From a bacterium (GTDB taxonomy: Bacteria; Zhuqueibacterota; Zhuqueibacteria; Zhuqueibacterales; Geothermadaptataceae): a stretch of 64,000 nt of DNA. The notes beneath the pieces were generated by a model, which was given only the letters and a program-made list of their open reading frames with translations, did not search any database and was not told where the DNA came from. Positions 1 to 64,000 of the stretch are shown here, piece by piece. The stretch is from assembly GCA_024275575.1 (NCBI GenBank), contig JAJRYV010000093.1:1-64000 (forward strand), read 5' to 3'. Each line of letters opens with the position of its first letter. The first letter of the stretch is position 1. Position numbers and translations under genes: made by a program.

Positions 1-174
1 CTTGTGAGATTTTTTGCTCATGGACTTACCCTCTTGTCTTGCGAAACGTAAAAAGGTAATACATGAGAAGATGCTGCGCAATGTGTTAAGTAAAATTAGT
101 CAAAAAAGTACCAAAGCTTGTGAAGCAATACATAACAGGATAATTTAAACATCGGAAAAAAGCGGCGGAAAATA

Positions 175-208
175 AAAAGGGATATGGTGCGCGATCCATA
201 TCCCTTTT
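175..208. terminator. Strong hairpin, probable intrinsic terminator
   Basis: A perfect 13-bp stem (175-187 with 196-208) closes an 8-nt loop. The 5' arm starts with AAAA and the 3' arm ends in TTTT, so it could terminate transcription from either side. The gene it serves probably lies left of the window, because no convincing gene precedes it here. Confidence 0.7.
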
Positions 209-1029
209 CTTTGGGTAGGTGTCCTAAATTGGGGTTTAGGATGGAATGGAGTCATTTAAAGCATCGAAAGGAGGATGCTTCTCATCCTATTCCCGTAAAT
301 CCCGCAAGTTGCAAAATCCGGATGAATGGAAAAACAGGCTAGGATAAACTTTGAAGAGTTGTAGTTCGTGTTGTTATGCTAAGAGAATGAAAAAGCCGGG
401 AGTCTGTGCAGGTTGTCAATCAAAGGCTTCATCAATCCTTGATTTTCTTGCTGTAAAGCTTAGCCAATCCTTGGCTGATGTTGCATTAATCTCTCATTCT
501 TCAATTCCTAACAGGATGAGAATCGCTTCTGCTTTAGCACTTACTATGCCAAAACAAGACATTCGATAAAAACTGTATTGTTTTGGTTCAAAAATTACGC
601 ATTTGGTAATTTTTACTTTTTAATCGTTTAAAATATTTACAGAAAAATTGTATTTTCGTGAGACAGTGTCTCGCATCTGTACGATTATTGACTAGTTGCT
701 TTTGAAAGTGGTACATTTTAGTTCATTGATAGCCATTATAAAGATTCATCTTCAAGGATAAAATAGGCTTGATCAAATAACTATTGGCACATGCATGGAT
801 ATTATTGAAAACCAAATTGTGATTGCAGCAATTATTAATTTCTTTATAAACACTTTATTGGCTTACAGTTTGCATCGATAATTCAGAAAGGATGAATCTG
901 GATCATCCTCCTCCCCGGCTGAAAATTTGATTCCATGAACAATTAAGGTTAATCGAGCATTAAATAAAAAAAACAACGACTTCGAGTGATCTCCCGGGCA
1001 GGCTGAAGGAAAAATCTGAGGAGCTGAAA
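209..1029. other. Gene-poor AT-rich stretch with two small inverted repeats
   Basis: I see no supported gene. There is a 7-bp hairpin at 222-228/235-241 (TCCTAAA/TTTAGGA) and a 13-nt near-palindrome GAGACA-G-TGTCTC at 660-672 that could be an operator. The open frame at 351-569 is Cys-rich at its start but resembles no family I know, lacks a ribosome binding site and is probably not a gene. Confidence 0.5.
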
Positions 1030-1668
1030 ATGCAAGATGTTTTACGATTCAGGAAGATTATTGGGCTGATGGTTTTGCAGGCCGGTTTGTTATTGAGTAG
1101 CTGTTTGCAGCCCAAACCACAGTACACGATTTATGAATCCAGACCCGGGCGTGATCAACACCAGCTCATTAAAAAACAGAAAGGCGACCAGGGTATCAGC
1201 GGCGCCTCCGGTAAAAAGGCGCATAAAATTGAAGGCGACAAATATGCTTTAAATTCGTCGATGGTAGCACGGAATCTCGCGACCGAATTGCGCCCATATC
1301 TCAACGCGCCTTACAAATACGGCGGTGAATCTCCAGCCGGCGTCGATTGCTCGGGACTGGTAAAACAGGTTTATGAAAATGGCTTTAATATTTTCCTGCC
1401 TCACAAAGCTTCCTATCAATATGATCTTGGCCAATCGATTTCCCCACGACGGTTGCTTGCGGGAGACCTGGTCTTTTTTTTCGGCAAAAGACATCGCGAT
1501 ATCGGACACGTGGGGATATACCTCGGCCAGCGCCGATTTATCCACTCGATGTCAAAACGCGGCGTTGTCATCTCGGATTTAAACAAAGGGTACTGGAAAA
1601 AATACTATGCCGGTGCAAGAAGAATTCTCGGATCGATCAGGCCTAAACGACCGGCAGTCACCAAGTAA
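1030..1668 (+). CDS. NlpC/P60-family cell-wall peptidase lipoprotein
   Basis: Predicted exported cysteine peptidase that would cleave peptidoglycan stem peptides. A hydrophobic signal ends in a lipobox (LLSSC, lipidated Cys25), so it should be membrane anchored. The NlpC/P60 domain covers about residues 85-195. The catalytic triad is visible: Cys107 in DCSG, His160 in GHVGIYLG and His172 in FIHS. At 212 residues it is the usual size for a Spr/NlpC-like enzyme; residues 30-80 form a basic low-complexity linker. A GAGGAG sequence 6 nt before the ATG supports the start. It stands alone, with the next gene 70 bp downstream. Confidence 0.9.
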   Translation: MQDVLRFRKIIGLMVLQAGLLLSSCLQPKPQYTIYESRPGRDQHQLIKKQKGDQGISGASGKKAHKIEGDKYALNSSMVARNLATELRPYLNAPYKYGGESPAGVDCSGLVKQVYENGFNIFLPHKASYQYDLGQSISPRRLLAGDLVFFFGKRHRDIGHVGIYLGQRRFIHSMSKRGVVISDLNKGYWKKYYAGARRILGSIRPKRPAVTK

Positions 1669-1738
1669 AAAAAACAGTAAGCTGCATTTTTTATAGCGAC
1701 TGAAGTATAATCTTCGTATTTTCTCATTCAAAATTATT

Positions 1739-3202
1739 ATGCCCGGAGACACAAAAAAAAGATTACACAGGTTAGCTTTGAAAAAAGGAACGGAACTCGA
1801 ATTAGAAATTGAAAGCCTTGCCTTTGGGGCGGAAGGAGTAGCCCGCCACGAAGGCATTGTCATTTTTGTGCGTGGCGGATTACCCGGCCAACGTGTGCAC
1901 GCCCGCATATTACGAAAAAAAAAGGGATTGCATAACGCCCGAATCCTCAAAGTTTTACGTCCATCCCCGGAGCAGATAGAACCACGCTGTTTGCATTTTG
2001 GCGAATGTGGCGGCTGTGCCGTCCAGCATTACCAATATCAGGCACAATTAGCGCAAAAAAAACAACAGGTTTTCGATGCCCTGGCACGCATTGGGAAATT
2101 TACGCAATTCAATTTCGATTCTATTTTGCCGTCGCCGGATGAGTTTTATTATCGCAATAAAATGGAGTTTACTTTCAGTCGGCGACGCTGGTTTTCGCAG
2201 CAAGAGATGGCCGTACAAAATCCTGAACTGCGCAAGGATTTTGCCCTGGGCATGAATGTGAAGGGCTTCTACAACAAGACATTACAAATCGGGAACTGTT
2301 TGTTGCAAAGTGAAATCTGCAATAAAATCCGCAATATTACAGCGGCTCATTGTGCTACATCGGGTTTATTACCCTACACCACTTCGGATCACAGCGGCTT
2401 TTGGCGATTCCTGGTGGTGCGGGAGGGTAAAAATACCGGTGAGACTCTGGTCAATCTCGTTACTGCGGCAGTAGGAAAACCCGGCGATGCAGCAGTCGAT
2501 AATCTGCAGGCAGCGCTGCTCGAATCAGTGCCGGAAATTACCACAATAGTTCATTCGGTTAACCGGTCGAAAGCGCAGGTGGCTGTCGGAGAGTCACATC
2601 GTGTTATCCACGGCCCGGGTTATATTTTTGATACCTTGGGAATATTCAGATACCGCATCTCGGCCAGCTCGTTTTTTCAAACAAACACGAGAGGGGCTGA
2701 AATACTCTATCGATTAGTGGAAGATTTTGCCGCATTAACCGGCGTCGAAACAGTCTGTGATTTTTATTGCGGTGCCGGTTCCATCGGTATATATTTAAGC
2801 AGAAAAGCAAAAAAAATAATCGGCGTGGAAATTGTTGCACAAGCGATTGAAGACGCAAAAATAAACGCTGAATTAAATGGTGTTACGAATTGTGAGTTTC
2901 ATTGCGGCGACCTTAAAGATATGCTCCTGCACAAGAAAAATCTGTTTACCGGTTCCACACCGGATGTCGTTGTGCTCGACCCGCCGCGCGTTGGTTTGCA
3001 TCATAAAGTCATCGCCGAACTTACCTCTTTGCAGGCGAAACGTATCGTTTATGTTTCATGCAATCCGGCGACGTTTGCCCGTGACGCCCGTGTGCTTTGC
3101 GACCATGGTTATGCCCTTAAAAAGACACAAGCAGTCGATATGTTTCCGCACACGGCACATATCGAATTGGTCAATCAATTCGAACTTGTTGGACAGGAAT
3201 AA
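1739..3202 (+). CDS. rlmD: 23S rRNA (uracil-C5)-methyltransferase, RlmD/RumA type
   Basis: SAM-dependent enzyme that makes 5-methyluridine in RNA. An N-terminal TRAM RNA-binding domain covers about residues 14-75. Next come cysteines of the family [4Fe-4S] cluster (Cys84, Cys90, Cys93, and probably Cys187). The Rossmann methyltransferase domain has the SAM motif DFYCGAGSIG (341-350), the LDPPR motif (413-417) and the nucleophile Cys441 in VSCNPATFARD. The length, 487 aa, is slightly above E. coli RlmD. No clear ribosome binding site precedes the ATG; a downstream TTG near 1778 is possible. RlmD versus RlmCD specificity cannot be told from sequence alone. It is 21 bp from ylxR and probably cotranscribed with it. 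Confidence 0.9.
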   Translation: MPGDTKKRLHRLALKKGTELELEIESLAFGAEGVARHEGIVIFVRGGLPGQRVHARILRKKKGLHNARILKVLRPSPEQIEPRCLHFGECGGCAVQHYQYQAQLAQKKQQVFDALARIGKFTQFNFDSILPSPDEFYYRNKMEFTFSRRRWFSQQEMAVQNPELRKDFALGMNVKGFYNKTLQIGNCLLQSEICNKIRNITAAHCATSGLLPYTTSDHSGFWRFLVVREGKNTGETLVNLVTAAVGKPGDAAVDNLQAALLESVPEITTIVHSVNRSKAQVAVGESHRVIHGPGYIFDTLGIFRYRISASSFFQTNTRGAEILYRLVEDFAALTGVETVCDFYCGAGSIGIYLSRKAKKIIGVEIVAQAIEDAKINAELNGVTNCEFHCGDLKDMLLHKKNLFTGSTPDVVVLDPPRVGLHHKVIAELTSLQAKRIVYVSCNPATFARDARVLCDHGYALKKTQAVDMFPHTAHIELVNQFELVGQE

Positions 3203-3223
3203 ATTAAAACAGCAGGAAAACGA

Positions 3224-3493
3224 ATGAAATCCAGCCACGTTCCGTTGCGCACCTGTCTCGGTTGTGGTCGTAAAATACCGAAAAAAGAGCTGATCCGGTT
3301 TGTTTTAATCCTGGGGAATCAAATTGCACTGGACGGAAAACAAAAAATGGAGGGGCGGGGGGCCTATCTGTGCAGACAAAAAAGCTGTATCGAACTCGCA
3401 GTTAAAAGAAAAAAACTGCATCGATCTTTCAGGCGAAATATACCGCCTGAAATCTATAACCAATTGATCAAGCTGGTGAAATCCGATGAATGA
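3224..3493 (+). CDS. ylxR: YlxR/RnpM family RNA-binding protein (DUF448)
   Basis: Small basic protein of 89 aa. The family signature is intact: RTCLGCGRK near the N-terminus, KKELIRFV, and GRGAYLCRQKSC, followed by basic residues. YlxR proteins bind RNA, and B. subtilis RnpM acts on RNase P. The gene normally sits in the nusA-ylxR-ylxQ-infB operon; here it follows rlmD and overlaps ylxQ by 8 bp, with neither nusA nor infB in view. No frameshift or truncation is visible. Confidence 0.92.
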   Translation: MKSSHVPLRTCLGCGRKIPKKELIRFVLILGNQIALDGKQKMEGRGAYLCRQKSCIELAVKRKKLHRSFRRNIPPEIYNQLIKLVKSDE

Positions 3494-3800
3494 AACCAAG
3501 ATAAGAGCGCTGCTCGGGCTGGCAAACCGCGCCCGGAAACTGGCTATTGGTGCAACGGCAGTCGATGCCGGACTGCGTAAGAAGAAAGTTCGTCTTATCC
3601 TGCTTGCCGGTAATGCCGGAGCAGCAAGCGAACGGAAAATCCGCAATGCCTGCGAGATATCACAACAACATTGTCCGATCGTGACGTTTCTGTCAAAAGA
3701 AGCGATGGGGGAAATTTGCAATCGTGCGGAAGTGGCTGTTCTCGGAGTGTTGGATGAGAATTTTGCCGCCGGCATCATTGGCTATTTTAATACTGCGTGA
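3486..3800 (+). CDS. ylxQ: YlxQ, L7Ae/L30e-family ribosome-associated RNA-binding protein
   Basis: A 104-aa protein of the L7Ae-like fold, which binds kink-turn RNA. It matches the bacterial YlxQ pattern: LLGLANRARKLAIGA at the N-terminus, a lysine-rich strand, LILLAGNAGAASERKI, and a C-terminal AVLGVLDENFAAGI segment. The ATG lies inside the end of ylxR (8-bp overlap), which indicates translational coupling. An imperfect AT-rich hairpin at 3936-3975, about 135 bp after the stop, is the only terminator candidate. Confidence 0.9.
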   Translation: MNETKIRALLGLANRARKLAIGATAVDAGLRKKKVRLILLAGNAGAASERKIRNACEISQQHCPIVTFLSKEAMGEICNRAEVAVLGVLDENFAAGIIGYFNTA

Positions 3801-4651
3801 GCGTTCATCCGCCGGATTTTAGTCTTTTGCTGCGAAAACCTGTTAAATATCCCCCGGGCAATTGAGAAACTTTCCGACAAGCACAAATACAGCGTAGAAT
3901 TTTAAAAAAAGTAATTTTTTCATTTTTTTTAAGTCAATTTTTTTAAGCGCTCAGATAAGCACTTTTAAAAAAATTATGTCAAAAATACGCTGCAAATTAC
4001 TAACTTAGAAAGATTGGGTTTTTCGTCAATTTGGGCATCTTTTCGCCGCTTCTGTAGCCTGGTCATCATGTCGATAAAGGTTGTTTTTTACCCGATTAAA
4101 TTGTAATTTTGAGTCAAACAAGGAAAAAAAATGGTCAATTTTGCTGTAAAACCGTGATGATGTTGCCAGTCATTTTGCAGCAGATTTTAAATATTCCCGG
4201 AGAAATGTTTTGCACGACGTTGCCTCCAAAATGATGAAATTTATTATTAATAAACGACTGCGAATAGGCGCGCAGGGCTTGGTCCTGCTATCAAATTTTT
4301 CTTTTCAATTAAATCACAGCCATCTCTTTAGCCTCCCTTTCTCATTGCAAACCTTTTTTCTGCATTTTCGAAGACCAGCTCAAATTCATATAAATATAGT
4401 TGAAAAAAACAGTTATCCTTACCGGCAATCGGTGTTTTTTTTCTTAAGAAACATGGCATTTGGATAGATATTTTTAACATCTGGAATTATTTCGCAAAAA
4501 GTGATTGATTTAAAATTTTCTGCAAATGCATGAAATACAGATAATAACGATTAGTCGTTGGATTTCGAAATACATCCAGTTTGAAGGGGGCCGGATGCCG
4601 GGTTGTTAGATTTTAACGAAGTTTATTTCAATTTTCAGGATAAATAAGATT
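3801..4651. other. Long AT-rich intergenic region upstream of the oxidoreductase genes
   Basis: About 850 bp with no supported gene on either strand. It contains poly-A/T runs (3902-3945) and an imperfect inverted repeat (3936-3951 with 3958-3975). The 85-codon frame at 4210-4467 is hydrophobic, has no ribosome binding site and resembles nothing known. The promoter for the downstream oxidoreductase presumably lies here. A weak AGGA at 4637-4640, 11 nt before the start, is the likely ribosome binding site. Confidence 0.5.
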
Positions 4652-6052
4652 ATGGGTACGAAAAAAATAAGACCAAAACCGATACTCGAGCAGGAGTATT
4701 GCAAGGGCTGCGAGCGCTGCGTTATCGCCTGCCCGAAAGATGCTCTGCATTTGAGTTCTGAAATCAATCCAATGTCCGGCATTACACCGGTGGAAATCGA
4801 ATATGAAATTTGCAACGGTTGCGGCCTGTGCATTGCGGCTTGCCCCGAACCTTACGGACTACGCGCAGGGCAGATGGAAAGCGAATTTCAACTGGAAGAC
4901 CCGGAGAAACTGTTTGGTAAAAAACAATCGACCGCGCCAAAAGCCGTTGCCATTCCTGATGAATATCTCGATTTACCCGAATCTGAACCACTTGTGATTA
5001 AAGGGACTTATGCCGGTGCGATCGGCGCTTTGCTCGCCGGCTGTCGCCATTTTTTTGGCTACCCGATCACACCTTCCACGGAAGGAACCGAGCTGATGGC
5101 AAAAGTTCTGCCCAGGCTCGATGGTGCTTTTGTTCAGGCGGTGAGTGAGGTGGCTGCCGTGAATATGATGTACGGCTGTGGCGGCGCCGGCCTGCCTTGC
5201 ATGACTTTCACCTCATCTCCGGGTGTTAGTTTGATGCTCGAAGGTATCTCCTACATGATCAGCGCACAAGTGCCGGGTGTATTTGTCAATATCATGCGTG
5301 GCGGCCCGGGATTGGGAAATATCGGGCCGGAACAGGCAGACCTCAAATTGGTTTGCCGCGGACTCGGACACGGCAATACCCACGCCATTGCTCTGGCTCC
5401 GTCGACGCCGCAGGAGATGCTCGATTTAACGATGAAAGCATTCCATCTCGCTTTCAAATACCGCAACCCGGTGATCATTTTGGGCGATGGTTACCTCGGA
5501 CAAATGACGGGGCCGGTCAAACTGCCGCGCCAAATGGTCAAACCGGGATTGCCGGAATGGGCTGTCTGGGGAGATGAACAGCACCGCAATAACCTCATCG
5601 CTTCCATTAAACTAAGTGAGATCGACCTGGAGCAACATAATATCATGCTTAATAAAAAATATGATTTGATGTGCCAGAATGAACAATTATCCGCGACATT
5701 TCTCTGCGATGATGCCGAGGTGCTCATCATCGCCTGCAATACACCCTCACAGATGGCAAAAGGCGCAGTGCAGGCATTGCGCAAACAGGGTGTTAAAGCC
5801 GGTCTTTTCCGCCCGGTGACCGTCTGGCCTTTTCCTATTGATGATTTCATTCCACGGGTTAAAAGAGCGAAAAAGATCGTCGTTGTCGAAGCCAGCAATG
5901 GCCAGTTGGAAGATGAAATGCGTCTCGCACTCAGCCATGCAGGGGTGCAGAATTTGCCGGTGATCGAATCGATCCGCCGCTTTGGCGGAGTACTGCCGCA
6001 AATGCACGAAATAATCGAAAGAGTCAACACGGCTGAGGAGGTGCTGTCATGA
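4652..6052 (+). CDS. vorB: 2-oxoacid:ferredoxin oxidoreductase, fused delta-alpha subunit (VorB-like)
   Basis: Part of a thiamine-diphosphate enzyme that oxidises 2-oxoacids to acyl-CoA and reduces ferredoxin. The N-terminal ~70 residues are a two-cluster ferredoxin with CKGCERCVIACP and CNGCGLCIAACP, each a CxxCxxCxxxCP set. The rest (about 115-466) is the alpha subunit, with GYPITPSTEGTE, the SEVAAVNMMYGC stretch and GGPGLGNIGPEQADL. Length and architecture match proteins annotated as 3-methyl-2-oxobutanoate dehydrogenase subunit VorB, so branched-chain 2-oxoacids are the likely substrates. 2-oxoglutarate (KorA) cannot be excluded. Its stop overlaps the next start by 4 bp (ATGA). Confidence 0.88.
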   Translation: MGTKKIRPKPILEQEYCKGCERCVIACPKDALHLSSEINPMSGITPVEIEYEICNGCGLCIAACPEPYGLRAGQMESEFQLEDPEKLFGKKQSTAPKAVAIPDEYLDLPESEPLVIKGTYAGAIGALLAGCRHFFGYPITPSTEGTELMAKVLPRLDGAFVQAVSEVAAVNMMYGCGGAGLPCMTFTSSPGVSLMLEGISYMISAQVPGVFVNIMRGGPGLGNIGPEQADLKLVCRGLGHGNTHAIALAPSTPQEMLDLTMKAFHLAFKYRNPVIILGDGYLGQMTGPVKLPRQMVKPGLPEWAVWGDEQHRNNLIASIKLSEIDLEQHNIMLNKKYDLMCQNEQLSATFLCDDAEVLIIACNTPSQMAKGAVQALRKQGVKAGLFRPVTVWPFPIDDFIPRVKRAKKIVVVEASNGQLEDEMRLALSHAGVQNLPVIESIRRFGGVLPQMHEIIERVNTAEEVLS

Positions 6053-7470
6053 ATGGAGTATTTTACGAAAAATTTGAGCGCCATGCCCACGGAGAAGGAT
6101 TGAAAGGCCGCACCACGCATTATTGCGCTGGTTGCGGGCATGGTTTGGCGCATCGCTATCTCGCGCAAGCCATTGAAGAACTTGAGATTCAGGACCGCAC
6201 CATCGCAATTTCACCTGTCGGTTGCAGCGTTTTTCTCTATTATTATTTCGATGTCGGCAATTCGCAGGCAGCCCACGGGCGTGCGCCCGCGGTGGCGCTG
6301 GGACACAAAATGGCCAACCCCAAATCCATCGTGGTCAGCTATCAGGGAGATGGTGATCTGGCTTCTATCGGCCTGGCCGAAATCATGCAGGTCGCACAAA
6401 TGGGCGTACCTATCACAGTCATCTTTGTCAATAACGCAATTTATGGCATGACCGGCGGCCAAATGGCACCGACGACACTGCACGGCACACGGACGACCAC
6501 CACGCCCGATGGCCGCGATCAAACGACCGGCGAGCCGCTGAAAATGGCCGAAATTATGGCAGGCCTCGACGGCCCTATTTATGTTGAGCGCGTTGCACTG
6601 TTTGACAACAAACAACGCAACCGTGCTAAAAAAGCCATCAAAAAAGGTTTGCAAATGCAGGTCGAAGGCCGGGGTTTCTCATTCATTGAAGTCGTCGCCG
6701 AATGCCCGACCCACTTGAAAATGAATACTGCCGACACCGAGAAATGGGTGAAGGAAAATATGATTCCCATATTCCATCTTGGCGTTTTGAAAGACGTTGA
6801 AAAAGAACCATGGTTCGACCGTAAATACCCTACATTCAGCCCGGACAGATTAATCGAATCTATCGGCGGCCTGCCGGAGAAAGCGCCCCGGTTCTGCGAT
6901 TCTTTCCCCTCACACATCGCTGAAAAAGACATCGCTTTGAAATTTGCCGGCGCCGGTGGAGATGGCGCTCAAACTGCAGCATTGCTGGTGACCCGCGCCG
7001 CGATAAATGAAGGCTTTGACTCCACTCACATTCCGAGCTATGGACCGGAATCCCGCGGTGGCACCTCTTATGCGGATATCCACATCGCAGAGCGTGAAGT
7101 CCTCTCTCCAGCATCACCTGCTCCCAACATTCTCGTTGCTTTTAATGCACCGAGTCTGGCAAAATTCAGCTCACAGGTGCAGGATGGTGGAACGATTATC
7201 TACGATAGTTCCGTTATTTCCAGCGTACCGAAACTGAAGAGCACCGTTAAGCTCGTTGGTGTGCCGATGACGCTTATCGCACGGGAGCTGGGCAACGCCG
7301 TTGTTAAAAATATCGTCGCCCTTGGGGCGCTACAAGCAGCAACGGATATTCTGCCGGAAAAAACTTTTATCTCGGCAATTCGCATCGCGTTGGCTGATAA
7401 GGGTGATCTATTTCCTTTAAATGAGCAGGCATTTAAAAAAGGCAAAGCAGCCGCAGCATTACCTCGCTGA
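6049..7470 (+). CDS. 2-oxoacid:ferredoxin oxidoreductase, fused beta-gamma subunit
   Basis: The first ~260 residues are the ThDP-binding beta subunit: HYCAGCGHGLAHR, SPVGCSVFLYYYF, GDGDLASIGLAE and VNNAIYGMTGGQMAPTT, which hold the pyrophosphate and Mg2+ loop. A linker leads to a gamma-subunit domain (about 290-460) beginning IALKFAGAGGDGAQTAALL and containing IPSYGPESRGGTSYADIHI. With the upstream gene this gives all four catalytic parts in two chains. The ATG overlaps the upstream stop (ATGA). A strong intrinsic terminator follows 30 bp after the stop, so the operon has two genes. Confidence 0.9.
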   Translation: MNGVFYEKFERHAHGEGLKGRTTHYCAGCGHGLAHRYLAQAIEELEIQDRTIAISPVGCSVFLYYYFDVGNSQAAHGRAPAVALGHKMANPKSIVVSYQGDGDLASIGLAEIMQVAQMGVPITVIFVNNAIYGMTGGQMAPTTLHGTRTTTTPDGRDQTTGEPLKMAEIMAGLDGPIYVERVALFDNKQRNRAKKAIKKGLQMQVEGRGFSFIEVVAECPTHLKMNTADTEKWVKENMIPIFHLGVLKDVEKEPWFDRKYPTFSPDRLIESIGGLPEKAPRFCDSFPSHIAEKDIALKFAGAGGDGAQTAALLVTRAAINEGFDSTHIPSYGPESRGGTSYADIHIAEREVLSPASPAPNILVAFNAPSLAKFSSQVQDGGTIIYDSSVISSVPKLKSTVKLVGVPMTLIARELGNAVVKNIVALGALQAATDILPEKTFISAIRIALADKGDLFPLNEQAFKKGKAAAALPR

Positions 7471-7499
7471 TGAGATTTCTACCGACCTGAAACAGCTTT

Positions 7500-7536
7500 G
7501 GGCAAAATCATTTTAATGGTTTTGCCCATTTTTTTT
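7500..7536 (+). terminator. Rho-independent terminator of the oxidoreductase operon
   Basis: GGGCAAAA (7500-7507) pairs with TTTTGCCC (7520-7527), with further CAT/ATG pairing inside, followed by an eight-T run. The T-run reaches the stop codon of the convergent kinase gene. No T-run is present on the minus strand, so it acts on plus-strand transcription. Confidence 0.9.
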
Positions 7537-10500
7537 CAGTTTGAAGAATGCATAACAGCGAGACCCGTTGGTGAAATACTTTCACCCCTTGCTTTTGGAA
7601 TGTAAAAAGCAAAAATACTGCCCTGGCCGGAAGGATTGCGTTCAGCCCATATTTTACCCCCGTGTGCAAGTACGATTTCTTTACAGATAGAGAGTCCCAG
7701 CCCGGTGCCGCCAGCTCCGGTTTTGGTTTTTTGACTCTGAATAAACTTTTCAAAAATGATATCGAATTCATGGTCGGGCAAACCGATGCCTTCATCGATG
7801 ATGCGAATTTCAAATGCCGGTACGGTTTCATCCTGTTCGCAGAGCACAGTATCTTTTATTTCCACAACAATCCGGGAATCAGGATAACTAAATTTGATCG
7901 CATTCGATAACAAATTGCTGATAACCTGAGTGATGCGGGTGCGGTCCACTTCAGCCAATATGCTCGTTTCTGGGCGTTTGATCACCAGTTTAAGCGCTTT
8001 TTCCCGCAAAAGCGCCGCCAGCTCCGCCTCGAGCGTCGCTGCGATAGTATACAAATCATGTATCGCGAAATGATAATTCATTTTTCCGGCTTCGAGCTTC
8101 GAAAGATCGAGCAGATCGTTGAGAAATGTCATCAGCCGGGTTGCGCTCAGATTGATATTGACAAAATAATCATGCAGTTTTTCCCGGCCGGCGCTATCGA
8201 TCTTGCGAATGCCGAAACGCGAGTAGCTGAGAATGGCATGCATCGGGGTGCGCAGTTCATGCGACATATTGGCGAGAAATTCGCTTTTTGCGCGGTTGGC
8301 CTCGTCTGCTTCGTCTTTGGCGCGTCGCAGTTTTTTCGCGGTTTCCTTGCGTACGAGAATTTCGTTTTCCAGCTCAAGGGTTCTGTCTTTAATTCTCATT
8401 TCAAGCAATGCATTAAGCCCGGCGATGCGTTTTAACCGCCATTTGAGCCCCGACCGGATTAAAGCGGTAAGAAGCGTGACGATTGCAACGTAAAACCACC
8501 AACTCTGCCAATATGCTTTTTGGATTGTAAAAGTGAACGGTTGCGCTTCCTTGCCCCAAACGCCCTCTCCGTTGCGTGAGCGAACATGAAAAGTGTACTT
8601 TCCCGGCGGCAGATTGGTATATTCCGCAAAACGTCTCGGAGAAACTTTTCCCCAGTGTTTTTCAAACCCCTCGAGATAAAACTGATATTTCACCTGCGAT
8701 TCGGCAATAAACCATAAACCGATAAATTCGAAAGAAATATTGTTGCCGGCATGGTCAAATTGCATATTCGATCGCGGCACGCCGGTGTATTGCTCGGTCG
8801 TTACTTTCTCAATATGCGTCACCGGCCGGCTTTTTATCGTATGATCACCACGAAAATTGAGCTGGGTTAGACCGCCAACCGTGCCGACCCACATTCTTTT
8901 GAGGTGATCAAAATAAATGCAGTTGATATTGACTTCATTGTTCGCCAGGCCGTTTTGATAGGTGAAATGGGAAATTTTCCAATCGAACAACCTGTTTAAC
9001 CCTTTGTTGGACCCGAGCCATATTGAACCATCAGGCCCGGAACGAACACACCAAATCGATTTATCGGCCAGCCCTTGTTCAATACCCATTTTCCGAAAGT
9101 TTGTGCCGTCGTAAATTGTCACTCCGTTTTTTGTGGCAAACCACAGTTGTCCCGACTTGTCTTCGCAAATGGAAAAAACCTGATTGCTGCTCAAACCATC
9201 TTTTTCCTGAAAATTAGTCCATACACCGTTCTCAAGTCTGAAAATGCCGGCGCCGTTGCTCGCCACCCACATTGCACCGGAGCTTTGCATAAATATATAC
9301 CAGACCGAAGGCTCCTGAATACCACTCAACGAATTGATGTAGATGAATTGTGGATTTTCTTTTTTCGGATCAAAGGAAGTGATGCCTTTGCGGTTGCTTA
9401 ACCAGAGATTGCCGTCTGCATCTTCGGTAATGCTGCGAATATAAGTGTCTTTGAGACCGTTTGTTGCATCGAATTTCTTTGAACTGCCGGCGGAAATCCG
9501 CAGCAGATTCTCTGATGAGCCGATCCACATCTGCCCGCGGGAATCCTGAAAAATCGCCCGAATTGTGTTATAGCCGATTTCTGGTAAAACAGCATTGGTA
9601 ATAAATTTATTGTTGGCAAATTTGACGATATCACCGCCGATTGTACCGATCCACAAGGTATCATTTTTATCCTCGAATAATGCGCTGATATAATTTGCCG
9701 GTAACCCGTGATCGATGGTGTATGATTTAAAATAGGCCTGAGAAAGTTTATCGCCCCCGCCTGCCGTGCCGATCCATTTGATATTGTTCTCATCGATATA
9801 AACTGATAGAATACGGTTGTTGATGAGCCCGTTTTTTGTGGTGTAATTGTTAAAAATACCGTTTTTGAAATTGCTCAAACCCCGTTTGGTGCCAATCCAC
9901 AAATTTCCATCGATATCGATGTCGATGGCGTAAATGGTATTCGACGGCAATCCCTGAGTTTTATCATAGGTATGAATCTTTAACTCGCCATTATTTTCAG
10001 AGGTGATTTTTATCAATCCTGCTTTGCTGCCGGCCCAGATGTTGTGGTCGCTGTCCTCCAGCATGCAGGGAATACTGAGATCCGGCAATTTAGAACGAAT
10101 AAGTCTTTTCTGCCCGTTGAACGGGTTGTAGCGTATAATGCCTGATTTATAAACTGCGAACCAAATCATGCCCTGAGAATCTTCAACAATTGCCCGGATA
10201 CAATTATCTTCTACGGCAGAGGAATCGAGTTGCACAGTTTTGATTTCCCCGTTTTTAATGATGATAAATCTAGCGCTTTCGGTTCCGAAAATTCGGCTGC
10301 CATCACGCATTAATTTTGCCGAATAAATATTGTTGGAAGGCAGGCCTGTCGCAGTATTGAATATGTTAAATGAAGGTTTGTCTTCATTTTTGAATACCAT
10401 TTGGACAATGCCGCCACCGAGCAGACCGAGCCAAATGTCATTTTTATCATCGACGAAACCACAAAAAACCAGGTCGGCTTCCGGCAAACCGTTGGTATTG

Positions 10501-10763
10501 TTGTAAGGCGTGAAAACGACGCCGTTATAGCGGCATAATCCCCCTGAAGTGCCGAACCAGACGTAGCCTTTTTTATTGCGGAAGATGGTATGGACCTGCG
10601 ATTGCGACAGGCCGTCATCGACCGTGTAGTGCTCGAAATGAAATCGTTGTGCAAAAAGCGTCGGTGGCTGCGTCCACGATTGAGCGGCAATAATCACCAA
10701 AACAGCCCACAAAAATTTCACAGGTGATGGAGGGGTGCGCATCAAACTTGACATGAATTTCAA
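7536..10763 (-). CDS. Two-component sensor histidine kinase with periplasmic beta-propeller
   Basis: A 1075-aa membrane sensor. A signal segment (about 15-40) is followed by many Reg_prop repeats (DxxGxLWxGT/SxxG pattern) that should form one or two periplasmic propellers to about residue 670, then a Y_Y_Y domain (PPGKYTFHVRSRNG) and one transmembrane helix near 755-780. Cytoplasmic parts are a short coiled coil, HisKA with phospho-acceptor His835 in SHELRTPMH, and HATPase_c with N, DEGIGL and GGTGLGLSI boxes. Unlike the Bacteroidetes hybrid systems of this architecture it has no receiver or AraC domain, so it needs a separate partner. It is monocistronic. The ligand is unknown; such propellers often sense polysaccharide fragments. 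Confidence 0.9.
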   Translation of the reverse strand: MKFMSSLMRTPPSPVKFLWAVLVIIAAQSWTQPPTLFAQRFHFEHYTVDDGLSQSQVHTIFRNKKGYVWFGTSGGLCRYNGVVFTPYNNTNGLPEADLVFCGFVDDKNDIWLGLLGGGIVQMVFKNEDKPSFNIFNTATGLPSNNIYSAKLMRDGSRIFGTESARFIIIKNGEIKTVQLDSSAVEDNCIRAIVEDSQGMIWFAVYKSGIIRYNPFNGQKRLIRSKLPDLSIPCMLEDSDHNIWAGSKAGLIKITSENNGELKIHTYDKTQGLPSNTIYAIDIDIDGNLWIGTKRGLSNFKNGIFNNYTTKNGLINNRILSVYIDENNIKWIGTAGGGDKLSQAYFKSYTIDHGLPANYISALFEDKNDTLWIGTIGGDIVKFANNKFITNAVLPEIGYNTIRAIFQDSRGQMWIGSSENLLRISAGSSKKFDATNGLKDTYIRSITEDADGNLWLSNRKGITSFDPKKENPQFIYINSLSGIQEPSVWYIFMQSSGAMWVASNGAGIFRLENGVWTNFQEKDGLSSNQVFSICEDKSGQLWFATKNGVTIYDGTNFRKMGIEQGLADKSIWCVRSGPDGSIWLGSNKGLNRLFDWKISHFTYQNGLANNEVNINCIYFDHLKRMWVGTVGGLTQLNFRGDHTIKSRPVTHIEKVTTEQYTGVPRSNMQFDHAGNNISFEFIGLWFIAESQVKYQFYLEGFEKHWGKVSPRRFAEYTNLPPGKYTFHVRSRNGEGVWGKEAQPFTFTIQKAYWQSWWFYVAIVTLLTALIRSGLKWRLKRIAGLNALLEMRIKDRTLELENEILVRKETAKKLRRAKDEADEANRAKSEFLANMSHELRTPMHAILSYSRFGIRKIDSAGREKLHDYFVNINLSATRLMTFLNDLLDLSKLEAGKMNYHFAIHDLYTIAATLEAELAALLREKALKLVIKRPETSILAEVDRTRITQVISNLLSNAIKFSYPDSRIVVEIKDTVLCEQDETVPAFEIRIIDEGIGLPDHEFDIIFEKFIQSQKTKTGAGGTGLGLSICKEIVLAHGGKIWAERNPSGQGSIFAFYIPKARGESISPTGLAVMHSSN

Positions 10764-11380
10764 TTCCTGATTCCGTTCGGGATAGTGTGATTTAATGCCG
10801 TACCCGCCGGCTTTCCCGTTTTCCGGTTTTTCTGCTGCTGGATTTTGCGATAAATTTAGTCGTGAAACATCATGCTAATTATCGGTGTTTACGCTTGACT
10901 CTTCAGTGCATTAAGTAAACTAAAAATAATGGCATTCAGGCAGAAAACAAGAAACTGTGAAAATGGACAAAAAGCACTCGTTACAACGCTCTGAACACCA
11001 TTATTTTATTTGAGAATTGAAGTTGCGATTTTCCTGTTAATTCAAAAATGGTGAAAGAAAGAAGCGGCGTAAAGGTCGAAAGTATACTCAAATGTCAAAC
11101 CCTGGAATGAAGGTACGGCTGGCGTGATCATTGCCAGCAAGCGTACCTGTTTCAGTTGTTTTATTTTCAAAGGCAGATTTGTTAATGATTCACATTTGTT
11201 TTTTTCTAATTTGAAATTCAGACAAAAACTCGATCGATACGCCGATAAACAAATTTATTGGGAGTTATTCTCCCGGCTGCCGGCTAAAAAGTTTCCTGGG
11301 TCATTATCTAACCCAACCCGCCTAGCGTTTATAAAACCTGCCAGGCGGCGATAGCTAAGAGGTTAGTGAGATAGAGTTGT

Positions 11381-11438
11381 GTTTTTGGCTATTGGCAATC
11401 GGTTTTTTGCCAAAAGCTAAGAGCCAATAGCCAAAAAC
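11381..11438. repeat. Perfect 16-bp inverted repeat in the leader of the methylmalonyl-CoA operon
   Basis: GTTTTTGGCTATTGGC (11381-11396) is exactly complementary to 11423-11438, with a 26-nt loop. The loop has its own short complementarity, and the word AGCTAAGAG occurs both just before the hairpin (11353-11361) and in it (11415-11423). It ends 91 nt before the probable start codon of the epimerase. It could be an attenuator, a terminator or a small dispersed repeat. Confidence 0.75.
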
Positions 11439-11517
11439 ATTTTCTAAAATGCCGGATTACTTTCAGGTTGAAAACGTAGCGGTGGAGGGGGAGAATGCTC
11501 AACAATTACATAAAAAC

Positions 11518-11523
11518 AAGGAG
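11518..11523 (+). promoter_or_regulatory. Ribosome binding site that fixes a TTG start for the epimerase
   Basis: AAGGAG lies 6 nt before TTG at 11530, in frame with the epimerase at the point where homology begins (IKQIDHIGIAV). The upstream ATG at 11449 has no such site. Confidence 0.8.
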
Positions 11524-11529
11524 TTGATT

Positions 11530-11937
11530 TTGATTAAGCAAATAGATCACATCGGGATCGCAGTGAAATCTCATGCGGCTCATCTGCCGTTTTATCGTGA
11601 TATTTTACAACTGCAGTTTCTCGGATATGAGGAAGTGGTAGAGCAAAAAGTCAAAGTCGCCATGCTGAAAGTGGGTGAGGTGAAAATCGAGCTCCTGCAA
11701 CCGACCTCTGATGACAGCCCCATCACAAAATTTATCGAGAAAAAGGGTGAAGGCATCCATCACATTGCTTTCCGTACGGATGACCTCGGCAAACAGATTG
11801 ATGAGCTCAAGTCACACGATATTTTGATGATCGATGACCAACCGCGAACAGGCGCCCACGGCAGCAAAATCGCCTTCATCCACCCGAAATCGACAGGCCG
11901 GGTGCTGATGGAATTATGCCAGTTGGGAGGGGCGTGA
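11530..11937 (+). CDS. mce: Methylmalonyl-CoA epimerase
   Basis: Interconverts (R)- and (S)-methylmalonyl-CoA. It is a glyoxalase-fold (VOC) protein of 135 aa when read from TTG 11530, the usual length. The motif order is typical: IDHIGIAV at the N-terminus (first metal His), KVKVAMLKVGEVKIELLQP, GEGIHHIAFRTDD (second metal His), and HPKSTGRVLMELCQ (C-terminal Glu ligand). It is the first gene of the decarboxylase operon, with the next ATG only 1 nt after its stop codon. It supplies the isomer used by the decarboxylase or the mutase; no mutase gene is in the window. Confidence 0.93.
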   Translation: MIKQIDHIGIAVKSHAAHLPFYRDILQLQFLGYEEVVEQKVKVAMLKVGEVKIELLQPTSDDSPITKFIEKKGEGIHHIAFRTDDLGKQIDELKSHDILMIDDQPRTGAHGSKIAFIHPKSTGRVLMELCQLGGA

Positions 11938-11938
11938 A

Positions 11939-13489
11939 ATGAGTCGGGAACGAAAAATTTTGGAACTCAAAGACCGGCAGGAAATTGCGAAAATCGGCGG
12001 CGGCCTGCAGGCCATTGAAAAACAGCACCAGAAAGGCAAACTGACAGCTCGCGAGCGTATCACGTTGCTGCTCGATGAAAACAGTTTTGAAGAAATCGAT
12101 ATGTTCCGCACCCACAACAATAACAATTTTGGGACGGCCGATAAAAAAGTCTTTGGCGATGGCATCATCACGGGTTACGGCACCATCGAGGGCCGGGCTG
12201 TTTTTGTCTATTCGTTTGATTTTACCGTATTTGGTGGTTCCCTTTCGCAGGTTGTGGCAGAAAAGGTCGTCAAAGTTCAGGAGATGGCCGCGAAGGTCGG
12301 GGCGCCGATCATCGGTATCAACGACTCCGGCGGGGCGCGAATTCAGGAAGGCGTCGATGCGCTTTCAGGTTACACCAGCATTTTTTTGCGCAATGTACTC
12401 TATTCCGGCGTCATTCCGCAGATCAGCGCGGTCGTCGGGCCGGCAGCCGGCGGTGCGGTCTATTCACCAGCGCTCACCGATTTTATTTTTATGGTGCGCA
12501 ATTCGTCGTTCATGTTTCTCACCGGGCCAAAGATCGTCAAAACCGTCACCCACGAAGAGGTCACGGCAAACGAACTCGGCGGTGCGGATATGCATGCGAC
12601 GAAAAGCGGTATCACCCATTTTACCTACGATGATGAACACACGCTTTTTGCCGGCATTCGTGAGCTGGTGAAATATCTGCCGCAGAATAATATGGAAGAA
12701 CCGCTGCTGCAGCCCAACGACGATCCGGTCGATCGCGTTGATGAAGAATTAAATTATATTATCCCCGACAATGCCAACAAATCGTACGACATGAAAGAAA
12801 TCGTTTTGAACGTGCTCGACAGCGGCCGTTTCATGGAAGTGCAACAGAGTTTTGCGCCCAATATTATCGTCGGCTTTGGCACGCTGAACGGCCGTACGGT
12901 GGGCATTGTCGCGAACCAGCCGAAGCATCTCGCCGGCGTGCTCGATAGCAACTCTTCGGTCAAAGCCGCGCGTTTTATCCGTTTTTGCGATGCTTTCAAC
13001 ATTCCGCTCATCACCTTTGAAGATGTGCCCGGTTTTATGCCCGGCACGATGCAGGAATTTAACGGCATCATCCGCCATGGCGCAAAAATGCTTTATGCCT
13101 ATGCAGAAGCAACCGTGCCGAAATTGACGGTGATAATCCGCAAAGCCTATGGCGGCGCCTTCTGCGTGATGAATTCCAAACAACTGCGCGGCGATTTCAC
13201 TTTTGCCTGGCCCTCCGCCGAAGTTGCGGTAATGGGGCCGGAGGGCGCCAGTGAAATCATTTTTTCCAAAGAGATAAAAGCTGCTGAAGACCCAAAGGCA
13301 AAGCTCGACGAAAAAATTGCGGAATATCGCGACAAGTTCGCCAACCCCTACGTGGCTGCCGGCAAAGGCATCATCGATGAGGTTATCGAGCCGAAATTTA
13401 CCCGCTACAAACTCATCAAAGCGCTGGAATTGCTCAAAACCAAGCGAGATGATAATCCACCGAAAAAACATGGAAATATTCCACTTTAG
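11939..13489 (+). CDS. mmdA: Methylmalonyl-CoA decarboxylase alpha subunit (carboxyltransferase)
   Basis: Carboxyltransferase of 516 aa that moves the carboxyl group of methylmalonyl-CoA to biotin. Both crotonase-like halves are present: GKLTARERITLLLDENSFEE near the start, NDSGGARIQEG and PAAGGAVYSPALTDF in the N-half, and EDVPGFMPG, RKAYGGAFCVM and FAWPSAEVAVMGPEGA in the C-half. Length and motifs fit MmdA and the beta subunit of propionyl-CoA carboxylase. The neighbouring gamma, biotin and membrane beta subunits decide for the sodium-pumping decarboxylase. Confidence 0.93.
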   Translation: MSRERKILELKDRQEIAKIGGGLQAIEKQHQKGKLTARERITLLLDENSFEEIDMFRTHNNNNFGTADKKVFGDGIITGYGTIEGRAVFVYSFDFTVFGGSLSQVVAEKVVKVQEMAAKVGAPIIGINDSGGARIQEGVDALSGYTSIFLRNVLYSGVIPQISAVVGPAAGGAVYSPALTDFIFMVRNSSFMFLTGPKIVKTVTHEEVTANELGGADMHATKSGITHFTYDDEHTLFAGIRELVKYLPQNNMEEPLLQPNDDPVDRVDEELNYIIPDNANKSYDMKEIVLNVLDSGRFMEVQQSFAPNIIVGFGTLNGRTVGIVANQPKHLAGVLDSNSSVKAARFIRFCDAFNIPLITFEDVPGFMPGTMQEFNGIIRHGAKMLYAYAEATVPKLTVIIRKAYGGAFCVMNSKQLRGDFTFAWPSAEVAVMGPEGASEIIFSKEIKAAEDPKAKLDEKIAEYRDKFANPYVAAGKGIIDEVIEPKFTRYKLIKALELLKTKRDDNPPKKHGNIPL

Positions 13490-13498
13490 GAGCAGATT

Positions 13499-13870
13499 AT
13501 GCTTGAAAATGTAGTCGCCAACAATGGATTAAATACGGCTTTCAGTGGCATGACCATCGTTTTTTCAGGGTTGGTGATCATCGCGCTGGCCATCCATTCT
13601 TTTAATTATATCTCCGCCTTTGTGAAAAAAAGGGGAGAGGCAAATACAGCGGCCGGCCCGGCCGGTGAAACGACGCCGGCTCTCGCTTTTATGGGCAAAG
13701 ATTTGGTGCCGGAAGATGAATTGGTGGCCATTTCCGTCGCTATCGAATTGTATCGCCGGCTACATTTTGAACATCTGCAATCGGAGATTACTTTTGTGCA
13801 TGGAGAACTGACGAACAGTGGCTGGAAAACAGGAATTAAATACGGTCAACGCCGCTCAATACCGAGGTAA
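13499..13870 (+). CDS. OadG-type gamma/delta subunit of the Na+-pumping decarboxylase
   Basis: A 123-aa protein with one N-terminal transmembrane helix (about residues 14-40, GMTIVFSGLVIIALAIHSF) and a hydrophilic tail. This is the layout of OadG/MmdD subunits that hold the complex together at the membrane. The tail includes LVAISVAIELYRR, a stretch common in these subunits. It starts 9 bp after mmdA and ends 5 bp before the biotin carrier gene. Confidence 0.85.
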   Translation: MLENVVANNGLNTAFSGMTIVFSGLVIIALAIHSFNYISAFVKKRGEANTAAGPAGETTPALAFMGKDLVPEDELVAISVAIELYRRLHFEHLQSEITFVHGELTNSGWKTGIKYGQRRSIPR

Positions 13871-13875
13871 TAAAA

Positions 13876-14352
13876 ATGAAAGAGAAAGAGCTCACGCTTG
13901 AAATAAATAACAAAGAATATAAAGTCATCATCGAAGATTTCACCGCACAAACCGCGGTGGTGAGCGTTAACGACAACCGTTATAACGTCAATTTGAAAGA
14001 CCTGGGCCTGGAGCAGGCGCCGCTGCTGAAGCCGGTTGTGTCTCCCCGGGCAGATGCGTTACACGCGGCATCGGCGGCCGGGAGCGCGGCAAAAAAACCG
14101 TTGCACCGGCCCAAATCTCTCGATGACGGTAAATCGATTACCGCGCCGTTGCCCGGACTCATCCTGAAGATTAATATCAAAGAGGGTGATATCATCCGGG
14201 CCGGGCAATGCGTCATGCTGCTGGAAGCGATGAAAATGGAAAATGAAGTCAACGCTACCTGCGGCGGTCTGGTGCTCGATATTCGTTTCAAAGAAGGGGA
14301 TTCGGTCAACCAGGGCGATGTTTTGATTCTTCTCAAACCGGTGGAGGATTAG
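13876..14352 (+). CDS. mmdC: Biotin carboxyl carrier subunit of methylmalonyl-CoA decarboxylase
   Basis: A 158-aa acyl carrier with the biotinyl motif EAMKMEN; the modified lysine is Lys120. An N-terminal beta domain (1-45) is followed by an Ala/Pro-rich flexible linker (about 50-85) and the C-terminal biotinyl domain (87-156). It shuttles carboxybiotin from MmdA to the membrane beta subunit. It is only 3 nt from the next gene, whose ribosome binding site (GGAGG) lies in its last codons. Confidence 0.93.
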   Translation: MKEKELTLEINNKEYKVIIEDFTAQTAVVSVNDNRYNVNLKDLGLEQAPLLKPVVSPRADALHAASAAGSAAKKPLHRPKSLDDGKSITAPLPGLILKINIKEGDIIRAGQCVMLLEAMKMENEVNATCGGLVLDIRFKEGDSVNQGDVLILLKPVED

Positions 14353-14355
14353 AGC

Positions 14356-15480
14356 ATGCACGTCATTTTTAAAATTGTTGGGACAACCGGTTTCGCCAAC
14401 ATGCAATGGGGCAATCTCATCATGATTGCGGTTGGTGGCGTCGCTATTTTTCTTGCCGTCGTCAAAAAGTATGAACCACTACTTTTGCTACCCATCGGTT
14501 TTGGCGTGATCATGGGTAATATTCCATACACGCCGGGTTTGCCTCTCGGCGTTTATGACGAAGGCAGCGTTTTCAGCCTGATTTACAAAGGTGTCACCTC
14601 CGGGCTGTTCCCGCCGCTGATTTTTCTCGGCATTGGCGCGCTGACGGATTTTTCCTCGCTCATCAGCTCGCCCAAATCGGTTTTACTCGGAGCGGCGGCA
14701 CAGATCGGTATTTTTGGAACCTATATCGGGGCATTAATGCTCGGTTTCAGCAATGCCGAATCCGCCTCCATCGGCATCATCGGTGGGGCGGATGGACCGA
14801 CTTCGATTTTTTTATCATCGCAATTGGCGCCGCAACTTCTCGGCCCCATTGCGATCGCAGCCTATTCTTACATGGCGCTGGTACCGGTCATTCAACCGCC
14901 GCTGATGAAATTGTTGACCACTGAAAAAGAACGTAAAATTCGTATGAAGCCGCCGCGCATCGTCACGAGACAGGAGAGAGTTCTTTTTCCGATTATCGTC
15001 GCTATTTTTGCTGCGTTGATCGCCCCGGGCGCCCTGTCTCTTGTTGGCATGTTGATGCTCGGCAATCTGTTGAAGGAATCCGGCGTCACCGACCGGCTGG
15101 CAAAAAGCGCCGGCAGTGCGCTGCTCGATATCTGCACGATTCTGCTTTCTTTTGCCGTGGGCTGCAGCACGCAATCGGCGGTTTTTCTCAATGCAAAATC
15201 TCTGGGAATTTTTGCCCTCGGCCTGCTGTCTTTTATGGTGGCAACGGTCGGTGGTTTGCTTTTTGCAAAATTGATGAATCTGTTTTTGAAAGAAAAAATC
15301 AACCCGCTCATCGGTGCTGCCGGTGTCTCTGCTGTGCCCGATTCCGCCCGGGTCGTGCAACATTTTGCTCTGCATTATGACAAGGACAACCATTTGTTGA
15401 TGCACGCCATGGCGCCAAATGTTGCCGGCGTCATCGGTTCGGCCATCGCCGCCGGTGTTTTTATTGCAATTTTTCGTTGA
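14356..15480 (+). CDS. mmdB: Na+-translocating decarboxylase beta subunit (OadB/MmdB)
   Basis: A 374-aa polytopic membrane protein that decarboxylates carboxybiotin and exports Na+. Family marks are WGNLIMIAVGGVAIFLAV near the N-terminus, the GADGPTSIFLSS motif with its essential Asp, and a C-terminal segment containing NPLIGAAGVSAVPDSARV. Nine or more hydrophobic segments are visible. It completes the mce-mmdA-gamma-mmdC-mmdB operon, which converts the energy of decarboxylation into a sodium gradient. Confidence 0.94.
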   Translation: MHVIFKIVGTTGFANMQWGNLIMIAVGGVAIFLAVVKKYEPLLLLPIGFGVIMGNIPYTPGLPLGVYDEGSVFSLIYKGVTSGLFPPLIFLGIGALTDFSSLISSPKSVLLGAAAQIGIFGTYIGALMLGFSNAESASIGIIGGADGPTSIFLSSQLAPQLLGPIAIAAYSYMALVPVIQPPLMKLLTTEKERKIRMKPPRIVTRQERVLFPIIVAIFAALIAPGALSLVGMLMLGNLLKESGVTDRLAKSAGSALLDICTILLSFAVGCSTQSAVFLNAKSLGIFALGLLSFMVATVGGLLFAKLMNLFLKEKINPLIGAAGVSAVPDSARVVQHFALHYDKDNHLLMHAMAPNVAGVIGSAIAAGVFIAIFR

Positions 15481-15573
15481 AAAATATCAATCCCCGGATT
15501 TTTTAAAAGAAACTCGTATGAGGGGTTATCGATGGAATTGGTTTTAAGGACGTTTTTTTACCAGGAGTAATCA

Positions 15574-15963
15574 ATGGCAAAAGCGAATATAATTTGTATC
15601 GACGATGAACGTGAAGTTCTCGCCGCATTGAAAAAAGATCTTGAATCTCTCGAAAGAGATTACATCATTTCGGAATGCGAATCGGCAGCCGAAGCCTGGG
15701 AGCTGCTTGAAGACCTGTTTAATGAAGATGAAAAAGTGCAACTAATCATCTGCGATCACATCATGCCGGGGGAAAACGGTGTGCAATTTCTCACACGGGT
15801 TTATGAAGACAGCCGTTTCAGATCGGTGAAAAAAGTGATGCTCACCGGTCTCGCAACCCATCAGGAGACGATCCAGGCGATCAATGAGGCCCACATTCAT
15901 TTGTATATAGAAAAACCCTGGGATGCTGAAGAATTGCTTGCGAAGGTGAAATTATTGCTTTAG
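15574..15963 (+). CDS. Single-domain response regulator (receiver only)
   Basis: A 129-aa CheY-like receiver with Asp10/Asp11 in the acidic pocket, phosphorylation site Asp61 (IICDHIMPGENGVQFL), Thr91 and Lys114 in EKPWD. The PW after the lysine and the HIHLYIEKPW pattern resemble receivers of RpfG/HD-GYP proteins, but no output domain follows. It is 93 bp after the decarboxylase operon with its own ribosome binding site (AGGAG). It could partner a receiver-less kinase such as the one at 7536-10763; that is a guess. Confidence 0.9.
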   Translation: MAKANIICIDDEREVLAALKKDLESLERDYIISECESAAEAWELLEDLFNEDEKVQLIICDHIMPGENGVQFLTRVYEDSRFRSVKKVMLTGLATHQETIQAINEAHIHLYIEKPWDAEELLAKVKLLL

Positions 15964-15978
15964 CATGGAAAAGAATTT

Positions 15979-16000
15979 CGGCAAAGCGGGAGCTTTGCCG
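15979..16000. terminator. Hairpin 16 bp after the response regulator
   Basis: CGGCAAAGC (15979-15987) pairs with GCTTTGCCG (15992-16000) across a GGGA tetraloop. No long T-run follows on either strand, so termination is likely but not certain. It lies between two convergent transcription units. Confidence 0.55.
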
Positions 16001-16066
16001 GAGTTTATGGGCTGGTAATCGTACGTTTCGTAAAGATAAAATTGTCAAAGTAAAATTGATTTGTGC

Positions 16067-16213
16067 TCAATCCTGCGGTTTTTCTTCTTCCTTTTCTTTC
16101 TGCCCGACCGGGCAGGCGTCTCCCATTCATGTGGACACACCCATCATAGGTAAAATCCAGCGCTGCAGGGCGAACCAGAAAATGATAAATATTAAAAAAA
16201 AATAATCTTCCAT
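16067..16213 (-). CDS. Candidate 48-aa membrane selenoprotein (UGA at codon 29)
   Basis: On the minus strand an ATG at 16213 opens MEDYFFLIFIIFWFALQRWI, a hydrophobic segment, then LPMMGVST, a UGA (16129-16127), and in the same frame MGDACPVGQ and an acidic/basic tail ending at UGA 16069-16067. If the first UGA is read as selenocysteine, the product has one transmembrane helix and a U-x4-C pair (Sec29, Cys34) just outside it, a plausible redox motif. Exactly 11 nt after the UGA comes a 6-bp hairpin with a GGUC loop, the spacing and loop type of the bacterial SECIS in fdhF. The gene is about 95 bp downstream of plsX on the same strand with no terminator between. A weak AAGGA lies 14 nt before the ATG. 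I do not know a named family for it. The alternative is a 28-aa non-functional frame. Confidence 0.6.
16100..16126 (-). promoter_or_regulatory. SECIS-like element downstream of the in-frame UGA
   Basis: Read on the minus strand, 11 nt (16126-16116) separate the UGA from the hairpin CUGCCC-GGUC-GGGCAG (16115-16100). The stem is 6 G/C-rich base pairs and the loop begins with GG. Bacterial SelB-binding elements need the apical loop about 16-37 nt from UGA with a G among the first loop bases; here the distance is 17 nt. No T-run follows the hairpin, which argues against a terminator. Confidence 0.6.
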
Positions 16214-16309
16214 CGTGTTAAATAAAATCCTTTTTTATTTTCGCATTAAATTCGCGTGCTGATTTTCATAATGCCTGCTATCGGAGTATTGCTTTTTTAG
16301 ATGCCCGGT

Positions 16310-17404
16310 TCATTCTTTCCGGTCAGGTTTTTCCGGGGTATCCCCATTTTTTTCCGGTTTTTTGTCTTCGAACATTTTCAAGTAGAAATTTTTAATGGAT
16401 GCTTCCATCTGCGTTGTCAGTTTTGATCTGGCCGATTTTTCCGCCAGCAAAATAGCATTTTTGATCGCTTTGGCGTTGGAGCGGCCATGCGCTTTGATGA
16501 TCAGTTTTTCAAAGCCGAGAATGGGGGCGCCGCCATATTCGGAATAGTCGAGGCGTTTTTTTAATTTTTTCAGCACCGGCGCCAGCATGATGATGCCCAT
16601 CTTGGATAGCATGCTTTTTTTCCAGATACGCTTGCCGGTTTGCATCGCCATCTCCGCCATGCCTTCCATGCCCTTTAAAACGATATTGCCGGTGAGCCCC
16701 TCCGTCACGATGACGTCTGCAATGCCGCGCATGATGTCTTTCCCCTCGATATTACCGATAAAATTGAAATCAGACATGTTGCGCAATGTTTTATTGGTGT
16801 CCACCAAAACATCATGGCCTTTGGTCTCTTCCTCGCCGATATTCAGCAGGCCGACACGGGGATTGTCGACCGACAGGATGTTTTTCGCATAATGAATGCC
16901 CATTATCGCGAAGCTGATGAGTTGGTTCACCGTGCAATGCAAGGTCGCGCCCACATCCAGCATGATGGAAACCCCGCTATCCGTGCGCTGCGATTTTGAG
17001 GCAGGGAAAACAGCGGCAAGCACACCCCGTTCGATCCCCGGCAACCGCGGTATGTTCTTCGCACAGGCCAAAACGGTGGCGCCGGTGCTGCCGGCGCTGA
17101 CCAACGCATCGCCGATGTGGTCGCGGATCATTCGCGCCGCAACATTGATTGAAGCATCGATTTTTTCATTGACCGCTTCTTTCGGGTGATCATCCATCTC
17201 GATGACCTCGGAAGCATGTACGATGCGCCAGCGGCCCTGGGGAATGTTCTCTGCTTTTATAATGGGTTTGATTCTGTTCCGGTCTCCAACGAAAACGCAG
17301 AACAGAGAACTGCTCTCAAGACAAGCCTGTGCCGCACCTTTGATGATTTCCAGGGGCGCATTGTCACCTCCCATGGCATCTATTATTATTTCACTTAAGG
17401 CCAT
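16310..17404 (-). CDS. plsX: Phosphate acyltransferase PlsX
   Basis: Converts acyl-ACP to acyl-phosphate for phospholipid synthesis, as a peripheral membrane enzyme. The N-terminus IIIDAMGGDNAP is the PlsX signature. DDHPKEAV, SAGSTGATV, GVSIMLDVGA, LLNIGEEETKG and DVIVTEGLTGNIVLK follow in the expected order. At 364 aa it is slightly longer than usual, with a Lys/Glu/Pro-rich tail of about 20 residues. It is not next to rpmF, fabH or fabD, its common neighbours. The candidate selenoprotein gene follows on the same strand. Confidence 0.95.
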   Translation of the reverse strand: MALSEIIIDAMGGDNAPLEIIKGAAQACLESSSLFCVFVGDRNRIKPIIKAENIPQGRWRIVHASEVIEMDDHPKEAVNEKIDASINVAARMIRDHIGDALVSAGSTGATVLACAKNIPRLPGIERGVLAAVFPASKSQRTDSGVSIMLDVGATLHCTVNQLISFAIMGIHYAKNILSVDNPRVGLLNIGEEETKGHDVLVDTNKTLRNMSDFNFIGNIEGKDIMRGIADVIVTEGLTGNIVLKGMEGMAEMAMQTGKRIWKKSMLSKMGIIMLAPVLKKLKKRLDYSEYGGAPILGFEKLIIKAHGRSNAKAIKNAILLAEKSARSKLTTQMEASIKNFYLKMFEDKKPEKNGDTPEKPDRKE

Positions 17405-17617
17405 TTTCTCTCTCGCTTTTAAAATTCAGAAATATCCCGCTGAAATAAAGAGAAAATATTTGTTAAAGAAAACAAAAAACAGACAAAAATGAACCGAGTT
17501 CAAAAAAATGTCTGCAAGGCAGTGTTTTGTAATTTCCCCTGATGGCTGTTTGCTGCGACGACTTTACCCCATCCAGTCAAGCTGGAATCCGGCCTGACCG
17601 TCATTTTTTAATGCAAA

Positions 17618-18748
17618 TCAGCAAACCGATTTTTTGTAAATGACGCCTCGTTCCGCCAGGCCCGCGAGGATATATTCCACTGCTGCCTGCGACTCCCCGA
17701 TGTACTCCGGCACACTCAAACCCTTGCGCTTATAAACACCGGCTGCAATCATACGGGTGATCACTGTGGCGGTATAACCTGTCGTGCGCGCCATTGAATG
17801 AATGTTGGCGAGGGGATCGAATTTGTCGAACAAATCATAGGTGATGGTTTGCGGATGGCCATTTTTTAAGCCACGCACAGAAACCTGCATTATGGTGAGA
17901 TCATGTTCGCCTTTTTTCATTTCCCACATGGAGAAAAGCAGCTGTGCCGTCAGGTCGAGCGGTTTGATTTTTGTCCCGTTTATGTCGATCGCTTTCTGCG
18001 AGAAAAATCCGCTTTCACGCAACATGCGCATGCGCTCCACATGCCCGGGATAGCGCAGCGTTTTTTCTTTCATCGCTGGAATTTTCATCGTTTCCGCCAG
18101 CGTCCGCAGACCGTCGCTGTTAAAAGCCTCCAGCGTACCGATGCCGGGAAAATCGAGAAGTTCGGGCTCTGTCAAAGCAGGCCGAATGACGATCTTGCCA
18201 TTCTCAACGAGACGCGCCGGTCGGGTGTATTCCTCGATGACATCAATTGGCGAGAACACGGCTTTATACTCGTAAGGCCATTGGCGGACTTGTGGCAAGC
18301 CACCGACGTAAATGACGGCTTCCTCGGCTTTGTCCAGCATGCCGGCGGCATGGGCGACGAGAATATTGCTCATGCCCGGCGCCACACCGCAATCCATCAC
18401 CGCGATGACATTCTTTTCGGCTGCCAGTTCAGCCAATTGAAACGGATCCTCGGGGAAAAAGGCAATGTCGACGATATTCTTTCCCGCTTCGATGACCGCT
18501 TTAAAAGTCTGGAAACCCATGAATCCCGGCACTGCATTGATCACCAGGTCAAAATCTTGTACAATTGATTCTACCCGCTCCGGTGTCGATAAATCCTGTT
18601 TGAGTGTCGTGACTGCGGTTTTCGGCTCAAGTTTTGCCAGCGCTGCAGCGCTAAAATCGGCAATCGTCACTTCAAATTTTTTTTCATTTGCGAGATCGAG
18701 TGCCATCGGCCGGCCAACGAGACCGGCGCCTAAAACGATGATTTTCAT
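17618..18748 (-). CDS. Saccharopine dehydrogenase-family NAD(P) oxidoreductase
   Basis: A 376-aa protein with an N-terminal Rossmann fold (IIVLGAGLVGRPMALDLA, GxGxxG) and the C-terminal saccharopine-dehydrogenase-like domain. LVINAVPGFMGF, VAPGMSNILVAHAAG and YTATVITRMIAAGVYKRKG fit family members annotated as saccharopine dehydrogenase or L-lysine dehydrogenase. The exact substrate cannot be read from sequence. It lies 15 bp downstream of the metallophosphoesterase on the same strand, so the two are probably cotranscribed, although their functions show no obvious link. Confidence 0.82.
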   Translation of the reverse strand: MKIIVLGAGLVGRPMALDLANEKKFEVTIADFSAAALAKLEPKTAVTTLKQDLSTPERVESIVQDFDLVINAVPGFMGFQTFKAVIEAGKNIVDIAFFPEDPFQLAELAAEKNVIAVMDCGVAPGMSNILVAHAAGMLDKAEEAVIYVGGLPQVRQWPYEYKAVFSPIDVIEEYTRPARLVENGKIVIRPALTEPELLDFPGIGTLEAFNSDGLRTLAETMKIPAMKEKTLRYPGHVERMRMLRESGFFSQKAIDINGTKIKPLDLTAQLLFSMWEMKKGEHDLTIMQVSVRGLKNGHPQTITYDLFDKFDPLANIHSMARTTGYTATVITRMIAAGVYKRKGLSVPEYIGESQAAVEYILAGLAERGVIYKKSVC

Positions 18749-18763
18749 TGTTTACTTCCTTTT

Positions 18764-20350
18764 TTAAAATTCAGCGATTTCGAAAATGGCGCTTTTGTGA
18801 TATGATTTGCCCTGCTGATCGCGCACGCTGATGTGTAAAGTGTGCAAACCCGGCTGCAGATTTTGTGGAAAATCTGCTTGCCAGATGTGTGTCGATTTGT
18901 TGCTGTTGCGAATCCATTCAACGATTGAATCCGTATGCCCGGCCATATAATCAGCGACAAATGGATCCGGCATTATTTTATAATCCATAATCCTTTGCGG
19001 CCCGTCATCAATTTGCCATTTCACCAGCGCTTCGCGGCTGCCGTAGAAAAAATTGACCGTAATTTTCTGCATGCTTGAGTCTGATTGTTGCACCAGACCA
19101 CGGGGAAATGAAATGCGGATTTGATCGTTTTTTGCATGATTGGCAGCCTGAAATCTGTAGCTGTATTGAGCGCCGTCAAAATCGAAAACATAGTATCCGT
19201 TGGGTGATCCGTCGGTGCACAGCGCTTCCGGCAAGCCGCGAATGTCCTGCGGCCCACTCCACCAAGCGCCGCAAGCCGCCCCCGGATTGATGGCCAGGAA
19301 TTCCGCTTGCCCCTGCCAGCCATGGGATTTTCCCAGTTTCAATGCTTCCGTGGCATGGGTATGACCACTCAGCGTCAGCAGTTTTTTCCGATCGGCAAGC
19401 TTTGCGAAAAGGGCGGCGCGGTTGGTGAGGTTGTTGGCGTCATTGGCGATCAATTCCGTGGCGATGGGGATGTGCATGGCGAGCACGACAAGCTTGTTTT
19501 GCGCTACAAATTTTAAATCATTCTCCAGCCATTGCAATTGCTTCTGCGGCAGAAAACCGGAGTATTTACCCGGCAGTTTTTCTGCATCGCGCCAGCCCTG
19601 ATAGCCGACATCATCGAGTATGATGAAATGGACATCGCCATAATCAAAGGAAAAATATTCAGGGCCAAACCAGCGTTTGAAGGTCTCCGCAGAAAATTCA
19701 TCGTTTGGGCTGTGCAGGTTCATATCGTGGTTGCCGTGCACATTGTAGGCCGGTATTTGCAGTTGCGCTACTGCTTCCGTGTAACGGCCGTAAAGCGTTA
19801 AATCATCCCAGACGATATCACCGAGGGCGAGATAAAAAACCGATTTTTCCTGCAGCATTTCCGTGATGATGTCATCGCGAAAATAATCGACATGGCTGTT
19901 TGTGGCCGGTTGTGGATCACCGCTGATGACGGCTGAAAATCGTTTTTTCAGCGTGGTTTTCTGCAATGGGAAAAATATTTTTTTCGGCAGTTTGCCTGTC
20001 GGCGCGATGCCGGGATAATTGAGGTATTCCGGGGAACCCGAAGGAAAGTGCAAATAATAAAATTGCGGCAGATTCCATTCATTCAACGGTACTTCATAAC
20101 CGGCCGGTTTTGTGATGAAAATGATCGTCCGGTCGTCGATGTCGAGCTTAAACCGGCCTTTATTATCCGTTTGAACGACTTCGCGCTGATTGGAGACAGC
20201 AACACCGGCAATGCCCTTTTCTCCGCTGTCGAATCGCCCATTGCCGTTGCGGTCATCGAAAACGATGCCCTGTGCTTTTTTGCCGGCAAAAGCAGTGGAA
20301 AATCCGAATATTAAAACGATAAACAAATGCAGCCAATTTAAGCCTTTCAT
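18764..20350 (-). CDS. Secreted calcineurin-like phosphoesterase with N- and C-terminal accessory domains
   Basis: A signal peptide (MKGLNWLHLFIVLIFGFSTAFA) is followed by an N-terminal SdrD/Cna-like beta domain with an EF-hand-type loop, DDRNGNGRFDSGEKG (about 25-105). The metallophosphoesterase core (about 135-340) has its metal-binding motifs in order: SGDPQP, ALGDIVWDD, VHGNHD, AMHIP and LSGHTH. A C-terminal beta domain (about 370-528) completes the three-part layout of MetallophosN/Metallophos/MetallophosC proteins. It should act in the periplasm or at the cell surface on an unknown phosphoester. It is the first gene of a two-gene unit, with a 165-bp divergent promoter region upstream. 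Confidence 0.88.
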   Translation of the reverse strand: MKGLNWLHLFIVLIFGFSTAFAGKKAQGIVFDDRNGNGRFDSGEKGIAGVAVSNQREVVQTDNKGRFKLDIDDRTIIFITKPAGYEVPLNEWNLPQFYYLHFPSGSPEYLNYPGIAPTGKLPKKIFFPLQKTTLKKRFSAVISGDPQPATNSHVDYFRDDIITEMLQEKSVFYLALGDIVWDDLTLYGRYTEAVAQLQIPAYNVHGNHDMNLHSPNDEFSAETFKRWFGPEYFSFDYGDVHFIILDDVGYQGWRDAEKLPGKYSGFLPQKQLQWLENDLKFVAQNKLVVLAMHIPIATELIANDANNLTNRAALFAKLADRKKLLTLSGHTHATEALKLGKSHGWQGQAEFLAINPGAACGAWWSGPQDIRGLPEALCTDGSPNGYYVFDFDGAQYSYRFQAANHAKNDQIRISFPRGLVQQSDSSMQKITVNFFYGSREALVKWQIDDGPQRIMDYKIMPDPFVADYMAGHTDSIVEWIRNSNKSTHIWQADFPQNLQPGLHTLHISVRDQQGKSYHKSAIFEIAEF

Positions 20351-20515
20351 TACATCTCCATTTGGTTTTTCAATTGAGGGACTAAATATAGCGGCTTCAA
20401 TTTTATTTAAAAGTTATTTTTCCTGGTGGTTATTTTTTTTTAAATTAACGGTGTTCTTTAACCTGAATTATACAGCCTAACTAAAAGTCTGTTAAAAATC
20501 AATGCCAGGGATGTA

Positions 20516-21451
20516 ATGAAAGCATTTACCAACGAATCGCTTTACGAGATCGTTATCCGGCTGCGGGATGAAATTCAGATCGACACCTCTCCCGGACGGA
20601 TTATTGAATTCGCCGTGCCCAACCCTGATTTGGGCTGCGGCAAATATTCCGGCGCCTTGCACACGGGCGGGCTGCGGCATCACTCGTTTAAAAATTGGCT
20701 CGATCTCGCAGAAGCTCTCGATTGCCGTTTGCTGTTGCCGCAAACCATCGATGAAAAAATGATCAGACTGCGGTTGCAAATTCTCGATAAGTCTAAATCC
20801 TGGCATCAATCTTTTCAAAGCCGGGAGATGGAAAAATACGGCGCTGATTCAGGATTTTCCCGTATCAATAAATTTGAGGAACCGGTTTTTTTGCTGGATT
20901 TTTTGAGCTGCTTGCATCAAATTGATATTCAGCCCGGATGGCATATTTTGAATTTAGGCATTAACCGGGGAGATGAATTTACACTGCTGGAAAAGTGGCT
21001 TTCTCCAGAGTGCCGGCGTTCATTGCATTTAACCGGCATCGACTTTTCTGCTTCTGCAATCGCTGCGGCGCAGCAACGTTTTGGATACGAGGGGGTTCGG
21101 TTTATATGTGCCGATTTTAACGAAATTTCTGCATTGAATCTCGGGCGTTTTGAACTCATTCTGTCGATCGGCACTTTGCACAGTCCAGGAATTGAGCGGC
21201 AGGAATTGCTGCGACAGATCGTGCAAAAACTTTGTTATGCGCATAGTATTGTGCTATTTGCTTTCCCCAATTGCCGTTATTTCGACGGTGAGATCAAATA
21301 CGGTGCCCGTATGAAGAATTTTACCGAACCTGAACTGTCTCTTTTGTTCAAAGATGTCGCCTTTTTTAAAAAGTACTTGCAGCAGCATAAATTTTCAGTG
21401 CGGATTTTTGGGAAATACTATATCTTTGTGCTTGGGAAACGATCAAGGTAG
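20516..21451 (+). CDS. SAM-dependent methyltransferase, class I
   Basis: A 311-aa protein. Residues 135-250 form a Rossmann methyltransferase core: ILNLGINRGDEF (degenerate motif I), LTGIDFSASAIAAAQQRF (motif II) and FICADFNEISALNLGRFELILSIGTLHSPG (post-I and motif IV). The first 120 residues are specific to this protein and contain the Gly-rich stretch PDLGCGKYSGALHTGG. I do not recognise the substrate. It is monocistronic and convergent with the SRPBCC gene. Confidence 0.7.
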   Translation: MKAFTNESLYEIVIRLRDEIQIDTSPGRIIEFAVPNPDLGCGKYSGALHTGGLRHHSFKNWLDLAEALDCRLLLPQTIDEKMIRLRLQILDKSKSWHQSFQSREMEKYGADSGFSRINKFEEPVFLLDFLSCLHQIDIQPGWHILNLGINRGDEFTLLEKWLSPECRRSLHLTGIDFSASAIAAAQQRFGYEGVRFICADFNEISALNLGRFELILSIGTLHSPGIERQELLRQIVQKLCYAHSIVLFAFPNCRYFDGEIKYGARMKNFTEPELSLLFKDVAFFKKYLQQHKFSVRIFGKYYIFVLGKRSR

Positions 21452-21693
21452 TTTTTGCCATCACTGCTATCGAGGATAAATCAAATGAGTAGATTTTGGG
21501 CTTCGCAGTTTATGAGATGGCCGGGGAAGAACGGCGTTTAGAAATCCTAAATTAATTGTTTAGCCACTAATTGGCGCTGATCGAACATAGATATTTCAAA
21601 ATCGGTGTTAGTCTGTGTGTATCCGAGGGTAAAAAAACAGTGGTATGATGTTGAAAATGAAAGTCATCTTTTTTTGAACAAGCGTATAATAAA

Positions 21694-21722
21694 AAAGGGG
21701 CTCCCGAAATGGAAGCCCCTTT
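21694..21722 (-). terminator. Terminator of the SRPBCC gene
   Basis: AAAGGGGCT (21694-21702) pairs with AGCCCCTTT (21714-21722) over an 11-nt loop. On the minus strand the 3' arm runs into TTTTTTATTAT, a proper U-tract. On the plus strand the tail is AGTCATTT. It therefore serves the minus-strand gene ending at 21748. Confidence 0.85.
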
Positions 21723-21747
21723 AGTCATTTCGCTCAATCATTGCTGA

Positions 21748-22352
21748 TTAAGCGCCACCCTCCTCCTTCGCTGTAGATTCTTCTGTTTGCTCTTCGGGCA
21801 GAGCTTCACAGTTGGCTTTCAAAGATTGTAACCCTTTCTCAAATATTGGGGCCAACATGCCATCGAGTGCAAGTAAACCGACATAGCGTTCAATCGGATA
21901 TGTTAATTTCTGATCAAAATGCCAGATGGCTTTTGTACCGCCTTCAACCTCTTCAAATGTAAAGCGACCGTTCGCTTCACCAGAACGTGGGGAAATGAAT
22001 TTCAATTTAGTTTCGATCAGTTTTCCCGGTTCAAGTTTGGTGATTTGAGCTGACCCGCTGCCGATTTTTCCCGGGTCTCCATCCCAACTCCATTTCGCAC
22101 CCAACTCCATTTCGCACCGACTTCACCCATCGTGCCCTCGAAGGTGTTTTTCGCCTCCGGGTCCATGGCGATCCAGGGGCTCCATTTCACCCGGTTTTCA
22201 TAATTGACGACTTGTGCATAGACGATATCCACCGGTTTTGCGATCACGATTTCGCGATCGAGATTGTAATCTTCGGGCAAAAACAGAGCAACGATGAAAA
22301 AAATGGCAATCAACCCAATGATAATGTACACAATGTTTTTGAGTACTTTCAT
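21748..22352 (-). pseudogene. SRPBCC (START-like) protein broken by a 17-bp tandem duplication
   Basis: The start ATG at 22352 has GAGGAG 9 nt upstream. The N-terminal part reads a transmembrane helix (KNIVYIIIGLIAIFFIVALF) and then a polyketide-cyclase/SRPBCC domain start (DREIVIAKPVDIVYAQVVNYENRVKWSPW) up to GEVGAKWSW. There the frame is lost, and the C-terminal half (DGDPGKIGSGSAQITKLEPG through IWHFDQKL, with an acidic tail) continues in another frame. Removing one copy of the 17-bp repeat restores a single 195-aa frame. It may be a pseudogene, a reversible on/off switch or an assembly artefact. Confidence 0.85.
22084..22119. repeat. 17-bp tandem duplication inside the SRPBCC gene
   Basis: The unit CCAACTCCATTTCGCAC occurs twice back to back (22085-22101 and 22102-22118), with one more matching base on each side. 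Because 17 is not a multiple of 3, it shifts the reading frame and repeats the codons for GAKWSW. Confidence 0.95.
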
Positions 22353-22678
22353 GTGAAAATTCTCCTCTTTTGCCGGACTTATGTCAGACAAAAATTTTCT
22401 GAATTTAAGTGTGATTTTTTGAACGCGCAAACAAAAAGTAACGAAATAGATTGAGATTTCGGAATACTTCATCGAATTCACATCAGAAATAATGCACTCC
22501 GAAAAGTAAAAATATGGAATCCGTAATCAGAGCTGCGCTCAATACTGAAGATTTCTCCGATGAAAAACGCGTCGAAATGACAACCCCGGATGGACACCCT
22601 GATAAGATTGCTCCCGAACCGGTCCGGGAGACTGGGAACGAGAGCAAAAGATTTACAGAACCTGCCGCAAAATTTTCC
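22353..22678. other. Intergenic region between SRPBCC and sorting-domain genes
   Basis: I see no supported gene. A frame at 22514-22708 has neither a ribosome binding site nor a recognisable family. The segment near 22622-22645 (GGGAGACTGGGAACGAGA) shares a word with the hairpin repeat at 37031-37047, so it may be a fragment of the same dispersed repeat. Confidence 0.45.
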
Positions 22679-24325
22679 TTATCGCATATAAATCATTTTT
22701 TTCGATAGAACCTGACCACCTGCTTCCAGGCGATAGAAGAAAATTCCCGAGGAGACATTCCGCGCCTGCCACACAACTTTATGAACGCCGGCATTTCTCT
22801 GGCCATCAATCAGCGTTGCAATAATTTGCCCCAGTGAGTTATACACCGTTAGTTTTACAGGTCCGGTATTTTTCAATGAAAAAGAAATATTCGTTTCCGG
22901 GTTAAACGGATTCGGATAATTCTGATACAGGGCCATGTCGGCAGGAATGTTCAATCCCGCTTCTTCTGTCACTCCGGTTGTTTGGTCGATCAAAAAACCA
23001 AAAGTTGCAAGATAGGACCAGGAGTCAGCCCAGTTGTGCGTGCTGCTGAAAGCGCCGAGAAAATCTGTTTTCACAAACCAGCCGTCATCGAGTTTTGTTG
23101 CGCCACTGAGCGCCGGGCTCCCGGCGGCGGGGCGGGGATCGAGACCGTTGTCATTGCTGCGGCTAATTCCACCAAGCCGGGGGTCGACGACCACATTGTT
23201 ATTGGCGCTGAGGTAATTTTTTACCCAGTCTTTGCCTTTGGCGATAGCGGCGAGGTCATTACCGGCGCCGAAAGCAAACCAGATATTATTGGCCAAAACC
23301 AGGTCACCGGCTTCAAGTCGTGCACGGCTGTCTTCGCCGCTGGCGAGATCTTCAATGCTGACGCCGGCGCCATTAAAATCGGTGAAGATACTGTTATAAT
23401 AGAAACCGCCGGCATTGTCACGAATTTTGAGCACAACATCGTTGTCGGTATTGGCTGAATTTGCACCTGAACCGATGTAAGTCGCATTGATAATTACCGG
23501 TTTGGCATAGGGCCGTCCGTCTTCAGGACTGGTGCCGCCATCGTGCTCACCGGCGCGGTTTCCCGCATCTGCCGCCTGGATTGAAAACCAGAACTGACCT
23601 TTACCGCGAAAACCTTCATCATAATCGAAGGAGTCATCACCATTAAAAGCAGAGATAAGATAGCGGGTTTGAACAGTGCCGCCAAAGAATTCGAAACCAT
23701 CGTCCTGGTTGTTGACTACTTCAACATATTCGACAACAGTGCCGCTGCCGACGCCGCCGAAAGTCACACCGTTGATTTCATTGCCGGCGCCTATGTCGGT
23801 GCCGCCGTAACGAACAGAGAGATAGCGCAGCACGCCGGAGTTGTCTTCATCATCCTGGCCGCCGTATAGACCGCGTCTTTCCGTCGTCGGGATACCTTCG
23901 ATAGCCGATTGGCCGGGAGATGAATTAAGGCGGGCGTTTCCGAGCAGGATCAGGCCGCCCCAGAGGCCGCGGGCGTCCAGCGGCATGTCGGTACGGTCGT
24001 TGATATCATCAGCAAAAGCGGTGAAAATGATCGGTTTCTCAGCCGTTCCTTCAGCATAGATTTTTCCGCCGCGGGCGACAACCAGCGCGCTGGCGCTTTC
24101 ACCCTGGCCCGGCATGCCTTTAATAACCGTGCCGGCTTCGATTGTCAGGGTTGCGGCTGAATCGACAAAGACCAGACCGTTCAGAATGTATGTATTATTG
24201 GCTGACCAAACAACATTGGCGCCGGCTGTAATATCAGCGTCGGTGATGGTGATTTCATTTTGTCCCCATGCGATCGCCGGAATGAAAAGCATCGCCAGGA
24301 CTGTCTGTTTCAAAAAATGTTTCAT
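22679..24325 (-). CDS. Secreted beta-helix-like protein with C-terminal sorting domain
   Basis: A 548-aa protein. A signal peptide (to about AWGQ, residue 22) leads to a Gly/Asp-rich body with many short beta repeats (GTVIKGMPGQGESASALVVARGG and similar), typical of right-handed beta-helices. The last ~85 residues are a FlgD-like/type-A sorting domain beginning YQNYPNPFNPETNISFSL and ending SKKMIYMR, as used by type IX-like export in FCB bacteria. It lies 225 bp downstream of the TonB receptor on the same strand and probably works with it at the surface. The ligand is unknown; the neighbouring PhoB-type regulator hints at phosphate. Confidence 0.8.
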   Translation of the reverse strand: MKHFLKQTVLAMLFIPAIAWGQNEITITDADITAGANVVWSANNTYILNGLVFVDSAATLTIEAGTVIKGMPGQGESASALVVARGGKIYAEGTAEKPIIFTAFADDINDRTDMPLDARGLWGGLILLGNARLNSSPGQSAIEGIPTTERRGLYGGQDDEDNSGVLRYLSVRYGGTDIGAGNEINGVTFGGVGSGTVVEYVEVVNNQDDGFEFFGGTVQTRYLISAFNGDDSFDYDEGFRGKGQFWFSIQAADAGNRAGEHDGGTSPEDGRPYAKPVIINATYIGSGANSANTDNDVVLKIRDNAGGFYYNSIFTDFNGAGVSIEDLASGEDSRARLEAGDLVLANNIWFAFGAGNDLAAIAKGKDWVKNYLSANNNVVVDPRLGGISRSNDNGLDPRPAAGSPALSGATKLDDGWFVKTDFLGAFSSTHNWADSWSYLATFGFLIDQTTGVTEEAGLNIPADMALYQNYPNPFNPETNISFSLKNTGPVKLTVYNSLGQIIATLIDGQRNAGVHKVVWQARNVSSGIFFYRLEAGGQVLSKKMIYMR

Positions 24326-24550
24326 GGATTGATTTCCTCCATTAAGTGAAGTATGTGTGATGCGATGCCGTCACTCCAGGTGATGGTATCGCTGTTTCTA
24401 TGGTTAGCGATAAGTTCACTAAAAACAGTGAGCTCATCGTGATCGCATGATCTGTTTAGCAATCCATTCATCACTGCGGATTTGCTCTCAAAGTAACTGG
24501 AAATGTCGTGTGTTTCTCTGAAGCTGCCTGAATTATTGCGATCGTGATTC

Positions 24551-27424
24551 TCATCGGAGGATTGAATAGTTCAGTTTTAAAGAGAAACTCCTGCCGAGTG
24601 AGTATTGATTTACGATGTATTCCTTATCATTAAAGGTGTGCAGTTTTTTAACTTTGGAGTTAAGCAGGTTTTTCGCGGTAATGCCGAGGGTTATACCGTT
24701 CCATATTTTTTGACTTAGGTTGATATCAAAAATGTGGCGCGACGCTTCATAAATATCCGGGGTACCGCCGATAGCCACTTCCGAGAGGCGTTTGCCGAAT
24801 ACATTGTAGTAAATGCTGATCATGGTGCCGGAGCGATAGTTATCATAAGATAAATTGCCATTTATTACGTAATCCGACTGACCGAGCAAGGGGCGCTTGT
24901 CCGGTGCATTGGCGTCAAAACTGCGAATATGCGCCAGTTCATCATCAGCAATTTGCACTGCAGAATAAATCAGGGAAAGATTGGCGCCCAATCGAAAGTT
25001 ATTCAGCTTCGAGGTGAGAAAATCGAGCTTTTTCTTTACTTCAAATTCAGCACCCACAAGCCGTGCTTCCTTGACATTGCGAAATTGTACTTCAGGATTG
25101 CCGGCAACAGGATTGATCACCCGTTCAATGGGATTGGTGAATTTTTTATAGTACCCACCGATGGAGTACAACTCACCCGGGCGGCTGTATTTTTCCCAGC
25201 GAAGGTCAAAATTATCGATAATCGTGCGCTCCAGTTCGGGGTTGCCGACGAAAATATAATCGTTGACAAACTCGTAAGAAGCGTAAGGCGCCAACTCTCT
25301 GAAAGTCGGGCGCGCCAAGGTCTTTCCGTAAGCTGCGCGCAGTTTTGTCGTGCCGCTCAATTCGTATGCCATGTTTAAAGACGGGAGCCAGTCCTTTTCC
25401 TGCAAGCGGCCCGTCGCTTTTGTCGTATCCTGGCTTGCAACATCAATTTCAGTTGTTTCATAACGACTTCCGCCAATGAGACGAATTTTACTGGTGAGCG
25501 CAATATCCAGCATACCGTAAAGAGCGCCGACCTGCTGATCGCCGCTATAATTACCGGATAATTGCGTAGCGTCAACGATATAGTTGTTGAAGCGGGTGAG
25601 CCGGCCGCCGCTTTTCTCTGTGTTAATTCCCATATTTGAGCGGCTGAAAAAATTTTCGCTGCCGTCGTACCGGATTGCATCCTGGCGGACTTCAAAACGG
25701 CGTTCGGTGAAAGTACGGTCTTTGCCTAAGCGGGATCCACCGATTTTAAAACGGCCGTTGAGATTATCGTAGTGTAGTGGCAAAGTAATATCAATTTTAC
25801 TGTCAAAACTTTTTTCTTCAAGGTAGCGGAAGTAGCGTGTCGGCGCCGGATAGATGGCGCGGCGGATACCGTAAGTGGTGTCGATCTGCCCCCCGTTTTC
25901 ACGCACATTATAATCATCGGTAAAAAAACGCAGATCAGGCTCATCCTGAAGGGAGACAGCCCGTGTTGTCATCCAGTCTATTTTCAGGTCTTTGAAAGCC
26001 GGGAAAGTGTGATCTCCCCGAATTTGCAGTGTTCTGAGCCGGCGTTCGGTATACCGGAGAACTCGGCTTTCATAAACATCATTTTCAGATAAATCACGCG
26101 GCAATGCGCCGTTGATATAGCGGGCAACCGATTCGCCCGATCTGTTGACCATAGCATTCAAACTGAGATTGTGGTCTTTAACCGGCTGAAAAACCACCTT
26201 GCCCATACCTGACCAATTGACCTCGCTGCTGCTTTTGGCGTCGCTGAAAAGATAGTCGTTGGAAAGGGTTATCGTTTGATTAACCTGACCGGTTAGCTTG
26301 TATTGGGCCGCGATACCATCGGTATAAGATTTAAAATTGTGGTTATAAACGATACTGCTGACAAAACCGGCCGGTCTGCCGAAAATCCGGTAATTGTCGG
26401 CAAAACTGAATGAGTATCCCTGATTTAATGGAACTGATTTAGACCGTGGCGCCATTTCGGGGTTAAAGGCTTTAGAAAGTTGATCCAGTTTTTGTGCCGC
26501 ATCCGCGTCGAGCCAGGCTGCGCTGATGTCCGGAATCGTCACTGCCGGGTCTGCTATTTCTTTCGGCAAAGCTCGCGTACCGTCATCTTTCGCCTGCCAG
26601 TCGGATTTTCCTGGCGAATAGCTGAGAAAATCATCACTGAAAGAAGTTTGCGTATTGAAAGAAGATGTTGTTGCAAAGCTAATAGCCAGGCCGTCGGGGA
26701 AGTTTTTTGTAGAAATATTCACCGCTCCGCCGGCAAAATTACCCGGCTGATCCGGTGTCGCTGTTTTGGTCGTCACGATATTTTCCAGCATACCGACTGG
26801 AATCATATCCATTTGCACAGCTTGTCTGTCGGGATCAGTGCTTGGCAGCGTGGCGCCATTGAGCTGGGTGATGCCGTAACGGTCGCCGAGTCCGCGCATA
26901 TAAACATATTTGCCGTCGACAATAGTCGCGCCGGTCACCCGGCTCATGGCGGAAGCGGCATCGCTTGCGCCGGTTCGTACCATGGTTTCCGCGCTTACAG
27001 CGTCACTGACGAACATCGCTTCACGGCGGTCTTTCAACAGAATCGCATCGTTATTGCGGTTTACCTTTGCTTCAACCACGATCTCTTCTCCGGCGATGAT
27101 AGCCATTTTTAAAATGAAAGTGATGTTTTGTATCTCGTCGGCCTCGATGTTTAGTTCTTTTTTAACCTGCTTTTCGTAACCGATCATCGAGCAGGCAAGG
27201 TCATATTTCCCGGGCATGATGGCGATTTCGAATATCCCGTCCACATTTGTCGCAGTACCGAAATTGGTACCGACGACAACGATATTAGCGCCCGGCAACG
27301 GCTCTGAAGTTTCAGCGTCGATGACGTAACCGGTCAGTTTCCCTTTCTGCGGATTGTTATTCCCCAAAACAGAACTTGCGAAAACCAAAGCCGCCAGGAG
27401 TATGCAATATTTAACAAGATTCAT
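24551..27424 (-). CDS. TonB-dependent receptor with carboxypeptidase-like N-terminal domain
   Basis: A 957-aa outer-membrane transporter. A signal peptide (1-21) precedes a carboxypeptidase-regulatory-like beta domain (about 27-110, LTGYVIDAETSEPLPGANIVV). A plug domain follows (about 130-240) with SRVTGATIVDGKYVYMRGLGDRY and NGATLPSTDPDRQAVQMD. The 22-stranded barrel ends KLNYSILR, an aromatic-poor but normal terminus. No TonB box is obvious. It is transcribed divergently from the PhoB/PhoP-type regulator, and the shared 404-bp region carries phased TTAA(G/C) repeats. That suggests, but does not prove, uptake of a phosphorus compound under phosphate control. Confidence 0.88.
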   Translation of the reverse strand: MNLVKYCILLAALVFASSVLGNNNPQKGKLTGYVIDAETSEPLPGANIVVVGTNFGTATNVDGIFEIAIMPGKYDLACSMIGYEKQVKKELNIEADEIQNITFILKMAIIAGEEIVVEAKVNRNNDAILLKDRREAMFVSDAVSAETMVRTGASDAASAMSRVTGATIVDGKYVYMRGLGDRYGITQLNGATLPSTDPDRQAVQMDMIPVGMLENIVTTKTATPDQPGNFAGGAVNISTKNFPDGLAISFATTSSFNTQTSFSDDFLSYSPGKSDWQAKDDGTRALPKEIADPAVTIPDISAAWLDADAAQKLDQLSKAFNPEMAPRSKSVPLNQGYSFSFADNYRIFGRPAGFVSSIVYNHNFKSYTDGIAAQYKLTGQVNQTITLSNDYLFSDAKSSSEVNWSGMGKVVFQPVKDHNLSLNAMVNRSGESVARYINGALPRDLSENDVYESRVLRYTERRLRTLQIRGDHTFPAFKDLKIDWMTTRAVSLQDEPDLRFFTDDYNVRENGGQIDTTYGIRRAIYPAPTRYFRYLEEKSFDSKIDITLPLHYDNLNGRFKIGGSRLGKDRTFTERRFEVRQDAIRYDGSENFFSRSNMGINTEKSGGRLTRFNNYIVDATQLSGNYSGDQQVGALYGMLDIALTSKIRLIGGSRYETTEIDVASQDTTKATGRLQEKDWLPSLNMAYELSGTTKLRAAYGKTLARPTFRELAPYASYEFVNDYIFVGNPELERTIIDNFDLRWEKYSRPGELYSIGGYYKKFTNPIERVINPVAGNPEVQFRNVKEARLVGAEFEVKKKLDFLTSKLNNFRLGANLSLIYSAVQIADDELAHIRSFDANAPDKRPLLGQSDYVINGNLSYDNYRSGTMISIYYNVFGKRLSEVAIGGTPDIYEASRHIFDINLSQKIWNGITLGITAKNLLNSKVKKLHTFNDKEYIVNQYSLGRSFSLKLNYSILR

Positions 27425-27499
27425 TTTTCCCTCTTCTTTTTTCAGGTTTGATCACCATTGATCATTTTTCAATAACTCGCAGGGAAAATACCCCTTTTT

Positions 27500-27539
27500 T
27501 GTTAATTGAGAATAAATCCGGTGTTAAGTTTGTGTTAAG
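27500..27539. promoter_or_regulatory. Pho-box-like direct repeats upstream of the TonB receptor
   Basis: TGTTAAT at 27500-27506 and TGTTAAG at 27522-27528 and 27533-27539 are spaced 22 and 11 bp apart, one helical turn per step. Seven-bp direct repeats with 11-bp period are the binding mode of PhoB/PhoP/OmpR-type regulators. The array lies 76-115 bp upstream of the receptor start. Confidence 0.6.
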
Positions 27540-27603
27540 GCAGGATGGCTTTTGTGGCGGGATTGCCTGTTTTAATCCGGCTGTAGTTTGTTGTTTATAA
27601 TAA

Positions 27604-27644
27604 TGTTAACCTGGTCGGTTAATCTATATTAACAAATTGTTAAC
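27604..27644. promoter_or_regulatory. Second TTAAC repeat array upstream of the response regulator
   Basis: TGTTAAC (27604-27610), GGTTAAT (27617-27623), TATTAAC (27627-27633) and TGTTAAC (27638-27644) follow with steps of 13, 10 and 11 bp. This resembles the TTAACA repeats of B. subtilis PhoP sites. It is 185-225 bp upstream of the regulator gene and could mediate autoregulation. Confidence 0.55.
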
Positions 27645-27828
27645 CCCGGCGTTAGATTTCCATCGAACAAAAAAACGTTGTAAATCTATCTGACGAGGTC
27701 TAATTTGGAGCTAATGATTTCTTGAAAAAATGGCTGTAAATCCCGGCCTGAACGATAACAATTCAATGATTTTGGCTCGTCCAAATACTGATCGTTCAGA
27801 ATGGATAAAACTAATTTTAGAGTGAAAA

Positions 27829-28533
27829 ATGACACAGAAAATCCTGTTAGTCGATGATGAAGTTGATATACTTGATTTAATACGGTATAATTTGCAGAGT
27901 GAGGGTTATACGATATTCACCGCTGAAGGAGGCCTTGCCGCCATTTCACAGGCACAGATGGAGATGCCCGACCTCATCATTCTGGACGTCATGCTTCCGG
28001 ACCGGGATGGTTGGGAAGTATTGCGGGAATTGCGAAAAAAGCCTGAAACACAACACATACCGGTGATTTTTCTTACAGCAAAGGACAATGAAATTGATGA
28101 AGTTGTCGGTCTCGAACTGGGAGCGGCAGATTATGTGGTCAAACCGATCAGCATGCGTAAATTGCTTGCCCGGGTAAAAAACATTCTTCGGATGCAGCAC
28201 AAACAACATGACGAAACAGGCGTCAACTCCATTCAAACCGGTTCGTTGGTGATTTACCCTGAAAATTTTCAGATTAAAGTCGATGGTTCAACAGTTGATT
28301 TGACAAAAAAAGAGTTTGAGATACTTCTTTATCTTGCCAAACGCCCCGGGCGTGTTATTTCCCGCAATACTTTGCTGGACAATGTTTGGGGTGATGATGT
28401 CGTCATTGTCGACAGGACGATTGATGTTCACATCCGTAAAATCCGCGAGAAATTAGGCAATGAAACCGGCAAGTCGATCGAAACAATCCGTGGCGTGGGT
28501 TATCGTTTTATCGATTATAAAAATGAGGATTGA
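27829..28533 (+). CDS. PhoB/PhoP-family (OmpR-type) response regulator
   Basis: A 234-aa DNA-binding regulator. The receiver has Asp9/Asp10, phosphorylation site Asp53 (LIILDVMLPDRDGWEVL), Thr83 and Lys105. A winged-helix domain (about 135-230) carries LTKKEFEILLYLAKRPGRVISR, VDRTIDVHIRKIREKLG and IRGVGYRF, all typical of the PhoB branch. No histidine kinase is adjacent, which is unusual for this family. The gene downstream is an acyl-CoA ligase. Divergent position and phased repeats upstream point to control of the neighbouring TonB receptor. Confidence 0.93.
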   Translation: MTQKILLVDDEVDILDLIRYNLQSEGYTIFTAEGGLAAISQAQMEMPDLIILDVMLPDRDGWEVLRELRKKPETQHIPVIFLTAKDNEIDEVVGLELGAADYVVKPISMRKLLARVKNILRMQHKQHDETGVNSIQTGSLVIYPENFQIKVDGSTVDLTKKEFEILLYLAKRPGRVISRNTLLDNVWGDDVVIVDRTIDVHIRKIREKLGNETGKSIETIRGVGYRFIDYKNED

Positions 28534-28735
28534 TCCAGCCTGACAGTTGAAAAATTTTATTGTGATTTTGTGATAAATGGTTTTACTTATAACCTTTGCT
28601 ATACTCACCGGGGATGATGACAGCAACATGGCCGCAATAGGATGCATTCTGGTGAAACTGTGGGGCGAGGTTAACGTTGCCGATCCCTTGTCAGGCTTGA
28701 TTTGCAGAATTCACTTAATAAATTGGGAGGTACCT

Positions 28736-30325
28736 ATGAGCTGGAAAAAACTGAACCAAACCTGGCATTACGTTGAAAAATGGGCGCAGGAAACGCCCGA
28801 TGATGAAGCCCTTGTTTTTGCCAGGGAACGTTTATCATACAGCGCTTTCAAGGCAGAAATGGATCGTATTGCTCTTGCTTTTCTTGAAGCCGGCGTGCAA
28901 AGAGGCGACCGGGTCGCTTTTTTGGCGATGGCGCAAAATGAATTTCTCACCACCTACATGGCGGCGAATAAAGTGGGGGCGATGTGGCTTGGTTTGAACC
29001 CCAAATTCACGTTGGATGAATTGCGTTACCAAATCGGCGACAGCAAGCCGGCAGTGCTCATCACCCTGCGGTCTTTTATGGGCACCGATTTGTCTGAAAA
29101 TATCAGCACCCTGATGCAGGAATTTCCTTTCATCAAAAAGACATTAGTGCTCGGTGAGGCTTTTACCGGGGCGGAAAACTTTAGCGAATTTGTCCGCCGC
29201 CCGCGTGAATCGATGAGGGCGGAACTGGAAAAAAGGGTGGAAGCGGCACAGGCGGATGATGTGGCGTTGCTGATGTACACCTCGGGTTCTACCGGACGGC
29301 CCAAAGGGGTGGTGCACACGCATAAGAGCATTATCGAGAATATAAAAGTCGAGGTGCAGAAATTTTATCTGCACCACAAAACCAGGGCTTTGCTGCATTT
29401 TCCCATCAATCATGTCGCCGCTGATGTGGAGATCGGTTTTGCCGCAATCATGGTTGGCGGCTGCAATGTGATGATGGATAGTTTCCATCCGGTTGAATCG
29501 CTGAAAATGATCGAAAAAGAGCACATCACGCTGATTGGGCAGGTACCGGTTATGTTCCTGCTGCAAATGAAACAGCCCCAGTTTAAAGAGACTGACTTCA
29601 GCAGCGTCGAACAGTTCGTCTGGAGTGGCGCCACCGCGCCGAAAATTATGGTGGATGTGCTGGGCGGTATTTGCAAAAAAACCGGGGCAGCGCTGATGAC
29701 TGGTTATGGCAGCACGGAGCTTTGTGGTTTTGCTACCTATTCTGAAAAGGACGATGATGTCGACAAATTGATGCATTCCGCCGGCAAAACAGTCGCTCCT
29801 TTTGAACTGATAATCGTTGATGAATCCCACCGTGAAGTGCCCGATGGTCAAATTGGTGAAATTGCGGTGCGTGGGCTGCTGATGTTCAAAGAATACCTGA
29901 ACAAACCTGAGGAAACAGCCGCTGCCATCGATGAAAAGGGCTGGTTTTACACCAATGATCTGGCGCATAAAGATGAGTCGGGTTATCTCTACATCACAGG
30001 GCGGAAATCAGAGATGTTTAAAACCGGCGGCGAAAATGTCTATCCGCGGGAAATAGAAGAAGTGCTGGAATCGCACCCGGGCGTTCTTTTCGCGGCAGTC
30101 ATCGGCGTGCCGGATGCGCTTTTTCAGGAAGTGGGTTGGGCTTTTATCATGCGCCGGCCGGGAACAGAAGCAACAGAAGAAGAGCTGCTTGCATTGTGCA
30201 AAGAACGCTTGGTCAATTTCAAGATGCCGAAGAAGTTCTTCCTGCGGTCGGAGTTGCCGCTGCTGCCTACAGGTAAGGTTAATAAAGTGGCTTTAAAAGA
30301 GGAGATCAAAGGTTCTGCTGCTTAA
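28736..30325 (+). CDS. Acyl-CoA synthetase (AMP-forming), class I adenylate-forming enzyme
   Basis: Activates a carboxylic acid to acyl-AMP and then acyl-CoA. The start is ATG 28736, because GGGAGG lies 5 nt upstream; an in-frame ATG at 28577 would add 53 unrelated residues. The protein has 529 aa. The core motifs are present: LMYTSGSTGRPKGVVHTHKS (P-loop), TGYGSTELCG (A5), GWFYTNDLAHKDESGYLYITGR (A7/A8 with the hinge Asp), and LPTGKVNKVALK with the catalytic lysine. It resembles medium/long-chain fatty acid or aryl-CoA ligases; chain length is not readable from sequence. It may share the transcript of the response regulator. Confidence 0.9.
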   Translation: MSWKKLNQTWHYVEKWAQETPDDEALVFARERLSYSAFKAEMDRIALAFLEAGVQRGDRVAFLAMAQNEFLTTYMAANKVGAMWLGLNPKFTLDELRYQIGDSKPAVLITLRSFMGTDLSENISTLMQEFPFIKKTLVLGEAFTGAENFSEFVRRPRESMRAELEKRVEAAQADDVALLMYTSGSTGRPKGVVHTHKSIIENIKVEVQKFYLHHKTRALLHFPINHVAADVEIGFAAIMVGGCNVMMDSFHPVESLKMIEKEHITLIGQVPVMFLLQMKQPQFKETDFSSVEQFVWSGATAPKIMVDVLGGICKKTGAALMTGYGSTELCGFATYSEKDDDVDKLMHSAGKTVAPFELIIVDESHREVPDGQIGEIAVRGLLMFKEYLNKPEETAAAIDEKGWFYTNDLAHKDESGYLYITGRKSEMFKTGGENVYPREIEEVLESHPGVLFAAVIGVPDALFQEVGWAFIMRRPGTEATEEELLALCKERLVNFKMPKKFFLRSELPLLPTGKVNKVALKEEIKGSAA

Positions 30326-30368
30326 GTTTGGCCGTAACCCATAACAGTTATTAAGATATGAGCGGGCG

Positions 30369-31598
30369 TTAAAAACTGTACTTCACTTTGGCATAAAGCA
30401 TATCATTTTCAGTATACTGGCCGAACGGACCGCTATTGCCGGTAAAAATATTCGCTCCGAGCAGCAGTTCGAAACCGTCGGCCAAGTCGTAATACAAACG
30501 AGGACGAACGAAGGCATCGCGGTCATTCAGACCGACATACGTGAAAAACTCCAGCGTCAGGGTATCCCGCAGAAAATCGCGCCGTGCGAGGAAAGTGAGC
30601 ATATTTTCATAGGCATTCTGGTCAATTGTTTCTTCATAATCCAGAATAGCCTGTTGGATAAATTGCCCGCTTACCCTCCAACCCCACAGCGCATGGTCAA
30701 GCCCAAGCAGATAATGCAGATAATTTTTTTCAACCACTGCATCAACGAGTCCGGGATCGGTTGAAGCAAAGTATTTGCCGCTGTAATAAGCCCCCTCGGC
30801 ACGCAAAACAAGCGGCCCCACAGTGGCGCTGAAGCTGCCGCCGCCCAGCGCCAGACGATGGTATTTCGGGTTGACTGTCAAACCCGTCAACTGCATGCTT
30901 TGCGGTTCCACCTGTTTTGTAATATGTTTCACCGGGTCGTCATCCCAGGCAAAACCGGCCATCAGTTCAAAATCGACCAAAGAACTCATGCCGGAGAGTT
31001 TTGCAAAGACTTCACTATTTTCGAGAGAGGCGGTTACTTCCTGCGGAGCGTTGAAGGTGGCCGGCACAGCCAGATTCATGCGGGGAAACCAGATTCCATC
31101 TCTCGCAGGCAGAATTGTTGGGGTGAAGACCGGCAGCCATACGAGCTCAAAAGTATTGTCATTTTTATAATAATTGAATTTCATCCCGGTCACTCCCATG
31201 CGGATTTCATCAAAATCACGCAAGAGAAATTCACTGAGGTCTTTTGGCGATACGATATCGGTGATGAACACCCCGTCGGCTTTTCCCCAGATGATTTGCT
31301 GTTTGCCGATACGCACATCAACCGATTCGAAGAAGATATCCATATAGGCTTCACGCACTGCAAATTCCATCTCGCTGCCGGGATATTGATAAATGTAGGG
31401 ATTGGCTTTAAATGCCACTTTGTCCCGACTTTGCTCAATATTCAAATCAAATGTATTTTGCACGATCGCATATTCACCGCCGCTGTTTAAAAGGATACCG
31501 GTATATTGGCGCACATAACCGCTCAGGTTGATCTCCTGTGCCGTTAAAACCGCCGGTAAAAACAACAGCAGTACCAGTTGGCCGATTTTTAATCTCAT
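30369..31598 (-). CDS. Outer-membrane beta-barrel protein, DUF1302-like
   Basis: A 409-aa protein with a signal peptide (to about LTAQ, residue 21) and alternating beta strands, ending in the aromatic signature YAKVKYSF of outer-membrane barrels. RIGKQQIIWGKADGVFITDIVSPKDLSEF resembles DUF1302 proteins, which often accompany MMPL exporters. The first codons overlap the end of the LolA-like gene by 4 bp, so the two are translationally coupled. The role is inferred: an outer-membrane partner for the exporter, possibly for lipids. Confidence 0.75.
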   Translation of the reverse strand: MRLKIGQLVLLLFLPAVLTAQEINLSGYVRQYTGILLNSGGEYAIVQNTFDLNIEQSRDKVAFKANPYIYQYPGSEMEFAVREAYMDIFFESVDVRIGKQQIIWGKADGVFITDIVSPKDLSEFLLRDFDEIRMGVTGMKFNYYKNDNTFELVWLPVFTPTILPARDGIWFPRMNLAVPATFNAPQEVTASLENSEVFAKLSGMSSLVDFELMAGFAWDDDPVKHITKQVEPQSMQLTGLTVNPKYHRLALGGGSFSATVGPLVLRAEGAYYSGKYFASTDPGLVDAVVEKNYLHYLLGLDHALWGWRVSGQFIQQAILDYEETIDQNAYENMLTFLARRDFLRDTLTLEFFTYVGLNDRDAFVRPRLYYDLADGFELLLGANIFTGNSGPFGQYTENDMLYAKVKYSF

Positions 31599-32383
31599 TT
31601 TATCCCCCGCTTCATCATCCGTTCAGTAAATTTGTTCGAGGCGATGCCGCTATCAATTTTGATGTTCTGCAACTTCATATTTGTCGTATGATTTTTCCGT
31701 ACATTTTTCATCTCGGATTCGGAAACGATCCAGTAACCTTTTATTTTTGACCAGGATTTAACCGTAAGCGTTTTCAGGTGCTCGCCGTCTTCATCGTAAA
31801 AGTCTTTTTTTAAACCGATCCACTTGTCTTTAATCACCCAGGAGATGGTTTTTGAATACATATATTCTTCGTCTTTAGGTGTGCTTTCCACAACATAACA
31901 ATCTTCATTATTCAGTTTTTCCTGCCGTAATAGTTTGTGGGTATCATCCGAAGGATGACGGTCACCCAGGTCGTCATAGGTAAAATCCGAGCCCATAAAA
32001 TAATCACTCTTGCTATCGCTGGAAATGCGTTTTACTTTTCTCAACGCCGGCAGATAGATCCATTGATCATCGTCTTTGCCTTTTTTGTCGTAACTCCAAC
32101 TCATGAATGAGGTATTGCGCACATCCGCCGGGGCCAGGAAAAACATAATCTTTTTTTCAACTTGCCCCATATCTTTGATGAATTGTTTTATTTTGCGCAC
32201 GCGCTGATCCGCGCGTGAATTGGTGAGCGTCATCGTCAATTCGGACTGCATATCATCGCCCTCTGCGCGGTCGTATACTTTTTGGATGATCTCCAGACCG
32301 GTGGGTTTTCCCTGGGCGAAAGAAAGAACAGGCAGCGGGGCAAAAAGTAAAATGAGTGCGAATTTAATTTTTTTAGTATTCAT
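31595..32383 (-). CDS. Periplasmic LolA-like outer membrane lipoprotein-sorting protein
   Basis: A 262-aa protein when started at ATG 32383, which has GAGGAA 7 nt upstream; an in-frame GTG at 32398 is less likely. A signal peptide (to about SFAQ) is followed by the LolA/LppX-type half-barrel found in proteins annotated as outer membrane lipoprotein-sorting protein: DQWIYLPALRKVKRISSDSKSDYFMGSDFTYDDLG is the typical core. Such proteins travel with MMPL transporters and carry hydrophobic cargo across the periplasm. It overlaps the downstream barrel gene by 4 bp. The upstream MMPL gene is separated from it by the brnTA remnant. Confidence 0.85.
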   Translation of the reverse strand: MNTKKIKFALILLFAPLPVLSFAQGKPTGLEIIQKVYDRAEGDDMQSELTMTLTNSRADQRVRKIKQFIKDMGQVEKKIMFFLAPADVRNTSFMSWSYDKKGKDDDQWIYLPALRKVKRISSDSKSDYFMGSDFTYDDLGDRHPSDDTHKLLRQEKLNNEDCYVVESTPKDEEYMYSKTISWVIKDKWIGLKKDFYDEDGEHLKTLTVKSWSKIKGYWIVSESEMKNVRKNHTTNMKLQNIKIDSGIASNKFTERMMKRGIK

Positions 32384-32463
32384 TATTATTTTCCTCACTT
32401 AAAGAGTTATTGATTTTTAAAATGTATATACAATTTACTTGATCATTCTGTTTATATTTTCCC

Positions 32464-32734
32464 ATGCAATATGAATGGGACGAAAAGAAACGGTTTGCTA
32501 ATTTTGCCCGGCACAATATCGATTTTGCCGATGCTACCAACTTTGAGTGGGACACAGCTTTTAAAATTATTGATGATCGCTTCGATTATGGTGAAGAACG
32601 CTGGGTCGCACTTGGCTTTATCCGTTTGAAACTTCACGTTCCTGTCTATACTTTTCGTCCCCAAAAAAATTCGTATCATAAGTTTGCATAAGGCAAATAA
32701 ACAAGAGATAACATTCTATGAAAAACAAACCTAA
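32464..32734 (+). pseudogene. brnT: BrnT-family toxin, frameshifted
   Basis: The frame opens with MQYEWDEKKRFANFARHNID and FDYGEERWVALGF, the signature of BrnT (RelE-fold ribonuclease toxin). After VYTFRPQ the frame ends at 32691 with an unrelated tail. In the +1 frame the sequence continues IRIISLHKANKQEITFYEKQ to a stop at 32732-32734, exactly the conserved BrnT C-terminus. The break lies in the C4A7 run at 32659-32669, where one surplus base explains it. The ancestral end would overlap the brnA start by 17 bp, as usual in these operons. Loss of the C-terminal catalytic arginine region should inactivate the toxin. Confidence 0.85.
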
Positions 32735-33005
32735 ACATAAAACAAAAGAAAATTGGGAGAGTGTTGATTCTCCACGCCTTTCAAGTGAGATGCTGTCCCG
32801 GATGCAGCCTGTTAAAACAAGCCATCCCGATATTCCCAAACGTGTTCGCGGGGCGCAAAAAGAACCTTTGAAAGTACCGGTTGCCATTCGACTAAGTCCC
32901 GATATTATAAAATACTTCAAATCGCAAGGGAAGGGATGACAGACCCAGATCAACAATGTACTCTCCGAGTATGTGCAATCGTATGGCCCTGATAATACAC
33001 CATAA
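32718..33005 (+). pseudogene. brnA: BrnA-family antitoxin with premature stop
   Basis: The 73-codon frame ends with VPVAIRLSPDIIKYFKSQGKG followed by TGA (32937-32939). BrnA antitoxins (DUF4415) have Trp here (GKGWQ), and the same frame goes on QTQINNVLSEYVQSYG to TAA at 33003-33005, the normal C-terminus. A single TGG to TGA change therefore truncates the ribbon-helix-helix domain. The N-terminal toxin-binding part is intact. With brnT also broken, the module appears to be decaying. Confidence 0.85.
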
Positions 33006-33052
33006 CAGGGGAACAGCTTGAAAAATCAGATTTTTCATGAGTATCCCTTGCA

Positions 33053-35338
33053 TTATTTTTTCCTAAAATAGATTTTAGACACGTAAAGTATGATAAACAT
33101 AATGGTTATCGTGCCGAGAAAGCTGGTGAACATATTTAAAGAAACGAGCGCGCCCAATGAACGGTTGGGCGGGAAAACAGATGCCAGCAACACTAAAAAA
33201 CCCGCAATGACCACGATGGCGTTGAAAATAATGGCCCGGCCGGAGTGGTGCATTGTCTCCTGAATCGTTTTGATTCTGTTCTGTGTTTCCAAAGCATAAA
33301 TTTTATAACGTTCGATAAAATGCACCGCATAATCGATACCGATACCGATGGCAATGCTGGAAATTAACGCCGTGGTTGTGCTCAATGGGATATCGAAAAA
33401 ACCCATGATGCCGAAACTGATCAAAGCAGTCAAAACGATCGGCACAGCGCCAATGAAACCGATGGAGATTTTTTTGAACATCAGGGACAAGAGAACGACA
33501 ATAATGACCAGGGACAGCAACAGGCTGGTAATCTGCCCCTGCAAAATCAAATCGGTAAAAACCAGCCCTTTGTAACCCGAACCGGCATATTTGACCGTAA
33601 CGTTAAACTCCCTAAAACGGTCGATAAACTGATCAACAACAGCGATTGCCGCATTAATGGCTTTGGAGTTGTCGCTTTTTAATTGCAGAGTGACATTGGT
33701 TTTATTGTATTTATAATCGACGACTTTCCATAAATTCTCCGGATCACCGGACATTTCATACAATAAAAGATATTGCGCCACCAAATCACTGGATTCCGGG
33801 ATGGTATCAAATTGGGCGCTGTCGGCATGCATGACTTTGTTCATACGACGAAGATAATCGGCGAGAGAAAACGAATTGCCCACCAGGGCCAGTGTTTCCG
33901 ATTTAGCCTGCATTTCATCGATCAACCGCAAGACACGCGGTTGTTTAAAAACGTCGTTATCGGCGCTTTCCAGAATCACGTTGATCGTGCTGGTGCCGCC
34001 AAAATGTTGATTGATAAAATCATCCGTCAAAACGATGTCGCTATCTTTTTCAAATTTTTCTAAAAAGCTGGAATTAATCCAAACTTTGCCCATACCATAA
34101 ATTGAGAACGCAACAATGAACACGATACTGATGTAGGTCACGTATTTGTATTTCACCACAGCTTCAGCAAAACGATAGGCGATATGGCCGGAATCATCTT
34201 CATACTTTTTCACTGCCGGCTTGCGTTTTGGCAACCCGAAAATGATGATCGCCGCCGGAATGAATAAAAGCGAAAAGACCATCGCCATCATCACACCGAT
34301 TGCAGTGAAAACACCGAAGTATTTGATGGGATAAACTTGTGATGTAAGCAGTGAAACAAAACCCACCGCCGTGGTCACCGAAGTCATGACCACAGGTTTC
34401 CACATGCCGGTCAGCATATCTTTCACTGCTTCTTTTTTGTCGGCGTCGGGGTTCTTTAGCATAAATAAATCGAGGTGACTATACAGGTGAATGCCGTCGG
34501 CGACGCCAATAGCGATGAGCATGACCGGTATCATTGTCGAGACCGCGTAGATTGGAATGTTGACCAGTGCCATCAGGCCGAAAGCCCATACCACGCTGAA
34601 CAACACAACCAGCATGGTAAAAAGCGTATTTTTAAAACTGCGCAAAACCCATAACAAAACCAGCACGATAACAGCCAGCACGATCGGCACCATGCGTTTC
34701 ATATCCGCCGGGCCTAAAAGCGCCATCGTTCCCTCAACAATCGGCCGACCGGCCACATAAACCTTTTCCGGGCCTTCGTAAGTCTTGGCCAGCGTCAGAA
34801 TATTATTGTAGAATTCCGGCGAAAAAACATCATCCTCAATTTCGGCGATGATGACCGTCACCGTTTCATCTTCAGAAGCCAGACGGCCAAAAACCATATC
34901 GTTGTTGCGAATATTTTGCTGCAGTGTATTGAGCTTTTCTTTAGACTTTGGAACACGTTTAAAAAAAGCTTTGACATCCATGCCCTCTTCCGTGCCGATG
35001 ATATTGTCAGCCGTGTAAAGCGAGGTCACGTCACTTTTGTTGATTTCATCCATTTTCTGCAAGGCTTTGGTCAAGTCTTTAACTTTTTGCAACGTGCCTG
35101 CATTGTAAATACCGTTTTCATTTTCAATAGCGATGATAATACCGTCATTGATATTAAACCACTCTTCCGCCTGGTTGCTGTAGACAAAAGCCGGATGCTC
35201 CTGCGGCATATATTTGTCGAGGTCCGTCTCCATGCGTGAATTACTTTTCATCACGAAAAATAAGGCTGCGGAACTCGCGAGTGTAACTGCAAGGATCACC
35301 CCGGGATATTTTAGTGTCCAATTAAGAAATCTTTTCAT
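33053..35338 (-). CDS. MMPL/RND-family lipid transporter
   Basis: A 761-aa inner-membrane protein started at ATG 35338 (AAAGGA 7 nt upstream). The frame could open at a GTG 10 codons earlier, but that GTG lies inside the operator palindrome. Two repeats of one helix, a periplasmic domain and five helices are visible. Each membrane half has the proton-relay region: IAIGVADGIHLYSHLDLF and IAIGIGIDYAVHFIERYK. The short periplasmic domains are those of MMPL/hydrophobe exporters rather than drug RND pumps. It forms one locus with the LolA-like and outer-membrane genes and is probably repressed by the TetR protein encoded upstream. Confidence 0.9.
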   Translation of the reverse strand: MKRFLNWTLKYPGVILAVTLASSAALFFVMKSNSRMETDLDKYMPQEHPAFVYSNQAEEWFNINDGIIIAIENENGIYNAGTLQKVKDLTKALQKMDEINKSDVTSLYTADNIIGTEEGMDVKAFFKRVPKSKEKLNTLQQNIRNNDMVFGRLASEDETVTVIIAEIEDDVFSPEFYNNILTLAKTYEGPEKVYVAGRPIVEGTMALLGPADMKRMVPIVLAVIVLVLLWVLRSFKNTLFTMLVVLFSVVWAFGLMALVNIPIYAVSTMIPVMLIAIGVADGIHLYSHLDLFMLKNPDADKKEAVKDMLTGMWKPVVMTSVTTAVGFVSLLTSQVYPIKYFGVFTAIGVMMAMVFSLLFIPAAIIIFGLPKRKPAVKKYEDDSGHIAYRFAEAVVKYKYVTYISIVFIVAFSIYGMGKVWINSSFLEKFEKDSDIVLTDDFINQHFGGTSTINVILESADNDVFKQPRVLRLIDEMQAKSETLALVGNSFSLADYLRRMNKVMHADSAQFDTIPESSDLVAQYLLLYEMSGDPENLWKVVDYKYNKTNVTLQLKSDNSKAINAAIAVVDQFIDRFREFNVTVKYAGSGYKGLVFTDLILQGQITSLLLSLVIIVVLLSLMFKKISIGFIGAVPIVLTALISFGIMGFFDIPLSTTTALISSIAIGIGIDYAVHFIERYKIYALETQNRIKTIQETMHHSGRAIIFNAIVVIAGFLVLLASVFPPNRSLGALVSLNMFTSFLGTITIMFIILYVSKIYFRKK

Positions 35339-35355
35339 TTTTGTATCCTTTTGAT

Positions 35356-35369
35356 AGTGAATATTCACT
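35356..35369. promoter_or_regulatory. TetR operator upstream of the MMPL gene
   Basis: AGTGAATATTCACT is a perfect 14-bp palindrome 17 bp before the MMPL start codon. Its 12-bp core recurs in front of the tetR gene at 36247-36258. Position and duplication fit an operator for the TetR regulator. Confidence 0.8.
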
Positions 35370-35443
35370 TATTTTTTTGTTCTGAAGAATTCTTCAATTG
35401 CATTATTAGCGGTATAAGTTATTTATTCTCCGTGCGCTCTGTG

Positions 35444-35602
35444 ACTTGGCAAGTACTGTTCAGCGCACCAGGCGGACGCTGAACTTGCCGAAGCGGGAAC
35501 GGCACTAAGCGGAGTACGCAGGGGGCTCGAAGCGTGCTCTTCAAGCTCAGGACATCGCTTCGTTCTATTGAGCGCGAATGAGACTGAACAGATACTTGGC
35601 AA
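35444..35602. repeat. Structured non-coding repeat between the MMPL and tetR genes
   Basis: The ends are imperfect inverted repeats of about 18 bp (near 35445-35463 and 35584-35602, CTTGGCAAGTACTGTTCAG against CTGAACAGATACTTGGCAA). Nested inside is a perfect 8-bp hairpin GTTCAGCG/CGCTGAAC (35458-35465/35477-35484). It also contains CTTCAAGCTCAGG (35539-35551), close to a word in the repeat at 47059-47148. No reading frame is present. It looks like a small dispersed or MITE-like element. Confidence 0.6.
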
Positions 35603-35637
35603 AATTTGTGAATGGAGCAGGTTAAAGACCTGATAAT

Positions 35638-36222
35638 TTACTCCTTAATTATTTGCCGAATCGATAGCCACAGTTTCTCACCTTCTTTTGCAAGATCAAA
35701 AGAAAATGCCGAGAGCCGCCAGCGGGATACCAGCAAGCGCAGGGCGCCGACGATTATCAGAGACAACTGATCCGCAGAAATATCGGAACGAATGCTTTTG
35801 TTCTTCTGTCCCTTTTTAATAATGTCAAGAATTAACTTTAAATTGGAACTCATGATCGCATAAACAGTATCTGCCAGACGTTTTTCATTTTGAAATATTT
35901 CTTCCGAAAAAATGACGGCTGTAATAGCTGGATTTTGGGTGAATTGCTTGAAACGTTCGTTAAAAAATATCTGCAATTGTTCAATTTCCGTTGCGCCGGC
36001 GGTCTGAATCTTTTCTAATTCCATCATTTTAGTTGAACGAAATTGGCTCAAAATACCGAGCAGAATATCCAGTTTGCTATCGAAATGACGGTAGAGCGCC
36101 GATTCAGCGACGCCGATTTTTTTTGAGAGCTTTTTAATGGTTACGCCCTGAATACCTTGCTCAGCAATTAACTCCATGGATGCTTTGATGATTTCCTGTT
36201 GGCGTGCGGTGAATTCTTTCAT
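35638..36222 (-). CDS. TetR-family transcriptional regulator
   Basis: A 194-aa repressor when started at ATG 36222. An upstream GTG (36258) lies in the operator and would add MNIHSHKIKKIY. The N-terminal helix-turn-helix is typical: RQQEIIKASMELIAEQGIQGVTIKKLSKKIGVAESALYRHFDSK. The C-terminal ligand domain resembles regulators of fatty-acid or membrane-lipid genes only loosely. The gene is followed by the MMPL locus in the same direction. Both carry the same palindrome, so autoregulation plus control of the exporter is likely. Confidence 0.9.
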   Translation of the reverse strand: MKEFTARQQEIIKASMELIAEQGIQGVTIKKLSKKIGVAESALYRHFDSKLDILLGILSQFRSTKMMELEKIQTAGATEIEQLQIFFNERFKQFTQNPAITAVIFSEEIFQNEKRLADTVYAIMSSNLKLILDIIKKGQKNKSIRSDISADQLSLIIVGALRLLVSRWRLSAFSFDLAKEGEKLWLSIRQIIKE

Positions 36223-36246
36223 GTAAATCTTTTTTATTTTATGTGA

Positions 36247-36258
36247 GTGAATATTCAC
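36247..36258. promoter_or_regulatory. TetR operator upstream of tetR
   Basis: GTGAATATTCAC is a perfect 12-bp palindrome, identical to the core of the site at 35357-35368, and lies 24 bp before the tetR start codon. Confidence 0.8.
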
Positions 36259-36569
36259 ACTCTAATATAGCGTATAAAATTTGCTTGTCAAGTATTAGTT
36301 GTTTTTTTTCGAATGTTTCTGGATTTAGTAGTTGAGAAGTAATTTTTTGCCGTTTTTTGGCAGGAAATAGCAAGCTACAAATTTTACGAACTATATACGA
36401 TTAATTTGTGAAATTTGTGTAATCAGTAGTTTTTTCTTTTTTTGATTCTAACTTCGCCAGGTTAGGAATCATTCATATAATACCGCCACAATTTCCGTCG
36501 GGGATTCCATGATGGATGGGTACCTGGGTTTAAATCCCGATGAGCCTGCGAGTGAACACTATTTAACTT

Positions 36570-36829
36570 CTATCCCGACACCCGCCGCATCACGAGTTCC
36601 AGCGGCCTGCGGGCAAAACGCCGGCGCCAAAGGTGAGAAAACAGCACTGCAGCGATGCAAAAGGCCAGAGCGGCGCCCAGGCAAATGGCAGGTTTTGGTT
36701 ATACAATAAACCCAACACCTCCAACATTCCCATGCCAATGAGCACGTGCGCCACGTAAATAGTCAACGCCAGTTGCCCGGTGGCGATGAATGGTTTTAAC
36801 CATGGTGTTACGAGCCGAATTCTGATCAT
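36570..36829 (-). pseudogene. Remnant of a DUF418/YeiB-like membrane protein
   Basis: On the minus strand PWLKPFIATGQLALTIYVAHV followed by a hydrophobic stretch resembles the last third of DUF418-type or related acyltransferase-fold membrane proteins. After QNLPFAWA the frame shifts (near 36679-36686). The correct continuation, ALAFCIAAVLFSHLWRRRFA then RRPLELVMRR to a stop at 36570-36572, is the usual C-terminus with its GPLE-like motif. Nothing recognisable precedes it, so the gene has lost about two thirds of its 5' end and is frameshifted as well. Confidence 0.6.
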
Positions 36830-36988
36830 AAACCTTACCGAACTAGCGGTCGTAAGATTTTTGTCATAAAACGCTCGATTCCCGAATTGCTGAAAGTTTT
36901 GGAGAAGTCGAATCAGACATCTCCAATACGCTCGTTAAAAGGCTCTGCCTTGTAGCGCTCTGCGCCCAAGCTCTGCCTGCAGTTATGC

Positions 36989-37047
36989 ATGTACGACTGG
37001 TGGCTGGAGCCACGAACTCGGCATTCCCAGCCGGAGACTGGGAACGA
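36989..37047. repeat. Double-hairpin dispersed repeat
   Basis: Two adjacent hairpins: GTGGCT-GG-AGCCAC (37000-37013) and TTCCCAG-CCGGAGA-CTGGGAA (37024-37044), the latter followed by CGAG. The phrase with GGGAACGAG is a common dispersed intergenic repeat type, and a copy fragment occurs near 22625-22642. The rest of 36830-36988 shows no gene. Confidence 0.55.
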
Positions 37048-37077
37048 GTTTACGTATTGGCACGTTTGTGCAGGATT

Positions 37078-39327
37078 TTATCTGCTGCTAATCCAGTAAT
37101 TAAATCCGAGATAAAAATTCCTGCCGCGCCCGGGCAAATTATTGATGCTCAAATGTTCGTGATAAAATCGGTCAAACGCATTTTCCACTCCCAACTTGAT
37201 TTGCAGAAAATCCCCAAGCTGTATCCGGCTGCGCAGATTTAAAATAATGAATGCATCGGTTGCATCTTCTAAAGTTGTTTGTGAGGCAAATCGTTTCTGC
37301 GCACTGCCGAAGCGTGAATCCGCAGAAAACCAAGAAGAGCCGCGGCTATATTGCAGGCTAACGCCGCCCTCAAAGGGCGGAATATAGGGCAACGGTTCGT
37401 TGAATTCGCGGTTTTGACCATAAGAGTATGCAGCCGCAGCGTTTAGCAGCAAGGAGCCGCCCAGCTTGACTTTGCCTGTGACCTCCAGACCGGCGATGTA
37501 AGCCGAAGAGATATTGGAATAAACTTTAAACTCATCGTACTGCACTAAGCCGCTGATATAATTCTGAATATTATTGAAGTACGTATTCAAACGGAATTGT
37601 GCTGCGGCTGTTGTGCGTTCAAATACGATTTCCGCCTGGCAACTGCGTTCCGGCTGCAGCAAAGGGTTGCCGGTATAAAAGTAGCCGTCGGTATAATTGT
37701 AGAGATAAAAACCGTAGTTTTCCGAATGCGTCGGCAGACGTTCGCTTTGTGCAAGGGCGAGTTGAAGTGTCTGGTTTTTCGTTATTCCGTACTCGATTGC
37801 CGCGCTGGCGCTGAAAGCCGCATAGGTCTGTTTGATGTCCCCCGTATTCCAGAAACCGGATAGCAAACGGCGGCCGTTTTCATCGCGAATATCACGGTTT
37901 GAGTCATCTACCCGCAGGTTGCTGCGCCAGCGCCAGCGTCTCGAAAGCATCCAGTGATAATCGAGCACCACGGCTGTATTATAAAGAATGGCATCACCGA
38001 TATTGAGCACATACATATCAGATACTTGCGGGAAAATGCTGATCATTTTCATATCGGCGAAAGCGGCCAGCCGATAAACGTCGAGAATCACTTTCAACAA
38101 ATGGTTGGGTCTGGTGAATTTGAATTCTTCAATGAAACCCAGCGTTTTTGTCTTGCCAAACATGGGCATGTACATGTTCGGCATGACCGAACGCCGGGTC
38201 ACATCGCGTTGAAAATCATCCATCCAGTGTTCAATCCGGTTAAAATAAAACATGCTGTTGAGTGATTGAAACCCGGGAAACGGCGAATTCCACTTATGCT
38301 CGAGGCGATAAATCTGCGATTTGGTTTTGCGGGCGTCCATCAGCAGCGCCGGGTAACCGATGTCGCCGGCGTTGTCACCGATAAAGGAAAATTCCAGCAA
38401 ATGGCGCAAGCCGAACCTGTTTACAAAATCGAGTTTATAATTATTTTTTTGGTATCCGGAATTCATGATCGGTGCCTTGCCGCCGGCAAAATAATCATCC
38501 GATTTTTTGATGGAAAAGGTAGCGCGCGCTGCGAACGATTTACTGGCGTAATTCAACTCGCTGCGAAAGCGTCGCAGTTGCGATATCGATTCATAACCCG
38601 TTTCCGCCTGCATGCCGAACGGGCGGTTAAAGTCCGGCTTTTTCGTCACCATGTTGATGGTCCCGCCGATGCTTGCGGCTTTGGTCATATCAAATGAACC
38701 TTTATACACGTCCATTTTTTGCAGATTTTCCACCTCCACATAAGCCGTCACCGGGTCCATGCGGTCAACACAGGCGCTGAAAATCTTCATCCCGTCCACC
38801 ACCACGCCGATGCGCCCGGCGCTCATTCCCCGCAGGGAAGGTTCCAGGGCAAAGTTTGCCCGGCGTATCATGGAGACACTTTCTTCTTTTTGCAGAATGT
38901 CATCAGTGGAGTTCAGCCAGTCGTCAATTTTGTCCAATAGTTTTTCTCCAGAAACCACAATTTCATCGCTAAATTCAATGATTGCCGGTTCGAGTAAAAT
39001 GGAGAGCGGTTCGGTTTTGTGCCTGCCAACATTCAGGCTGTAAATTTTTGAACGGAATCCCATGGCAGAGAATTTCAGTTGATATTCTCCCGCCGGCAGC
39101 GTCAATTCGAACATACCTGCTGTATCGCATGCTGTTCCCCGTAACGAGCCGAGTACATTAATATTGGTTAAAGGGACGGGCGTACCGTCGGCCTGACTTG
39201 TCACCCGTCCTTGTATGATCGATTGCCCCAACAGAAATTGCATAGCCCAAAAAGGGTGCAGCAACACGATTATGATAAATAGATATGGTCTCATTGTTTT
39301 TTTCTGTTTATTGTACATTGATGTCAT
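37078..39327 (-). CDS. TonB-dependent receptor, OprC/NosA-like, probable copper transporter
   Basis: A 749-aa outer-membrane receptor; the real start may be ATG 39294 (MRPYLFIIIVLL, a good signal peptide), as no start has a clear ribosome binding site. A carboxypeptidase-like domain (about 38-115) is followed by the plug and barrel. In the plug, GMKIFSACVDRMDPVTAYVE matches the GCPNRMDP region of OprC/NosA, and Cys186/Met190 keep the Cys-x3-Met pair that binds copper in OprC. The barrel also has a Met cluster (MPNMYMPMFG). The frame overlaps the upstream Met/His-rich lipoprotein gene by 20 bp, and a Cys-rich protein gene precedes that. Copper uptake is inferred. Confidence 0.82.
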   Translation of the reverse strand: MTSMYNKQKKTMRPYLFIIIVLLHPFWAMQFLLGQSIIQGRVTSQADGTPVPLTNINVLGSLRGTACDTAGMFELTLPAGEYQLKFSAMGFRSKIYSLNVGRHKTEPLSILLEPAIIEFSDEIVVSGEKLLDKIDDWLNSTDDILQKEESVSMIRRANFALEPSLRGMSAGRIGVVVDGMKIFSACVDRMDPVTAYVEVENLQKMDVYKGSFDMTKAASIGGTINMVTKKPDFNRPFGMQAETGYESISQLRRFRSELNYASKSFAARATFSIKKSDDYFAGGKAPIMNSGYQKNNYKLDFVNRFGLRHLLEFSFIGDNAGDIGYPALLMDARKTKSQIYRLEHKWNSPFPGFQSLNSMFYFNRIEHWMDDFQRDVTRRSVMPNMYMPMFGKTKTLGFIEEFKFTRPNHLLKVILDVYRLAAFADMKMISIFPQVSDMYVLNIGDAILYNTAVVLDYHWMLSRRWRWRSNLRVDDSNRDIRDENGRRLLSGFWNTGDIKQTYAAFSASAAIEYGITKNQTLQLALAQSERLPTHSENYGFYLYNYTDGYFYTGNPLLQPERSCQAEIVFERTTAAAQFRLNTYFNNIQNYISGLVQYDEFKVYSNISSAYIAGLEVTGKVKLGGSLLLNAAAAYSYGQNREFNEPLPYIPPFEGGVSLQYSRGSSWFSADSRFGSAQKRFASQTTLEDATDAFIILNLRSRIQLGDFLQIKLGVENAFDRFYHEHLSINNLPGRGRNFYLGFNYWISSR

Positions 39328-40105
39328 AGCTGGTGTGCATTAGCGAATCACCGCGGAAAAAGTTTAAATCGATGCGCCAGTCGCCGGTCATGGTAAAATT
39401 AACTTTTCCCATGTAATGCCCATGCTGCTGGTGCGCGGGGTCGACATTATTAGGTGAGCCGTGCCCCATTGATGGCATCGATGGTTCTATTTTGACGATA
39501 ACATCCTCAACCGCAGGAAAAGACATCATGTTTTTCTGATAGTTAACAGTAAGCTCAAAATCGTTCAGGCCCACTTTTGCTGCGGCAGGTTGTACCAGGG
39601 TGATAAAATAAGTCATCGAATCCGTTCCGGTCACCTTTTTCGTATTACCGGCAGCAGCGATTTCCACATCAAACTGGAATTCGACCACGTCGTTATTGTC
39701 GAGATTGTGAACGTTCACATGCAGCTCCCACATACCCGACATAATGAAGGTTGCAGCGCAAGGAAACAAACCTTCCTCAGCCGTGCTTCCGGCAGGGTTT
39801 TCGTATGGCGAGGCATGTTTCATCTGCCCCATATCCATCAAAGTACTGATGCTTACGTTGGCTTCTTCCACTAATTTATCCGTAATGCTATCAGTGACTT
39901 TGATATAAATTTTGTTATAACCGACTTCCAGCCCTTTGTCGGAATACACCCTGACTTCGGTATTTTGTACCGTTTTTTCACCGATTAAAGCAAGACCTTC
40001 TGCCGGGTCTGTGGCTTTTTCCGGCGAGGTACTGTCCTCACAGTTAATGATAAATAACAATGCAACAAGAAGAGTGATGAGTATTTTGATTCGTTTCATT
40101 TTCAA
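39308..40105 (-). CDS. Met/His-rich lipoprotein with YtkA/FixH-like domains
   Basis: A 265-aa exported protein with a lipoprotein-like signal (LLFIINC, Cys22; Asn at -1 is atypical). Two beta domains follow. In the first, STLMDMGQMKHASPYENPAG has a Met/His cluster. In the second, EPSMPSMGHGSPNNVDPAHQ and QHGHYMGKVNFTMTGDW have several Met and His residues suited to Cu binding. The G-x-YxGKVNFTMTGDWRI pattern is that of YtkA-like proteins. It is the middle gene of the presumed copper cluster and may hand copper to or from the receptor. Confidence 0.75.
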   Translation of the reverse strand: MKMKRIKILITLLVALLFIINCEDSTSPEKATDPAEGLALIGEKTVQNTEVRVYSDKGLEVGYNKIYIKVTDSITDKLVEEANVSISTLMDMGQMKHASPYENPAGSTAEEGLFPCAATFIMSGMWELHVNVHNLDNNDVVEFQFDVEIAAAGNTKKVTGTDSMTYFITLVQPAAAKVGLNDFELTVNYQKNMMSFPAVEDVIVKIEPSMPSMGHGSPNNVDPAHQQHGHYMGKVNFTMTGDWRIDLNFFRGDSLMHTSYDINVQ

Positions 40106-40221
40106 AGCCTCTTTTTATTAAGTCCGAGTCACAATCAGCCTGAATAATAGACATAGCTATCCATCGCAGGAGAATCGGCTGATCGTCTGCTATTCACAAT
40201 GTATCTGGTTAGGGGGATTAT

Positions 40222-40614
40222 TTACACAAAAAAGAGGGTTTGTGGCGGTTTATCCGGAGGAGAGAGAAAAATACGATTTTTTAGAGAAGTTGTCTTATCT
40301 TTAAAATGAAGTTTTTGCGGCAGCAGTAAGGAGATTGGTTGCGTAACCAACAGGAATTTAAATGCAGCTATCTGCAACGGGGTGGCCGCTGATCCGCCGC
40401 ATGCGTTAAAAGAAAGCTGGGTAGCGGTTTTTTGTAATGGTGAACAGCAGGAACCCTCTTCGCAGGAACATTCATCTTCCATGGCGCCGCTACAGCAGCA
40501 GGTCGCGTGAATGTTCTGCTTGTTGAGCAGCATGCCGGATTCGAGCGCTAAATTTACGGCGCCGGTAAAAAACAGGCATAAAAAAAAGGTAACTATTCGT
40601 TTTAATAAATTCAT
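40222..40614 (-). CDS. Cys-rich small exported protein of the copper cluster
   Basis: A 130-aa protein started at ATG 40614 (GAGGCGG 9 nt upstream) with an N-terminal signal or membrane helix. A central motif ATCCCSGAMEDECSCEEGSC is followed by CS, eight cysteines in about 20 residues, with a further Cys in FNACGGS. A second hydrophobic segment and a basic, Pro-rich tail follow. I do not recognise a named family. Small proteins with CCC and CC motifs commonly accompany copper or mercury genes. It is 116 bp upstream of the lipoprotein gene, same strand. Confidence 0.65.
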   Translation of the reverse strand: MNLLKRIVTFFLCLFFTGAVNLALESGMLLNKQNIHATCCCSGAMEDECSCEEGSCCSPLQKTATQLSFNACGGSAATPLQIAAFKFLLVTQPISLLLPQKLHFKDKTTSLKNRIFLSPPDKPPQTLFFV

Positions 40615-40957
40615 ATTGATTATCCGCCTCGTGTCCCGGAAAATACACAAGTGAAAAATATTACGCAAGTTCCTTTTTCAAAATGATCGGATCGGGTTAA
40701 GACCCGGGGTGCGTCTGAAACTTTTCAGTTCACCAGACAGTTTTTAATCGAATTCGGCGAAGATCAATTTATCCGTATCAGACACCGCATCAACAGGACA
40801 AATCTACCTGACTTTATTGTTGTTTTTAATTATCTTAAAATTAACTTAGGATGCTTCAAAGTATGGTCAAATGCTCCGATTTCCCACACTATTGCGTAAA
40901 CGGAATAAATTTGACTGGAAGTCAAAAATTTGCTTTTAATGGTCAAACGGAAAATAA

Positions 40958-41893
40958 ATGAACATAACTTTGGATATTGCCCTCGTCATACTTGGCATTG
41001 TGTTGCTCAATCTCGGAGCAAACTGGCTCGTTGACGGCGCTTCAAATATTGCGGTAAATCTCGGTGTCAGGCCATTACTGGTCGGTTTAACGGTTGTTGC
41101 GCTGGGCACCTCGGCGCCTGAATTTGTCGTCAGTCTGGTCGCGGTTATCACCAAGGACATGGACGGCATGTCGATTGGCAATATTGTCGGCAGCAACATC
41201 GCCAATATCGGGCTGATTCTTGGCGTTTCCGCGGTTATGGTGCCATTGGCTGTCGATCGCAAAATCATCAAGCGCGACCTGGTTATTTTAGCGATTGTTA
41301 CCCTGCTGCTGATCGGTATCGCCGGCAATGATTCCGTCACCCGCAGGGAAGGCGCATTGCTGCTGTTCGGCGGTGTTTTGTTTTTCACGGACATGCTGCG
41401 GCGTGCCCGCAAAGAACACAGGAATAATCCGCAAAACGACAAAGTCAGAAAACGCGTCTGGGCAAAGAATATTTTTCTCGTTGTTTTTGGCCTGGCAGTG
41501 CTCATCGGTAGTTCTAACTGGCTCATCGTTGATCATTCGATCCCGATTATGGCCTGGCTGGGTGTCAGCGATACGGTGATCGGCCTGACGATTATCGCTA
41601 TCGGTACCTCATTACCCGAACTTGCCGCCTCGGTTGCCAGTATCGCCAAAGGGCATTTTGAGATTGGTGTCGGCAATGTTATCGGCAGTAATATTATCAA
41701 TACGCTAATCGTGCTCGGTGGGGTCGCCTCGATACGTGAAATCAATGCTTCGATGAATATTCAACTCGCTGTGCAGTTTTTTATGACACTCATGCTCTAT
41801 CCGCTTTTTAAGTTGTCCGGACCGGCACAGCGCTTTGTCGGTGGTTTCTTGCTTACTGCTTATATCGTTTTTATCGTCTGGTCATTTTTTTAA
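40958..41893 (+). CDS. CaCA-family Ca2+/Na+ antiporter, YrbG type
   Basis: A 311-aa polytopic membrane protein with about ten helices. It has the two inverted alpha-repeats of the family: GTSAPEFVVSLVAV with GNIVGSNIANIGLILG, and GTSLPELAASVASI with GNVIGSNIINTLIVLG. The acidic residues in GTS(A/L)PE and the GSN motifs are the ion-binding positions and are intact. The central cytoplasmic loop is short, as in YrbG. It is a single gene; its ribosome binding site is weak. Confidence 0.93.
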   Translation: MNITLDIALVILGIVLLNLGANWLVDGASNIAVNLGVRPLLVGLTVVALGTSAPEFVVSLVAVITKDMDGMSIGNIVGSNIANIGLILGVSAVMVPLAVDRKIIKRDLVILAIVTLLLIGIAGNDSVTRREGALLLFGGVLFFTDMLRRARKEHRNNPQNDKVRKRVWAKNIFLVVFGLAVLIGSSNWLIVDHSIPIMAWLGVSDTVIGLTIIAIGTSLPELAASVASIAKGHFEIGVGNVIGSNIINTLIVLGGVASIREINASMNIQLAVQFFMTLMLYPLFKLSGPAQRFVGGFLLTAYIVFIVWSFF

Positions 41894-42012
41894 AATATAT
41901 CTACGTCAATGGTTTTGATTTATTGAAGAAAAAATTGTATACTGTCCGCTATTCATTTCATCGCAAAGAAGCGATTATTTAAGTCTATAATAATGCACAC
42001 AGGAGATTCAAG

Positions 42013-44799
42013 GTGGCAAAGCTGAAGGAACTGTTAAAACATGGTCAATCTATTTGGTATGATTATATTCACCGTGATATGTTCACCTCCGGCGAGATTA
42101 AAACTTTGATTAGCAAAGGCGTTCGCGGGATGACTTCAAACCCGGCAATTTTCAAAAACGCTGTTGTCGGCAGTGATACCTACGACACGCAAATCCATGC
42201 GCTCGCTTCAGCCGGAAAGTCGATACCGGAAATTTATGATGCCCTGGTGATTCAGGATATTCGCGATGCCTGTGACGCACTGGCTGGAATTTATAAAAAG
42301 AGTGATGGCGAAGATGGCTTTGTCAGCCTTGAAGTCAGCCCGGCGCTGGCGCATGATACCGCCGGCACGATTGTCGATGCAAAACGCTATCATAATCTCG
42401 TTGCGAGAGACAATCTGATGATTAAAGTGCCGGCTGCGGCACAGGGATTACCGGCCGCCACCGAGTTGATTGCCGCCGGGATCAATGTCAATGTCACACT
42501 GATTTTTTCTAATGAGAATTATCGTGAAGTGGCGGAAGCTTATCTTGCCGGCCTGGAAAAACGCGCGGCCGCCGGTGACGATCTGCGTACAGTGGCTTCG
42601 GTTGCCTCCTATTTCATCAGCCGCACCGATGGGCTTGTCGACAAGGAATTGGCCGAAAAAGGCGATGAAAAACTGGCCGGAAAAATTTCTGTCGCTAACG
42701 CTAAGGTTGCTTTTTCCATCTACCGACAGATTTTTTCGGGTGAACGCTGGGAAAAGCTGGCCGCCAAAGGCGCTCGGCCGCAACGCTTGCTTTGGGCCAG
42801 CACGGGTACGAAAAATCCGGAATATTCTGATATCCTCTATGTTGAAGAACTCATCGGGCAGGGGACGGTGAACACCGTGCCGCCGGTAACTCTCGAGGCT
42901 TTCCTCGATCACGGAACGGTTGCCGATACCGCAGGGAAAGACCTGCAGCAGGCACAAAATCAACTGCAGGAATTGGCTGATCTCGGCATCGATCTCGATA
43001 AAATCACAACCCGACTGCAGCAGGATGGAATCGCCCAGTTTGTCAGCGCTTTTGAGGCGCTCATGGCGAGCATTGATGAAAAAAAAAAGGCGTTTTGCGG
43101 TGAAATAGATTTCGGCATGGCTTCTCTTGGTTTCTATGAAATGCAGATCGCCGGCGTTTTTGAAGAAATGAAAGAGAATCATATTTTACAGCGTTTGTGG
43201 AGTAAAGACCACACCGTCTGGAAAGATGATCCGGCGGAGATTGCAAACCGCCTCGATTGGCTCGACAGCCCGGTGGAAATGCAGAATAATTTGCAGGAAA
43301 TCAATGCTTTCGTCGAAGAAGTCAGAGCTGCCGGATTTGAACAAGTTCTGCTGATGGGCATGGGCGGCTCCAGCATGGCGCCCGAGGTTTTTCGTAAAAT
43401 CTTCGGTGTACGTCAGGGTTTTCCCGATCTGCTCGTGCTCGATAGCACAGATCCGGGTGCGGTTCTGCAATGCGAGGCTAAACTCCGGCTTGAAAAAACG
43501 CTTTTTATCGTTTCGACAAAATCCGGCGGTACGGTTGAAACTCTATCGTTTTTTAAATACTTCTATCGCAAAATTGCCGCACTGAAAAATGAAGCCGCCG
43601 GAAAACAGTTCGTCGCGATTACCGACGCCGGCAGTAAATTGCATGATCTCGCCGAAAATTTGTCTTTCCGCAAGGCATTTCTCAATAATCCCAATATTGG
43701 TGGCCGCTTTTCCGCCCTTTCATATTTTGGCCTTGTGCCGGCTGCGCTCATCGGCATTGATGTGGCGATGTTGCTTGAAAAATCGCAGGCCATGGCGGTG
43801 CAATGCCGCAGCCGTGAGGGCAATACCGGGGTTTGGCTCGGCGTCGTTATGGGCGAGCTGGCGAAAGCAGGCCGCGACAAGGTGACGCTGATCTCCAGCG
43901 AAAGCCTGCAACCCTTTGGCGCCTGGATCGAGCAGCTCATTGCAGAAAGTACCGGCAAGGAGAAAAAAGGTATTTTACCGGTGACAACCGAGCTCCTCGG
44001 ACGGCCGGAGAATTATTTGGAGGATCGCTTGTTCATCTCGCTAAAGATTGCGGGAGAAAATGACAACGACGAGCAAGTTCAGGCGCTGGTTGCTGCCGGT
44101 CATCCGGTGGTGCAATTCAGCCTGCCAGATATCACAGCACTGGGTGCTGAATTTTTTCGTTGGGAAATCGCCACTGCCGTGGCTTGCCGCTGTCTGGCTG
44201 TCAATCCCTTTAATCAACCGGATGTCGAAGCCGCGAAAAATCAGGCGAAAGAGATCGTTGCCGACTATCTGGCAAAAGGCGAATTGCCAAAACCGGGGCT
44301 GCTTTTCGAAGAAGACGGCATTGCTGTTTTTGCCGATTCCGGTGCGGGAACCCTGAAGGAACTAATGCAGGAATTTTTCTCGCGTGCCGAAACGCACGGC
44401 GCTCGCGCTTATGTGGCCTTGCAAGCCTATTTAACCCCCACAGATAAAACCGACGCCGGGCTCAGACAACTGGCAACGAATATCCGCGACAAAACAAAAT
44501 TGGCGACAACCTTTGCTTATGGACCGCGGTTTTTGCATTCCACTGGCCAGTTGCATAAAGGCGATGCTGGACATGGATTGTTTTTGCAACTGACCGCCAC
44601 TGCTGCTACTGATGCGAAAATTCCGGATGAGGAGAACGCAGATACAGCTTCCATGTCTTTTGCTGTGTTGAAAGCAGCTCAGCAAATGGGTGATAAAAAA
44701 GCGCTCACGACCAAAGGCCGCCTCGTATTCACACTCGATTTAGGCATAAAACCGGTCGACAATCTGCAACGGTTGAGCGAAAAAATTTTTGAAAAATAA
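42013..44799 (+). CDS. Bifunctional transaldolase / glucose-6-phosphate isomerase
   Basis: A 928-aa fusion. Residues 1-370 are transaldolase: GVRGMTSNPAIFKNA, and Schiff-base Lys138 in NLMIKVPAAAQG, with SRTDGLVDKEL further on. Residues about 380-928 are phosphoglucose isomerase: VLLMGMGGSSMAPEV and VSTKSGGTVETLSFFKYF, the sugar-phosphate-binding SIS segments. The start is GTG 42013, with AGGAG 7 nt upstream. Such tal-pgi fusions are known in several bacteria and link the pentose phosphate pathway and glycolysis at fructose-6-phosphate. It is followed by a glycogen debranching enzyme 135 bp downstream. Confidence 0.93.
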   Translation: MAKLKELLKHGQSIWYDYIHRDMFTSGEIKTLISKGVRGMTSNPAIFKNAVVGSDTYDTQIHALASAGKSIPEIYDALVIQDIRDACDALAGIYKKSDGEDGFVSLEVSPALAHDTAGTIVDAKRYHNLVARDNLMIKVPAAAQGLPAATELIAAGINVNVTLIFSNENYREVAEAYLAGLEKRAAAGDDLRTVASVASYFISRTDGLVDKELAEKGDEKLAGKISVANAKVAFSIYRQIFSGERWEKLAAKGARPQRLLWASTGTKNPEYSDILYVEELIGQGTVNTVPPVTLEAFLDHGTVADTAGKDLQQAQNQLQELADLGIDLDKITTRLQQDGIAQFVSAFEALMASIDEKKKAFCGEIDFGMASLGFYEMQIAGVFEEMKENHILQRLWSKDHTVWKDDPAEIANRLDWLDSPVEMQNNLQEINAFVEEVRAAGFEQVLLMGMGGSSMAPEVFRKIFGVRQGFPDLLVLDSTDPGAVLQCEAKLRLEKTLFIVSTKSGGTVETLSFFKYFYRKIAALKNEAAGKQFVAITDAGSKLHDLAENLSFRKAFLNNPNIGGRFSALSYFGLVPAALIGIDVAMLLEKSQAMAVQCRSREGNTGVWLGVVMGELAKAGRDKVTLISSESLQPFGAWIEQLIAESTGKEKKGILPVTTELLGRPENYLEDRLFISLKIAGENDNDEQVQALVAAGHPVVQFSLPDITALGAEFFRWEIATAVACRCLAVNPFNQPDVEAAKNQAKEIVADYLAKGELPKPGLLFEEDGIAVFADSGAGTLKELMQEFFSRAETHGARAYVALQAYLTPTDKTDAGLRQLATNIRDKTKLATTFAYGPRFLHSTGQLHKGDAGHGLFLQLTATAATDAKIPDEENADTASMSFAVLKAAQQMGDKKALTTKGRLVFTLDLGIKPVDNLQRLSEKIFEK

Positions 44800-44934
44800 T
44801 GGATGTTCATTCGTTCTCTGCGGATGGACTACTTAAAAGGTAATACGGTAATACTTTATAAGTTATTAAATAATCTTCAATTGCCCGGGTTGATATCGTG
44901 TTTATAATCGAAAAATGTCCACAAGGAGCTTGGT

Positions 44935-46890
44935 GTGACAATAGAATTTGGCGCCGAGATAACGCAAAACTTTACGCAGGCGAACAGCAAAGAGTGGCTG
45001 GAAACGAATGGACTCGGCGGTTGGGCCAGTTCAACGATTTCCGGCGCCAACACCCGGAGCTATCACGGATTGTTTGTTCCAGCGATGGGGCAACCGGATA
45101 ATCGCTGGGTTGTGCTTTCGAAACTTGACGAAACGGTTTTTATCGGTACGCGTTATTTTGAACTCGGCGCCAACATTTACGCCGGCAGCGTTCGACCGAA
45201 AGGCTTCCAATTTCTGCATTCATTCCGTAAAATTTTTTTCCCCGAGTTTGAATTCCATTGTGGTGAGACCAAAATTCGTAAAACCGTGGCTGCGGTTTAC
45301 GGTGAGAATACTGTGCTCGTTATTTATGAGGTCATCGATGGTGTGGAACCGGTGAAATTACGCCTGATGCCTTTGCTCGCCGGCCGGGCTATTGGTCATT
45401 TACAACAGGAAAATAATGTTACCTTCACCGATTACCATTTTGCCGCCGGGGTTCTGCAATTTCGCATCTATCCTGAAAAGTATGATTTTTTTCTTTCGGC
45501 GCCGGGTTCGGATTTTAAATCCAAGCCGCAGTGGTTCAAACAAATAACTTACCCATTGGAAAAGTTTCGTGGTCTCGACTATCAGGAAGACTTGTTTTCT
45601 CCCGGTTCATTTATGGTTAAACTTAATCCCGGCGATAAACTCGGTGTAAAAATAAGCCTGGAAAATCAGCTCCCCGATGATGCTGGCACACTTCTGCAAC
45701 AGGAACAGCAGCGGCGGGAGAAATTATTTGTTGAACTTAGACGGGATGATGCTTTTACTCGCCAAATGTGCCTCGCTGCAGATCAGTTCATCATCAAAAA
45801 GGAAAACTATCAGCGCTCCATTATCGCCGGCTATCATTGGCCGGCAGAATCGAGCCGCCAGGCGATGATCGCACTGCCGGGAATTTGTCTCGCTACAGGC
45901 CGTTTTGAAGACGCACGCAAAATATTGCGCATATTCTCGCAGCTCGTCGATGCGGGAATGCTCCCCGATTTTCCCGCCAAAGCCCGTGACTCGTTGCAGT
46001 ATAATAATGCCGACGCCGTCTTCTGGTTTATTCTCGCTATTTTCAAATACTGGCAGTATACCGATGATTTTTCTTTCATTAGACAGGAATTGTTACCGAC
46101 GATTGAGGCTGTGATCGAATGCCACGAACGCGGCACGCGGCATGGCATTCAAATCGATAAAGATGATTTGCTTTTCTCCGGCAAAAGCGGTCTGCAATTA
46201 ACCTGGATGGATGCGGAAGTCAACGGTTGGGGAGTGACGCCGCGGCACGGCAAAGCTGTCGAAATTAACGCCTTGTGGTATAATGCGCTGGTAATTTTGG
46301 CACGTTTTAAAAACCTGGCGGGAGATGTGGAAACCGGTAAACATTACGAAATCCGGGCCGTATCTGTTAAAAAATCATTTCAACAAAAATTCTGGAACGA
46401 AGAAAAACAATGCCTGTTCGATTATATCGACCGTAATCACAATGATGGCGCAGTGCGGCCAAATCAGATATTCGCCCTGAGTTTGCCGTTCCCGCTTTTT
46501 GAGGGAGCATGCGCCGAAAAAATTCTCAAAGTTGTCACACAGAAATTATTCACTTTGCGGGGGCTGCGCAGCCTTGCACAAAACGAACCAGCTTACCGGT
46601 CATTTTATGGTGGTAATGTTGCCGAACGCAGCAGTTCCTGTCATCAGGGCACTGTCTGGCCCTGGTTGATGGGGCCGTATTTAACAGCGCTCGTGCATGT
46701 GCACGGCGAGAGAGGAAAAACCCAGGCAAAAAAGATTATCGAAAGATTGCAAACCCACGTTTCGACCTGGGGAGTGGGCAGCATCTCCGAGATTTTTGGC
46801 GCTGAACCACCGCATAATGCTCGCGGTTGCATCGCCCATGCTTGCAGCGTTGCAGAGGTTTTGCGCGCATACACGGAAGATGTTGTGTGA
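44935..46890 (+). CDS. Glycogen debranching enzyme (amylo-alpha-1,6-glucosidase)
   Basis: A 651-aa protein. The N-terminal beta domain begins WLETNGLGGWASSTISGANTRSYHGL, the signature of the bacterial/archaeal GDE family. The C-terminal (alpha/alpha)6 barrel (about 280-640) has YNNADAVFWFILAIFKY, LQLTWMDAEVNGWGVTPRHG with the likely acid Asp, and YGGNVAERSSSCHQGTVWPW. It removes alpha-1,6 branches of glycogen or maltodextrin. The start is GTG 44935, with AAGGAG 6 nt upstream. With tal-pgi it suggests a storage-polysaccharide mobilisation unit. Confidence 0.92.
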   Translation: MTIEFGAEITQNFTQANSKEWLETNGLGGWASSTISGANTRSYHGLFVPAMGQPDNRWVVLSKLDETVFIGTRYFELGANIYAGSVRPKGFQFLHSFRKIFFPEFEFHCGETKIRKTVAAVYGENTVLVIYEVIDGVEPVKLRLMPLLAGRAIGHLQQENNVTFTDYHFAAGVLQFRIYPEKYDFFLSAPGSDFKSKPQWFKQITYPLEKFRGLDYQEDLFSPGSFMVKLNPGDKLGVKISLENQLPDDAGTLLQQEQQRREKLFVELRRDDAFTRQMCLAADQFIIKKENYQRSIIAGYHWPAESSRQAMIALPGICLATGRFEDARKILRIFSQLVDAGMLPDFPAKARDSLQYNNADAVFWFILAIFKYWQYTDDFSFIRQELLPTIEAVIECHERGTRHGIQIDKDDLLFSGKSGLQLTWMDAEVNGWGVTPRHGKAVEINALWYNALVILARFKNLAGDVETGKHYEIRAVSVKKSFQQKFWNEEKQCLFDYIDRNHNDGAVRPNQIFALSLPFPLFEGACAEKILKVVTQKLFTLRGLRSLAQNEPAYRSFYGGNVAERSSSCHQGTVWPWLMGPYLTALVHVHGERGKTQAKKIIERLQTHVSTWGVGSISEIFGAEPPHNARGCIAHACSVAEVLRAYTEDVV

Positions 46891-47058
46891 TTTCCCAGGC
46901 ACCATTCGCATGTATTGATTTTACCACCCGATCAGGAGAAAATAAAATTATTTCCTTCCCCAATGTGGTCAATTTTTTTCAGTTGGATACTGAATATCAA
47001 TTCTTTATATTTTGCAGTTTAAATTGACAAATTCCGGCCGGTTTTGATGAGTGAGCGC

Positions 47059-47148
47059 GTGGGCTCAAATCCCCGACAGGCATGCAGGGGCAAAAGAAAC
47101 GCGCCCTTCGCAAGCTCAGGGAACGCTTCTCTTTAAGATTAAGCCCAC
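47059..47148. repeat. Dispersed intergenic repeat with GTGGGCT/AGCCCAC ends
   Basis: The 328-bp gap after the debranching gene has no reading frame of note. GTGGGCT (47059-47065) and AGCCCAC (47142-47148) bound a segment with an inner CCCC/GGGG hairpin and CTTCGCAAGCTCAGG (47106-47120). Read on the other strand this is CCTGAGCTTGCGAAG, a word type widespread in environmental genomes, and it resembles 35539-35551. Confidence 0.55.
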
Positions 47149-47218
47149 AGTGGCGGGTGGGTTGATAAACAGTCACTGTTTTTCACATTCCCCCTGAATG
47201 AAGAAATTATACAAATAG

Positions 47219-48115
47219 ATGAAAATTTATGACGAACACGTGCATCTGCGTGCCCATAGCGATGAACCGGAAGCACACAATCTGCGCCCATTTTTGCAAG
47301 TTGCACAGAAACGGCAGATCGCCATCAGCATAAAAGAGCATGGGCCCTTGCCGAAAAAATATCAGCGCGGGCCGCGAGGTGATTTTTATTTTGCCATGGC
47401 GCCCGAAGAACTCGTGCCCTTTCTCGATCAATTTATCGACACCGCTGTCCCGGTCGGCCTCGAGCTCGATTATTTCGCCGACGCCGAAGACGAAGTCCGC
47501 GAAATTGCCGGGAATTTCCTCGCACAGGCACAGCAGCGGAGACTAAAAATCGGCGCTTTGAACGGTTCCGTGCATCTGCTGCCACTTGATTTAAACAGCG
47601 ATACAGATGATCCCGATATCGTCATGTGGGATGATAAAGAAGAAAGCTTCGCCAAATATTGTGATCTCTGCGGTATCGATCGGATTATCGAAGAATATCA
47701 CAAAGCTTTGTGCGGACTTGTTAAAATGCAGCTTTTCGACGTGGTTTCACATGTGGATTTATTGCGTAAATTTGACCGCATCGATGTGCACGGCAAAAGT
47801 TTTTATCTCAACGGCCACGAAACATTTTATCAGGAGGCTATTTTTGATGTTCTGCAACAGGCGGGCGAAAACGGGATTGCAGTTGAACTCAACACCCAGG
47901 GCATCGATCGGCCGTATGGCAGGCCATTTTTAACACCGCAGGCGATCAAATTTTGCCGGGAGAAAAAAATCAGGCTCACGTTTGCTTCAGACGCACACAA
48001 GCCCGAAACTATAGGCCGGCATTTTGCAATTGCCGGAGAGATGTTTGCTGCCGCCGGAGTGGAAAAATTAACCTGTTTCCGTGAGCGAAAACCGCATTTT
48101 TACGACTTCCGGTAG
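47219..48115 (+). CDS. PHP-domain phosphoesterase, histidinol-phosphatase-like
   Basis: A 298-aa metal-dependent phosphoesterase. PHP motifs are DEHVHLRAHS at the N-terminus, KEHGP, ELDYF, VVSHVDLLRKF and FASDAHKPETIG, giving the usual His/Asp/Glu metal ligands. VHLLPLDLN replaces the GSVHxV motif of HisK histidinol phosphatases. Length and layout fit HisJ/HisK, but no histidine biosynthesis genes are nearby. The substrate could be another sugar or polyol phosphate. The HAD phosphatase gene follows after 63 bp. Confidence 0.82.
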   Translation: MKIYDEHVHLRAHSDEPEAHNLRPFLQVAQKRQIAISIKEHGPLPKKYQRGPRGDFYFAMAPEELVPFLDQFIDTAVPVGLELDYFADAEDEVREIAGNFLAQAQQRRLKIGALNGSVHLLPLDLNSDTDDPDIVMWDDKEESFAKYCDLCGIDRIIEEYHKALCGLVKMQLFDVVSHVDLLRKFDRIDVHGKSFYLNGHETFYQEAIFDVLQQAGENGIAVELNTQGIDRPYGRPFLTPQAIKFCREKKIRLTFASDAHKPETIGRHFAIAGEMFAAAGVEKLTCFRERKPHFYDFR

Positions 48116-48178
48116 ATGCAGCCTGCACACATTAACCCCGATGAATAGATCAGATATTTATCATACACTGCCATTTTC

Positions 48179-48992
48179 ATGCTGCCGCAAAACGAATTTA
48201 TCCAGCGATTAAAAAATTGAATGTTTCGCTCTCGATCTCGATGGCACAGCATATCTCGGGAGCCGGATTTTTCCTTTCACCGGGCGCTTCATCGATTGCC
48301 TGCAGGCAAAGCGGAAATCATTCCTGTTTATCACCAATAATTCATCGAAGGCGCCTGCGGATTACAGCCTGAAATTTAAAAATTTCGGCATCGATGTTCC
48401 GGCCGGGTTGATCTATACCTCGGCAGATGCAACGATCGAGTTTTTTCACAAAATCGGGCTGGGTAAAAAATTGTATATTCTCGGCAGCACGGAATTGATC
48501 AGTTATTTCTCCGCCCATGGTTTTCGGCTGGAAATGAAAAACCCTGATGCCGTCGTTGCCGGCTTTGATCTCGATTTTAACTATCAGCGTCTGCATCAGG
48601 CGACCAATCTTCTGCGCCGGGGAGTGCCTTTTTATGCCACCCATCCCGACTTTACCTGTCCGATGGAAAATGGCCACGTTCTGCCCGACTGCGGCGCCAT
48701 TTGCGCAGCTTTGACGGCGGCCAGCGGCGTCGAGCCGCAATATCTCGGCAAACCGTTCAAACCTATGTTCGAAGGTATTTTGCGCCGCAGCGGCTGTGTG
48801 CCGCAAAAAATTGCCGTCGTGGGCGATCGGCTGATGACTGACATTCAAATCGGTCGGCAAAATAATCTTTTGTCGATTCTCGTACTCACCGGCGAAACAG
48901 ATCCTGCGATGCTGCATGGCTCAAAACTTCAGCCTGATTTTGTCGTCGAATCACTGGAAAACCTCATCAGGTTTCTGGAAACCGACTGTTAA
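48179..48992 (+). pseudogene. HAD-IIA (NagD-like) sugar phosphatase with N-terminal frameshift
   Basis: The body is a clear HAD-IIA phosphatase: ALDLDGTAYLG (motif I), LFITNNSSKAPADY (motif II), GKPFKPMFEGILRR (Lys, motif III) and VVGDRLMTDIQIGRQN (motif IV). In the frame that contains these motifs there is a stop (TAA, 48209-48211) and no ATG, GTG or TTG before motif I; the first start codon is TTG 48408, which would lose the catalytic Asp. An ATG at 48179 opens MLPQNEFIQRLKN in the neighbouring frame, and removing one A from the A6 run at 48211-48216 joins it to motif I. It is either a true mutation, slippage, or a homopolymer error. Confidence 0.8.
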
Positions 48993-49001
48993 AAAAAGAA
49001 A

Positions 49002-50750
49002 GTGAAGGCAAACTTGAACAAGTTTTGCAGAACAGGCCCCGTCTATTTCATCTTTTTCCTGGCGATGCTGCAAGCGGCTGCGCCGGATTCCGTTCTCAAT
49101 ATAATCTATACTTCAGGCGCAGGGCTTGGCCAGGAGAAATCAACGCTGGATTTTCATAAAGTGCAGCAGGAAATTCAGCAGTTGCAATCGCAAAAATATC
49201 CCTTGCTCATTTTTAAAACCGGTCATGTGTGTTGCAATTCCCACATAACGCCAAATGAACAACTCGCAAACGTGGCGTCACAATTTAAAATTGATGCAAT
49301 GATGCCGGATTTCGATGACCTTTATGGCGGGGCGCAGCGATTTGCTGCTTGCGTTCGGGCACAAAAAAACTTGCCGGCTCTTATTTTAACGAACTTTGAG
49401 ATGGATTCATCTGCTGCTCCGGATGATCCGCTGCTAAAACTTTATAGGGAAAATTTGCTGCAGGAATACATCATTGTGCATAAAGGTGGTTATAAAATCG
49501 GTATATTCGCTGTGCTTGGTAATGAAGTCATATTCAAATTGCGGCAGAGTCCCGGTTACAAATTCAAAGACCCGGAATTAGCGGCACAGCAGGCATCACG
49601 ATTTCTCAAATTTTATGAGAAAGTGGATTTCGTCATCTGTCTGACCTCTTCCGGAATGAGCGTGAAACCGGGTGGCGAACAATGGAGCGGCGAAACCCAG
49701 TATCTCGGTGTCAAAGCCCCGGATATCGACGTGATCATCAGCGGCGGCACCAACTGTCAGCACGCTGATTCGATTCTTTCCAAAAACACCCCGGTTTTAC
49801 AGGCTGCGGATAACACAACCGAGATCAGCTTTGCTTCGGTTTCCATCGACGGGTCGCAGCGGAAAATTGTCGATCGTGCACACTGGTTATTCCCCGATGA
49901 TGCAAGCTCAGGTTCGCTGATCATCGGCAAGGATCTCCCGGCTTCCGGCCTGGGACAATTGCTCTCCGATGCCATGTTGCAGGCAATACGCCGTCAAGGT
50001 AAAACCGTCGATTTTGCTTTATTATTGAATGAAAATATCCGTGGTATTTTGTCTGTTGGGCGTAGCGTGGCCATCGAAGAGGCACAAATTGCAAAAGTTT
50101 TGCCTGACCTGAAAATAGCCGGCCTAGCAAATTCCGGCCTGCCGTTGTTGCGTTTTTATCTCGATGGCAAAGATTTGCAGAAAACGCTGGAAGTCACCTC
50201 CTCGGTTTATCCTTTGAAAGGGGATAATTATTTTATTCACAGTGCGGGATTAAAAGCGCGCTACAATACCAGCCGCATCATTTTCAATCGCGTGGTGCAA
50301 GCGGAATTGCAGCGTGGCAAAAACAGGGGAGAGCCGGTCGTTTTTGAGAAGGAGCGTCTGTACGCCGTAGTCAGCGACTGGGTAACGGCACAGCGCCTGC
50401 AGATAATGCACGGAATGACCTCTGGGTTTCTGCGTATCACTCTGCGCGATGCACAGGGGAAAGCAGTGCGCCATCTTGCACAGGCATTGATTCAGCCGCC
50501 GCTCAGCCTGCGCCAGGCGACGCTCCAATATTGTGATCGTTTTGTCGACCGCAACGGTGATGCGATACCTGATATCCCGAAAATATATCTCAATCCTCAA
50601 CCGCGCATTGAGGTGATTTCAAGTATGAAACCGCAGGATTTTCTCAGGAATCCCAATATTGTCATGATCGCGCTGATTGTCATTTCCCTGTTGATGGTCG
50701 CCGGCGTGGCGGCAGTCATCGTCGTTCTCATCAGGAGAATTCGAGCCTGA
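49002..50750 (+). CDS. Membrane-anchored 5'-nucleotidase-like protein lacking metal ligands
   Basis: A 582-aa protein with a signal segment at the N-terminus and one C-terminal transmembrane helix (about 552-577) followed by RRIRA, so it is anchored with its body outside. The order of segments follows UshA/SoxB-type 5'-nucleotidases, including a C-terminal domain (SLIIGKDLPASGLGQLLSDA and LRFYLDGKDLQKTLEV). The metallophosphoesterase motifs are degenerate: TSGAGL for DxHG, TGH for GD, TSSG for SHxG and SGGTNCQH for GGHTH; only an Asn (LTNFE) remains. It is probably not a hydrolase. Starts at GTG 49002 or TTG 49014 (GAAGG upstream) are both possible. Confidence 0.72.
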   Translation: MKANLNKFCRTGPVYFIFFLAMLQAAAPDSVLNIIYTSGAGLGQEKSTLDFHKVQQEIQQLQSQKYPLLIFKTGHVCCNSHITPNEQLANVASQFKIDAMMPDFDDLYGGAQRFAACVRAQKNLPALILTNFEMDSSAAPDDPLLKLYRENLLQEYIIVHKGGYKIGIFAVLGNEVIFKLRQSPGYKFKDPELAAQQASRFLKFYEKVDFVICLTSSGMSVKPGGEQWSGETQYLGVKAPDIDVIISGGTNCQHADSILSKNTPVLQAADNTTEISFASVSIDGSQRKIVDRAHWLFPDDASSGSLIIGKDLPASGLGQLLSDAMLQAIRRQGKTVDFALLLNENIRGILSVGRSVAIEEAQIAKVLPDLKIAGLANSGLPLLRFYLDGKDLQKTLEVTSSVYPLKGDNYFIHSAGLKARYNTSRIIFNRVVQAELQRGKNRGEPVVFEKERLYAVVSDWVTAQRLQIMHGMTSGFLRITLRDAQGKAVRHLAQALIQPPLSLRQATLQYCDRFVDRNGDAIPDIPKIYLNPQPRIEVISSMKPQDFLRNPNIVMIALIVISLLMVAGVAAVIVVLIRRIRA

Positions 50751-50775
50751 GCTGATGAAATTTTCCAGCGTTTTA

Positions 50776-51522
50776 TTATTTTGTTTTGTTCAAATCCCAG
50801 TTATAATCCATAAATTTGAGCGATTTTTTTTCGTCGAGGATCGTCTCCCGCAGGTCTGGCCGGTAGCGGGCGAGGTATTGGCGTACCGAACCGGAATAGT
50901 CGATAAAATCCTGCCCGTACCAGTTAAATATTTTGCTCACCCTGATCGATTTATCGATTTTTAGCCAGTTTTCTTGTGACAGAGCAATTTTTGAAGCCTT
51001 GTCCAATTGCCGGTCTAATGAACCGGCCTGATAGGCATGTGCAGCCAGTGGCGGACAGCCAATGGAAGCACAATTCAGAGCAAAATGGATACGTGCATCT
51101 TTAAATTTTGGCCGAATGATCTCATTTTCAATTTGGTTCAACGTCAGGTTTTTACCGTTCACAATGACCAGTTTTTTCTTCCACGGGCTGGAAAAAATAC
51201 CACCGATATCTTTGATGCTGCCGACGGGATAATTATCGATAATCAGACGCAGGGTCACAGCATTGTAGAGGTTGATCCAGTAAGCGAGCGCCTCTTTTTT
51301 GTTCATTTTTTCGGGGTTGATCTGTTCCAGCGAGTGCACATAATCTCGCAAAAGAGCGACATCTTTTTTTGCCCGGTGCAGATCATCATATTTGACCAGA
51401 CCGTTGACAACATATTTTTGCAAAAGCTGATCGAACGGCTGATGCAGCTCGCCGGCGCTTGCCTGTTGGTTGAGGGCAAAAACTAGCACCGCCAATAAAA
51501 AAAATCTGTTTATGAATTTCAT
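50776..51522 (-). CDS. DUF547-family secreted protein
   Basis: A 248-aa protein with a signal peptide (to about ASAG). The DUF547 core is clear: KKEALAYWINLYNAVTLRLI, IENEIIRPKFKDARIHFALN followed by CASIGCPPL, and VSKIFNWYGQDF. The function of DUF547 is unknown; the CASxGCP motif and conserved Asn/His suggest an enzyme. The start overlaps the stop of the glycosyltransferase by 4 bp, so it is the last gene of a three-gene operon. Confidence 0.9.
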   Translation of the reverse strand: MKFINRFFLLAVLVFALNQQASAGELHQPFDQLLQKYVVNGLVKYDDLHRAKKDVALLRDYVHSLEQINPEKMNKKEALAYWINLYNAVTLRLIIDNYPVGSIKDIGGIFSSPWKKKLVIVNGKNLTLNQIENEIIRPKFKDARIHFALNCASIGCPPLAAHAYQAGSLDRQLDKASKIALSQENWLKIDKSIRVSKIFNWYGQDFIDYSGSVRQYLARYRPDLRETILDEKKSLKFMDYNWDLNKTK

Positions 51523-53003
51523 TTGAGCTCCTGTTTTTGATCAGCCGGAATATCGATTAAACTCAGCTCGACTGTAGATTTGGTAACCGGGTGGTCAAAA
51601 ACCTTTTTTGCCAAAATAAGCGATAATTGCGGCCACAACTTTTCCACGGGTATGTGTACTGCAACAAGCAGAATACGTCCCTTTATTTTTCGCCGTGCTT
51701 TGATGTTTGCCCGGTTGAAAATACCGTCGGCAGGGATAACCAGCCGGATTTTACTTTTATTCCATTGAAAAACAAGCTGTGCCGCGAGACCATAGTCGTC
51801 ACAGATGAGCCACAGTGGAGGCCTGTCTGTGGAATTGTTCTCCCGCCAGAATCTTGTGACTTCGTTAAAAAATTTCCCCAACGGCTGGTATTCCGCTACC
51901 CGCTCCTGCCACGAAGCGGTGGCTGAAATCCTGTCTTCGCGCACACCCGCCTGGGCTGCATAGGTGCGGTCGAGAAAATACATGGAATTTTCAACGAATG
52001 ACAATACGCCGGGAAAAACGAAAAAGACCGTCATGCCGGTGCTAAGCGCTATTGAGAAAAACAGGTTACTGCGGACAAGGTGATCGCGCAAAGGCATCCG
52101 GCAAAGCGGTAGCAGCAGGATAAATGCGGGCAGCAGCCAGTTCCCCTTGATTTGATTGCGAAACAAAGCTGCGGTGATAAAAGTGAGCATCAGCGCCGCA
52201 GCAAACCACAGGGACAGGCTGTTTTCACCGGGTGAAATAAAATGCTGCCGGGCATTCCTCAACTCGGTTTTGATGACTTTGATGGCGGTCACGGGCAAGA
52301 GCAATGCACCAAGACCAAACAGGGAAAAAACAGCAATAAAAACAATTTGCATTTTGCCGATATTTCCCGAGATGCGACCAAACTCTGCTATCGCCGCAAG
52401 CATGGGTTTATTAAATGTCAGCAAGGCCGGGGATGCAGAAATAATGGCGAGTAAAATCAGCGCTGTTTTATTGGAATGCGTCAGTTTATTCAGGCGCAGA
52501 ATATAAACTGCGCCGGTGGCGAGAATCACCAGCCCTGTGGGTTTGGTGAGAACGGACAGGCCAATCAGGATGGCAAAATAGCGATACTTACCGGCTTGCC
52601 CGGCGATGACCGCGAGCAATAATACACATAAAAAGATATTATCCGGATGCGAAATGCTGCCCACATAAATTTGCCACGGTGTAAAAGCGATTGCGATTAA
52701 AAGCACCTGCCGGCGTTGCAGTTTTACGTTTTGTTGTTGCAACAAATTATTGAAAAGAAAGAGCAGAAATATACCGCTGAAAAAGGAGGGAAATCGCAGA
52801 GTCAGCTCTTCAGAAAATGGCAGGAAACTGAACAGTTTTATCAGAATTTGCAGAAGAAAGGAATATGCCGGTTCAAAATGTTGTGACCAGTAAAAATACG
52901 TCGCCTCATCGCGTCCGGGCGCGGGCAGAGAAAGCATTGCTGCGCGCAGCAGAAATGCAAAGGCGAGTGCCAGAGCGAAGCGCCACTGTATCAATTTTTT
53001 CAT
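51519..53003 (-). CDS. GT39/ArnT-like membrane glycosyltransferase
   Basis: A 494-aa polytopic protein with about ten helices in the N-terminal two thirds. Near the N-terminus PGRDEATYFYWSQHFEPAY carries the catalytic Asp of the PMT/ArnT group, which uses polyprenyl-phosphate sugars. SISHPDNIFL and LSVLTKPTGLVIL are further family marks. The soluble C-terminal domain (about 370-494) lies outside. Acceptor unknown. Both gene ends overlap their neighbours by 4 bp. Confidence 0.87.
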   Translation of the reverse strand: MKKLIQWRFALALAFAFLLRAAMLSLPAPGRDEATYFYWSQHFEPAYSFLLQILIKLFSFLPFSEELTLRFPSFFSGIFLLFLFNNLLQQQNVKLQRRQVLLIAIAFTPWQIYVGSISHPDNIFLCVLLLAVIAGQAGKYRYFAILIGLSVLTKPTGLVILATGAVYILRLNKLTHSNKTALILLAIISASPALLTFNKPMLAAIAEFGRISGNIGKMQIVFIAVFSLFGLGALLLPVTAIKVIKTELRNARQHFISPGENSLSLWFAAALMLTFITAALFRNQIKGNWLLPAFILLLPLCRMPLRDHLVRSNLFFSIALSTGMTVFFVFPGVLSFVENSMYFLDRTYAAQAGVREDRISATASWQERVAEYQPLGKFFNEVTRFWRENNSTDRPPLWLICDDYGLAAQLVFQWNKSKIRLVIPADGIFNRANIKARRKIKGRILLVAVHIPVEKLWPQLSLILAKKVFDHPVTKSTVELSLIDIPADQKQELK

Positions 53004-54205
53004 CTCAAAGAATAATGATGATACGGGCCGATGATGTCATAATTGCGCCGTTCGAGAATGAATGCGCGTTTGTTAATCTGTGTGATGCGGCGAAAACCCA
53101 GCAGGTGAAAAATTTCGGGCACGAACCATTTAGCGATTCGCGAGTCGACGATAACGGTTTGCTTGCGGCCGGGGTGCATTTTCACGCCGGGCAGGAAAAG
53201 GAGCAAGCGCGAAAAATGCAAGTAGCGTAAAATCGTTGAAAGCATCAGCCAGAATTTGCTTATTTGCCGAGTGAGAAAAAAACCATCGTTGCCGAGCCCC
53301 TGATAGAGCGGCATGAGGATGTGTCCCATTTCAGCAGCATAGATACTGCCGTTTTTGTCAAATGCCAGGATTTCGCCTCGTTCGACGGGCTGAAAATTAC
53401 GGTAGCCTGGCTGCATCTTGAAATCATCATCATTTTCTAACGCATGGCGGTAGCGCACCTCCAGCAATGCGGGCACATTGCCGGAGGGTTCTTTCAACAA
53501 CGCTGCACTTCTGGCGATTTCTTCGGCAAAATCGCTGCGGCGAATGCATCCTGCAACATGCAGAAGCGTCCAGATCGCTGCCTCATGAATATCAACAGAA
53601 GCTGGTTCATCATGTTTTCCGGCTTCGAATGAAATGCCGATATGGCCGCAATCCGTGACATATTCCATCAATGTCCCCGGGATTGCTTCTTCGAGACCGA
53701 GCACACAAGGAACCTTGAATTTCGCTGCGATGCGCCGGTTGCGCAATGTATCGCCGAAGATGATAAATGGTTTGCTTGCTGCCGATGTCGTGTGTAAATC
53801 GAGGAAAATGGATGAGCCGTTGGAATGGTCGATATCGCTTTCGATTTGTTTGATCAGGGCGACCGCCTCGCGTTCTTCTACGCTGGCGGGATGGCCGTTG
53901 AAACCTTGCCGAAAAATATCGACTTTATGCGCATGCCAGAGGCGGTTCAGGTCCTCATCGATAAAACGGATATTTTTTCGCAGGGCCGGCAGATTGCCCG
54001 CGATGGCGATAAAGCGCCCGGCAAAAGGTTTGTTTCGTTTCTCAAGTTGGGAAAAAACACGGTGTACCGCATCGATGCTTGCCTGCTCATTGCCGTGGAT
54101 GCCGCAGATACAATAGACATTCCGGCCTTTTTTGTTCCCCGTATATTTTTGAATCACCCGTTTCAGTTCCCGGCCGCTTTCGTTTCCCGATGTGACTGAT
54201 TTCAT
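53000..54205 (-). CDS. Succinylglutamate desuccinylase/aspartoacylase-family zinc hydrolase
   Basis: A 401-aa enzyme of the M14-like AstE/AspA family. Zinc ligands are His37 and Glu40 in GIHGNE and His138 in LDLHTT; NIRFIDEDLNR supplies the substrate-binding Asn/Arg region. ISFEAGKHDEP holds the catalytic Glu. The C-terminal ~80 residues are basic, rich in aromatic residues, and unlike the standard family. As first gene of an operon with a GT39 transferase and DUF547, it may deacylate a cell-envelope or peptide substrate rather than an amino acid. No signal peptide is seen. Confidence 0.83.
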   Translation of the reverse strand: MKSVTSGNESGRELKRVIQKYTGNKKGRNVYCICGIHGNEQASIDAVHRVFSQLEKRNKPFAGRFIAIAGNLPALRKNIRFIDEDLNRLWHAHKVDIFRQGFNGHPASVEEREAVALIKQIESDIDHSNGSSIFLDLHTTSAASKPFIIFGDTLRNRRIAAKFKVPCVLGLEEAIPGTLMEYVTDCGHIGISFEAGKHDEPASVDIHEAAIWTLLHVAGCIRRSDFAEEIARSAALLKEPSGNVPALLEVRYRHALENDDDFKMQPGYRNFQPVERGEILAFDKNGSIYAAEMGHILMPLYQGLGNDGFFLTRQISKFWLMLSTILRYLHFSRLLLFLPGVKMHPGRKQTVIVDSRIAKWFVPEIFHLLGFRRITQINKRAFILERRNYDIIGPYHHYSLR

Positions 54206-54538
54206 GCCGATTTCTTCTTCTGCTTAAATACTGTTCCAGTTCGGTTTATCGCTTCTTTTGTGTGATAAATCGTAAAATTATGCTGTTTTTGGCAATCTGG
54301 AATATAAGCATTTCATTTTAAAAAATCAAATATAACTATGAATACCATCAAATACTTCCAGCTGCAAAACATAGATTTTTATGATAGTTCCTAAATCGGA
54401 TGGATGGCACAGGATCCGCATTTCTGACAATAATTTTATTCAATTTTTAATCAAGAGTGATTTTGCTGTATTGAATCAATTGAATGATGCAGAGTTGTTC
54501 GCACGATTCGGCAGTGGTTAAAGCTGCGGTTTTTCAGA
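54206..54538. other. Intergenic region upstream of the desuccinylase operon
   Basis: About 330 AT-rich bases. I see no gene, no strong hairpin and no repeat; it should hold the promoter of the minus-strand operon and the end of the M61 peptidase transcript. Confidence 0.5.
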
Positions 54539-56374
54539 CTAATTTTGCAGCCATTTCTCGCGCAACCGGAGCTGGCGTGGAGAAGCCTGCGGCTTGAGTT
54601 TAAATGCAAAAGAACCCTGTATGGTGAGTTTGCGAAAATTGTTGACAAACTTTTGCAGCAGTGCGATGAATTTTTTATCAGCAGATTCGATCGTGATCAT
54701 TTTGCCGTCACGCTCAATCTGCAATTTATGGGTTTTGCCGTTGTCGGCTTTTTGCAGTTTTTTCTTTAAACGTCGCATGCTCGTACTGCGGATTGTCTTG
54801 CCGTCAATTTTAACGATAAAATCGCCGTTTCTAATGTTGAGGTGGCTTAGTTCTTCCGCAGAATTGAAGATATAAAACCTTCCATCTTTGCTGCCGAATC
54901 CGGATTCTGCATCGACGAAATCGGCTTGCTCGTGGTAGGAAATGCCGATTTTTTCATAGTATTCAGTCAGGGGAAGGGGGTTGGCATTTTCTACATAATT
55001 GTTAAAAAAGTCAGCAATTTGCGGGTAAGTTCGCCGGGTGATCTCTTGAAATAAACCATCTTCCGGGAAAGGCCGGGAAGGCCCATAGTCGCGTGCCAGT
55101 TCATTTAAAACATCGCGCAGGCCTCGTTGTCCATCAGACAAATCCAGCAAGAGAATATCCAGCAAACCGGCGACCACGGCGCCGCGCATATAAATATTGC
55201 CGTATTGCCTGGCACCCTTCTCGGAAAAGGAATTTTGCGCCAGATCTGTGAGAGAATAATCCTTTTGGTAATACATTTGATCGATAGCCACTTTACGGCG
55301 CAGGATTTTAAAGTAATCGTCGAGTGTGCGCAATTTCCCCCGCAAAAGCATGATCTGTGCCGCCCATTCGGTCGTGCCTTCGTATAGCCATAAATGCTTC
55401 GAAACGGTGGGTTCGGAAAAATTATAATTTTCGATGACTTCACTGTGGATATTCAAAGGTGTGATGATGTGAAAAAATTCATGTGCCGCGGTTTTGAGAA
55501 TCGAATCTTTCAGCTTTTCAAACTCTCTTTCCTGATAAACATATCCGGAACTGTAGGAATGCTCCCAGGCGCCGTGGCTGGCGTCTTCAAAATGATAGAG
55601 AAAAGTGTAGTGAGGCACCGGCAGGTCGCCGATGAACGCCTCGGCTGCGTACAACATTTTTTCCATCGCCAGCAAGACTTCATCTGCCTGCACCATATCG
55701 GTTTTTGAGTAGCAATAGACGTCGATTTTGGTCTTGCTTATCGTCGTTGACGCCTTGCTCATCCGGCCCAGTTGAATGGGCGAATCAACCAGGTGGTCAT
55801 AACTTTTTGCAATGTAGGCGCCGCCGGCATTTTGCATTAATGCGGTACCTGCAAGCCAGGTCTGAGGATATTGAAGTTTGACATGAATTTCATCGTGCTG
55901 CTTGCCGGCAAAAAAACCGAACACTGCCTGCCCGTTGATCAATGCATGATCATTTTCCAGCGAGCTGCCACACATGTTGTAGATGCGGTTGCTATCAACC
56001 GGCGTGTCCCAGGTTTCTGCAATTTGATATTCTATTCGTCTTATTTTTTCCGGATGTGTCAATTCCCAGCGATTTATCGATATTCGTTCCACGGCAACAG
56101 GATTATTATTTCTGTCAAATGCTTTGAACGTACGTACAAATCGTCCGATATCCATCGTTTGGTATGTGCCGGGGGCGGTGGCGGCAAATTGAAAATATGA
56201 ATTCTCCGGCCCAAGCCCGGCAACGCTGACGCTGACTTTAAACAGGTCATCGGCGCGGTCGTTTAAATTGATGCTGAAAGTCGTAACCTCTTGCACGCTC
56301 GATAACTGGGGATGCGGCGTACAGGCGTTACAAATGGCGACAATAGCGATAATTGAATAAAATCTGATTTTCAT
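54539..56374 (-). CDS. M61-family glycyl aminopeptidase-like protein with PDZ domain, lipoprotein
   Basis: A 611-aa protein started at ATG 56374 (AAAGGA 7 nt upstream). The lipoprotein signal ends near Cys18 (ICNAC). An N-terminal beta domain is followed by the M61 catalytic domain with zinc motif HEFFH (His298, Glu299, His302) and third ligand Glu332 in YEGTTEW. A PDZ domain (about 510-580: LNIRNGDFIVKIDGKTIRS) completes the usual layout. It probably degrades peptides in the periplasm. The last 30 residues are basic. It is a single gene. Confidence 0.9.
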   Translation of the reverse strand: MKIRFYSIIAIVAICNACTPHPQLSSVQEVTTFSINLNDRADDLFKVSVSVAGLGPENSYFQFAATAPGTYQTMDIGRFVRTFKAFDRNNNPVAVERISINRWELTHPEKIRRIEYQIAETWDTPVDSNRIYNMCGSSLENDHALINGQAVFGFFAGKQHDEIHVKLQYPQTWLAGTALMQNAGGAYIAKSYDHLVDSPIQLGRMSKASTTISKTKIDVYCYSKTDMVQADEVLLAMEKMLYAAEAFIGDLPVPHYTFLYHFEDASHGAWEHSYSSGYVYQEREFEKLKDSILKTAAHEFFHIITPLNIHSEVIENYNFSEPTVSKHLWLYEGTTEWAAQIMLLRGKLRTLDDYFKILRRKVAIDQMYYQKDYSLTDLAQNSFSEKGARQYGNIYMRGAVVAGLLDILLLDLSDGQRGLRDVLNELARDYGPSRPFPEDGLFQEITRRTYPQIADFFNNYVENANPLPLTEYYEKIGISYHEQADFVDAESGFGSKDGRFYIFNSAEELSHLNIRNGDFIVKIDGKTIRSTSMRRLKKKLQKADNGKTHKLQIERDGKMITIESADKKFIALLQKFVNNFRKLTIQGSFAFKLKPQASPRQLRLREKWLQN

Positions 56375-56807
56375 GAGTTTCCTTTGGTTAAAAAAATAAA
56401 ACAGGCAAATAATATCTGTTTTAAGACGTGGCAAATGATAAAACGTTATCCGGAGAATGATGACCACGCTATAGCTGCCGCTGCAGCATTTAAAAATCAC
56501 TTGCAATTTATTTTACGGTTGTGTACTGTCAATGCGTTACATATTCGTTATTTCCAGAGTATGGATGCGCGCCATGCTTCATTAGCCTGCACAATATTGC
56601 ATTTCGAAAACTGGACACGCTGCAGTCGTTTTTATGGAACATCGAATAAAGTGTCTTAGATTCAGCGCTGGGAACCTATTAAAAACAAATGAAATATTCA
56701 AATTATATCGTAATTTTTGCTCTTGCGAAGTTTATCGTTTTCGGCAGATGCGTATTATGATTCGCCGTTCAATCTGTAATGATTTTTCAGGATAGCACAG
56801 GCTAAAA
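56375..56807. other. Divergent intergenic region before the gal operon
   Basis: About 430 bases between the M61 gene (minus) and galT (plus). The frame at 56384-56659 has no family resemblance and no ribosome binding site. I see no clear operator palindrome for the gal genes. Confidence 0.45.
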
Positions 56808-57854
56808 ATGGAATTTGATTCATCCAACCACCCTCACAGGCGCTATAACCCACTTACCGGTGAGTGGCTTCTTGTTTCACCCAACCGTACAAAACGTCCC
56901 TGGCAGGGTAAGACGGAGACACTGCCCTCGTTAGCACTACCTGCCTATGATAAAAAATGCTATCTTTGCCCTGGAAATACGCGCTCTAATGGTACGGTAA
57001 ACGACGATTATAAAGGGACTTATGCTTTTGAGAACGATTATCCTGCCCTGATTGATGATATCCCCAAAAACCGTGATTTTGAGCACCCTTTGTTTCAAAT
57101 TGAAAGTGTGCAGGGAACGAGTCGGGTCATTTGCTACTCTCCAAAGCATAATGTGACACTGCCGGAAATGTCGGAGGAGGAAGTCAGGCAAGTCATCGAA
57201 ATGTGGTCTGACCAGGTGCTTGATCTCGGCGTTGATTATCGCTGGGTGCAGGTTTTTGAAAATAAAGGGGATATGATGGGTTGTTCAAACCCCCATCCGC
57301 ATGGTCAGATCTGGGCATTGAATTCGTTACCCAATGAGATATTTAAGGAAAACAGCAGGCAGGCTGATTATTATATTGAAAGCGAATCGGTGCTGCTTCT
57401 GGATTATCTCACGGCAGAGCTGGAGAAAAAAGAGCGTATTGTTCTGGAAAATGATGATTGGGTCTTTCTAGTGCCGTTCTGGGCCGTCTGGCCGTTTGAA
57501 ACGCTGCTACTGCCGCGAAACCCTGTTTTGCGCATTCCCGAACTCAATGCCATTCAAATGGATAGCCTCGCCGTGATTTTGAAACGTATGCTCACGAAAT
57601 ATGATAACCTTTTTAATATTTCTTTTCCCTATACTATGGGTTGGCACGGTGCGCCGATGGATCATTCCGATAATTCCCATTGGCAATTACATGCACATTT
57701 CTACCCGCCGCTGCTGCGCTCGAGCGCTGTGAAAAAATTTATGGTAGGTTTTGAACTCCTCGCCGAATCCCAGCGTGATATTACGCCGGAGGAAGCAGCC
57801 GAACGACTGCGCAACTGTTCAGATATCCATTATAAGAATAATGTACATCATTAG
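56808..57854 (+). CDS. galT: Galactose-1-phosphate uridylyltransferase
   Basis: Second Leloir enzyme: UDP-glucose + Gal-1-P to UDP-galactose + Glc-1-P. The 348-aa protein keeps RRYNPLTGEWLLVSPNR, zinc-binding CYLC (Cys51, Cys54), and the active-site HPH in CSNPHPHGQIW with nucleophile His165. The C-terminal SHWQLHAHFYPPLL supplies further ligands. It is the first gene of a galT-galM-galK operon; no galE is present in the window. Confidence 0.95.
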   Translation: MEFDSSNHPHRRYNPLTGEWLLVSPNRTKRPWQGKTETLPSLALPAYDKKCYLCPGNTRSNGTVNDDYKGTYAFENDYPALIDDIPKNRDFEHPLFQIESVQGTSRVICYSPKHNVTLPEMSEEEVRQVIEMWSDQVLDLGVDYRWVQVFENKGDMMGCSNPHPHGQIWALNSLPNEIFKENSRQADYYIESESVLLLDYLTAELEKKERIVLENDDWVFLVPFWAVWPFETLLLPRNPVLRIPELNAIQMDSLAVILKRMLTKYDNLFNISFPYTMGWHGAPMDHSDNSHWQLHAHFYPPLLRSSAVKKFMVGFELLAESQRDITPEEAAERLRNCSDIHYKNNVHH

Positions 57855-57948
57855 GCAAATCTCAATTTCAATATGAGTGCCCGAGCACATTAGTGAAATA
57901 ACAACTAAATGCGTAGGGTTCGACAGGGTCGTGTGCAGGAGTCATAAT

Positions 57949-58899
57949 TTGTTTGAAATTTTGAAAAATGAGTTTGCGGGTTTTGCCGGATTGCAGATAT
58001 GCAATAAAAAAACGGGTGAATCCATCACGGTTTTTCCCGGCTTTGGAGGTATGCTGCACCAAATCACCCTGCAGAAACATGGGACACTGCGGCATCTTCT
58101 CGACAGTTGTGCCGATGCTGCTGAAATGCGGCACAATAAAAAAGCCCGGGGAGCAAAGCTGTTCCCCTTCGCCAACCGTGTGCGCGACGGGCGGTATAGC
58201 TTTGCCGGGAAAATCCGGCAACTACCACTAAACTGGCCGCAGGAGGGCCACGCCATCCACGGCTTCATTCGTGACAAAAGCCTCGATATCGTTGCTGAAA
58301 CAATTTTTGATGAATATGCGGAAATCATCCTGAGCCATGCGTTTGATGGTCAATACGAGGGTTATCCTTTCCCCTTTTTTCTTGAAATCAGCTATCGCCT
58401 GACCTCCAAACCAGAAGTTATCATTTCGACCAAAGTCACCAACACCGGCAGTGATGAAATGCCGTGCACTGACGGTTGGCATTGCTATTTTAAATCCGGC
58501 GCTACCGTGGATGTTCTGGAAATGCAACTACCACCAGCGATCAGCATCGGGACGGACGGCCGAGGCATACCAAATGGAACCAAAACAACGGATTCAGGTT
58601 GGCGCCGCTTCAAACTAATCGGCAACACTTTTATCGATAACGGATTCCGTATTTTGGAAAACACGGGAAAAGTGACGACCAAGCTGTTTGACCGGAAAAA
58701 TGATATGATGATTAATATATGGCAGGAAACGGGAGCGGCTAAATATAATTATCTGCAGCTCTACACACAACCTGCCCGCAAATCGATCGCAGTCGAACCG
58801 ATGACTTCTGCAACTGATGCATTCAACAATGGCGAAGGATTGCTCGTTTTGCAACCGGAGCATGCTTTTCAGGCAGCCTGGGGGGTTTATATTTCGTAG
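57949..58899 (+). CDS. Aldose 1-epimerase (mutarotase) family protein
   Basis: A 316-aa protein read from TTG 57949, which has CAGGAG 7 nt upstream; the frame is open from 57877 but the extra residues do not fit. Mutarotase features are LFPFANRVRDGRYSFAGK, AIHGFIRDKSL (catalytic His region), TDGWHCYF and IAVEPMTSATDAFNNGEGL (catalytic Glu). It lies between galT and galK, so it should convert beta- to alpha-galactose for GalK. Confidence 0.87.
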   Translation: MFEILKNEFAGFAGLQICNKKTGESITVFPGFGGMLHQITLQKHGTLRHLLDSCADAAEMRHNKKARGAKLFPFANRVRDGRYSFAGKIRQLPLNWPQEGHAIHGFIRDKSLDIVAETIFDEYAEIILSHAFDGQYEGYPFPFFLEISYRLTSKPEVIISTKVTNTGSDEMPCTDGWHCYFKSGATVDVLEMQLPPAISIGTDGRGIPNGTKTTDSGWRRFKLIGNTFIDNGFRILENTGKVTTKLFDRKNDMMINIWQETGAAKYNYLQLYTQPARKSIAVEPMTSATDAFNNGEGLLVLQPEHAFQAAWGVYIS

Positions 58900-58940
58900 G
58901 ATGTGCAAGCGGGTGAGATAATTACAGGAGAAGTTTAGCG

Positions 58941-60158
58941 ATGGCTGCAATAAACGAAATCCAAAATGAACTGAATCAGGAATCTGTGCGTGCGCTGTTT
59001 CGCAAACTTTACGCAAATGACGAAGCCATTGTTCAACAGCAAATCAGGCGCTATGCTAATTTGACCGATCGCATCCCCGACCTATTTTCCTCTGCCGACG
59101 ATATCCGATTCATCTCCACACCGGGGCGTACCGAGCTTGGCGGCAATCATACCGATCATAACAATGGTTGTGTGCTGGCAGCCGCGGTAAATATCGACGC
59201 TGTTGCCGCCGTGGCAAAAACTGATGATATGCAAGCTGTGCTGTATTCTGATGCTTTTGCCGAGCCTTTTATCGTCGACTTGCAAAACCTTGAATTTCAC
59301 CGTGAGGAAAAAGGCACAACCCACGCATTGATCCGTGGGATTGCGGCCATTCTGCGAATGCACGGCTATGAAATCGGCGGATTTAAAGCTGTGATGAGCA
59401 GCGATGTCGCACTCGGCTGCGGTTTGAGTTCCTCCGCGGTGATCGAGCTCATCGTTGCGACGATTTTAAACCGCCTCTATAATCATGGGATTCTGTCGCG
59501 CATGCAAATGGCATCCTTTGGCCGGTTTGCCGAAAATAACTATTTCGGCAAACCCTGCGGACTGATGGACCAGATCGCCTGTGCATTTGGTGGTATTGTG
59601 GCTATCGATTTTAAGAAGCCGGCCAACCCGGAAGTCAAACGTGTACGGACGACTTTTCCGCCGGAGCAGACGAGCATGCTGATCGTCGATACTGGTGAGG
59701 ACCATGCTGATTTGACCGGCCATTACGCAGCCGTGCCGGCAGAAATGTTTGCCGTGGCTCAATTTTTCAATAAAGAATCGGGGCGGGAGCTGGACTGGCA
59801 AAGTCTGCAAAAATATCTTCCTGATTTACGGGAAAAAACCGGTGACCGGGCTGTCTTGCGGATGCTGCATTTTTTACAGGAAAACGAACGTGTCAGCAAA
59901 CAGACACAAGCTCTCGAATGCGGCGAGTTTGCTACATTTTTCAAACTGGTTAATGATTCCGGTGATTCATCATGGCGGCAACTGCAAAATGTCAGTGCAG
60001 GCGAAAATCCGCAAAAGCAGAGTTTGGCACTCGGCCTGGCACTTACGGCGCAGTTCTTGCAGAATATGGCAAATAGTGCCTGCCGGGTGCATGGCGGCGG
60101 GTTTGCCGGAACGATGCAAGTGTTTCTTCCCCGTGAGCATGTCAGCGATTATAAATAA
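58941..60158 (+). CDS. galK: Galactokinase
   Basis: Phosphorylates alpha-galactose with ATP. The 405-aa GHMP kinase has the galactokinase signature PGRTELGGNHTDHN (61-74), ATP-binding GCGLSSSA (159-166), GKPCGLMDQIACAFGG with the catalytic Asp, and CRVHGGGFAGT near the C-terminus. The N-terminus is about 30 residues longer than in E. coli GalK. It ends the gal operon; the hairpin downstream serves the opposite strand. Confidence 0.94.
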   Translation: MAAINEIQNELNQESVRALFRKLYANDEAIVQQQIRRYANLTDRIPDLFSSADDIRFISTPGRTELGGNHTDHNNGCVLAAAVNIDAVAAVAKTDDMQAVLYSDAFAEPFIVDLQNLEFHREEKGTTHALIRGIAAILRMHGYEIGGFKAVMSSDVALGCGLSSSAVIELIVATILNRLYNHGILSRMQMASFGRFAENNYFGKPCGLMDQIACAFGGIVAIDFKKPANPEVKRVRTTFPPEQTSMLIVDTGEDHADLTGHYAAVPAEMFAVAQFFNKESGRELDWQSLQKYLPDLREKTGDRAVLRMLHFLQENERVSKQTQALECGEFATFFKLVNDSGDSSWRQLQNVSAGENPQKQSLALGLALTAQFLQNMANSACRVHGGGFAGTMQVFLPREHVSDYK

Positions 60159-60247
60159 ATGATTGAGCCGATATTTGGAAAGGGCGCTGTAAAAAATATC
60201 GGTATCCGCAGTTCAGGTACGGTGGAAGTGAAGTTGTAAAAAATCAT

Positions 60248-60286
60248 CGTGCCTGAACAGAAACTGCATTTTTTCAGTCAGGCACG
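60248..60286 (-). terminator. Terminator of the SpoIIE-type phosphatase gene
   Basis: CGTGCCTGA (60248-60256) pairs with TCAGGCACG (60278-60286) over a 21-nt loop. On the minus strand it is followed by ATGATTTTTTAC, a U-tract. It lies 16 bp beyond the stop of the minus-strand phosphatase and may also stop galK transcripts. Confidence 0.75.
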
Positions 60287-60301
60287 ACAGAGTTCAGGAT
60301 G

Positions 60302-61417
60302 CTATTCGGGGGGTTCAGCAGTGCGCCTGAGGATTGCGATTGAAATATCATCGAAAAAAGGGGCTTCTTTTTTAAAATGCGCGATCTGCCGGATGATGGC
60401 TTCTCCCATTTTCGCTGCATTTTTGTGAGAGTTTTTTTGCAGGACTGTGGTGAACCTGCCCTCACCAAAGAAAACCCCGTTATTGTTTATCGTCTCGGTA
60501 ACGCCGTCGGAATATAAAATCAGAAAATCATCTTTTTCAACTTCGATCTCAACTGTGTCATATTGCACTTCCGCCATCAAACCGAAAGCCGCTGCGTGTG
60601 AATCGAGCTCTTCAAAGGAATTTTCATGTAAATGGATGGGCGGCATATGTCCGGCATTGAGCAATTTAATGACATTGGTTTCAGCGCGAAATTCGGTAAA
60701 AACGATGGAGGCAAATTTATTCGGCAAACTGTCCCGGTGGAAAATTCGATTGATTTTGCCGGCGATTTGCGCAAGCGAAGTAAACTCATTGATGAATGCA
60801 CGGATCGTGGCTTGCAGTTTGGCCATGAATAGCGCCGCTTCCAGCCCTTTGCCTGAAACATCGCCCAGTACGACACCGTAAGTTTCAGTGTCGGTTTTGT
60901 AAAAATCTATGAGATCGCCACCAACTTCATTGGCAGGTCGTGTGTACAACCAGATATCCCAGCCGGGAACTGCCGGAGAACGATCCGGCATCAATGCTGA
61001 TTGCACGCGCTGCCCGGCTTCGAGCTCATCGCGAGCGAGCAATTTATCTTTCAGTTCGAGCATGAGCACAAACAGCAAAATAAGCGGTCCAATAATATGT
61101 GAATCGATGCCAAAACCGCCGGAATTCCCTTCACCGCCGCCGAAGGTCGATGAAATCGTGAGAACCAGACCGATGAGCAGTATCAGCCGTCGTAACGGAT
61201 TGAGTTTCAAAAACATCAATTTAAGCAGCCAGATAACAGTCCAGAAACTGCGTTTGAGCATCCTCATCTGACTCAGACGGGCCCGGCGATCCTCATCGAG
61301 ATAGAAGTTTTGCAGCTCCCGAAATTCTCGCTTGACAGATCGAAAAAAGTTTTCCTGCTTAAATCCTTCCTTGAAAGCGTCGCTCAGTTTCGCCTCTGGA
61401 GAATTGCCATCGCTCAT
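60302..61417 (-). CDS. SpoIIE/RsbU-type PP2C serine phosphatase, membrane-associated
   Basis: A 371-aa protein. The N-terminal ~130 residues hold two hydrophobic segments (about 70-90 and 108-122). The PP2C-like catalytic domain (about 130-365) has RVQSALMPDRSPAVPGWDI, PANEVGGDLIDFY, GDVSGKGLEAALFMA, LNAGHMPP, YSDGVTE and DDISIAIL, with all metal-binding Asp residues. Such proteins dephosphorylate anti-anti-sigma factors; no STAS or anti-sigma gene is adjacent. There is no sensor domain other than the membrane part. Confidence 0.9.
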   Translation of the reverse strand: MSDGNSPEAKLSDAFKEGFKQENFFRSVKREFRELQNFYLDEDRRARLSQMRMLKRSFWTVIWLLKLMFLKLNPLRRLILLIGLVLTISSTFGGGEGNSGGFGIDSHIIGPLILLFVLMLELKDKLLARDELEAGQRVQSALMPDRSPAVPGWDIWLYTRPANEVGGDLIDFYKTDTETYGVVLGDVSGKGLEAALFMAKLQATIRAFINEFTSLAQIAGKINRIFHRDSLPNKFASIVFTEFRAETNVIKLLNAGHMPPIHLHENSFEELDSHAAAFGLMAEVQYDTVEIEVEKDDFLILYSDGVTETINNNGVFFGEGRFTTVLQKNSHKNAAKMGEAIIRQIAHFKKEAPFFDDISIAILRRTAEPPE

Positions 61418-61600
61418 TTTAAACTCACTTTAAATAAGGTGGTGAAGTGTTGTTTAGACCATGCCGGCAAATTAAACCGGCGCCTGAGACCATTTTCTTT
61501 TGCAATAAATATTTAAAAATATGTATTTTATCTTCGTGAAAAATACGCATTTGTTTCCCGATGTTTACCAGGGTTGAATTTTAATGTAAGGAGAGCTAAA

Positions 61601-62506
61601 ATGCAAGCACGCCGTGATTTTTTGAAAAATATGACACTACTCACCATTGCACCACCGTCGTTGTTCAATCTATTCCCATCGTCGAAAGAAAAACTATTTA
61701 AAATTTCCCTGGCCCAATGGTCTTTGCATCGCCGGTTTTTTACAGAAAAAATCGATAACCTCGATTTCGCCCGCATCGCCAAAGAAGATTTTGCTATCGA
61801 TGCTGTCGAATACGTCAATCAGTTTTTCAAAGATAAAGCCAAAGACAGGAAATATATTGATGAAATGAAAAAAAGTGCACAGAATGCTGGTGTTAAAAAC
61901 CTGTTGATTATGTGCGATGGCGAAGGGCGCCTCGGTGATCCTGAAAAAAAAGCACGCCTGCAAGCAGTGGAGAATCATTATAAATGGGTTGAAGCCGCAA
62001 AAACCCTCGGTTGTCATTCCATCCGCGTGAATGCAGCGAGTGCTGGTTCATTTGCTGAACAGCAAAAGCTCGCCGTCGATGGATTGCGCCGTCTATCCGA
62101 GTTTGCACAGCCGTTTGGAATCAACGTCATCGTGGAAAATCATGGCGGATTATCGAGTGACGGCCGGTGGCTTAGTGCTGTGATCAAACGGGTTGATTTG
62201 CCCGCATGCGGCACCCTGCCTGATTTTGGCAATTTCCGTTTGAAAGATGACCAATGGTACGACCGCTACAAAGGCGTGCAGGAGTTGATGCCCTTTGCCA
62301 AAGCCGTGAGCGCAAAAACCAATCGTTTCGATGCCGACGGCAATGAGATCGACAGCGATTATTACCGGTTGCTGAAAATCGTCATCGATGCCGGATATCA
62401 CGGTTATGTCGGTATCGAATATGAGGGTGATGAACTGAGTGAATACGATGGCATTCTGGCTACGAAAAGACTGCTCGAAAAAGTTCGTCGTAAACTGGCA
62501 GGATGA
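61601..62506 (+). CDS. Tat-exported sugar phosphate isomerase/epimerase-like TIM barrel
   Basis: A 301-aa protein started at ATG 61601 (AAGGAG 7 nt upstream). The N-terminus [13 protein letters not shown] is a twin-arginine signal. The TIM barrel (AP endonuclease 2 family) has [41 protein letters not shown] (metal Glu), LPDFGNF (metal Asp) and [11 protein letters not shown] (metal Glu). Export suggests a periplasmic sugar-modifying enzyme, comparable to family members in FCB and Planctomycetes genomes. The substrate is unknown. Confidence 0.87.
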
Positions 62507-62966
62507 ACCGGCCTCTTTTCAGCGATGAAAGTGTTCAGCTCATTTAGCTGTCTCGAAATGATTGCATTTTAAAACAGGGACCGAAGTGTATATACAAAAC
62601 AACACCGGTTCGGTGAAACCCCACAAAGCGGCCGATTCGTGATACAGGGGTATTCTGTGATACGTGTGAACTGATCATAATGGCAGGTGATTTTGACTTG
62701 TAACTTTGAGTATATTATCGTTTATAACCGTAATATTATTGATATTGACAGTGCTATCTGTTATCCCTGTTCTCATGACTCCCCAATAAGATTTAAAACC
62801 CCCAAATCCATTCTTGTACCTAAAACAATAACTATACTTCTCAATAAACTACAAATTTTTAAATAAAAATATTAGTTCCTGTTTGCAATTTATACTGAAT
62901 ATAACTACGTTTATTACTTTGAAAAACTAACTAAATACAAAATTAAATATATTTTGGAGGTTATTT
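62507..62966. other. AT-rich leader region before the small unknown gene
   Basis: About 460 bases without a gene. It has a short hairpin ACCG-GTT-CGGT (near 62613-62623) and a TGTATATACA palindrome (62587-62596) that also occurs at 32423-32432. The last 150 bases are strongly AT-rich, and a GGAGG 7 nt before the next ATG is clear. Confidence 0.45.
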
Positions 62967-63371
62967 ATGGCAATGGTCGCTGCCCGACGTGGTGCTCGTC
63001 CGAGTGCGATAAAAATATCGATTCGAAAAGCACAAAAAAGTATCATGTTTTCCACCGGTTTCTTCCGTGCTCATAATATCAGCGCTGAGAACTCAAAATT
63101 TATCCGTCTGGGTTATGATAGTGAAAAGAAAATTATCGGATTAGAATTCCTGAAATCCGATGACAAAAGCGGGGAAGCACTGAAATTAGCCTATTCAAAA
63201 CCAGGGACTTCAGCTTCTTGTCCGGTCAACCCGATACTCATTTCGTTTGATATAAATGTTGATCTGATCGCCGGGGATTATCTTGAAAATGCTATTTCAG
63301 GGCCACAGAAAATCGATGGTTTTTCCAAAAATGGATTTCTTTTGAACGTGGCCAAACGCATCAAAAAGTAG
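62967..63371 (+). CDS. Small conserved-type hypothetical protein
   Basis: A 134-aa basic protein with a strong ribosome binding site (GGAGG) and its own terminator, so it is likely real. The sequence pattern ISIRKAQKSIMFSTGFFRAH then IRLGYDSEKKIIGLEFL resembles small proteins, often found on plasmids and phage-like elements, in which a short beta domain is followed by a YYD-x-KIGIKF stretch. I cannot name the family or a function. No transmembrane segment or signal peptide is present. It stands alone between unrelated genes. Confidence 0.65.
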   Translation: MAMVAARRGARPSAIKISIRKAQKSIMFSTGFFRAHNISAENSKFIRLGYDSEKKIIGLEFLKSDDKSGEALKLAYSKPGTSASCPVNPILISFDINVDLIAGDYLENAISGPQKIDGFSKNGFLLNVAKRIKK

Positions 63372-63404
63372 TTTTATTTTATTTGAAGACAGGTTGTTAA
63401 ATTA

Positions 63405-63443
63405 AAAAGAAAGAGGACGATAGCATGTTGTCCTCTTTCTTTT
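63405..63443. terminator. Bidirectional intrinsic terminator
   Basis: A perfect 14-bp stem (63405-63418 with 63430-63443) closes an 11-nt loop, with A-rich 5' and T-rich 3' ends. It lies between the small plus-strand gene and the convergent phosphofructokinase gene and can serve both. Confidence 0.88.
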
Positions 63444-63481
63444 GCTGTCATTTATAATGTGTGTTTAAAACAGAATGGGAG

Positions 63482-64000
63482 TTATTGATCGATTCCTGAC
63501 ATGAGTTCTTCCGAATGGTCGATGACAAACTCCCGGTCATTAACCAGTGATTCCGACTGGCCTGTCGCTTCCAAAACGCCAAACCATAATTTGCTCGACG
63601 GACTGATTTTTTTGCGCTCAGCCGTAGCGATGCCGATTGGGATATGGGTAAATACATTATGCCATAAACCGATAACCACGTCTGTTTTGCCCGCCATTGC
63701 TGCATGCACCGCATAGCGGCTTAAATTATCACAAAACACACTATCGTTGGCCGTTGGCAAAACGCTGCGAATTTGGTATGTCGGTGTGATGTATTTCAAA
63801 TTGATGGCAAAATCCTGCTCCTGAAAATATTCGATGATGCCGTCGCGCAAAAATATACCGATATCATTGTGCAGCAGGTTGCCTGAAGCATCACGTTTGG
63901 TACGATCAGCCTGAATCAGGTCCTGACCGGCGCCTTCAGAAACGACGATTACTGCATGATTGCGGCGTTCCAGCCGTTCCTGCAAGCGGCGCAGGAAACC
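63482..64000 (-). CDS. 6-phosphofructokinase, C-terminal part (cut by window edge)
   Basis: The last 172 codons of a PfkA-family enzyme, still open at base 64000. Conserved features are AVIVVSEGAGQDLI, DASGNLLHNDIGIFL, LKYITPTYQIRSVLPTANDS and YAVHAAMAGKTDVVIGLWHN. These match the longer phosphofructokinases of spirochaete/plant type (related to PPi-dependent enzymes) rather than E. coli PfkA. Whether ATP or PPi is the donor depends on residues outside the window. It would catalyse the committed glycolytic step. Confidence 0.88.
   Translation of the reverse strand, partial: GFLRRLQERLERRNHAVIVVSEGAGQDLIQADRTKRDASGNLLHNDIGIFLRDGIIEYFQEQDFAINLKYITPTYQIRSVLPTANDSVFCDNLSRYAVHAAMAGKTDVVIGLWHNVFTHIPIGIATAERKKISPSSKLWFGVLEATGQSESLVNDREFVIDHSEELMSGIDQ

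Follow-up and report, generated by a model that had tools for sequence, protein, structure and literature searches.

Mammalian SELENOK and SELENOS are small single-pass membrane proteins whose cytosolic tail, flexible and charged, bears selenocysteine (Sec), and SELENOS makes a Sec–Cys selenylsulfide; both are eukaryotic, with the SECIS located in the 3′ UTR and Sec placed near the C-terminus. They were likened to the gene described here by layout alone, and homology was not claimed. Two families of small membrane proteins were also compared: (i) YgaP-like TM (DUF2892, PF11127), which displayed a helix followed by (F/L)G-I-(S/N)-T-C at the end and sometimes adjoined the selenoprotein gene or was fused to rhodanese, but had Cys instead of Sec and was longer, with an extra hydrophobic segment, and (ii) DUF6132 (PF19628), a frequent neighbor with the short Cys motif GCxSGxCPITSNP, but with a different sequence and layout and without Sec. 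Homology to DUF2892 was rejected (hhalign probability 1.9%, 9 columns). The bacterial selenoproteins of a 2026 inventory, whose table cites Haft & Tolstoy 2025 and Zhang & Gladyshev 2007, shared with the present gene a bSECIS-recoded UGA, a host with SelA/SelB/SelC/SelD, Cys homologues, and a redox-type motif; one inventory family with a UxxxxU motif, TsoB, was a rhodanese/DsbD-type protein (PMC13188914).

None of the 119 prokaryotic selenoprotein families in that inventory displayed the motif L-P-x-x-G-V-P-T-U-M-x3-C (PMC13188914). Comparison of 97 members of the present family with Pfam and NCBIfam (June 2026) gave no consistent match (best E ~0.002, to membrane-helix models), and the weak Pfam matches (Arabinose_trans and ATP-synthase-type helices) were rejected, the hydrophobic helix alone having matched; a PDB search gave no significant match, and a literature search found no earlier description of a small selenoprotein with the VPTU motif. 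The original prediction had called the gene a candidate undescribed selenoprotein, and this held in the sense that the family was unrecorded in Pfam, NCBIfam, PDB, and the 2026 inventory, probably because gene finders take its UGA as a stop.

The window, i.e., the whole 64,000-nucleotide stretch of contig JAJRYV010000093.1 (assembly GCA_024275575.1) that was analysed, contained the gene on the minus strand at 16067..16213. The frame, read from 16213 to 16067 (−), was MEDYFFLIFIIFWFALQRWILPMMGVST-UGA-MGDACPVGQKEKEEEKPQD-UGA, and it comprised 48 codons plus a stop (UGA, 16069–16067), giving a product of 48 aa with Sec at codon 29 (16127..16129); direct reading thus agreed with the predicted 49-codon minus-strand frame with an in-frame UGA at codon 29. 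The product was composed of a hydrophobic helix of residues 3–24 (16142..16207, a single membrane span), the conserved motif L-P-x-x-G-V-(P/S)-T-U of residues 21–29 (16127..16153), and Cys34 (16112..16114), the proposed resolving thiol of a U-x4-C pair. The upstream neighbor plsX (16310..17404, minus strand; PF02504, E=5e-97) was separated by 96 nt and lay outside the system: the position of the gene behind plsX was as predicted, but the linkage was found only within the window's genus, family members usually having no plsX next door (neighbor counts), and a function via a plsX operon was rejected on this ground. Elsewhere in the window, 11449–15480 on the plus strand held a sodium-pumping decarboxylase-type cluster composed of an epimerase-like gene, carboxyltransferase, biotin carrier, and OAD beta subunit (PF03977, E=3e-149), the genes other than the last being named from ORF sequences.

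A proposed test of the prediction was whether homologues conserve the sequence flanking the UGA on either side and carry Sec or Cys at that position; such homologues were found by translated, pattern, and profile searches. In the translated search of 99 genomes, almost all strong matches harbored TGA in frame at the corresponding codon, and in an alignment of 26 members found by homology, M1, L21, P22, G25, T28, U/C29, and C34 were invariant, one of the 26 carrying Cys (LGVPTCMSGHC). A degenerate pattern that accepted TGA, TGC, or TGT gave at least 116 loci, at least 105 of them with membrane helix plus motif, and 11 pattern matches lacking the helix were left out. A diverse set of 97 members, the majority of them picked by the motif itself, was invariant at P22, G25, T28, and U/C29; positions fixed by the pattern were conserved by construction in the pattern set since members were selected on them, while the choice among TGA, TGC, and TGT was free. 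According to record titles, the pattern set covered KSB1 (the window's own lineage), Deltaproteobacteria and Geobacter relatives, Thermodesulfobacteria, Acidobacteriota, Planctomycetota, Verrucomicrobiota, Spirochaetes, Armatimonadota, Gemmatimonadetes, Zixibacteria, Krumholzibacteriota, Latescibacterota, Myxococcota, SAR324, Obscuribacterales, Solincola, and CSSED10-310; the family reached at least 15 bacterial lineages of phylum rank, and two isolates carried it, Geomobilimonas luticola JCM 17780 (L056) and Thermodesulfatator autotrophicus S606 (L075). A search of plasmids gave no match, and the four pattern matches on viral contigs were all chance ones, none being a family member.

The family profile, matched by the window gene at E=2e-16, gave 73 matches in 290 genomes: (i) 52 in the window's phylum, where the Sec-site codon was TGA in 50 genomes, Cys in one, and TAA in one, and (ii) 21 in other phyla, each of which, when inspected, had TGA either at the Sec site or adjacent to it. 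Across the 165 distinct homologues listed, the site was TGA in 155 (~94% Sec), Cys in nine, and TAA in one. Among Sec forms, 89% had a Cys at +5; of 119 such forms, 111 had one no further away than +10, and the other eight had no Cys within 10 residues. The second Cys at the Cys34 position was kept in all nine Cys forms. Two deviating copies were observed: in L216 (G106:C66), the motif deviated to LPRFGIRPGUAPDTSC, its UGA having moved relative to Thr, and L218 (G032:C54, near 21471–21593) had TAA at the Sec site but was intact in other respects. Decoding of UAA as Sec in G032 was rejected because its tRNA-Sec had the anticodon UCA, and the TAA copy is therefore dead, truncated, or misread.

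The SECIS hairpin (16100..16115, minus strand) began 11 nt past the UGA (spacer 16126–16116) and was composed of a 6-bp stem, CUGCCC (16115–16110) and GGGCAG (16105–16100), closed by a GGUC loop (16109–16106). The published bSECIS model has a loop of 3–9 nt with G in the first two loop positions, a spacing of 16–37 nt, and an energy of −7.5 or below (PMC13188914), and the window hairpin fell within it (GGUC loop, 17 nt spacing, −10.1 kcal/mol). An Rfam search gave nothing near a gathering score. Taken alone, the window hairpin was unremarkable (MFE −11.6, z −1.1, 32 of 200 shuffles equally good), which, together with the single TAA homologue, counts in favor of an alternative in which the UGA is a true stop, so that only a hydrophobic peptide of 28 aa is made, and the hairpin is a terminator or arose by chance; the absence of a T-run after the hairpin argues against it. 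What made the hairpin remarkable was only its conservation across homologues. It was compared with a null in which codons were swapped for synonymous ones drawn from genes of similar G+C: a bSECIS hairpin was found at ≤ −3 kcal/mol in 143 of 154 Sec genes versus 55±6 in shuffles, and at ≤ −7.5 kcal/mol in 77 of 154 versus 12±2.6, while one of nine Cys genes had a hairpin at ≤ −7.5 and most Cys forms had none. Covariation over a 7-bp stem gave 57 doubly changed, still paired cells versus 19.7±3.3 in shuffled and 11–19 in slid controls, in a sample of 44 gapless sequences that were nearly all from the KSB1 lineage. The hairpin was thus conserved far beyond what protein constraint explains, with compensatory changes, and the predicted SECIS-like geometry could be read directly from the window and recurred, covarying, across homologues.

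The coding sequence on the two sides of the UGA bore further on the true-stop alternative. In 20 close pairs, pN/pS was 0.17 before the UGA and 0.21 in the 12 codons after it, so that, judged by these ratios, the codons past the UGA are under purifying selection. This, together with the conserved Cys at +5, the exchange of Sec and Cys, the co-occurrence with SelA (see below), and the use of TGA, not of TAA or TAG, by 155 of the 156 stop-bearing homologues listed, makes a true stop very improbable. Stop readthrough is known in other bacteria, and a reading of the UGA without SelB, either through near-cognate suppression or under a code in which UGA is reassigned to Trp or Cys, was weighed as well; it appears still more improbable, considering that the selenoprotein gene itself ends at TGA, that Cys was the sole replacement residue seen, and that the hairpin and Sec machinery were conserved together.

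Regarding the host, the original prediction named selA, selB, selC, and selD as genes to be looked for, and all four were found: the window's genome contained SelA, SelD, and, together on one contig, SelB and tRNA-Sec (UCA anticodon). The SelD gene (L280, G000:C75:49781-50704) harbored one in-frame TGA and is probably itself a selenoprotein; it therefore serves as an internal control that the organism recodes UGA. Among the 290 genomes, SelA was found in 70 of 73 with the family versus 95 of 217 without it (p=5e-17, ignoring kinship), and outside the window's phylum in 21 of 21 family genomes versus a base rate of 101/208 (p=8e-8). The SelA-less exceptions were G003 and G012, in which a canonical tRNA-Sec(UCA) was found, and G041, a 73% complete genome in which canonical tRNA-Sec was not found, the best match to the tRNA-Sec model (49 bits) being just above the cut-off and read by ARAGORN as tRNA-Ser; in G106, SelA was found and no tRNA-Sec was detected. 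The sequence features by which bacterial selenoproteins are recognised, namely a conserved UGA with Sec/Cys exchange, a bSECIS hairpin, and a host with SelA, SelB, tRNA-Sec(UCA), and SelD, were thus all present. The in-frame UGA almost certainly codes for Sec, and the predicted membrane selenoprotein gained strong support from the site, the SECIS, selection, the host machinery, and the tracking of SelA, all of it at the level of sequence. The ribosome would meet the UGA at codon 29, where the SelB–Sec-tRNA(UCA) complex recruited by the downstream hairpin would insert Sec, and translation would continue through Cys34 into the charged tail.

AlphaFold2 (97-row alignment) gave one helix at residues 3–24, in line with the single hydrophobic helix predicted for the first part, with a mean pLDDT of 86–90 over the first 20 residues and an unstructured tail. 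Composition by column displayed a charge bias, with a mean of +0.14/−0.89 in the N-tail and Lys/Arg past the helix. The protein is probably a single-pass membrane protein with N-out/C-in topology, given the acidic residues ahead of the helix and the Lys/Arg behind it (positive-inside rule).

Gene neighborhoods differed between phyla, and per-family neighbor counts (raw) were small outside KSB1. The genetic link to thioredoxin/DsbD was made up of one fusion and a minority of operons: (i) in L087 (537–1064), the homologue was fused to a thioredoxin domain (PF00085, WCAPC, E=6e-29) without the usual resolving Cys, and the partner thiol could therefore come from thioredoxin; (ii) the operons of the Cys forms L077 and L115 each encoded a DsbD-thioredoxin protein, and that of L077 additionally encoded thioredoxin and DUF6132; (iii) in L121, the homologue sat after a rhodanese-YgaP protein; and (iv) in L092, it was followed by DUF302 and a thioredoxin-2-type protein. 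Within KSB1, loci such as L035, L045, and L109 shared a recurring set of small genes, DUF6132 (GCxSGxCPITSNP), the selenoprotein, and an FmdB zinc ribbon, and many other KSB1 loci displayed a DUF72 gene upstream.

The fusion and the DsbD, rhodanese, and thioredoxin neighbors point to electron or sulfur transfer. Granted the selenoprotein reading, a thioredoxin-linked redox role is somewhat favored, and the assignment rests on a minority of loci because neighborhoods vary between phyla. The main rival is metal/metalloid binding or sensing, in which Sec29 and Cys34 would be ligands or a redox sensor signaling to FmdB/ArsR and not a turnover enzyme; its basis is an FmdB-type zinc ribbon as the immediate downstream neighbor at 32 of the 47 loci from the KSB1 lineage and at 7 of the 119 remaining loci, plus ArsR-family genes at nine loci and recurring cation efflux and RND/HlyD genes nearby (raw counts), but a regulator was absent nearby at many loci, and we consider this rival possible on the unlikely side. 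The redox relay is taken as most likely, and a single-pass membrane selenoprotein acting in a thioredoxin-linked selenol redox relay is, with moderate confidence and as read from sequence, the best explanation as a whole. We infer the topology, redox cycle, reductant, and substrate as follows: the T-U-M-x3-C motif would have a redox function at the membrane surface, Sec29 and Cys34 both lying on the cytoplasmic side; an oxidised substrate close to the membrane, be it a disulfide, persulfide/sulfane sulfur, or a peroxide, would be attacked by Sec29, after which Cys34 would resolve the Sec29 adduct by forming a selenylsulfide; its reduction by thioredoxin or by a DsbD-type carrier would complete the cycle.

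Outside the window's phylum, the family was found in about a fifth of the SelA-positive genomes sampled (21/101). It is about evenly balanced whether the family ranks among the more widespread selenoprotein families of bacteria and was missed, constituting a single-pass membrane class that moves electrons or sulfur between the membrane and the thioredoxin system; if so, it would have been overlooked owing to the shortness of the gene and to its UGA being taken for a stop. The prokaryotic selenoproteome gains a broadly distributed family, which suggests that short selenoproteins escape both gene callers and searches begun from Cys homologues, the latter because only ~5% of members carry Cys. 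The alignment, the motif, and the covarying SECIS provide means to search for others, and the gene is at hand in the two isolates. The family could also help explain why Sec machinery is kept in some genomes with few known selenoproteins.
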